Of a stretch of 33,458 bases of DNA, positions 1 through 33,458 are shown piece by piece. Position numbers and translations under genes: made by a program. Below the pieces are notes generated by a model. The model made no database searches. It saw only the letters and a program-made list of their open reading frames with translations, and was not told the DNA's origin. Position 1 is the first letter of the stretch. Each line of letters starts with the position of its first letter. This DNA comes from Gemmatimonadaceae bacterium (GTDB lineage Bacteria; Gemmatimonadota; Gemmatimonadetes; Gemmatimonadales; Gemmatimonadaceae), in the NCBI GenBank assembly GCA_025930755.1, contig JAICOJ010000026.1, forward strand, positions 1 through 33,458, in the 5' to 3' direction.

Positions 1-1518
1 CTGCTCGACGATGCGTGTTTCGTCTTCGTTGAGCATCCCGAGGGAAATCGCGGTCGGGCCGAGCCGGCGTAGGGCATTGTCCTGCCGTACCGTAAGCCGG
101 AATTCAGAGCGCGACGTGAAGAGCCGGTACGGCTCGTCCACGCCCCGCGTCACCAGGTCGTCGACGAGCACCCCGATGTATGACGTCTGCCGCCCGAGAA
201 TGAGTGGCGGACGCTGCATGACAAAAAGCGCGGCGTTGATTCCACCGATGACGCCCTGGCCCGCCGCCTCCTCGTATCCTGTCGTCCCGTTGATCTGCCC
301 GGCGAAGAACAACCCGGGGAGCGCCTTCACCTGGAGCGATGCATCGAGCTGCGTCGGCGGGTAGTAGTCGTACTCGATCGCGTACCCGGCACGGGTCATC
401 CGGACATTCTCGAGCCCCGGGACGGCGCGGAGAAATTCCAGCTGTACATCGGGCGGGAGCGATGTCGACACACCGTTGACGTATAGCTCGTGAGTGTCGT
501 GCCCCTCAGGCTCGAGAAATATCTGATGGCGCTCGACGTCTGGAAACTTCACGATCTTGTCTTCGACCGAGGGGCAGTAGCGCGGCCCTCTCGCGCCAAT
601 GGCACCGCCGTACATCGCCGACCGCTCGAGGTTGTCCCGAATGATTCGCTTGACCTCGGGACCCGCGTACGTGATCCAGCAGGGCAGCTGGGGGGGATGG
701 AGCGAGGAACGAGGAACGACGAACGAGGGAGTCGCCACGCGAGGTCCGAGGACACCCAGAGGCGCAGGCGCTTCCTCGTTCCTCGTTCCTCCTTCTTCGC
801 TCCGCCAGAAATGCGACCATTGAAAGCCGAAGTCCCCGAGCTCGCTCTCCTGTCGCTGAAGATTCGTGTAATCGACCGAACGACCGTCGATGCGGGGCGG
901 CGTCCCGGTCTTGAAGCGCGATACAGTGAGACCGAGCCGCTCGAGCTGCTCCGCGAGATGGGTGGCCGGAGCATCCCCCGCACGGCCACCGGCGATGGCT
1001 GTCCCCGTCCCAATGTGGATGCGACCGCGAAGAAAGGTGCCGGTCGTGATCACGATGGCCTTCGCGCCGAAGCGCCGCCCTTCCAGCGTCTCGACGCCGA
1101 CGACACGTCCTTCAACGTCGTCGATGAGGAGCCGTGCGACGGTTCCCTGGATCACGGCGAGCCGATCGTGCGATTCCAGCAACGACCGCACGGCACGCCG
1201 ATACAGGCCGCGATCGCATTGGGCGCGAGGCGCCCATACGGCGGGCCCCTTGCTCCGGTTGAGCATGCGGAACTGGATCATGGCAAGATCGGTCGCGCGT
1301 CCCATGATGCCGCCGAGCGCGTCGACTTCGCGTGCAACCGTGCCCTTGGCGACGCCGCCGATGGCCGGGTTGCACGACATCTGACCAATGGTCTCGAGCG
1401 CACTGGTAACGAGGCCGACCCTCGCCCCGGTGCGGGCGGCCGCTACGGCCGCCTCGGTGCCAGCGTGGCCGCCACCGATGACGAGGACATCGAGCTCCAG
1501 CTCGGGGGATCGAGACAT
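1..1518 (-). CDS. mnmG: tRNA uridine-5-carboxymethylaminomethyl modification enzyme MnmG (GidA), 3' end outside window
   Basis: FAD-binding subunit of the MnmE-MnmG complex, which installs the carboxymethylaminomethyl group on wobble U34 of certain tRNAs in the cytoplasm. Seen: an N-terminal dinucleotide fold with GGGHAGTEAA at residues 15-24, the MnmG-specific MSCNPAIGG run, GPRYCPSVEDK (GidA signature 1), and AGQINGTTGYEEAAGQG (GidA signature 2). The ATG at 1518 gives 506 codons before the window edge; the family is about 620-650 residues, so the C-terminal MnmE/tRNA-binding part lies outside. Odd: residues about 239-273 are a 35-residue Arg/Glu/Pro/Ser-rich insertion between the family blocks FQWSHFW and PPQLPCWITY. 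It is encoded by the heptad-repeat palindrome at 699-803, and the reading frame is intact on both sides. The neighbouring small gene at 1627 is divergent. The identity is certain; the effect of the insertion is unknown. Confidence 0.97.
   Translation of the reverse strand, partial: MSRSPELELDVLVIGGGHAGTEAAVAAARTGARVGLVTSALETIGQMSCNPAIGGVAKGTVAREVDALGGIMGRATDLAMIQFRMLNRSKGPAVWAPRAQCDRGLYRRAVRSLLESHDRLAVIQGTVARLLIDDVEGRVVGVETLEGRRFGAKAIVITTGTFLRGRIHIGTGTAIAGGRAGDAPATHLAEQLERLGLTVSRFKTGTPPRIDGRSVDYTNLQRQESELGDFGFQWSHFWRSEEGGTRNEEAPAPLGVLGPRVATPSFVVPRSSLHPPQLPCWITYAGPEVKRIIRDNLERSAMYGGAIGARGPRYCPSVEDKIVKFPDVERHQIFLEPEGHDTHELYVNGVSTSLPPDVQLEFLRAVPGLENVRMTRAGYAIEYDYYPPTQLDASLQVKALPGLFFAGQINGTTGYEEAAGQGVIGGINAALFVMQRPPLILGRQTSYIGVLVDDLVTRGVDEPYRLFTSRSEFRLTVRQDNALRRLGPTAISLGMLNEDETRIVEQ
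699..803. repeat. Heptad-repeat inverted repeat (element 1), in-frame inside mnmG
   Basis: The left arm (699-731) reads as 7-base units GGAGCGA, GGAACGA, GGAACGA, CGAACGA. The reverse complement of the right arm (771-803) reads GGAGCGA, AGAAGGA, GGAACGA, GGAACGA. About 39 bases of unrelated spacer separate them. The whole element is 105 bases, that is 15 heptads and 35 codons, so it keeps the mnmG frame. It would form a long hairpin in DNA or mRNA. The architecture matches the elements at 17972 and 18787, but the heptad sequence differs. Confidence 0.85.
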
Positions 1519-1626
1519 GATCCCAAAATAGTGCATTGCAGGGTCGAATGGCGTCCGCGGAGTTGCGGGCGCCCGGCTCGCCTGCTCACCATTCGCTTTC
1601 GTCACCCACTGCGTCCGGGGTTACGC

Positions 1627-1917
1627 ATGCCACTATCCATTCCCTTCGCCGTTCCTACGATCGTCATTCGCAAGAGCGCCTTCGAGCGCCGGGGACTTAC
1701 GCGTCAGGCAGTGGATCAGCGCCTCAATCTCACGCCTGACGAGTTCCGCGTCGAAGGGGACCTCATCGCGATTGGTCCGATCCACGGCGATGACGAGCTC
1801 ACAACCTTTGTCGAAGAGCTGGAACGGGTGGGCCTCGTCTACTTCGACGACTTCTTCGATCTCAGCGGGAACTGGCCCGAATGGCTCAAGGTGTTCGTTC
1901 GCGCCGACGGTGTCTGA
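1627..1917 (+). CDS. Conserved-looking small hypothetical protein (96 aa)
   Basis: Not recognised as a named family. The ATG at 1627 gives a 96-residue, probably cytosolic, acidic protein. The C-terminal half is coherent: a VEGDLIAIGPI strand-like stretch, a helix-like ELTTFVEELERVGLVYFDDFFDL segment, and an ending NWPEWLKVFVR. No signal peptide or membrane segment is visible. The same frame stays open back to 490, but that upstream part is antisense to mnmG, reads as low-complexity shadow, and is not included. The gene is divergent from mnmG, so the 1519-1626 gap probably carries both promoters. It could be a small regulatory or housekeeping accessory protein; the sequence does not say. Confidence 0.7.
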   Translation: MPLSIPFAVPTIVIRKSAFERRGLTRQAVDQRLNLTPDEFRVEGDLIAIGPIHGDDELTTFVEELERVGLVYFDDFFDLSGNWPEWLKVFVRADGV

Positions 1918-1924
1918 CCGTCGT

Positions 1925-2197
1925 CTAGTGGCGACGGCTCACCGGCTCGGGCGATCGAATGACGGGCGTCGTCGGCGTCACCGATCCGTGACGATGTAGC
2001 CCTTCCCAGTCGCAGCGCATGCACCAACTCGTTCGGAACCAGGGCATGAGCGTGTTCCACCCGCGTGACTGCACGCGCAACGTCACCTCGTCGCAGATAG
2101 GACAACGATCGCCATCCGGGAGGATGAAGAGGAACACGATCGTTGCGACGACGATGCGCAGGATGAAGAGAGCGACGAGGACAACGGCGAAGACCAC
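1925..2197 (-). CDS. Small membrane protein with C-terminal zinc-ribbon-like motif (90 aa)
   Basis: GTG at 2197 is the first possible start after an in-frame stop at 2213-2215. One hydrophobic helix (about residues 2-26) is followed by CPICDEVTLRVQ and, about 25 residues later, CMRCDWEG. This is two CxxC knuckles typical of a rubredoxin-like or zinc-ribbon fold on the cytosolic side of a single-pass protein. The rest is short and basic. It lies 66 bases downstream of the NfeD-like gene on the same strand and is probably co-transcribed. No specific function can be assigned; metal binding is inferred from the four cysteines. Confidence 0.72.
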   Translation of the reverse strand: MVFAVVLVALFILRIVVATIVFLFILPDGDRCPICDEVTLRVQSRGWNTLMPWFRTSWCMRCDWEGLHRHGSVTPTTPVIRSPEPVSRRH

Positions 2198-2263
2198 GGG
2201 CGAGATCCGGAATCAGACTGTAGGTCTTGCTCAGACGAGAAGGGTCGCGAGAACCGTACCGAG

Positions 2264-2800
2264 TCAGGGAAGCTCGAGCTGTCGCGCAATCGTGCTCCAT
2301 CGCTCGACCCAGGCGATGCCATCCTCGATCCGCTCGATGGCGATCTCGGTGCCGGTTTCGATGGGTTGTCCATCCAGGCTGAGCGCACGGGCGCGGTGCC
2401 AGGCCCCTTCGAGCTGATAACTGATCTCCCCTGGCGTGCCGTTGCCGATGGGCTGCGTCACCTTGCCCACGAAGCCCTGAAGCGCGTAGCGCTCATCCTC
2501 GGTCTCACGCCTGGCACTTGGCACGGCCCAGCCGGCGATCATGGCCACAGCCAGCCCCCATCCCGCCAACCCCGCCACGGTGGCGATGGCCGTAATGGCC
2601 AGCCCACCCAGCGTCGTGTAGCGGGCGAGGGGGTAGCCCACGGCGCCGGCGACGGTCACGAAGGCCCCAATCGTCGCGAGGTTGAACAGCGATCGCGCGG
2701 TCCTCGGGGGGCTGTCCTTCTGGATGCCGACGAGCATCGCGATGACGCCGAGCACGAGCCCGGCGAGAAACAGCACGGCATAGGTGAATCGAAGGGTCAT
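2264..2800 (-). CDS. NfeD-like membrane protein with C-terminal OB-fold-like domain (178 aa)
   Basis: An N-terminal helix (about residues 5-25), then two more hydrophobic helices (about 41-60 and 66-92), then a soluble domain (about 105-178) with the pattern GFVGKVTQPIG ... GEISYQLEGAWHRARALS ... IETGTEIAIERIEDGIAWVERW. That pattern of short beta strands is the NfeD/YqiJ-type OB fold found in membrane proteins associated with flotillins or membrane quality control. No flotillin or ClpP-like protease is adjacent here, so the role is an inference from the fold only. The start is 9 bases from the end of the dienelactone-hydrolase-like gene, so translation is probably coupled. Confidence 0.78.
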   Translation of the reverse strand: MTLRFTYAVLFLAGLVLGVIAMLVGIQKDSPPRTARSLFNLATIGAFVTVAGAVGYPLARYTTLGGLAITAIATVAGLAGWGLAVAMIAGWAVPSARRETEDERYALQGFVGKVTQPIGNGTPGEISYQLEGAWHRARALSLDGQPIETGTEIAIERIEDGIAWVERWSTIARQLELP

Positions 2801-2809
2801 GGATCTGGC

Positions 2810-3703
2810 TCAAGCTCCTTCGAGGTATCGGCGGAACCATGCAAGCGTGGCGGGCCAGGCACGCCGCGTCGCCTCCAGGTTCGCGCCCGAAGCCGCGTCC
2901 TGCTGCCTGAGGAAACCATGCCCCGCGCCTGGAAAGATCTGCGCCTGATAGGTCTTTCCCATGACGCGCATGGCGGAGTCGGTGGGCGATATGGTCGCGT
3001 TGACCCGGGCATCATTCTCGCCATAGAGCCCGAGCACCGGCGCCCGCACAGTCGTTAGGCGGCCGGGGTCCGGTGCCGCCCCATAATAGGCGACCCCCGC
3101 GCCGAGCGTCGGCGAATGGACGGCGTGGTTGAAAACCACCGAACCGCCCCAACAGAACCCGACGATGCCATATCGCGGTGTCGCAGCGGGGAGGGCCATG
3201 GCCCACCGAGCTGTCGCGTCGATCCGCGTCTGTATCTGATTCGCGTCGAGTCGGCGGATGAACGCACGCGCGGAGTCGACGGGCAGACTGTCGGGGTGAA
3301 ACGTCCCTGTGTATCCCGTGAGAAAGTCCGGAGCAACGGCGATGAACCCGTCGGCGGCGAGCTGATCGGCAACGCCGCGGATCCAGGTACTGAGGCCGAA
3401 GATCTCGTGGACGACGATGACCACCGGCGCGTTCGTGCGACGTTCCGGGTACACCACCCACACGCGCACGCTGTCATCATTGCCCACTCGAACCATCGCC
3501 CACTCGGCGTGGCGGGTGGACGCGGCGAGGCGCCCGGTGACATCCGCGGCTCCGGCCGGCAATCCTGCCGCGGACGGCTGTGCCGCCATTGTCGATGGGA
3601 CCGCCGGCGCCGGGTGGGCGGCATGGTCATCGGCCGGCATCGTCGCTGATCGCACGCAGCTGACCAGTGGCAGTGCGAGCGTGATCACGTGGAGACCGCG
3701 CAT
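2810..3703 (-). CDS. Dienelactone hydrolase family lipoprotein (297 aa)
   Basis: An alpha/beta hydrolase of the DLH family. The N-terminus has a lipobox-like LVSC (Cys16), predicting an exported lipoprotein, followed by an Ala/Pro-rich linker to about residue 55. The catalytic domain shows HEIFGL (99-104), the cysteine nucleophile elbow GFCWGG (Cys184), Asp231 in GENDARV, and His262 in GAGHGF. Together these form the Cys-Asp-His triad of this family. Family members hydrolyse lactones or esters; the true substrate is unknown, and an extracytoplasmic location argues against the classical chlorocatechol pathway. It lies 8 bases downstream of the VanX-like gene and 9 bases upstream of the NfeD-like gene, in one apparent operon. 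Confidence 0.9.
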   Translation of the reverse strand: MRGLHVITLALPLVSCVRSATMPADDHAAHPAPAVPSTMAAQPSAAGLPAGAADVTGRLAASTRHAEWAMVRVGNDDSVRVWVVYPERRTNAPVVIVVHEIFGLSTWIRGVADQLAADGFIAVAPDFLTGYTGTFHPDSLPVDSARAFIRRLDANQIQTRIDATARWAMALPAATPRYGIVGFCWGGSVVFNHAVHSPTLGAGVAYYGAAPDPGRLTTVRAPVLGLYGENDARVNATISPTDSAMRVMGKTYQAQIFPGAGHGFLRQQDAASGANLEATRRAWPATLAWFRRYLEGA

Positions 3704-3711
3704 GTTGTCCT

Positions 3712-4401
3712 CTAGCGGATGACGAGATCGAAGCGAAGGGGGTTCGGCACCTCATAGCTGAAGTGCCACCACTCCTTCTCATAGTTCGTGAAGCCTTCAG
3801 CCTGCATGAGGAGCACGAGGAGCCGCCGGTTGGAGGCGACCTCGCCAGTCGCGTTAGCGGTGTGGGCAGCGGAGGAAAACGTATCGAATGGCGTGCCCAT
3901 GTCGAGTTCCTGGCCATCGCCACCGATGAGCGTCAGATCGACGGCCACCCCGAGGTTATGCCGGCTGCGACTCGCGATGTACCCGTCGCGGAGCAGCGCT
4001 TGCTGGCCGGTCCGCTCGGCCCATTCGACCATCGCGAGCGTTGCACGAACGGGGCGATAGCCATCGAACACTTTCAAGGCCATCCCTTCGTTCCGTGCGC
4101 GGCGCTGAACGCGCGCGAGGGCCGCGGCCGTCTCGCGGCGAAGCAGAACGCGGTGGGACTCGTATCCGGGAAGCGGTGCACCGGTGAAATTATTGGCCGT
4201 TGCGTACCTGGCGTCCACCATGAAGGTCGGGTCAACGAGGCGGATATCGATCAGGTGGGCGCGAGCAGCGGAATCGCTCGCGACGTCGACCTGCGGAGTG
4301 TTGACCGGCGGTGCAGCCGTCTCGAACGAGGGAGGCGGTTGCACGCAGGACATGGCGACCGCGAGCGCGGCGCCAAGCGAAAGGAGCAGAAAGTTTCTCA
4401 C
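3712..4401 (-). CDS. D-alanyl-D-alanine dipeptidase (VanX/DdpX-like, peptidase M15D), predicted lipoprotein
   Basis: A zinc dipeptidase that splits D-Ala-D-Ala. Taking GTG 4401 as the start gives 229 residues with a hydrophobic signal (3-17) and Cys19 in AMSC, a lipobox-like site. The M15 landmarks are all present: GYRP with Arg116, SRHNLGVAVDL giving zinc ligands His148 and Asp155, and EWWHF giving Glu210 and the third ligand His213. The frame stays open to 4503, but that extension overlaps the divergent gene and would bury the signal peptide. There is no vanH or vanA nearby, so a role in peptidoglycan turnover or use of D-Ala-D-Ala as nutrient is more likely than glycopeptide resistance. 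It is the first gene of a four-gene minus-strand run. Confidence 0.9.
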   Translation of the reverse strand: MRNFLLLSLGAALAVAMSCVQPPPSFETAAPPVNTPQVDVASDSAARAHLIDIRLVDPTFMVDARYATANNFTGAPLPGYESHRVLLRRETAAALARVQRRARNEGMALKVFDGYRPVRATLAMVEWAERTGQQALLRDGYIASRSRHNLGVAVDLTLIGGDGQELDMGTPFDTFSSAAHTANATGEVASNRRLLVLLMQAEGFTNYEKEWWHFSYEVPNPLRFDLVIR

Positions 4402-4446
4402 GGGCAGAAAGGTATCGCGCGCACCGAAGTTGCGCAGCGCGGTGAC

Positions 4447-5154
4447 ATGCCGGATCCGTCGGACCGACCACGCGTATTCCTGATCTCCCCCGCCACGGCA
4501 CACGGGCCGCGAGCGACGATGCTTCGGAAGCCAGGCTCCGGCTCGTCACTCGCCCGCCGGCTCCGAGAGGGGGGCGTTCCGCTTGGCGATGTCTTCAGCT
4601 TTCTCAGCGGCTTGTACTTTCGAGGAAAACTCGAGTACGCTCGTGCCTTCGCGCGCGCGCGCGAGGCGAGCGACAGGATCCGCGTCATCACCATGACCGA
4701 TGGGCTGGTTTCCCCTGACGCGACCATCGCGGTCGAGGACCTCGAGCGATACGCGCTCTGTAGCGAGGGAACGGCCGCCGCGGCGGCCACGCTCGAGCGA
4801 ACAGCGTCGACGTTCTCGCAGCGCATCGGTCCGGGTGCGGAGGTCGTGCTCCTGGGCTCGGTGAGCACGGGTAAATACACCGACCTGCTTGCGCCGATCT
4901 TCGGCGAGCGGCTGCTCTTTCCTCGGGATGTGCTGCACATCGGCCAGCTGGCACGGGGCGCGCTCTTCCTTCGCCGTGCGCATGATGGCGAGGAGCTCGA
5001 GTACGTCCCGGTGAGCGAGATCGCTCGCGCGGGCCGGCGCGCCTCGATCAAGGGCGGATTGTCTCCGCTGCCGGTGCGAGATGCGACGACAGAAACTCCA
5101 TTACCCGCCCCTCGGCCCAGTACAGAGGACGCCAGGGCAGACGCCCGGCAATGA
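4447..5154 (+). CDS. Conserved hypothetical protein (235 aa)
   Basis: Not a family with a function I can name. The ATG at 4447 places RVFLISPATAHGPRA near the N-terminus, followed by LARRLREGGVPLGDVFSFLSGLYFRGKLEYARAF. I recognise this as a conserved pattern of an uncharacterised soluble bacterial family. The middle contains a possible Rossmann-like strand/loop, EVVLLGSVSTGKY, then a conserved FGERLLFPRDVLHIGQLARGALFLRRA. It is divergent from the VanX-like gene with 45 bases between them. The open frame upstream of 4447, back to 3763, is antisense to that gene and is rejected. The last 107 bases overlap the convergent hydrolase gene, and the tail is low complexity. Confidence 0.82.
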   Translation: MPDPSDRPRVFLISPATAHGPRATMLRKPGSGSSLARRLREGGVPLGDVFSFLSGLYFRGKLEYARAFARAREASDRIRVITMTDGLVSPDATIAVEDLERYALCSEGTAAAAATLERTASTFSQRIGPGAEVVLLGSVSTGKYTDLLAPIFGERLLFPRDVLHIGQLARGALFLRRAHDGEELEYVPVSEIARAGRRASIKGGLSPLPVRDATTETPLPAPRPSTEDARADARQ

Positions 5155-6052
5155 AGCCGACGTGCCCGCCCTGCGCGGGGAAATCGCAGTGCAGGGCGTC
5201 ATTCGACCTCGCGACTGCACGTACGTCGTCGAGCACCTCGGCAGGAAGGAAGGGATCGTCCAACGCGCTGACAAGCAGCGTCGGTACGCGGATACGATCG
5301 AGCCACCGCAGAGAGCTGGAGCGCTGGTAGTAGTCCGTGGCGTCGCGGAACCCGTGGACCGGAGCCGTAACGGCGTCGTCGAAGTCCCACATGGACCGCA
5401 GCCTCGTGAGGTCGACCTCGGGAACGATATCGGGGAATCGCTGGCGCTTTTCCGTCGTCTTGCGCACCAGCGAGCGGAGAAAATGCCGCTCGTAGACGCG
5501 CGCGAAGCCCCGGTTGATGTACCGTGATCCGCGTGCGAGGTCGTACGGCACCGACACCGCAGCGGCGGCACGGACCGCCGGTGGCACGTCCGAGCCCTGC
5601 TCGCCCAGCCATTTGAGCAACACGTTGCCGCCGAGGGAGAATCCGGCGAGCACGATGGGCGCGTCAGGAGCCTCACTCGTGAGGCGGCGGATGGCGAAAT
5701 CGAGATCGGTCGTCTCCCCCGAGTGATAGAACCGCCGCGTGCGGTTCATCTCGCCGCCGCAGGTCCGAAAGACGAGCGCGGCCGCGGACCAGCCGCGCTG
5801 GTGGGCATGCGCGAGCAATCCGCGCGCATAGTGAGAATTGGGGGAGCCTTCGAGCCCGTGCAGCAACACCAGCAGCGGACGCGAAGGCGACCCCTTCAGC
5901 CGGTGAATGACCAGCACGTCATCGTCAGGCGTGATCCACCGCTCGACGGTTGCAGGCACGCGTGGGCGTCGCCGGATGAATTTTCCCCACAGCGTGCGAA
6001 GGTGGCGTCCGGGGACGAACCAGGCCGGTCGATAGGGTGGCGCCGTCGTCAT
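5048..6052 (-). CDS. YheT-family alpha/beta hydrolase (334 aa)
   Basis: A cytosolic serine hydrolase of the YheT/ABHD1-3 group, probable short-chain esterase of unknown substrate. Seen: HGLEGSPNSHY (oxyanion region, about 65-75), FRTCGGEMNRTRRFYHSG (about 95-111, the hallmark block of this family), nucleophile Ser139 in GFSLGGN, Asp in ALDDPFLP, and His in GGHVGF. Length is normal for the family. ATG 6052 is chosen because family similarity begins with YRPAWFVPGRHLRT; an upstream extension to 6403 would be antisense to the next gene. Its 3' end overlaps the convergent gene at 4447-5154 by 107 bases. Confidence 0.93.
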   Translation of the reverse strand: MTTAPPYRPAWFVPGRHLRTLWGKFIRRRPRVPATVERWITPDDDVLVIHRLKGSPSRPLLVLLHGLEGSPNSHYARGLLAHAHQRGWSAAALVFRTCGGEMNRTRRFYHSGETTDLDFAIRRLTSEAPDAPIVLAGFSLGGNVLLKWLGEQGSDVPPAVRAAAAVSVPYDLARGSRYINRGFARVYERHFLRSLVRKTTEKRQRFPDIVPEVDLTRLRSMWDFDDAVTAPVHGFRDATDYYQRSSSLRWLDRIRVPTLLVSALDDPFLPAEVLDDVRAVARSNDALHCDFPAQGGHVGFIAGRLPWRPLYWAEGRVMEFLSSHLAPAAETIRP

Positions 6053-6143
6053 TGGCTGAATGATAACTTTGCCGCGATACCATTTGACATGCGCGTCGTG
6101 CCTGCCGAGCTTTCCTTTTCTCTTCATAGATACTGAGCCACCC

Positions 6144-6170
6144 GGGGGCGACCGTTCGGCCGCCCCCTTT
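6144..6170 (+). other. Perfect 7-bp GC hairpin with short T run in the leader of the GMC gene
   Basis: GGGGGCG (6144-6150) pairs with CGCCCCC (6161-6167) across a 10-base loop, then TTT. It resembles a terminator but sits 3-5 bases before the annotated GMC start, between divergent genes. It may limit read-through, occlude the ribosome site, or mean that translation starts further in, for example at TTG 6194. Confidence 0.4.
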
Positions 6171-6172
6171 GG

Positions 6173-7750
6173 ATGCCCGGGAGTCTCCTCGCATTGTCCA
6201 GCTTCGACCCGCGCTATGACGTGATCGTGATCGGCAGCGGTTTTGGCGGCGCCATGGCGGCGCATGCCCCCGTGCTCGCTGGCGCGCGCGTGCTCATGCT
6301 CGAGCGCGGTGGGTGGGTCGAGCGTGGTCCTCACAACTGGGAGCCGCGGGGTGCGATGGAGCTTACCCCGTTTTACTCGAAAGAGACTCCGGTCCGCGTG
6401 CACCAGGGACGGCGGTCGTCAACCATCGGACTGTACAACTGCGTCGGCGGGCAATCGGTCTTCAGCGGTGCCGTGGCGCTTCGGTTCCGCGAGCACGACT
6501 TCGCACCGGACCCGGAAATCCTTGGCGATTCGCAGGCACGGTGGCCCTTCGCGTATCAGGACCTCGAGCCGTACTATGCGCGTGCCGAGCGACTGCTCGA
6601 CGTCGCCGGGGAAAGTGGCGTCGATCCCACGGAGCCACCGCGGACGGCGCCATATCCCCATGAGCCCGCCAGGCTGGCGGGAACGTCGGACGTCATCGCA
6701 CGAGCGGCGCGTGATCTCGGGCTGCATCCATTTCGACTTCCGCTGGCGATCAACTATCAGAATGGGGCTGCGCGGCGTGCGTGTCAGGCCTGCACGACCT
6801 GCGATGCCTTTGCGTGCGCAGTCGAAGCGAAGAACGACGTCGCGACCGCGATCATCCCTGCGCTCGTACGTGCAGGGATGGACCTGCGGCCCCGCACCGT
6901 CGTTACGGGCCTGGTGTTGGAAGGCGACCGGATTGTTGGCGTGGACTGCATCGATCGGGAGAGCCGGCGCGCGTGGCGCGCGCACGGCACCGTCGTCGTT
7001 CTGGCAGCCGGCGTTCTGGCGACGCCGCATCTGTTGCTCTGCTCAGGGCTCGATCGGGTGAGCCCTGCCGGTCACGCGGTTGGTCGCTATCTCATGCGGC
7101 ACTGCAACGGCCTGGTGTACGGATTCTTTCGTCATCCCCCGAATCCGGCGCGTGAGTTCCACAAACAGATCGGCATCCACGATTTCTACTTCGGGCATCG
7201 CGACATTGCTGCTCCGCGCGGGAAGCTCGGGTGCATCCAGCAGGTCATGGCGCCTCCGATCGGACTGATCCAGGCGCGAGTGCCAGCGCTCCTTGGGCGC
7301 GTGCTGTCGCTCGGCGTGGATCACGTCACCGGGTTGCTGGCCATCGCCGAGGATACGCCGCAGCACGCGAACGGCCTAACGATCGACTGGGCTCAGCGCG
7401 ACACGTATGGGCTCCCGCTGCCGGTCGTCAGGCACGAGTACACCGCGCGTGACCTGCTTGCCCGACGCGCGCTCCTGCGGCAGGCCAGGCGCGTATTGCG
7501 GCACGCCGGCGCCCGGTTTTTCTACGTCCACAGCATCGAGACGTTTTCGCACGCGGTCGGCACGGTGCGCATGGGGCTCGATCCGACGACGTCTCCACTG
7601 GACGGCGCCGGCCGGTACCGGGGTGTCCGCAATCTCTGGGTGACCGATGGCAGTGTGATGCCGACCTCTGCCGCGGTGAATCCGAGTCTCACGATCTCGG
7701 CGATCGCGTTGCGGGCGGGCGAGGCCATCGTGCGCGAGATGGCCGCGTGA
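6173..7750 (+). CDS. GMC-family FAD-dependent oxidoreductase (525 aa)
   Basis: A flavoenzyme that oxidises an alcohol, sugar or sterol-type substrate. Seen: FAD fold VIVIGSGFGGAMAA (17-30) with the matching acidic residue in LMLERGG; a GMC-type block VGGQSVFSGA (91-100); C-terminal HAVGTVRMG with the catalytic-type His and VTDGSVMPTSAAVNPSLTI with the FAD-contacting Asn-Pro. A cysteine cluster C204-x2-C207-x2-C210-x4-C215 lies in the substrate domain, reminiscent of Cys-rich loops in periplasmic sugar dehydrogenase flavosubunits. No Tat or Sec signal is evident. The start is uncertain because a hairpin abuts ATG 6173; TTG 6194 would start just before FDPRYDVIVIGSG. Its stop overlaps the GTG of the next gene by 4 bases, so the two are coupled. 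Confidence 0.92.
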   Translation: MPGSLLALSSFDPRYDVIVIGSGFGGAMAAHAPVLAGARVLMLERGGWVERGPHNWEPRGAMELTPFYSKETPVRVHQGRRSSTIGLYNCVGGQSVFSGAVALRFREHDFAPDPEILGDSQARWPFAYQDLEPYYARAERLLDVAGESGVDPTEPPRTAPYPHEPARLAGTSDVIARAARDLGLHPFRLPLAINYQNGAARRACQACTTCDAFACAVEAKNDVATAIIPALVRAGMDLRPRTVVTGLVLEGDRIVGVDCIDRESRRAWRAHGTVVVLAAGVLATPHLLLCSGLDRVSPAGHAVGRYLMRHCNGLVYGFFRHPPNPAREFHKQIGIHDFYFGHRDIAAPRGKLGCIQQVMAPPIGLIQARVPALLGRVLSLGVDHVTGLLAIAEDTPQHANGLTIDWAQRDTYGLPLPVVRHEYTARDLLARRALLRQARRVLRHAGARFFYVHSIETFSHAVGTVRMGLDPTTSPLDGAGRYRGVRNLWVTDGSVMPTSAAVNPSLTISAIALRAGEAIVREMAA

Positions 7751-8754
7751 CCGGAAACGCCACCGAGATCGGCATCGCGTTCCTCGGGTGCGGCGCGGTG
7801 ACGCGCGCGCACACGCGTACGCTGCGAGCCATCGATGCCAGCGTGCGACTGTATTACGCGAGTCGCGAGCTCACCCGCGCCGCCGAGATGAACTCGCGCT
7901 GCCGCGGCGCCGGAGCCTTCGGGACCTACGACGGCGCGCTCGAGGATTCGAGAGTCGACGCGGTGCTCGTCGCGACCCCTCCGGCATTCCATCTCGAGTG
8001 GACGCTGCGCGGGCTGGCGGCGGGCAAGCATGTGATCGTCGAGAAGCCCCCGTTCCCACGGGCGGCCGACTTCGCGGCCGTCGAGGCGGCGGCACGAGGC
8101 GCCGCCCGGCAGGTCCTGGTGGCCGAGAACTACTTCTACAAGCCGGTGCTGCGGACGCTGCGCTCACTGCTGCGAGCGGGAGTGATCGGCGAGCCCCGCT
8201 TTCTCGACATCAAGGCGTTGAAGACGCAGCGCACGCAGAACTGGCGCGACGACGCGGCGCTCGCCAGGGGTGGCGCGCTCTACGAGGGTGGGATCCACTG
8301 GATCGACTTCCTGGCCAATGTCGGCCTGGACGTCGTGTCGGTGCATGGGTTCCGTCCCGGCCCCCCCGGGGGGCTGGACCGCGAGATGCTCGTCGTGGCT
8401 CGTTATGCGCAGGGCGCCGTCGGCACGCTGTTCTTCTCGTGGAATACGCCGTCGCTGCTGAGGGGCGTCCGCCTTTCGCGTATCTACGGGACGGAGGGCT
8501 CGATCACCTTCGAATCCAACGGACTGTTCGCCCTTGCGCTCGGGAAACGCACAGCCCTCCGGTTTCCCGGTGTACGGGACCTCACGGGGAGCCAGGCAAT
8601 GTTTCGTGACTTCCTCGGCGCCCTGCGCGAAGGCCGCGCGCCCGAGTTCACGCTCGCCCTCGCGCGCCGCGACCTCGAGCTGGTCGAGGCCGCATACCGC
8701 ACCGCCGATCAGCACACTTCACGACCGTCTCTCACCAGTTCACAAGGATCCTGA
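7747..8754 (+). CDS. Gfo/Idh/MocA family NAD(P)-dependent oxidoreductase (335 aa)
   Basis: Predicted sugar or cyclitol dehydrogenase. The N-terminal Rossmann fold has IAFLGCGAVTRAH (about 9-21), VDAVLVATPPAFH, and the family-diagnostic EKP in HVIVEKPPF. The C-terminal beta-sheet domain contains the conserved GGIHWIDF, where the His is the likely catalytic residue. Starting at GTG 7747 it overlaps the GMC gene stop in a GTGA arrangement. The pairing suggests two consecutive redox steps on one carbohydrate-like substrate, which is an inference from coupling only. The final 15 residues are Ser/Thr-rich and unlikely to be structured. Confidence 0.93.
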   Translation: MTGNATEIGIAFLGCGAVTRAHTRTLRAIDASVRLYYASRELTRAAEMNSRCRGAGAFGTYDGALEDSRVDAVLVATPPAFHLEWTLRGLAAGKHVIVEKPPFPRAADFAAVEAAARGAARQVLVAENYFYKPVLRTLRSLLRAGVIGEPRFLDIKALKTQRTQNWRDDAALARGGALYEGGIHWIDFLANVGLDVVSVHGFRPGPPGGLDREMLVVARYAQGAVGTLFFSWNTPSLLRGVRLSRIYGTEGSITFESNGLFALALGKRTALRFPGVRDLTGSQAMFRDFLGALREGRAPEFTLALARRDLELVEAAYRTADQHTSRPSLTSSQGS

Positions 8755-8758
8755 CCGG

Positions 8759-9583
8759 ATGGGCACCGCGCTCGCACTCTCAATAGGGCTCCTCGCCGGA
8801 GCGCATACGTCCACGTGGGGGATGTTCAAGGACGCGCCGCACGAAGGCTTCACGTACGGCAAGTACGTGCGATCGATCCTGCTTGCCGCCGTCGTCGCGA
8901 TCATCACGCATCGCGTCACCAACCTCGACCTCTCGAACTGGTCGCACGCGGTGGTGTTCTTCGGGATGGTGTACGTGATCGAGCGGGCGATCACGGAGTT
9001 CTGGAAGACGTTTCTCCGGGTGGAGGATCAGTCGAAGTACTTCATTCCGATGCAGTTCCACGTGAAGGGGGCGGTCGTTCACGACCGGAAGGTGCAGCTG
9101 CTGGCTGGCGCGGGGTGGCTCGCCGCCGTGCTGCTGATCGTCTACGGGATCACGTGGGCACAGCGGAACGTCAGCCTTCCCACCTGGCTCGTGATCGTCG
9201 CCATTGGTGGCATCGGCGGATGGATCTCCGCGTTCGGCGGCGCGTGGAAGGATGCCCCGCTCGAGGGGTTCGAAACCTTCAAGTTCTTTCGAAGTCCCGG
9301 GATCGCTGCCTTCTTCGCGCTCCTGCTATCGTGCTTCACGGACAACTGGCTGTATCTCGCGCTCGCTGCGGAGGGGTATACCGTCGCATCGATCGAGACG
9401 TACAAGACGTTCTTTCATCCCAACAAGCCTCGCGGGAAGTGGGCGGGAAAGCCGATGCCCTACGAGGACATGCTGAAGAGGCGGTGGAAGTTCGTTCCGA
9501 TCTATGTGCTGGTGTGGGTCTTCATTATCGCCGGCTTCGTGCTGGGCTACACCGGCCCGCATAGCGGATTGTCGTGCCGGTGA
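8759..9583 (+). CDS. Integral membrane protein with internal duplication (274 aa)
   Basis: Unrecognised family. The ATG at 8759 has AAGGA about 10 bases upstream and follows the previous stop by 4 bases; the open frame before it is a shadow. About five hydrophobic helices are visible. The protein is two copies of one unit. Residues about 16-100 contain GMFKDAPHEGF, KYVRS, then ITEFWKTF. Residues about 155-235 contain GAWKDAPLEGF, KFFRS, then IETYKTF. The repeated KDAPxEGF loop, RS before a helix, and KTF after a helix give a clear internal pseudo-symmetry like that of small transporters or channels. It is coupled to two sugar-type oxidoreductases, so it may move or bind their substrate; that is speculative. 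Confidence 0.85.
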   Translation: MGTALALSIGLLAGAHTSTWGMFKDAPHEGFTYGKYVRSILLAAVVAIITHRVTNLDLSNWSHAVVFFGMVYVIERAITEFWKTFLRVEDQSKYFIPMQFHVKGAVVHDRKVQLLAGAGWLAAVLLIVYGITWAQRNVSLPTWLVIVAIGGIGGWISAFGGAWKDAPLEGFETFKFFRSPGIAAFFALLLSCFTDNWLYLALAAEGYTVASIETYKTFFHPNKPRGKWAGKPMPYEDMLKRRWKFVPIYVLVWVFIIAGFVLGYTGPHSGLSCR

Positions 9584-9589
9584 AGCTGA

Positions 9590-9943
9590 ATGACGCTCTC
9601 GGTGCAGATTTTCGGAACGCGGAAAAGCTCCGACACGCGAAAAGCGCAACGTTTCTTCGCCGAGCGACGGATCCAGGTGCACTTCGTGGATTTGATGGAG
9701 CGTGCGGCGTCGCTGGGTGAATTGCGCCGCTTCGCACAGAAGTTCGGAGTGCGCGCTCTGATCGATCCGGCGTCGAAGCGCTATCGCGAGCTGGGGCTCA
9801 CCACCGCCGCCCGGTCTGACGAACGGTGGCTCGACCTACTCGTCGAGGAGCCCCTCCTGCTCCGAATGCCACTCGTCAGGCACGGTCAGCAACTGACGGT
9901 GGGACTCGCCGAGGCGGAGTGGCGGGAGTGGATGGCACGGTGA
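9590..9943 (+). CDS. ArsC/Spx-family thioredoxin-fold protein lacking the catalytic cysteine (117 aa)
   Basis: Length and pattern fit the ArsC/YffB/Spx family: an opening VQIFGTRKSSDTRKAQRFF strand-helix, VHFVDLMERAAS, and the late RMPLVRHGQQLTVGL, where family members carry RPxV and the anion-binding Arg. In true ArsC and Spx the first loop carries Cys (CxxxRKA or CxxCRKA); here Ser13-Ser14 and Thr16 occupy those places and the protein has no cysteine at all. It therefore cannot be a thiol arsenate reductase and may be a binding or regulatory relative. It starts 6 bases after the membrane protein stop and 10 bases before the ABC-F gene. Confidence 0.85.
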   Translation: MTLSVQIFGTRKSSDTRKAQRFFAERRIQVHFVDLMERAASLGELRRFAQKFGVRALIDPASKRYRELGLTTAARSDERWLDLLVEEPLLLRMPLVRHGQQLTVGLAEAEWREWMAR

Positions 9944-9953
9944 TCGCGAGCGC

Positions 9954-11903
9954 ATGACACAGCTGAGCGCTGGCGGGGTGGGTGTCGAGTTCGGTGCCAC
10001 GACCGTCTTCGAGGACGTCTCGTTCACCGTCGCGCGTGGTGAGCGGTGGGGCGTCATCGGTCGCAACGGCACCGGGAAGACCACGCTGTTCAAGGTCATC
10101 CTCGGCGAGCTTCAGCCGACGCGCGGCACCGTTGCACGCGTCGCGGGGCTGCGCATCGCGCACCTCGAGCAGCATCGGGACTTCGGCGATGCCGCGACCG
10201 TATGGGAAGCTGCGGCGGGCGGATTCGCGGATCTGCTCAAGCTCGAGGCGTCGCTCGCGAAGCAGGTCGCTCGCCTGGCCGAGTTGGGGGAGCGCGCGAC
10301 CACCCAGCAGTTGAGCCAGTACGATCGCGATCTGGAGCGGTTCTCCCGTGAGGGGGGATACACCTACGCGCCACGCGTCGATGCCGTGCTCCATGGCCTC
10401 GGCTTCGACCCCGATGCCGCCCGCACGCGTCCCCTCGAACGCCTGTCGGGTGGCGAACGTGGGCGGGTGGGGCTGGCGCGGCAACTCGTCGCGCCCGCCG
10501 ATGTGCTTCTACTCGACGAGCCCACCAACCATCTCGACCTCGACACGACCGAGTGGCTGGAGCGCTACCTCAAGACGTTCGGGCAAACGGTCATGCTCAT
10601 CAGTCACGATCGGGCGTTTCTCGAGAGCGCGGTCGATCACGTGCTGCACTTCGAGGCCGGAACGGCAACGGCCTACACGGGCGGCTTCAGCGACTTCGTG
10701 CGTCAGCGAGAAGAGCGCCGGCTCTCGCAGCAACGCACGTTCGAGCAGCAGCGCCGCTTCATCGAGAAGGAAGCGGATTACATCCGGCGGAACATCGCCG
10801 GCCAGAACAGCTCGCAGGCGAAAGGGCGGCGCACCCGGCTCGCGCGCCTTCCGCGGCTGTCCCCACCGCCCGACGCCGAGGGCGCCATGGCGCTGCGTCT
10901 GGAATCGGGCCAGCGCGGTGGCGATCAGGTCCTGGTGGCGGAGCGTGTGACCCTGGGGACGACCGAGCGCACCCTGGTCAAGAACTTCGATGCGCGCGTG
11001 ATGCGCGGTGATGTCGTGGGATTCGTGGGGCCGAATGGGGCGGGCAAGTCTACGCTTCTGCGCGCGATCGTCGGGGAGAAAGCCGTCGAGCGCGGCACGC
11101 TTCGCGTCGGTGCGTCGATCATCGTCGCGCATTACCGGCAGGACATGTCGCAGGTGCCGACGGAGAAGACGCTCTACCACATCATTCAGGATCTGCGACC
11201 GACGTGGGAGCGCGGCGCGATTCAAGGGCACCTCGGCCGCTTTGGGTTTTCGGGCGATGAGGTTCACCGTATCGCCGGGACTCTCTCGGGGGGTGAGCGA
11301 GCGCGCGTCGCGCTGGCGATGATCGTCCTGGCGCGCGCAAATCTTTTGCTCCTGGATGAGCCGACGAACCATCTCGACGTCGAATCCATCGAGGCGCTCG
11401 AGGATGCGCTGGAGGGCTACGAAGGGACGGTGATCCTCGTCAGTCACGATCGCGCGCTGCTGCGAGCGACGGCGACGCGCACGTGGGTGCTCCACGGTGA
11501 TCACATTACGGATTACCCGGGGACGTTCGGGGAATGGGAGGCGGTGAGCGCCGAGCGCGCGCATGCGGCGACGATCGCCGCGGAGGAAAAGGAGACGCTG
11601 CGCCGCACCCACGAGCGACAACAGATGCGCAGGCCCGACGCGTCGCGAGACGACCGCGCAGCTCGACGCGCGGCGCACCGCGAGCTCGAGCGTGCGGAAA
11701 AGGATGTGGCGCGACTCGAGGCGAAAGTCGCCGAGATCACCGCCGCGCTCGAGGATCCGGAGCTCTACACGACTCCCGCCGGCGTGACGCGGGCGCAGAC
11801 GTTAGGCGTGGAGCTCGACGGCAGCCGTGCCGCCCTCGATGAAGCGATTGCTCGATGGGAGCGTGCCGTCGAGGTCGCCGAGGCTGGCGGTCCGGCCGCC
11901 TGA
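9954..11903 (+). CDS. ABC-F family ATPase (649 aa)
   Basis: A soluble duplicated ATPase of the ABC-F group, whose members act at the ribosome (Uup, EttA and antibiotic-protection types). Domain 1: Walker A GRNGTGKTT (36-44), signature LSGGERGRVGLARQL, Walker B LLLDEPTNHLD. An Arg/Gln-rich linker with the family pattern EKEADYIRRNIAGQNSSQAK joins the domains. Domain 2: Walker A GPNGAGKST, LSGGERARVALA, LLLDEPTNHLDV. The C-terminal roughly 110 residues form a charged coiled coil, as in Uup. No membrane segments are present. Uup-type and EttA-type are both possible; the C-terminal coiled coil favours Uup-like. It ends one base before the convergent transporter gene. Confidence 0.95.
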   Translation: MTQLSAGGVGVEFGATTVFEDVSFTVARGERWGVIGRNGTGKTTLFKVILGELQPTRGTVARVAGLRIAHLEQHRDFGDAATVWEAAAGGFADLLKLEASLAKQVARLAELGERATTQQLSQYDRDLERFSREGGYTYAPRVDAVLHGLGFDPDAARTRPLERLSGGERGRVGLARQLVAPADVLLLDEPTNHLDLDTTEWLERYLKTFGQTVMLISHDRAFLESAVDHVLHFEAGTATAYTGGFSDFVRQREERRLSQQRTFEQQRRFIEKEADYIRRNIAGQNSSQAKGRRTRLARLPRLSPPPDAEGAMALRLESGQRGGDQVLVAERVTLGTTERTLVKNFDARVMRGDVVGFVGPNGAGKSTLLRAIVGEKAVERGTLRVGASIIVAHYRQDMSQVPTEKTLYHIIQDLRPTWERGAIQGHLGRFGFSGDEVHRIAGTLSGGERARVALAMIVLARANLLLLDEPTNHLDVESIEALEDALEGYEGTVILVSHDRALLRATATRTWVLHGDHITDYPGTFGEWEAVSAERAHAATIAAEEKETLRRTHERQQMRRPDASRDDRAARRAAHRELERAEKDVARLEAKVAEITAALEDPELYTTPAGVTRAQTLGVELDGSRAALDEAIARWERAVEVAEAGGPAA

Positions 11904-11904
11904 G

Positions 11905-13392
11905 CTAGAGTAGTCGCGACCCAAAGAGAAAGACCGCCAGCACCACCACGATCACGGCCAGGACGTCGAGAAGGAGGCCTGCCCGCACCATCTGGCGAAC
12001 GGTGATCGTTCCCGAGCCAAACACGATGATGTTCGGGGCGGTCGCTGTCGGCAGCGCGAACCCGGCCGACGCGACCAGGGTGGTGAGCAGCATCAGCGTG
12101 AGACGGGGCTGGCCGACGGCGTCGGCAAGCGAGGCGACGATCGGCATGGCCATCGCGGCCACGGTCGTGTTCGACGCGAGCTCCGTGAGCAACAAGATGA
12201 TCGCCGCGACGCCGAAGAAGATCCCGATCGTCGGCCACCCGCTGAACCCGGTCATGATGTTTCCCAGCCACGCCGCGACACCCTGCACTTCCATCGCCGT
12301 GGCGAAGGAAAAGCCACCGCCGTAGATGAGCAGCACCTCCCATGGAATGCCTCGCGCCTCATTCCAGGTGAGTACTGGCTTCCGTTTCCCGTCCGGCGCG
12401 CGCGCGACGATGATGAACATGGCGAGCGCGCCGATCAGACCGACGGAGGCATCGGTCAGGCGGGGAACGAGGTCGGTGAGGCCGGGAAGACGGACGATGC
12501 CGAGGTCTTTTGGCTCACGAATCACCCATGCGACCGCGGTGGCGGCGAAGATCGCGAGCGCCGCGCGCTCGGTGCCCTTGAGCGGTCCCAAGGCGGCACG
12601 CTTGAGACGCAACTCCTCACGCGCGTCGTCGGTGAACGTCACTCGACCGGGAAACAGCGCCATGAGGAGGAGCCAGCAGACGGGGAGGAGTATCGCGGCC
12701 ACCGGAAGGCCAATCGCCATGAAGCTGACGAAATCGATGTCGGCACCAGCGAGCTCGCGTGCGGCGCCGGCAAAGATGAGGTTCGGTGGTGTTCCAATCA
12801 GCGTTCCCATTCCCCCGATCGACGCGGCGTACGCGATCCCGAGCATCAACGCAGTGCGAAGGTTGTCCGCGTCCCTCGACGTTCCAAACAGGGCGCCCAC
12901 GGCGAGGGCGATCGGGTACATCATTGCCGTCGTCGCGGTGTTGGAGATCCAGAGGGAGATGAAGGCGGTCGCGACCATGACGCCGAAGACGACTCGCCGG
13001 GCGCCGGCGGTCCCTACCGTTCCGACTATGGCATAGGCCACGCGGGCGTGCGCGTTCCACCGTTCGAGCGCCGCCGCGAGCATGAAGCCGGCGAGAAACA
13101 GGAAGATGAACTCGTTCGCGTACGGCGTGGCCGCTTCACGAGGCGAGGCCACGCCGAGCACCGGGAACAGCACGAGCGGGAGGAGCGCCGTGGCGCCGAG
13201 CGGGATGGGGCCCGTCAGCCACCAGACTGTCATCCACGCGGCGACGCCCAATACGCGTGCGCCCGCGGGAGTGAGTCCCGCGGGCGAGAGCGACGTGATA
13301 GCGACGAGGATGAGAGGGCCGGCCGCGAGTGCCACGAGCCGGCCAGCGCCGGGTTTGTCGAGGAGGGCCTCGGACTCCCGGCGGTCAGCCAC
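11905..13392 (-). CDS. SLC13/DASS-family anion:sodium symporter (495 aa)
   Basis: A sodium-coupled importer of dicarboxylates or sulfate-like anions in the inner membrane. About 11-12 hydrophobic segments are present, with both signature Ser-Asn-Thr motifs: LWISNTATTAMM in the first half and LTELASNTTVAAMAMP in the second. These hairpin motifs coordinate sodium and substrate carboxylates in VcINDY-type proteins. The start is GTG 13392, 14 bases after the C26 hydrolase stop, placing it last in the amidoligase operon. That position suggests uptake, or possibly exchange, of the acidic substrate or product of those ligases; this is inferred. Confidence 0.92.
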   Translation of the reverse strand: MADRRESEALLDKPGAGRLVALAAGPLILVAITSLSPAGLTPAGARVLGVAAWMTVWWLTGPIPLGATALLPLVLFPVLGVASPREAATPYANEFIFLFLAGFMLAAALERWNAHARVAYAIVGTVGTAGARRVVFGVMVATAFISLWISNTATTAMMYPIALAVGALFGTSRDADNLRTALMLGIAYAASIGGMGTLIGTPPNLIFAGAARELAGADIDFVSFMAIGLPVAAILLPVCWLLLMALFPGRVTFTDDAREELRLKRAALGPLKGTERAALAIFAATAVAWVIREPKDLGIVRLPGLTDLVPRLTDASVGLIGALAMFIIVARAPDGKRKPVLTWNEARGIPWEVLLIYGGGFSFATAMEVQGVAAWLGNIMTGFSGWPTIGIFFGVAAIILLLTELASNTTVAAMAMPIVASLADAVGQPRLTLMLLTTLVASAGFALPTATAPNIIVFGSGTITVRQMVRAGLLLDVLAVIVVVLAVFLFGSRLL

Positions 13393-13406
13393 GCGTGTCG
13401 CGCGAG

Positions 13407-14195
13407 CTACGCGATGACGCCGCTGGCCTCACGCTCGCGGCGGTGATCTCGCGCGGCCGTCGTGAACGCCTCGAACAATCGCCGCGTGAGCGGGTCCTTA
13501 TCGGCGAGCACCTCCGGATGCCACTGGACCGCGAGGACGAATTGATCGCCGGGGAGCTCGATGGCTTCGATCAGGCCATCCGGTGCCGTGGCCGATACGC
13601 GGAAGCCGCGTCCCAGCTCGCGAATGCCCTGGTGGTGCATGCTGTTCACCTGCCGCTCGCCCGAGCCCACGATCTCGGCCAGCTGCGTTCCGTCGCTGAC
13701 GGTCACCGAGTGCGCGAGGTGATCGCGCGCGTAGCCGTCGCGAAAGGGGAAGTAGTCGTGCTTGATCGACGTCGGTCGCTGCGACGCAAGATCCTGCCAG
13801 AGCGTACCGCCTGCCGCGAGATTGATGAGCTGCAGGCCGCGACACACGCCGAGCACGGGCTTGCGGTCCCGTAACGCCCATTCGGTGAGAATGAGCTCGA
13901 CGCGGTCGCGGGCAGAATCGGATCGATCGCAATTCGGGTGGCGGTGCTCGCCGTACATGGTCGGATCGATATCCGCGCCGCCGGGCAGAAAGACCCCATC
14001 GAGCTCGTCGTAAATGCCGCGCAGCGTGTCGATGTCGTCCGGCAGTAGCGGGATCATCCATGGAATCGCGCCGGTTCCCGTGAGCACCTGAATGTACCGC
14101 TGGCTCATCGCCCACGACGGCGGAATATCAGCTGGAATCCCGCCAAAGCTCTGCAGGCCCTGTGTGGGGATTCCGATTATGGGACGCTTGGACAT
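13407..14195 (-). CDS. Peptidase C26 / gamma-glutamyl-GABA hydrolase-like class I amidotransferase (262 aa)
   Basis: A PuuD-type glutamine-amidotransferase-fold enzyme, predicted to hydrolyse a gamma-glutamyl amide bond. Seen: IIGIPTQG at the start, LDGVFLPGGADIDPTMYGE, the nucleophile elbow LGVCRGLQLIN, NSMHHQGIREL, and the His-Glu pair in AVQWHPEVLAD, completing the Cys-His-Glu triad. There is no synthetase domain. ATG 14195 is chosen because family similarity begins at KRPIIGIP; the frame continues to 14249 without homology. It is immediately downstream of a YbdK-type gamma-glutamyl ligase homologue, so it may trim or recycle the product of that enzyme. A polyamine-degradation role is less likely because no puu genes are present. 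Confidence 0.93.
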   Translation of the reverse strand: MSKRPIIGIPTQGLQSFGGIPADIPPSWAMSQRYIQVLTGTGAIPWMIPLLPDDIDTLRGIYDELDGVFLPGGADIDPTMYGEHRHPNCDRSDSARDRVELILTEWALRDRKPVLGVCRGLQLINLAAGGTLWQDLASQRPTSIKHDYFPFRDGYARDHLAHSVTVSDGTQLAEIVGSGERQVNSMHHQGIRELGRGFRVSATAPDGLIEAIELPGDQFVLAVQWHPEVLADKDPLTRRLFEAFTTAARDHRREREASGVIA

Positions 14196-14254
14196 AGGAG
14201 ACGGATGAAGACTGCGACCTGCGCTTCTCGCGCTGCGGATATGATACACCGCCG

Positions 14255-15487
14255 CTAGGCAGGAAGCTCGCCAGTCACGTCTGACGCGCGAGGGGCACCG
14301 AGGTCAAACCCACGGCCGTCGGAGACACCCTCGCCTGGGCGGGCGGCCGGTCCGTCGGCGCGGTGCTCGCTAGGCGAGGGCGATTTGACACCCTCCTCGG
14401 TCTCGCGGATGAGCTGGTCGACGACCGCCTCGAAGCTGCCCGTTCGCTGATACGTCGCGAGCTGCCGGTCGGCGCTCGTGCCTTCATCGAGGATCCGGAA
14501 GGCGTATTCCACTTCCTTCCGGCTGCCCAGGTCATCGACCACGTCGTCGATGAACCACTCGATCATTTCCCGGATGAGCGCCCGCGCTGGAAGATCGATC
14601 TGTTTGCCGAAATCAATGAGCTTTCCGTCGAGGCCAAATCGGGCCGCCCGCCACTTGTTCTCTTCGATGAGCGTCTGCGGGTAGACCCGAAATGTCATGT
14701 TGTCACGGCGGAGCTTCCAAAGCTTGGCCACCACGGCCTGCAGGATCGCCGCGATGCACACCGCCTCGTCCACGCGGGTGCACACATCGCACACGCGGAA
14801 CTCGAGCGTCGGAAACTTGTGATGCGGTCGCACGTCCCACCAAATCTTCGAGCCATCCGGGATGCTGTTCGTGCGCACGAGCGACTCGAGGAGCGACTGG
14901 TAGCTGGCGTACGATTCCATGACCGGAGGCACACCCGTCCGCGGAAAATTCTTGAACACGACGCTGCGATACGACTTCAACCCCGTGTTGCGACCCATCC
15001 AGAAGGGGGAGCTGGTCGAGAGACAGAGCACGTGCGGGAGCAGGTAGCGCGACACGTTCATCGTGTCGATCAGGAAATCCCGATCCTCGATGCCGATGTG
15101 CACGTGGGTCCCGAAGATGAGCAGCTGCTGCGCGAGGTCGGCGAGGTCCTGCTTGACGCCGAGGTAGCGCTCGAGCGGGGTGATCTCCTGGGTGATCCAG
15201 GATGAGAAGGGGTGCGTGCCCGCGGCGACGATGCGCAGGTCCTTCCGGGCGGCGAGATCCATGACCATGCCGCGGAGCCGGACGAGCTCGCCGCGCGCCT
15301 CGGCGGGCGAGCGGCACACCTTGGTGCCGATCTCGACCATCGACTGGTGCAGCTCGGGCTTCACCTCCTCGAGGACGAGATGGTCGCCCTCGAGAATCTC
15401 CGTGATGTACGAGCGCAGCTCCCGCGTGCGCGGATCGATGATCTGATACTCTTCCTCGATACCTAACGTCAGCGAAGGGGATTGCAT
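14255..15487 (-). CDS. YbdK-type carboxylate-amine ligase (GCS2 family, 410 aa)
   Basis: An ATP-dependent ligase of the glutamate-cysteine ligase 2 superfamily, joining a carboxylate to an amine. Seen: the opening [14 protein letters not shown] with the paired acidic metal ligands, [21 protein letters not shown] with the conserved histidines, [19 protein letters not shown], and [19 protein letters not shown]. All core blocks are present. About 45 C-terminal residues are Pro/Gly/Ser-rich and look disordered. It starts 14 bases after the second ATP-grasp gene and is followed by the C26 hydrolase. E. coli YbdK has weak glutamate-cysteine ligase activity; the real substrate of this copy is unknown. 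Confidence 0.93.
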
Positions 15488-15501
15488 ATGAGCTCAGGCC
15501 G

Positions 15502-16893
15502 CTAGCGCTTCTCGACGAGTAGAGTCGGCACCGATGAGCCGCCCCCGGCCGTCACGTTGAGGAGCGCTGCCGTGGAGAGCCGGGTGAGGCAACCATCGAC
15601 GTACTGGCCGTAGACGACGTACGGTGCGGTATCGAGCAGGCGATCCGCCACGACGAGCCGGCCCTCCACAAGGCTGGGGTACGGCTCGCTGGGCAGGGAG
15701 ACGCGCTCCTGCACGATGTACGGCTCACGCAGGGCGGTCCGCAATGCCTCCGCCCACGCGGCCTCGCCGACCTCCCACCCGAGGACGATTCCCTTCCCTC
15801 CATACTCATCGTTCGGTTTGAGGACGAGCTGGTCCTGGTGCGCGACGATGAACTCCACGAGGTCGACCGGAAGGCCGGCGTGCGTGGTGCGCCGTTCTTC
15901 GACCACTCGGGTCCACGGGACGTTGGCGGCGATCACGTCACGCTCCTGCGCCGTGAACAGGCTCGCGTTCCGCTCGTCGGTGAGCACCGCCAGGCTCGCC
16001 TTCTTGTGGAGGATCTTGCAGGCGAAGGGGTTCACCATGCAGACGGCGCGCTCACGCACCGCGCGCACGACGGCATGCCCGGTTCCGCCGCGTTCGATGA
16101 GCTCGCTGATGAGCACGCGCTTGTAGATGAGATCGACCGGGGCGCCATCGAATGTCAGCTTGCCCCCGCGAAACTCGGCGTGCCGCGGGTCGACGACGAC
16201 GCAGTGAATGCCCTGCCGCTCGGCATACTCCTGAAAGAGGGTGAACTCGCGCCGCGTCGGAACGTCCAGCCAGTCCAACACGGCGATGCGCGGCGACACC
16301 CGTGTGCCGGACCAGGCCTCGTACGCGCTGAGCAATGCGTGAAGCACGTTGTGTCGCGCGGGAAGTGGCCGGACGTCCCAGCGCTTCACGAATTCCCGCA
16401 TGGCGGGAAGCGCGTAGAACATTTCGGTCAGTACATCGTTGAACGACGGACCCGCCGGGGTCTCCGCATTGTATTCGGTGAAGCGAAGGCCGTCGTCGCC
16501 GGCGAAGAACGCGTCGAGCCGCGACACGGGGCTCGGCCACGGGAATCCGGGATCGTCGAGGACGAACTCTTCTTCCCACGGCGTCAATCGGAACTGAGCC
16601 CGTATGGCAGCGTTGGCGATGGCAGCCGCATGCGCACGTGCGAACGCGCCCATGAGTGCGCCGGCGCGCCGCTGAAGATCCCGATATTGCGCGGGTGCCA
16701 TGAACCGCGGTCGCAGCACGGTGCATAACGGGCGGTCGCCGAAGAGCAGATCACGCTTGCGAGTCTGCTGGTCGAGCATCGCCTGCGAGTCGGCGGCGAC
16801 ATCCGGGCTGAGGATCTCGTGATAGGCGTCGATCGCCTCCCGCACGGGATCGGCAGCCACGGCAGAGGGCCGCGGAGCCGTTCCCACCGTCAC
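15502..16893 (-). CDS. ATP-grasp-like amidoligase, second copy in cluster (463 aa)
   Basis: Predicted cytosolic ATP-dependent ligase. The pattern resembles the circularly permuted/glutathionylspermidine-synthetase-like ATP-grasp group: RFTEYNAETPAGPSFND in the first half (an acidic/Asn metal-site-like block), VNPFACKILHKKASLAVLTDE, then the ATP-binding VLKPNDEYGGKGIVLGW with lysine and a glycine-rich loop, and PYIVQERV as the hinge strand. The start is GTG 16893, overlapping the preceding ATP-grasp stop by 4 bases, which implies coupled translation and probably consecutive reactions. It is distinct in sequence from its neighbour, so this is not a recent duplication. Substrates are unknown; ligation of an amino acid or polyamine onto a carboxylate is the family expectation. 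Confidence 0.8.
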   Translation of the reverse strand: MTVGTAPRPSAVAADPVREAIDAYHEILSPDVAADSQAMLDQQTRKRDLLFGDRPLCTVLRPRFMAPAQYRDLQRRAGALMGAFARAHAAAIANAAIRAQFRLTPWEEEFVLDDPGFPWPSPVSRLDAFFAGDDGLRFTEYNAETPAGPSFNDVLTEMFYALPAMREFVKRWDVRPLPARHNVLHALLSAYEAWSGTRVSPRIAVLDWLDVPTRREFTLFQEYAERQGIHCVVVDPRHAEFRGGKLTFDGAPVDLIYKRVLISELIERGGTGHAVVRAVRERAVCMVNPFACKILHKKASLAVLTDERNASLFTAQERDVIAANVPWTRVVEERRTTHAGLPVDLVEFIVAHQDQLVLKPNDEYGGKGIVLGWEVGEAAWAEALRTALREPYIVQERVSLPSEPYPSLVEGRLVVADRLLDTAPYVVYGQYVDGCLTRLSTAALLNVTAGGGSSVPTLLVEKR

Positions 16894-17948
16894 GAGGACT
16901 CCCGCGACGGATGGCTCGGCCGTTTCTTCGAGGGAGCCGGGCTCAGCGCGGGACTCACCGCGGGCCGGGCAGCGGCGCGGGGAATGTCCACCTCCTTGTC
17001 GGGGCGAGCGATGGTGTCCAGCTCGCGTCGCCCGAGCAGGAACTCCCCGCGCCGAGGCTCACGCGCCGGGTGGCTGGTCTTGGCCAGCCGAATCGCGAGA
17101 TCGGCCATTCGCGACACCGCCCACTCGAAGTAGTGCGGTGTGAGTGAATAGACGTCCATGTCCGGTGCCGGATTCATGAAGTCGATGGCGTACGGGACAC
17201 CGTCACGCACGGCCCACTCCATCGAGTTCATGTCGTAGCCGAGGGCTCTCACCAGCGTGAGAGAATCGTCGACGATCCGTTTGCCGAGCTCGGGCGAGAG
17301 GTGCTCGTGCTCGACGAGGTATTTCCGTTCACGCGGGTCGTACTTCATCGGTAGCACGTCGCGCTGGCCGATCACCAGACAGCGGACGAAGTGCTCCCAC
17401 TCTATGAACTCCTGCACGATCATCGTGAGGCGGCCCGACTGATTGTAGTGGTGCAGAAGCTCGTCGAGCGACCGGCACACATACACGTCGCGCCACCCAC
17501 CGCCGTGCGCATCCTTCAGAATGCACGGCATGCCGACGTAGTCGACGATGGCGTTCCAATCGAGCGGGTACTGCAGGTTCCGCAGGCTCTCGTCGTGCAC
17601 GATGCCCGGGACGTAGTCCTTGTTGGGCAGCGCGACCGTTCGAGGGCTGGCGACGCCCAGCTTGGTCGCGAGCGCTGCACCGAAGAGCTTGTCGTCCGCC
17701 GACCACATGAACGGGTTGTTGACGACGGTCGCTCCCTGCAGCGCGGCGTACTTCAGGTACGTCCGGTAGTAGGGGACCTCGTGAGAGATCCGGTCGATGA
17801 TGACCGAGTAGGGCACGGGGTCATCCATGCGAGCGCCGCCGAGCGTAACGAACTCGGCCTCGACGCCGACATCGCGTCGACGAATCTCATCGATGAAGGC
17901 CGGGGGAAACGACCACTCGCGGCCAACGAGGAGGCCAATCTTGGTCAT
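16890..17948 (-). CDS. RimK-like ATP-grasp ligase, first copy in cluster (352 aa)
   Basis: An ATP-grasp carboxylate-amine ligase. The N-terminal region is MTKIGLLVGREWSFPPAFID, then VVNNPFMWSADDKLF, which leads into the ATP-grasp core. ATP-binding lysine and loop appear in PCILKDAHGGGWRDVYVC, the hinge in MIVQEFIEWEHFVRC, and the metal-binding acidic/Asn pair in MNSMEWAV ... AIDFMNPAPDMD. The last 50 or so residues are a Pro/Arg/Ala-rich tail with no fold. ATG 17948 is used; the frame continues to 18056, but that stretch is the heptad-repeat element 2, so it is not part of the protein family. It is the first of two coupled ligase genes, 107 bases downstream of the esterase. Confidence 0.85.
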   Translation of the reverse strand: MTKIGLLVGREWSFPPAFIDEIRRRDVGVEAEFVTLGGARMDDPVPYSVIIDRISHEVPYYRTYLKYAALQGATVVNNPFMWSADDKLFGAALATKLGVASPRTVALPNKDYVPGIVHDESLRNLQYPLDWNAIVDYVGMPCILKDAHGGGWRDVYVCRSLDELLHHYNQSGRLTMIVQEFIEWEHFVRCLVIGQRDVLPMKYDPRERKYLVEHEHLSPELGKRIVDDSLTLVRALGYDMNSMEWAVRDGVPYAIDFMNPAPDMDVYSLTPHYFEWAVSRMADLAIRLAKTSHPAREPRRGEFLLGRRELDTIARPDKEVDIPRAAARPAVSPALSPAPSKKRPSHPSRESS

Positions 17949-17971
17949 CGGAGATACCCGGTTAGAGCGAA

Positions 17972-18054
17972 GGGACTGCGAACTGCGAACTGCGAACTGC
18001 GGACTGTGAACCGGCGAGTGCGTTGCAGTTCGCAGTTCGCAGTCCGCAGTTGCC
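17972..18054. repeat. Heptad-repeat inverted repeat (element 2), between esterase and ATP-grasp genes
   Basis: The left arm (17972-18012) is a run of 7-base units GACTGCG, AACTGCG three times, GACTGTG. The right arm (18025-18054), reverse complemented, reads AACTGCG, GACTGCG, AACTGCG, AACTGC. The loop is only about 12 bases. The element nearly fills the gap between the two genes, ending one base from the esterase stop and starting 24 bases before the ATP-grasp ATG. A transcript would form a very stable hairpin, so it may insulate, attenuate or process the operon mRNA. Confidence 0.88.
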
Positions 18055-18055
18055 A

Positions 18056-18775
18056 TTAGTCATGTCCACTGATGTACTTGACGACCATGTGATGCCAGTA
18101 CGGCCAGTCGTGCGCCCAGCCATCCCAGATTCTGAGCGCGTGCCAGATGCCTTTCGACGACAGCACGCTGGAGAGCCACTCATTGTTGGCCCGCATGGGA
18201 TCATCGCGCCCAATGGCAATGATTATGTCGATCCCGCGCAGCGCCGCCAGACGTGCCGGGTCGTGTTCGTTCTGGAGGAAGTCGGTCGGGCAGTTGAAGT
18301 AGATCGCCTCGTTCGACCATCCGCCGGTTTGCTCCTTGATGTCGTACATCCCGCTCATGCCCAGCACGCGCCCAACGAGGGTCGGATGACGAAAGGCGAG
18401 GTTCACCGCGTGGTAGGCTCCGAAGCTCGTGCCGGTCGTGATGAGAAAGGGGTTGGGATTCCGGTGCGCCGAGAGCGGCAGAACCTCGTGGAGCACGTAC
18501 GCTTCGTAGTCGAGATGGCGGCGCACGCGGTCTGCGGGGTGGCGGCGCCTCGAATACCAGCTCTCGTCGTCGATGCTATCGACGCACCAGAGCTGCAGCC
18601 ACCCGCGCTCCAGCGGCTCGGCGAGGGCGTCGATCATGCCCCGGTCCTCCCATTCGTAAAAGCGACCCATGGAGGTCGGGAACACCAGCGCTCGCGCCCC
18701 GGCGTGCCCGAACTGGAGAAGCTCCATGTCTCGGCCGAGCGACGGACTATGCCAGCGGTGGTGCTCTCGGTGCAT
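18056..18775 (-). CDS. Esterase-like alpha/beta hydrolase, COG4947-type (239 aa)
   Basis: A compact serine hydrolase of the uncharacterised esterase family that resembles COG4947. Seen: LLQFGHAGARALVFPTSMGRFYEWEDRGM near the start, LWCVDSIDDESWY, the nucleophile elbow GTSFGAYHAVN, LGMSGMYDIK, an acidic GRDDPMRANNEW, and the terminal His in DGWAHDWPYWHHM. No signal peptide, so cytosolic. It lies upstream of two ATP-grasp genes on the same strand and probably belongs to their operon, although the intervening hairpin could uncouple expression. In this setting it may release or transfer an acyl or peptidyl group from the product; that is inference. Confidence 0.85.
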   Translation of the reverse strand: MHREHHRWHSPSLGRDMELLQFGHAGARALVFPTSMGRFYEWEDRGMIDALAEPLERGWLQLWCVDSIDDESWYSRRRHPADRVRRHLDYEAYVLHEVLPLSAHRNPNPFLITTGTSFGAYHAVNLAFRHPTLVGRVLGMSGMYDIKEQTGGWSNEAIYFNCPTDFLQNEHDPARLAALRGIDIIIAIGRDDPMRANNEWLSSVLSSKGIWHALRIWDGWAHDWPYWHHMVVKYISGHD

Positions 18776-18786
18776 GCGCTTATGAG

Positions 18787-18915
18787 AACGGCAGAGACGT
18801 CAGATGTCAGAATTCAGATGTCAGAATTCAGAAGTCAAAACAACCCTGGCGGTGTGCATTCACCTGGCATCGCGGCGCTGAACTCTGACATCTGAATTCC
18901 GACATCCGTGCCGTT
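18787..18915. repeat. Heptad-repeat inverted repeat (element 3), between the two esterase genes
   Basis: The left arm (18787-18836) reads AACGGCA, GAGACGT, CAGATGT, CAGAATT, CAGATGT, CAGAATT, CAGAAGT. The right arm (18880-18915), reverse complemented, reads AACGGCA, CGGATGT, CGGAATT, CAGATGT, CAGAGTT. The arms therefore share the same ends but differ in unit number by about two. The spacer is about 43 bases. Base composition is clearly more AT-rich than the surroundings. It occupies nearly the whole intergenic gap upstream of the COG4947-like esterase. Confidence 0.88.
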
Positions 18916-18925
18916 ACACGATCCC

Positions 18926-19711
18926 TCACGTGCGCACCGGGAATAAAAAGCGCAGCACCCCCTCGACCCGGGTCGCCCACGACTGCTCGTTGTGGCCGCC
19001 GCCCTCTGCCTCCAGGTAGGCCAGATCCTGTCCTTCGACCCACCCCTTTCGAATGAGCGCATCACGAAGCAATCGAGAGTCGCGGGTCACCTCTTCACCC
19101 TCGTTGGTACCCGCGTCGAGCCAGATGCGGAGCGGCGGCTTTGCCGTAAGCGCTTCGACGTCGCGAACGATCGCGCGATCGTCCCACCAGACCGAGGGTG
19201 ACATCACCGCCAGGCGAGTGAATACGGTGGGGAAGCGCAGCCCCAGGTGCAGCGTCAGCAGTCCCCCGAGGGAAGAGCCGCCAAGTCCGGTGTTCGCGGC
19301 ACTCCGAAGCGTGCGATATCGGCGATCGATGAACGGCTTGATCTCCTGGACCAGCATCCGTGCATAACCATCGCCTTTGCCACCCATGTTCCTCTTCGGA
19401 TCGGGGGTGGGGGTGTACTCGTCGATGCGACCATGCCCCGCGTGATAGATGCCGACGATGATGATCGGCTCGATGGCGCCGGTTTCGATCAGCCGCTGCG
19501 CCGTCTCATCGACCGACCACTCCTCGCCGGTCGCCGACGTCGCGCGGTCGAAGACGTTCTGGCCATCCTGCAGGTAGAGCACGGGAAAGCGGCGCGTGCG
19601 GTCATCGCGGTACCCGGGTGGTCGATACACCATCAGCGTGTGCTCGCTCGGCAGAAAACGCGAGCGGAACCTCGGGTGACGCCGGAAGTCCCCCGTGAGC
19701 GTATGCTCCAT
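18926..19711 (-). CDS. Esterase D/Fes-like alpha/beta hydrolase, COG2819-type (261 aa)
   Basis: Predicted serine esterase related to enterochelin-esterase and esterase D proteins. Seen: VYRPPGYRDDRTRRFPVLYLQDGQN (typical start of this family's core), IIIVGIYHAGHGRIDEYTP, the nucleophile elbow TGLGGSSLGG, MSPSVWWDD, and catalytic His in EGGGHNEQSW near the end. No export signal is visible. ATG 19711 is preferred; the frame reaches 19783, which would overlap the end of murB by 14 bases and add residues without homology. It follows murB on the same strand and precedes element 3. It could be the first gene of the amidoligase locus or the last of the murB operon. Confidence 0.87.
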   Translation of the reverse strand: MEHTLTGDFRRHPRFRSRFLPSEHTLMVYRPPGYRDDRTRRFPVLYLQDGQNVFDRATSATGEEWSVDETAQRLIETGAIEPIIIVGIYHAGHGRIDEYTPTPDPKRNMGGKGDGYARMLVQEIKPFIDRRYRTLRSAANTGLGGSSLGGLLTLHLGLRFPTVFTRLAVMSPSVWWDDRAIVRDVEALTAKPPLRIWLDAGTNEGEEVTRDSRLLRDALIRKGWVEGQDLAYLEAEGGGHNEQSWATRVEGVLRFLFPVRT

Positions 19712-19769
19712 GGGGTGCTCCGGGCCCTGGTCCTCGACGAGCTCCTCGCGTCGTGCGAGGGCGCTTCCC

Positions 19770-20720
19770 TCAGAACTCACCAATGAATCCGATCTCCGGC
19801 TCGATGTTCTGGTCGAAGCGCTCGCGCACCGCCTGCTGGGCGACGCGAATCAGCTCGCGCACGTCGCGCGCGGTGGCGCCGCCGAGGTTGACGATGATGT
19901 TCGCATGGATGTGCGAGATTTGCGCGTCGCCCACGCGGTGCCCCTTGAGCCCGCATTGATCGATGAGACGCCCCGCTCCCACACCCTCGATCTTCTTGAA
20001 GATCGATCCGGCGCTCGGATGGAACTGAAGCCACGGATGCTTGCCACCGCGCCAGCTGAGGTTCTCTTGAAGGATGCGGTGCATCGCGGACTCGTCACCC
20101 GGCTCGAGCTTGAACGTCACGGCCAGCGCGACGTCGTTTCGGTGGTGCAGAATGCTCGTGTCGTACCCGAACTGCATGTATTCCTTCGTGACGGTCTCGC
20201 GCTCACCGTCCTGCGTGAGCAGCTCGCATGATTCGAAGATCTCCTCGATGAACATCGTGCGTTCGCGCGCCGGTGCCGGCGACAGAAAGTGCAGGTTCTG
20301 CCAGACGGCGCCGCCGACGGTGCTCGGGATGCCAATGTAGTGTTCGAGACCGGACAGTCCGCGACGAACGGCTTCGGGGATGATATCGGCAACGATCGCG
20401 CCGCTTTCCGCGCGCAGGCGCCCGTCGTCGTCGAAGTCGAAATGACGGGCACGATTGTGGATGATGAGGCCGCGAAATCCCTTGTCGCCAACGAGGATGT
20501 TGGCGCCCAACCCGAGGATGAAGTGCGGGACACCGGCCTCGCGCGCGGCGAGGACCGCGCGGGCAAGCTCCTCGGCCGTATACGCGGCGTAGAAGAGATC
20601 CGCAGGGCCGCCTATTCGGAACGTCGTCAACGGCCCGAGCGGAACATCGCGTTCGAGATGGTCTGGATCGAGGCGAGCGACGACCGCGTCCGTCGGGCTT
20701 CCTCCCTTTGTCTTTGTCAT
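19770..20720 (-). CDS. murB: UDP-N-acetylenolpyruvoylglucosamine reductase MurB (316 aa)
   Basis: A cytosolic flavoenzyme that reduces UDP-GlcNAc-enolpyruvate to UDP-MurNAc in peptidoglycan synthesis. Seen: TTFRIGGPADLF (32-43), the FAD-binding GLGANILVGDKGFRG (70-84), IPSTVGGAVWQN (131-142), the catalytic serine region HPSAGSIFKK (234-243), and the terminal EPEIGFIG with the catalytic Glu (about 309). The start is ATG 20720, just before TKTKGGS; the frame runs on to 20876 only as overlap with the thioredoxin gene. It is not in a division/cell-wall cluster here. It sits 50 bases downstream of a TlpA-like gene. Confidence 0.95.
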   Translation of the reverse strand: MTKTKGGSPTDAVVARLDPDHLERDVPLGPLTTFRIGGPADLFYAAYTAEELARAVLAAREAGVPHFILGLGANILVGDKGFRGLIIHNRARHFDFDDDGRLRAESGAIVADIIPEAVRRGLSGLEHYIGIPSTVGGAVWQNLHFLSPAPARERTMFIEEIFESCELLTQDGERETVTKEYMQFGYDTSILHHRNDVALAVTFKLEPGDESAMHRILQENLSWRGGKHPWLQFHPSAGSIFKKIEGVGAGRLIDQCGLKGHRVGDAQISHIHANIIVNLGGATARDVRELIRVAQQAVRERFDQNIEPEIGFIGEF

Positions 20721-20769
20721 GTCGAGGAAAGGAAACGGGGACGGGCCGCCCTCGCCAGGCAAGCCGTAA

Positions 20770-21306
20770 TCATTCCCTGGCAGCGCCCTCTTCGAGTGCC
20801 CGCTCGAGCTCGCGGACGAGCGTGGGGTCGTTGGCGCGGACGGGCCCGACGTGGCGCCAGCGAAGCATTCCCTCACGATCGATCAGGAAGGTGGCTGGAA
20901 CCCCGATCGCGAAAAACGTCGACTGCACACGCTCATCCGGGTCGAGCCACAGCGGGTACGTCATGTCGAAGTCCCGGGCGAACTCTCGAACGGTTGCGTG
21001 CTCGCCGCGGGCATCGACGCTTACCCCGATGAGGTCGAGGCCCCGCGCGGAATATCGCTCGTGCAGCGCCTGAAGGATTGGAATCTCTTCTCGGCAGGGG
21101 TGGCACCAGGTAGCCCACACGTTCAGCAGGACGACGCGGCCGCGCTTTTCGTCGAGGGATACCGAGTCTCCAGTGAGAGAGACGGCCCTGTACGCGGGCG
21201 CGGGCTTGCCGATCTCCACGGCGCTCGCCGTACGGTCGGTATCGCGCGCGCAGGCGATGACGAGAACGAATGCAGCCGCACGGACGGACTGCGTCCCGAC
21301 ACCCAT
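20770..21306 (-). CDS. TlpA/ResA-like thioredoxin lipoprotein (178 aa)
   Basis: A membrane-anchored extracytoplasmic thiol-disulfide reductant. Lipobox VIAC with Cys19; thioredoxin active site WATWCHPC with Cys68 and Cys71, typical of the TlpA/ResA group; cis-proline region GVPATFLID; and the TlpA-type VVLLNVWATW strand. ATG 21306 shares its A with the stop of the upstream gene (TGATG), a classical coupling; GTG 21309 is an alternative one codon earlier. The upstream partner is a Cys-rich beta-propeller lipoprotein, suggesting that this reductant keeps its thiols reduced or loads a metal there. Confidence 0.93.
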   Translation of the reverse strand: MGVGTQSVRAAAFVLVIACARDTDRTASAVEIGKPAPAYRAVSLTGDSVSLDEKRGRVVLLNVWATWCHPCREEIPILQALHERYSARGLDLIGVSVDARGEHATVREFARDFDMTYPLWLDPDERVQSTFFAIGVPATFLIDREGMLRWRHVGPVRANDPTLVRELERALEEGAARE

Positions 21307-22538
21307 CACCGGCGGCCGTCGAGGCGGGCGCGAGCGACGCGAATGCGGGATGGGGTGCCGGCCTCGGTCCAGGCGAAGATGAGATCGTCTCCGCGCGATA
21401 CCATTCGCGGGAAGCCGCTTGCGCGGGCGCCGGAGGTTCGTGCGACGATCACCGCGGTGCCAGGGGCACCCTGGGCGTCGACGCGTCTGACTCGGACATC
21501 GGCCTGCTGATCGGACGTGAACTCCATCCAGCTCACGATGGCGCCGCCCTGATCATCGAGCTCCACGTCCACGCGCCCCACCGGGTTTCCGTCGTCGATG
21601 CGCGTGGGCGGGGCGAACGTGATGCCGGCATCGGTGGACATCGCCAGATAGACGCGAGCAGTGTCGCGCGCGTTCGTGAACCAGGTCACGGCGACCCGGT
21701 CTCCCGCCGCGGCGATCGCCGGACCGTTGACCGGGCACGCATCGATTTTCCAGTCGTCGGCGTGGACGACCGTGCCTCGGCTCCACCCCGAATCCGACCA
21801 GCGCGCGATGCTAATGTCCCGGATCTCGCCCTCCAGGCGATCGCGATAGACCACCAGGGGTCCCGACGATGCGATTGCGAGCGACGTTTGGCAGCAATCG
21901 CAGACGCGCTCGTCGACAATGCGCTCGGCCCCGGGGCCACCCGCCGGTCCCACGGTCGTCATGAGCAGCATCATGTCGGCACTCTCGCCCTTCGCGGCTT
22001 GCGCGAAGTTGCGACCGTCCAGCCAGACGGCACCTAACGAATCGCGTATAGGGAACAACGACACGAACCCATGCTCGGTTGCGGTTCCGTCGCGGTGCGG
22101 AACGAGCGGCTCGCTCCACGTTTCGCCGCCATCGGCCGACTGCGCGATCCGCACGTCGTACGCGTACCTGGCACTTCCGCTTCGCTGCAGCCAATGGGCA
22201 GCCAGCGTGCGCCCGGAGAGGGGGACGAGCGAGGGAAAGTCGGCCCAGTTCACGAAGAAGTCCGATCGCTGCGCGATCGTGCGGGGGGCTGACCATGCGC
22301 CGTCCTGAAGTGTCGCGAAGCGGAGCGCGTGGGCGGAATCGCCGGCCGGCTCGAGCCAGGACAGGTAGACGCGACCATCCCGATCACGCGCCAGATTCGG
22401 CTCGCCGCTGCCCTGGGCGGCTGGCGAAGCGAGGGTGTCGATCGGTCCGATCGCGACAGGATCGCCGTCGGGGGGCGTGCACCCAACACCGAGCGCCAGC
22501 ATCAGACACGCTTCGCGGCCACCGAGCCTGCGTTTCAT
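21306..22538 (-). CDS. Sialidase-like beta-propeller lipoprotein with CxCC motif (410 aa)
   Basis: An exported lipoprotein: lipobox GVGC with Cys20 after a short signal. ATG 22538 is supported by GAGGAG about 9 bases upstream. The body is a repeated BNR/Asp-box propeller: SADGGETWSEP (134-144) and STDAGITFAPP are clear Asp boxes, alternating with WLEPAGDSAHALRF-type blades. The catalytic Arg triad and Tyr/Glu of a true sialidase are not convincingly visible, so enzymatic sialidase activity should not be assumed. Odd: VCDCCQTS (Cys213, 215, 216) plus Cys268 in DACPVNGP suggests metal binding or a redox-active site. It is translationally coupled to the TlpA-like gene. Confidence 0.85.
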   Translation of the reverse strand: MKRRLGGREACLMLALGVGCTPPDGDPVAIGPIDTLASPAAQGSGEPNLARDRDGRVYLSWLEPAGDSAHALRFATLQDGAWSAPRTIAQRSDFFVNWADFPSLVPLSGRTLAAHWLQRSGSARYAYDVRIAQSADGGETWSEPLVPHRDGTATEHGFVSLFPIRDSLGAVWLDGRNFAQAAKGESADMMLLMTTVGPAGGPGAERIVDERVCDCCQTSLAIASSGPLVVYRDRLEGEIRDISIARWSDSGWSRGTVVHADDWKIDACPVNGPAIAAAGDRVAVTWFTNARDTARVYLAMSTDAGITFAPPTRIDDGNPVGRVDVELDDQGGAIVSWMEFTSDQQADVRVRRVDAQGAPGTAVIVARTSGARASGFPRMVSRGDDLIFAWTEAGTPSRIRVARARLDGRR

Positions 22539-22762
22539 GGGGAAGCTCCTCGAGATGGACGAACACCCGCGCCGAAGGGCGTGACAGTCTAGCATGCGCG
22601 AATGCCCCTGTCAGGATCGGTCCTGCATCAATACGGTCGCCGTACGCAGCGTGTCGTTCACAGGGGGATTGGCGCGCTTGGGCGCGACGCACTTCTCCGG
22701 CCCTTACATATACGACAGCTTGACATGCTGGCCGTGCCGCAAACCTCCTGATTGGAGACTGC

Positions 22763-23398
22763 ATGCGTAACGTCGCCTTTTCGAGCGTCATCGTAGCCGT
22801 CGCGCTTTCGGCGTGTGGAGGCGGGGGCGGTGGGGGGACGCCGCCACCCCCTGCGGCGGTATTCACGTCGCTGGTAATCGCCCCCACGAGTCCCGACCTC
22901 GTGTTCCGTGACACGCTTCAGATGACCGCCACGCCGCGCGACCAGAATGGCGCGCCGATGACGGGGGTGGGAACCGCGACCTTCGAGCGACTCACGGGTA
23001 CCGCGGTGTCGGTGACGACGGCGGGCCGCGTGATCGCCGATCAGCCCGGCTCATCGCAGATTCGGGCCTCGCTCACCTCTGGGGCGACCACACGCACGGC
23101 CTCGACGACTGTGACGGTCACCGCCCTCAGTACGGCGGCGAACGTGACCGCGAGCGGTGTCGGATCCACTTTTAGCCCGGATACCGTGAAGATCGCGGCG
23201 AACGGGACCGTGACGTGGACGTTCCCTGGCCCCGAGACGCACAACGTCACGTTCGATGGAACACCTCCCACGGGCGGAAATATCAGCGACCGCAACACCG
23301 GGACCGATGCGCGGACCTTCGCGAATGCGGGGCGCTATTCGTATCGCTGCACGCGGCATGCGGGAATGAACGGAGCTGTGGTCGTCCGGACGCCGTGA
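22763..23398 (+). CDS. Lipoprotein with Ig-like domain and plastocyanin-type copper domain (211 aa)
   Basis: Signal peptide with lipobox LSAC (Cys18), a poly-Gly then poly-Pro linker, a bacterial Ig-like (BIG2-type) domain (about 35-125) and a C-terminal cupredoxin domain (about 125-211). Type 1 copper ligands can be read as His160 (ETHNVTF), Cys196 (YRCTRHAGM), His199 and Met202. Predicted role: outer-surface electron carrier. ATG 22763 has GGAG about 8 bases upstream. It is divergent from the propeller gene, with 224 bases between. A strong terminator follows at 23421. Confidence 0.92.
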   Translation: MRNVAFSSVIVAVALSACGGGGGGGTPPPPAAVFTSLVIAPTSPDLVFRDTLQMTATPRDQNGAPMTGVGTATFERLTGTAVSVTTAGRVIADQPGSSQIRASLTSGATTRTASTTVTVTALSTAANVTASGVGSTFSPDTVKIAANGTVTWTFPGPETHNVTFDGTPPTGGNISDRNTGTDARTFANAGRYSYRCTRHAGMNGAVVVRTP

Positions 23399-23420
23399 GC
23401 TTCTGAGGCAGGGAATGCCG

Positions 23421-23450
23421 AACGGGCACGCGCCATGCGCGTGCCCGTTT
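23421..23450 (+). terminator. Rho-independent terminator after the Ig/cupredoxin gene
   Basis: A 13-base perfect inverted repeat, AACGGGCACGCGC (23421-23433) with GCGCGTGCCCGTT (23437-23449), separated by a 3-base loop and ending in TTT. It lies 22 bases after the stop. The near-symmetric flanks could allow some bidirectional activity. Confidence 0.85.
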
Positions 23451-23465
23451 GCCATCCGGGACGCT

Positions 23466-23481
23466 TGTGAATAAGTTCACG
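23466..23481. promoter_or_regulatory. CRP/FNR-like palindrome upstream of the cupredoxin gene
   Basis: TGTGA-N6-TCACG, close to the CRP-family consensus TGTGA-N6-TCACA; the inner palindrome is GTGAA-TAAG-TTCAC. It lies about 72 bases before the ATG of the second cupredoxin. One half-site deviates at its last base, and no regulator gene is in the window, so this is a candidate only. Confidence 0.35.
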
Positions 23482-23552
23482 AGGTCCGCGGCATTCGCGG
23501 AATCACGAGGCGATTGGATCGCCAGACTAGCACGACTTGGAGGCTTCTCGGT

Positions 23553-24047
23553 ATGCGGTTCTACGCTCTGACAGCGGCGAGCATCCTCGTCTTCGGCGCT
23601 TGCGCCGGCGGCGACACGGCGAACGAGGGCACGACCGACACGGCCGCACCAGCGGCAACGACCACTCCGCCGGCAGGCGGGGGCCAGGCAGCAACGGGAG
23701 CGCCGATTACGGGCACCACGCACGAGGTTCGGATGCTTCTCGATGGACAAACGTACAAGTTCGATCCGGCCAATCTGACCATTAAGCAGGGGGACGGCGT
23801 AAAGTGGGTGATGGTCTCGGGTGGTCCCCATAACGTGGCGTTCGACCCGGCCAAGATCCCCGATGACGTGGAGGCGGTGCTCTCGGCGAACATGCCAAAC
23901 CAGATGATGCCGCTCTCCAGTCCCTATATGACGCAACCAGACGAGAACTACACCATTTCGTTCGCGGGTGTGAAGCCGGGCACCTACGACTATGTGTGCA
24001 CGCCACACGTCATGATGGGGATGACGGGAAAGATCACCGTGCAGTGA
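23553..24047 (+). CDS. Plastocyanin/azurin-like cupredoxin lipoprotein (164 aa)
   Basis: An exported blue-copper electron carrier. Signal peptide with lipobox FGAC (Cys17); a Thr/Ala/Pro/Gly-rich linker (18-50); a single cupredoxin domain with His93 in GGPHNVAF, Cys149 and His152 in YVCTPHVMMGM, and a Met axial ligand (Met157 or a neighbouring Met). ATG 23553 follows GGAGG by about 10 bases; the upstream frame to 23514 has no such site. It is related to, but much shorter than, the preceding gene and separated from it by a terminator, so it has its own promoter, probably near the 23466 palindrome. Confidence 0.94.
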   Translation: MRFYALTAASILVFGACAGGDTANEGTTDTAAPAATTTPPAGGGQAATGAPITGTTHEVRMLLDGQTYKFDPANLTIKQGDGVKWVMVSGGPHNVAFDPAKIPDDVEAVLSANMPNQMMPLSSPYMTQPDENYTISFAGVKPGTYDYVCTPHVMMGMTGKITVQ

Positions 24048-24074
24048 TCCAGGTCCGGATCGCAGAAGTCCTGA

Positions 24075-24108
24075 TGAGGGGAGCCAAGTGGCTCCCCTCA
24101 TTGATTTT
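24075..24108 (+). terminator. Rho-independent terminator after the cupredoxin gene
   Basis: An 11-bp perfect stem, TGAGGGGAGCC (24075-24085) with GGCTCCCCTCA (24090-24100), loop AAGT, followed by TTGATTTT. It is 27 bases past the stop codon. Confidence 0.88.
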
Positions 24109-24197
24109 GCGAGCGCGAAGGAGGCACACGGCGGCCGATCCGACTGTAACGGCAACGTTCCTGCAATGAGCAGAGGCAGACGCAGCATGGAGTCGGC

Positions 24198-24680
24198 ATG
24201 ATCGAGACGTGGACAGACTTGCTGGATTTCGTGTGGTGGGCGCTCACGGGGCGGGAAGACCGGCCACGTTTTCGCCTGAGCCTCCGCCCTTCCCGCTCAG
24301 CCCTCGCGGCCGTTGGCTGGGCGTGGGTGAGTGCGCTCGCGCTTCTTTCGGCGTTCATCTTCGCCGGTGACGTGAACGATCCCGTGCCGACCTGGGTGTT
24401 CGCGGTCATGGGCGCCATCGCGCTCCTCTGGGCACCTACGCAATACGCCCTCTTCGCCGACGCGCGGCGGCTTCCTCGGTTGGCGCTCATCGCGCTCGTG
24501 ATCGGTGCGCCGGTGTGGGTGCTTCCCGTTCCCCCGGATGTCGCCCTGTCGAGCGTGCATCGATTTGCTCTGTGGGCGCTCCTCGGCATAGCCACCGCGC
24601 TCGCTGCCCCTCTCCTCGCGTTGCCGCTACGCGTGATGCGCCCGAGTCCTTCCCCGGCGCAGCGTTCGATCAGCGGCTGA
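24198..24680 (+). CDS. Hypothetical integral membrane protein (160 aa)
   Basis: No family recognised. A short amphipathic N-terminus (IETWTDLLDFVWWALTG) is followed by a basic stretch (REDRPRFRLSLRPSRS) and then four hydrophobic segments, around residues 33-55, 64-85, 92-110 and 120-145, ending in a basic Pro/Ser tail. ATG 24198 follows a terminator and a 90-base gap, so it begins a new transcript. The antisense frame is also long, but its Arg/Ser-rich composition marks it as a shadow. It may form a unit with the next small membrane gene. Confidence 0.7.
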   Translation: MIETWTDLLDFVWWALTGREDRPRFRLSLRPSRSALAAVGWAWVSALALLSAFIFAGDVNDPVPTWVFAVMGAIALLWAPTQYALFADARRLPRLALIALVIGAPVWVLPVPPDVALSSVHRFALWALLGIATALAAPLLALPLRVMRPSPSPAQRSISG

Positions 24681-24719
24681 GCACCCGGCGCCGCACGGCG
24701 CCGCGCGACGTACGCACCC

Positions 24720-24965
24720 GTGGAGCTCTGGCTCGGCGTCGTGACCTTCGTGGCCGGGAGCGTGCTGTGGCGCGTCGCCAGCCGCGAGCGCGCAATCGTC
24801 GCCCCATGGCTCCCGCGCCTGGGCCTCGGGATCGCCGTCCTCGGCCTGGGCACACTCGCGATTACGCTGGAAGGCGTTCTCTGGAACTTCGTGTCCATCG
24901 TGGCGAGCCTGGTCGCCATCGGTGTGATCGTCTCGGTGATCCTGGAGATCCTGCGACGGCGGTGA
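24720..24965 (+). CDS. Small hypothetical membrane protein (81 aa)
   Basis: The GTG start at 24720 gives a protein with three hydrophobic segments (about 2-16, 34-51, 55-77) and Arg-rich connectors and end (EILRRR), consistent with an inner-membrane protein with a cytosolic basic tail. No family recognised and no clear ribosome site. It lies 39 bases after the preceding membrane gene and about 90 bases before the Wzz-like gene. The regular hydrophobic pattern makes it more likely real than not. Confidence 0.58.
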   Translation: MELWLGVVTFVAGSVLWRVASRERAIVAPWLPRLGLGIAVLGLGTLAITLEGVLWNFVSIVASLVAIGVIVSVILEILRRR

Positions 24966-25053
24966 AGCTCTCGGAGCCTTGCCGACGGGGGTTGCGCGGC
25001 CGATACTCGCGATCGGTGTCATCCCCAGTCGCCTTCGACATGACCGTCGCCTG

Positions 25054-26916
25054 ATGGAGCGGCCGGAGTCTCCGCGCACGACCGGTGAGGCGGGCCCCGC
25101 CGACCACGGCCCGCCATCGTTAGGTCCCGACGTCAGCGATCCGGTCGGCTTGCTCCTCGCGGAGCCGGTCCCACCCGCGTCTGTCGGCACATGGCTCGGG
25201 CGTCGTGCGCGGAACGCGGCTCGCCGCACGGCGCTGCTCGGGATCGCCGGAGGGCTCGTCTTCGTGGGGATGCTGGTGACACTCATCGTCATTCCGCACC
25301 GAGCGCGCCGGGCCGCGGCGGCCATCATGCCGCGTCCGGGCGAGCGTCCCGATACCGCCCGCCTGCGAGCCACCGACGCCGCCGCCGTGCAGGAGCTCTC
25401 GCGTGCGGAAGCCGAGCTGGCGAGCACGCGAGCGCGTGCTGCGCGTCGAGCACTGCCGCCACCTCCCGATACGCTCCCGACGGCGGTGCGCCTGCGACGA
25501 GACTCGCTGCAGGTGGCCATCACACGACTCACGACACTTCTCGAGCGGGCCGAGGCCGCCCCGCTGTTCGCCTCGTATCGCGCGTTAGGCACGACGCCCG
25601 ACCTTCAGGCGGATCCCCGCGTCCGGGCGCTCCTCGACTCCTTGGCCGAGATCGAGCGACAGCGGGACGCCTTCGGCGCAACCGGAGGGGTCGATCCGTT
25701 GTTCGTCGCGCTCACGTCGCGCGCGGGCGAGCTCGGCCGCGCGCTCCAGCAAATCGGTGCCGCACGTCGAACGGCGCTGCGCGACGAGGTCGAGCGACTC
25801 CGGCCGCCACCGCGTCCGGTCGTGACGCTTCCGCCCATCGATACGATGCCCGCCGTCGCCTCACGGGACTCGGCTCGTGCGGCGCTCGGTCGCGCGCGCG
25901 CGGCGCTGGCGAGCGCGCTCGACCGCAACCGCCAGCTCGACGCCCGCCAGCAGCGCGCTCGAGAGATCTCGGCCATTGCGGCCTCGCCGCCGGCGATGCT
26001 CGCGGCCTCGCTCATCTTCGGCCTTGCGGCGGGATTTGCGATCGCGCTGATCGCGGAACTGCGAAGCCCTCGAGTCGCCGACGCGCGCGAGATCGAGCGA
26101 CTGGTCGCGCTGCCCGTGATCGCGCGCGTGGGCCCCACCGAGCGCGTGCCGGAGCGTTCGCGGCGCCGGGCCGACCGCGAGGTGGCACCCGTCATCGACC
26201 AGGCCACGGACACCTATCGTCAGCTGTACCTCTCTCTCGCGGATGCCGCTGCCAATCTCCCGGTCATCGCGATCATCGGCGACGAGCCTGCCGTGGTCGC
26301 CACGATGGCCGTCAACCTCGCGGTGGCCGCATCGCATCAGGCGCGACATCCGTTGGTGATCGACGCAGACGTGACCGTGCACTCCGTCTCTGCGGCGCTC
26401 CACATCCCCCCCGCCCCCGGTGCCACGGAGTCGCTCACCGGGGAGGTGGAGTGGCCCGAGGTCATCATCCACGCGATTGTCGGCCGCGACCGCACGATCG
26501 ATGTCATTCCCGCTGGCCGCCGCCGGACGCCGAACGAGGTCTCCGCGCGCACCCTTCGCGAGGCAGTGGCGCACCTTGCCCGACGATACGACACCGTTGT
26601 CGTGAGCGCGCCGTGGCTGCGCGAGGTTTCGCTCGAGGAGACGGTCTCGGCGTCGCCAGACATCGTGGTGGTCGCGCGCACCGGACGCACCACAGCGGTG
26701 GGGCTCAAACGCCTTGTGGCTGCGATACATCAGGCGGGAGGCTCCATCCGAGGTGTGGTCGCCTGGGATGCCCCGGACCCCGCCATTCCCTTCCTCTCGG
26801 AAATCCCCGAACGAACCTCATTTCTCCCGCGCTATGCCTCGATGCGGCGCGGGGATGGGCAAGGTGAAACAGACGCGAACGAACCCCGGCAAGACGTCGT
26901 GACCGAGGAAGATTAG
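25054..26916 (+). CDS. Wzz/BY-kinase-like chain-length protein with degenerate ATPase domain (620 aa)
   Basis: The architecture is that of a polysaccharide co-polymerase fused to a bacterial tyrosine-kinase domain: cytosolic N-terminus, TM1 (about 60-80), a long Arg/Ala-rich periplasmic helical region (90-310), TM2 (313-335), then a CpsD/MinD-like domain (400-580). The domain keeps its fold cues: the helix AVNLAVAASHQA, Walker A' region PLVIDADVTVHSVSAAL (433-449), and strand YDTVVVSAPW (512-521). However, the P-loop position reads IIGDEPAVVATMAVN with no GK[ST], and the Walker B aspartate is replaced. There is no C-terminal tyrosine cluster. It is probably a pseudokinase that regulates or scaffolds exopolysaccharide export. 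ATG 25054 is chosen; the frame is open from 24979. No other polysaccharide gene is in the window. Confidence 0.82.
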   Translation: MERPESPRTTGEAGPADHGPPSLGPDVSDPVGLLLAEPVPPASVGTWLGRRARNAARRTALLGIAGGLVFVGMLVTLIVIPHRARRAAAAIMPRPGERPDTARLRATDAAAVQELSRAEAELASTRARAARRALPPPPDTLPTAVRLRRDSLQVAITRLTTLLERAEAAPLFASYRALGTTPDLQADPRVRALLDSLAEIERQRDAFGATGGVDPLFVALTSRAGELGRALQQIGAARRTALRDEVERLRPPPRPVVTLPPIDTMPAVASRDSARAALGRARAALASALDRNRQLDARQQRAREISAIAASPPAMLAASLIFGLAAGFAIALIAELRSPRVADAREIERLVALPVIARVGPTERVPERSRRRADREVAPVIDQATDTYRQLYLSLADAAANLPVIAIIGDEPAVVATMAVNLAVAASHQARHPLVIDADVTVHSVSAALHIPPAPGATESLTGEVEWPEVIIHAIVGRDRTIDVIPAGRRRTPNEVSARTLREAVAHLARRYDTVVVSAPWLREVSLEETVSASPDIVVVARTGRTTAVGLKRLVAAIHQAGGSIRGVVAWDAPDPAIPFLSEIPERTSFLPRYASMRRGDGQGETDANEPRQDVVTEED

Positions 26917-26992
26917 GATCGTCTCATAACTAGACGGCCCTTCGTCGGTACTCGAAATCCTGAATGCCCGTCAACCAATTGCGAGGCGAACC

Positions 26993-28189
26993 ATGCGCGC
27001 GACGCTGCCGCTTGGATTGGCTGGGCTGATCATGAGCTTTCTCGGGTGCGGTGAGCCACCGACGGGCGTTCTGGCCCCTGCCACGCCAATTGGCCCGCCG
27101 CCGACCGCCGTCGCCACGCTGAGAGGTACCGTCGATCTCGATCGAGGCACTCTGGAGTTCGCGCCCCTCGTGCCGCACGGCCTCCCGGGATTCGCTCCAG
27201 CCATCTACGGCGACCAGAACGTCAACGTGCGCCTGTACAATTCCCCGGTCGTCGTCGACAGCACCACGACTACATGGCGCTGGACCGCAAGCGTCGGTGT
27301 CCGCAACATGCGCCCACATCCGATCGGAGACGAGGAAGCGTCGGCAGCGCCCCTCGATACGATGGGCCTGTTCGTCTTTTTCGTTCAGGAGCCGACCGTC
27401 GGCCAACCGTGCAGCGGGTGCTTCGTGCGCATCGCGAACTTTCAGGGCACGATGAGCTTCGACGCGCCGCAGCGGAAATACTTCCACTGGCCGGAGCGAC
27501 TCGGTGAGATGGGCTCGCCACTCGGCGATACCACCGGTACCCGGCATTCTTGGACGTTCGAGACGAGCGCGGGCGTGCGATCCTTCTCATTCGCGGTGCT
27601 GGTCTCGGCCGCCTGGCCGGCGCCGTACGAAAGCCGGTGGCGAGTCGAGTACACGGCGGATGCTCTGCCAGGGAGCGCGGCGCAGGCGTGGAAGTTTGGA
27701 GGCACAGGCGGTAACGCGAGCGTGAGCGGCGGAAGTCTGTTGCTTCGCGGACGATTTTCCGGGCTCTTTTATCGTCGTGATCCCATCGCGCCGACGCAGG
27801 ACGCGTACGTTCACGGGGTGGTGCGCTTCAACGGAGGGGGCTCGCAGCCAGAGTTAGGTCTCATCCTCAGCGATCGCGCCAAGCTGATCGCTATCGGCGT
27901 CGGAAACGGAGTGGTTGGACTCATATCGAACTCCGGGACTTTCCTGTCCGGCACCACGTCCTCGCTGGGCAGCGGAGCCCACGAGCTCCAGCTGCGGAAG
28001 TACGCAGCCGACAGCGCCGTATACTTCGTGGACGGGGTTAGACGTGGGGCCGCGTCGTATGGCGCGCTCTCACCGGACACGTTCACACCGCAACTGTCGT
28101 CCGTGTCGTTCGGCGGACTTCCCACGACCGAGGGGAGCAACTCGACCTGGGACAGCGTGATCTACGAGATCGGGGTCGCGTCGCCGTAG
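26993..28189 (+). CDS. Hypothetical exported lipoprotein (398 aa)
   Basis: Signal peptide with lipobox FLGC (Cys19). The start is supported by GAGG upstream of ATG 26993. The first half (about 35-210) is beta-rich with a CSGC pair in GQPCSGCFVRIANF and blocks such as TTTTWRWTASVGVRNM. The second half (about 230-398) resembles a concanavalin/LamG-like jelly roll: GGSLLLRGRFSGLFYRRD, YVHGVVRFNGGGSQPELGLILSD, and a terminal WDSVIYEIGV. It may bind carbohydrate or a surface polymer, fitting its place after the Wzz-like gene, but there is no catalytic signature. Separate promoter or operon membership with 25054-26916 cannot be decided. Confidence 0.78.
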   Translation: MRATLPLGLAGLIMSFLGCGEPPTGVLAPATPIGPPPTAVATLRGTVDLDRGTLEFAPLVPHGLPGFAPAIYGDQNVNVRLYNSPVVVDSTTTTWRWTASVGVRNMRPHPIGDEEASAAPLDTMGLFVFFVQEPTVGQPCSGCFVRIANFQGTMSFDAPQRKYFHWPERLGEMGSPLGDTTGTRHSWTFETSAGVRSFSFAVLVSAAWPAPYESRWRVEYTADALPGSAAQAWKFGGTGGNASVSGGSLLLRGRFSGLFYRRDPIAPTQDAYVHGVVRFNGGGSQPELGLILSDRAKLIAIGVGNGVVGLISNSGTFLSGTTSSLGSGAHELQLRKYAADSAVYFVDGVRRGAASYGALSPDTFTPQLSSVSFGGLPTTEGSNSTWDSVIYEIGVASP

Positions 28190-28300
28190 CGATCTCCGCT
28201 TACTTCGTTCAGCCGTCATTCGTCCTCTCTGCGCCGCGACCTGTGTTGCTCGAGGCGCGGTTCCCGCCTGAACACCCCGCCGCGTCTCTCCGACAGCTCC

Positions 28301-28570
28301 ATGCACTACACCATCTCGCCTGACGCGGCCTTTGCCGCGGTCGACGATGGCGCCGTCGTGCTGCACATGGGCACCAAGCGCTACTATTCCCTCAACGAGA
28401 CCGGCACGTTCGTGTGGCGGCGGCTGGAAGATGGGGTTCCGCGCTCGGAGATCGTCGCACGGGTGGTCGACGAGTACGATGTGGGAATCGTCGAGGCCGA
28501 GATGGCAGTGACGCGGCTGCTCGAGGAGCTGGTGCAGGAGCAGCTGATCCATACCGCCGAGCGGGCGTGA
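28301..28570 (+). CDS. PqqD-like RiPP recognition element protein (89 aa)
   Basis: A stand-alone PqqD-family winged-helix protein of the lasso-peptide B1 type, which binds the leader of a precursor peptide. Seen: DGAVVLHMGTKRYYSLNETGTFVWRRLEDG, the classical PqqD pattern (YxLNxTGxxVWxxL), then helices EIVARVVDEYDV and AEMAVTRLLEELVQEQLI. Length is typical. Its stop overlaps the GTG of the B2-like gene in GTGA. The 110-base gap before it contains no convincing precursor-peptide ORF. PqqD homologues also occur in non-lasso contexts, so a RiPP product is not proven. Confidence 0.93.
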   Translation: MHYTISPDAAFAAVDDGAVVLHMGTKRYYSLNETGTFVWRRLEDGVPRSEIVARVVDEYDVGIVEAEMAVTRLLEELVQEQLIHTAERA

Positions 28571-28950
28571 TTGAACGGGCGTTGGCGGTAGCGGCGACGG
28601 TCGCGGTGCCGGTAGCGCTCCGAGCGCTGCCGTTCCGCGTGACGCTCGCGTTGTGCGACGCGTGGCCGAGAACGCCGGGCGCCCGCGCGAGTGCGCCAGC
28701 ACTCGCGTTTCGCGTGGACCGCTGGATGGCGAGTGGACGTGCATGGTGGCGTCCGACCTGTCTCACGCGGACGCTGGTGCTCTACACGATGCTTCGACAG
28801 CATGGCCACCGTCCGCGCCTGCACATTGGCACCGCGGGTCCGGCGCACCACTTCCACGCCCACGCCTGGGTATCGTTAGGCGGGCTGCCAGTGGCGGAGC
28901 TCGGCGCATCGGTCGAGGACTACCGCGAATTGCTCACGCACGATGCGTAG
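28567..28950 (+). CDS. Lasso-peptide B2-like transglutaminase-fold protease (127 aa)
   Basis: The family cleaves leader peptides in lasso-peptide maturation using a Cys-His-Asp type triad. Seen: CLTRTLVLYTMLRQHGH with the catalytic Cys, RLHIGTAGPAHHFHAHAWV with the catalytic His, and VAELGASVEDY at the end. A hydrophobic N-terminus (ALAVAATVAVPVALRAL) could be membrane-associated. GTG 28567 overlaps the PqqD-like stop by 4 bases, and the stop overlaps the next gene by 8 bases, so the three are translationally coupled. The usual third enzyme, an asparagine-synthetase-like cyclase, is absent from the window. Confidence 0.9.
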   Translation: MIERALAVAATVAVPVALRALPFRVTLALCDAWPRTPGARASAPALAFRVDRWMASGRAWWRPTCLTRTLVLYTMLRQHGHRPRLHIGTAGPAHHFHAHAWVSLGGLPVAELGASVEDYRELLTHDA

Positions 28951-29971
28951 CGCCTCTCCGTATGACGTGATGGTCGCCCTGCTCGCCGGGAACGCAGAGC
29001 AGACACCAGCGGGCACGGTGACGCGCGCGTTCGCCGCTCCCGTGGCCTTTTGGCAGCGTGCGCTCGTTCTGGAGGGCTGTGCCGTTCAGCTCGATCGGGC
29101 TCTGCGAGCATCGTCACTCGCACCCCGCGCGCCATCCCCACTGCGGGAACTCCTGCGGGACTCGACCGCGCGGGCGGTGAGGCAGACACTGACACTGCCT
29201 GGTCAGCTGACCGAACTGGCGACCGCCGCGCGTGAGCTCGGCATCCGAATCATGGTGCTCAAGGGTGCGGCGCGAGCGCTGACGGCGAGGATCCCCGCCG
29301 CGCGGTCGATGTCGGACATCGATGTACTCACCGCTCCCGATGATGCGGGACGGCTGCACCAGTTCCTCGCGCGCCGTCTCGGCTATGAGCCGCTTTCGAC
29401 ATCCCCTGAGCACCACCTGCCAACCCTGAGGCGCGCGGGCGCGCTGCCAATCGAGGTTCACGTTCGACTGGGACCCCGTCCGACCGGTCTCGATACGCGG
29501 ATCTGGCGTGACGCGCGTGCGGTGAGCGGGACCGATCTCGTGGCTCCGTCACCGACGGCGACCGTGTTGCACGCGCTCGAGCACGGGGCTCTGGTCCATT
29601 GGGCGGTGCGGTATCGCCTGCGCGATCTGCTCGACGTGGCCGACGCGTGGAGCGCTGACGTCGACCGCGACGAGGTCGCGGGTTATCTGCGCGGCCACCT
29701 TCAGCGCGTGGCCCTCGAGACGATGATTGGAGGAGCCCGGTCCTTCGCGCCGGACATTCCGGCGGGTCGTCGATCGGCCTGGCGTACCATTCGCCGGGTG
29801 GCGAGGGCACGACACTTCTTCGCCGCGCACGTCGCCAATGACGCTGTCGCGACGTCGTTATGCATCGCCAGCGGTCTGCTGGCCGAGGCATCGCCACGGG
29901 CGCTGCTCCGGCCTGCCAGGCTGGCGCTCTTCGGTGTCAACCAGGCTCGCCTCGTTCCGACGGAAGTGTAG
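28943..29971 (+). CDS. Nucleotidyltransferase-like protein (NTP_transf_5 type, 342 aa)
   Basis: Predicted nucleotidyltransferase-fold enzyme. The core is GIRIMVLKGAARALTARIP ... ARSMSDIDVLTAPDDAGRL, with the paired aspartates of the DxD-type active site, followed by YEPLSTSPEHHLPTL and IEVHVRLGPRP. The C-terminal half is helical with HALEHGALVHWAVRYRLRDLLDVADAW. The gene overlaps the lasso-B2-like gene by 8 bases. Members of this family recur beside PqqD and B2 genes, where modification of a peptide or carrier with a nucleotide or phosphate has been suggested. The substrate here is unknown. Confidence 0.88.
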   Translation: MRSASPYDVMVALLAGNAEQTPAGTVTRAFAAPVAFWQRALVLEGCAVQLDRALRASSLAPRAPSPLRELLRDSTARAVRQTLTLPGQLTELATAARELGIRIMVLKGAARALTARIPAARSMSDIDVLTAPDDAGRLHQFLARRLGYEPLSTSPEHHLPTLRRAGALPIEVHVRLGPRPTGLDTRIWRDARAVSGTDLVAPSPTATVLHALEHGALVHWAVRYRLRDLLDVADAWSADVDRDEVAGYLRGHLQRVALETMIGGARSFAPDIPAGRRSAWRTIRRVARARHFFAAHVANDAVATSLCIASGLLAEASPRALLRPARLALFGVNQARLVPTEV

Positions 29972-30067
29972 GAACAGCCGGTTCGGCGCCGCATAACCGT
30001 TGGCTGCTGCGAAAGTGCGCGAAACCCAGTATCGTTACGCGCACCGCCACGCTCTCGGGACCAGCGC

Positions 30068-30699
30068 ATGACCATCGGCTACTCCGACCGCATCAACCAC
30101 GCACTCGCGTACGCCACGAAGCATCACGACCAGCAGGTCCGGCGCGGCACCCGCTCGCCCTACCTCACTCGTCATGCGAACGTGGCGGTGATCCTCGCGC
30201 GATACGGTGGGGACGAGGACACGGTGGTCGCGGGAATCCTCCATGACGTCGTCGGAGACGGCGTGCGGGGCGGCATGTCCCGCGAGTCGCTGATCGGGCG
30301 GGTCGGGGAAAAGTTCGGCGGGGATGCACTCGATCTCGCGCTCGCCGTTTCGGAACGGCGAGCCGATGAGGACGGCGTCGAGCTGTCCGCGGACGAGCGC
30401 CGCGAGGACCTGCTCGAGCGGCTCGCGGAGGCACCGGAGCGTGCTCGCTGGGTGGTGGCGGCGGATACGCTCCATGAGGCCGGGACGCTGCTCGCAGAGC
30501 TCCGTCGCACCGAGTTCCCGGAATCCGTATGGGGCCGCGGTCCTCGGGACCAGGGGCTCGAGTGGCTCCGGAAGGTTTACGACCGACTCACGGTGGTGGG
30601 ATTCGCGGCGCCGATCATGGCCGAGCTCCGCGCCCTGGTCGAAGAGCTCGACCGCCACTGGCGCGCCATGGTGCATGCGCCGGCAGGGGGGAAGCAGAG

Positions 30700-30703
<4 letters not shown>
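30068..30703 (+). CDS. HD-domain hydrolase, SpoT/Mesh1-like (211 aa)
   Basis: A single-domain relative of the ppGpp hydrolase half of RelA/SpoT. The metal-site pattern is readable: His36 in [12 protein letters not shown], the HD pair His59-Asp60 in GILHDVVGD, and Asp133 in [13 protein letters not shown]. The early [15 protein letters not shown] matches the HxxQxRKxGxPY block of the family, with one deviating residue. There is no synthetase, TGS or ACT domain, so it resembles small alarmone hydrolases. It converges on ispG with a 4-base 3' overlap. The start is ATG 30068. Confidence 0.85.
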
Positions 30704-31947
<1,244 letters not shown>

Positions 31948-32027
31948 TAGTGTAGGTAGTCGAGATCACAGGGCGTCGGTACGAGCGCGCCCATGGAGAA
32001 AGCTACTCTTCCCTCGTACCCCGAACC

Positions 32028-32483
32028 ATGGCCGATGATATCGAGCAACCGCCGCGAGGCTACAACACCGAAGACGTCAAAGCCGTAGCCGAGCCGGAGG
32101 CTCCCCCACCCCCGCGTCGCCGCTCGCGGTGGAAGCTGTTTGTCGCTGCCCTCGTGCTGATCCCGGTCCTGGCCGTTGCGCTGTGGACGTGGGTTGCGTT
32201 GAGCTGGTCCTACTCCGATGGAGACCGCGCCGGGTGGGTGCAGAAAATCTCTCGAAAGGGATGGCTCTGCAAAACGTGGGAGGGCGAGCTGGCAATGTCG
32301 AACGTGCCGGGCTCCATGCCGGAAATCTTCCGTTTCAGCGTCCGGAGCGATGCGGTCGCTCAGCAGATCAACGAGGCGTCGGGGAAGCGCGTGTCCCTGC
32401 ACTACGAGGAACACAGAGGGATACCGACGTCGTGCTTCGGAGAGACCCCGTACTTCGTCTCGGCGATTCGCGTTCTCGAGTAG
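32028..32483 (+). CDS. Single-pass membrane protein of unknown function (151 aa)
   Basis: The N-terminal cytosolic part is Pro/Arg-rich (APPPPRRRSRWK), one transmembrane helix spans about residues 37-59, and the remainder is an outside domain. The conserved core is SWSYSDGDRAGWVQKISRKGWLCKTWEGELAM, a recurring pattern in an uncharacterised bacterial family that I recognise but cannot assign a role. Two cysteines (in WLCKTW and TSCFGE) could form a disulfide outside. ATG 32028 has no clear ribosome site. It precedes the gene at 32537 by 53 bases and may share a transcript. Confidence 0.82.
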   Translation: MADDIEQPPRGYNTEDVKAVAEPEAPPPPRRRSRWKLFVAALVLIPVLAVALWTWVALSWSYSDGDRAGWVQKISRKGWLCKTWEGELAMSNVPGSMPEIFRFSVRSDAVAQQINEASGKRVSLHYEEHRGIPTSCFGETPYFVSAIRVLE

Positions 32484-32536
32484 GGGATGCAGCATGAAGC
32501 TTGCACTACTGCCCGGTCCTACACGGAGGTAACGCA

Positions 32537-33058
32537 ATGGACAGAGGCATGGATTTCCTGCGCAGCCAGGTCAACAACGCGGTCATGCAACATCAGACCT
32601 TTCTCGAGTCCCTCGTGGACCACGAGCGCGAGGCGAAGGATGCACGGTTCCGCGACCTGTGCAGCCGCCACATCCCGATGATGCGTGAGCATCAGCGGAT
32701 GCTCGAGCAGTATCAGCAGCAGCTCGGCGCCGAATCCGGCGTCGGCAAGAAGATGCTCGGAAAGGCGCTGGGCATCGCGAAGGACCTGGCCGACGTTGCG
32801 CGCGAAAGCGACTTCCTGCGACTGGTGCAGGACATCGTGATGGCGCGGCAGTCGGAAGACACGTTCAAGACGTTCCGCGAGGCAGGCCGCGAGCTCGGGA
32901 ACGAGCAGCTACGGCAGATCGGCGACACCGGGGAGCGCCACCATGATGAGTACGTGAAGGACGCGAACCGTCTGTGCGCACAACTGTTCGTCGAGCACGT
33001 GCGGGGAGACACCGCGGTGACGGCGGCGGCGGAGACCCGAACGACTCCCGGCGCCTGA
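32537..33058 (+). CDS. Helical hypothetical protein, possibly ferritin-like (173 aa)
   Basis: ATG 32537 has a good ribosome site, GGAGGT, about 7 bases upstream. The protein is almost entirely amphipathic helix: [76 protein letters not shown], and later [18 protein letters not shown]. The spaced His/Glu/Asp residues in the helices recall four-helix ferritin-like bundles, but no canonical ExxH pair set is certain. No signal peptide. A terminator 76 bases downstream ends the transcript. Confidence 0.85.
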
Positions 33059-33079
33059 CCGGGGAGGCGGTGGCGGGTA

Positions 33080-33107
33080 TTGCCGAACGGCCCAAACTCG
33101 ATATATT
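33080..33107 (+). promoter_or_regulatory. Candidate sigma-70-type promoter in the gap before cspA
   Basis: TTGCCG (33080-33085) and TATATT (33102-33107) with a 16-base spacer. The -10 box is unusually AT-rich for this GC-rich window. Transcription would begin near 33114, just before a strong terminator, giving either a very short RNA or a cold-shock leader. Confidence 0.35.
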
Positions 33108-33133
33108 CGGGTCCGGCGACACCCGAATGGACG

Positions 33134-33163
33134 GACCCGGGCGACATTCGCCCGGGTCTTTTT
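33134..33163 (+). terminator. Strong rho-independent terminator upstream of cspA
   Basis: A perfect 11-bp stem, GACCCGGGCGA (33134-33144) with TCGCCCGGGTC (33148-33158), loop CAT, then TTTTTATTT. It either ends the 32028-33058 transcript or attenuates a leader starting at the 33080-33107 promoter candidate. Confidence 0.9.
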
Positions 33164-33266
33164 ATTTGGTTCGCTGCCTAACGCGGGGGGTATTGGGGTC
33201 CCGCACGTCACACATTTGTCAGGGGTCGGCGCAGTCCGCCCCGACAAAACATCTCAGGAGCAGGGC

Positions 33267-33458
33267 ATGCGTACGACCGGCAAGGTGAAGTGGTTCAACG
33301 ACGCGAAGGGGTTCGGGTTCATCACCCCGGACAACGGCCAGAAGGACTGTTTCGTGCACTTCAGCGCGATCGAGGGCAAGGGCTTCAAGTCGCTCGCCGA
33401 GGGCGACGCCGTTGAGTTCGACATCGTCGAGGGGCAGAAGGGGCCCGCGGCGGAGAAG
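33267..33458 (+). CDS. Cold-shock protein, CspA family (3' end outside window)
   Basis: A single-stranded nucleic-acid-binding OB-fold protein acting as an RNA chaperone. The 64 codons present show [18 protein letters not shown] (RNP1 motif KGFGFI), CFVHFSAI (RNP2) and [13 protein letters not shown], covering nearly the whole roughly 67-residue family. ATG 33267 follows AGGAG by about 8 bases. A roughly 100-base leader separates it from the upstream terminator and is likely structured, as cold-shock leaders usually are. The stop lies beyond the window. Confidence 0.96.

Follow-up and report, generated by a model that had tools for sequence, protein, structure and literature searches.

Three overlapping genes in the window, the whole 33,458-bp stretch of DNA that was analysed, encode a PqqD-type recognition element, a lasso-type B2 protease and a nucleotidyltransferase; judged from sequence, they probably make up one half of a non-lasso RiPP system, the half that would recognise and cleave the leader and supply the nucleotidyltransferase, with the other half on a separate contig of the same genome, C136. 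The window spans the full length of contig C165 in a draft assembly of 4.27 Mb in 275 contigs, and whatever lies just outside it can therefore be tested only genome-wide. The system is apparently undescribed; no description of this combination in Gemmatimonadota was found in the open-access papers searched, and its nearest described counterpart is the LPP system of Bacillota (PMC13381572, 2026).

Genes were called with a custom gene caller on the draft assemblies, and the three ORFs, their families and their overlaps of 4 bp (PqqD/B2, 28567-28570) and 8 bp (B2/nucleotidyltransferase, 28943-28950) agreed with the sequence-only reading of this DNA. The first gene (28301..28570, forward strand) encodes an 89-aa PqqD-family RiPP recognition element (PF05402, E=1.4e-17) whose nearest solved structure is TbiB1 (8.5e-20); the peptide-binding residues, the loss of which had been named as a refuting observation, are largely kept, since 10 of 12 pocket positions listed for PbaB1 (PMC13381572) are identical or similarly hydrophobic. 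The second gene (28567..28950, forward strand, GTG start) encodes a 127-aa B2-type transglutaminase-like cysteine protease (Transglut_core3 PF13471, E=3.3e-16; NCBIfam lasso B2 NF033537, E=1.5e-16); the Cys and His noticed earlier, Cys65 and His99, are invariant in an 11-sequence alignment, and the third residue of the catalytic triad, Glu in the window protein, is variable. Its structural model (pLDDT 83.8) gave weak Foldseek matches, headed by a putative cysteine protease and with transglutaminases among them. The suggested resemblance of the triad to a RiPP leader-binding and cleavage unit is supported. The third gene (28943..29971, forward strand, alternative start 28970) encodes a 342-aa nucleotidyltransferase of the NTP_transf_5 family (PF14907, E=1.5e-28), with the active-site motif LKG...SDIDVL that is kept in relatives; orthologues in the genomes G003, G051, G044 and G018 are 39-45% identical, that of G003 being the closest, and a same-genus genome (81% complete) yielded no match. 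PDB sequence searches with the B2 protease and the nucleotidyltransferase of the window returned no matches.

Upstream on the same strand lie a gene for a Wzz/BY-kinase-like membrane protein (24979..26916, start at 24979 or 25054), which matches the NCBIfam XrtA-associated tyrosine autokinase family with 47 bits, under the family cut-off, and a gene for a secreted lipoprotein, here termed LP (26993..28189), with the lipobox FLGC and no Pfam domain. The window LP shares 31-40% identity with the LPs that accompany the system in G003 and at six further loci, and a low-confidence model (pLDDT 59.6) compared by Foldseek hints at a lectin-like jelly roll in its C-terminal half. As reported before, no cyclase, transporter or precursor was found in the gaps 26917-26992, 28190-28300 and 29972-30067, and a precursor concealed in these gaps was rejected on this ground; an asparagine-synthetase-like macrolactam cyclase was found neither in the window nor at the C136 locus. 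The 111-bp gap between LP and the triad (28190..28300) is where relatives carry a precursor and an HprK-like kinase, and G003 a radical SAM enzyme and a kinase: the gene order is Wzz-LP-precursor-HprK-PqqD-PD40 in loci L052-L055 and L057, and precursor-LP-radical SAM-HprK-PqqD-B2-NTP in G003. Cupredoxin-like and ispG genes flank both the window locus and its positional relatives, and in L052, L053 and L055 the Wzz-to-PD40 series stands between homologues of the window-flanking genes; from this gene order between the same flanks it follows that the window lacks what C136 supplies.

Contig C136 carries an apparent operon of a SPASM radical SAM enzyme, an HprK-like kinase, an 81-aa precursor and a PD40 propeller lipoprotein. 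The precursor, with the leader part RPWVAPALTRHASLTALTL and a predicted core QYPPQ...GSTGFFP that is unlike the Gly-rich majority, was identified by the profiles A2 (E=4.8e-5) and A3 (E=1.3e-6), in line with the earlier suggestion that the target of the triad is encoded elsewhere. No PqqD occurs near this operon or anywhere on C136, and none of the B2 matches of the genome falls on this contig; in tetranucleotide profile, C136 resembles the window (correlation 0.990) as other contigs of the genome do. The locus in G003 unites both halves: its contigs C315 and C37 share an overlap of 609 bp, and the joined locus reads precursor-LP-radical SAM-HprK-PqqD-B2-NTP::PD40; given the identity of 94%, the two contigs probably stem from different strain variants within a metagenome assembly. 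LP, PqqD, nucleotidyltransferase, radical SAM enzyme and kinase of the window genome are closest or near-closest to those of G003; in the trees the radical SAM enzymes of the two genomes group together (support 99), and G003 is the nearest row by path for the PqqD and for the kinase. Synteny and phylogeny are thus the basis for the view that the two halves, unlinked in this genome, would act jointly.

A PqqD profile, built from the window and five relatives and searched in 395 genomes of the phylum, sets apart a high-scoring subfamily (bits > 83) in 30 genomes; lasso and other PqqDs score below. An HprK-like kinase is found near 26 of these 30 loci, B2 near 16, a radical SAM enzyme near 13, the Wzz-like gene near eight and NTP_5 near about nine, after four antisense matches had been removed from a raw tally of 13 that was inflated by an antisense seed (L037_06). 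The four loci lacking a kinase comprise L056, L062 and L069, which reach a contig edge near PqqD, and the window as the exception; among the kinases, 26 of 30 ORFs keep the His-Lys-Asp-Asp pattern, a motif reported for lasso kinases (PMC9266682). Most of the 30 loci also encode secreted proteins, PD40 propellers among them; the LP tally overlaps with PD40 proteins and is therefore not read as the number of LPs. None of these loci has a gene labelled as a cyclase. HprK-like kinase, recognition element and nucleotidyltransferase occur within one locus in G003, L037, L038, L039, L041 and L051. A scan of genome contigs with one narrow PqqD pattern returned six records, five titled Gemmatimonadota/Gemmatimonadetes and one Bacterium HR33. 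A single ORF combines NTP_5 and the PD40 propeller in G003 (L035 8918-10807) and in G051 (L036 3143-5122), although PD40 proteins otherwise look secreted.

Small ORFs at the PqqD-subfamily loci share the leader WxxPx[LVI]; none of the tested precursors matched a Pfam or NCBIfam model above cut-off. Type I leaders follow the pattern [RK]xWxxPx[LVI]...LTxLT and precede a usually Gly-rich core with STVF or a similar sequence at its end; type II leaders read RRPWxAPQLxxHxSMxVLTQ, and their loci mostly have no B2 nearby. A Thr occupies position Trp+15 in 39 of 41 motif-bearing matches, a count that includes the profile-seeding loci, and the Tyr-to-Thr distance in the lasso leaders of the window genome is the same; lasso precursors characteristically have Thr at -2 (PMC10885120), and assigning position -2 in the precursor family presupposes the lasso cleavage site. 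Of the 30 genomes that have the PqqD subfamily, 24 also have a precursor, vs. two of 365 genomes without it, an association that is partly circular since seed loci are included; among non-seed genomes the counts are 9 of 15 vs. 2 of 365 (p=6e-13). An Asp/Glu acceptor at core position 7-9 is missing from many type I cores, for example QTGPGIPGGGGPGGGGSTVII; in the C136 core, residue 9 would be Asp. Weak precursor matches lacking partner genes, such as L095, were set aside. Type I precursors can be multicopy, with five or six in each of G260, G300, G325 and G387, and in L097-L110 some adjoin LP-like proteins, with neither PqqD nor B2 in the surrounding sequence that was read.

The genome contains three PqqDs, namely that of the window, one in a lasso cluster (C40) and one in a PqqD/radical SAM set (C223). 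The other strong B2 matches are terminal on contigs C40 (L043) and C207 (L044), which share sequence and join into the order PqqD-B2-cyclase-two precursors-kinase-ABC-NTP_5. The sequence-only reading had left room for an ordinary lasso cluster with precursor and cyclase just beyond the window, and had called for a genome-wide search for lasso precursors and asparagine synthetases; the lasso cluster of this genome is complete and self-contained, and the triad as one part of a split lasso cluster was rejected. The two options then offered, a target encoded elsewhere and a system other than lasso, hold together; the accompanying idea that the nucleotidyltransferase works on the cleaved peptide, as opposed to the leader-bound one, is so far not supported. 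The four asparagine-synthetase homologues on C261 were also dismissed as candidates, their neighbours reading as glycosyltransferases and sugar-nucleotide enzymes rather than RiPP genes. The lasso precursors begin MYEKPRV... and VYEKPKV..., and the cluster sits between ribosomal-protein and elongation-factor genes, as it does in G054 (L042).

The same cluster raises the question of whether the triad consists of accessory or spare lasso parts, with its B1/B2 processing lasso precursors or with the C207 cyclase turning the C136 precursor into a lasso. The B1 and B2 families are the same, a cyclase and two precursors are available in the genome, and the Asp at position 9 of the C136 core would suit such an outcome; yet the lasso cluster already owns a PqqD and a B2, its leaders read YEKP vs. 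WVAP on C136, many type I cores are devoid of any Asp/Glu, and the PqqD-subfamily loci have no labelled cyclase, which together make lasso involvement improbable. Decay after the loss of kinase and precursor is more doubtful still: the 111-bp gap at the very site of these genes in relatives and the patchy distribution would fit a remnant, but the overlapping ORFs are intact, active-site and pocket residues are kept, and the absent genes are intact on C136.

The Wzz-like gene had also raised the possibility of a link with exopolysaccharide, in which the Wzz-like protein, the lipoprotein and a glycan-directed nucleotidyltransferase would serve exopolysaccharide assembly and PqqD and B2 would process a regulator. 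The gene is indeed a conserved neighbour, with seven close homologues including that of the window and one more distant, and it also lies upstream of LP in L052-L055, L057 and L061; the possible lectin-like fold of LP and the location of LPP clusters in capsule loci (PMC13381572) point in the same direction. Against this, the nucleotide-binding domain is conserved but degenerate, without GK[ST], and Walker A is missing in all seven members checked; no glycosyltransferase or flippase cluster was seen near the triad, Wzz accompanies just eight of 30 related loci, and precursor peptides exist. The neighbourhood part of the earlier suggestion thus stands, the missing Walker A weakens the remainder, and a role in exopolysaccharide assembly appears unlikely.

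The two-contig RiPP system shares with LPP a discrete recognition element, an HprK-like kinase and a nucleotidyltransferase (a set distributed here over two loci), a [Y/W]xxPx[V/L] leader, the absence of a macrolactam cyclase and the presence of lasso clusters in the same genome (PMC13381572). LPP, said to be restricted to Bacillota, has a SipW-like signal peptidase, an MsbA-like exporter, YxxP leaders and no radical SAM enzyme (PMC13381572), whereas the window system has B2, radical SAM, secreted lipoproteins and WxxP leaders; no SipW-like signal peptidase was recognised by eye among the genes called at the window and C136 loci, where B2 is found instead. With lasso systems of the paeninodin/pseudomycoidin type it has in common B1 (PqqD), B2, HprK-like kinase, nucleotidyltransferase, and the leader motif [Y/W]xxPx[L/V/I] with its Thr spacing; it differs in the presence of radical SAM, in having no cyclase labelled at related loci, and in its cores, where an Asp/Glu acceptor at position 7-9 is not conserved. 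Weak similarity links its kinase, PqqD and radical SAM enzyme to components of the SynChlorMet (ScmC/D/E/F) and HPr-rel-A systems, namely ScmC, ScmD, ScmF, HprK_rel_A and PqqD_rel_X, all NCBIfam scores being far under the cut-offs (bits/cut-off: ScmD 23.5/100, PqqD_rel_X 17.6/35, HprK_rel_A 38.8/200, ScmF 69.2/400); in contrast to these systems, the precursor is a different one, and B2 and NTP_5 are added.

The sequences themselves show the parts, how they are linked in relatives, the split, and the leader motif with its spacing; the catalytic steps, their sequence in time and the surface role are inferences. As a working model, PqqD would bind the 81-aa precursor at its WVAPAL motif in the way that lasso B1 proteins bind [Y/W]xxPx[L/V]; on the bound precursor, the kinase would phosphorylate a Ser/Thr of the core, and a further core modification would come from the radical SAM enzyme. 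B2 would then cut two residues past the leucine preceding the Trp+15 Thr, i.e., after the residue following Thr, to release a core starting with QYPPQ. The nucleotidyltransferase might place a nucleotidyl or sugar group on the phosphopeptide, analogous to a possible role of PsmN in pseudomycoidin; PsmN, the annotated nucleotidyltransferase of that lasso cluster, is needed, directly or indirectly, for hexoses on phosphoserine (PMC9266682). The product may finally work at the cell surface together with co-encoded lipoproteins. On balance, such systems may well form a RiPP family of their own, encountered in this analysis only in Gemmatimonadota, in which lasso-type leader recognition and cleavage are applied to a linear and often Gly-rich peptide modified by kinase and radical SAM enzyme, with one enzyme set serving several scattered precursors and surface products acting with co-encoded lipoproteins.

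If this model holds, lasso-type leader binding and B2 would work without a lasso cyclase and be coupled to radical SAM chemistry, and the LPP concept would reach beyond Bacillota with another protease. Systems of this kind can be split across unlinked loci and are therefore missed by cluster-based mining. The co-occurrence of YxxP (lasso) and WxxP (window system) leaders in one genome is the reverse of the LPP/paeninodin pairing reported in Bacillota, so that the proposed rule of leader discrimination can be tested directly; since precursor and enzymes are identified, reconstitution is practical.

The PqqD set on C223 (L048 4744-11600) occupies a polysaccharide-type locus with Wzz, NTP_5, HprK-like kinase, a signal-peptidase/S24-like protein, PqqD and SPASM radical SAM, and includes a 58-aa Cys-containing peptide with a YIKPSL leader; compared with the window system, it looks nearer to LPP in protease and leader. 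Finally, two related genomes carry tandem genes (L063 4087-4621; L066 5781-6603) for apparently secreted, Cys-rich proteins of ~75 aa.
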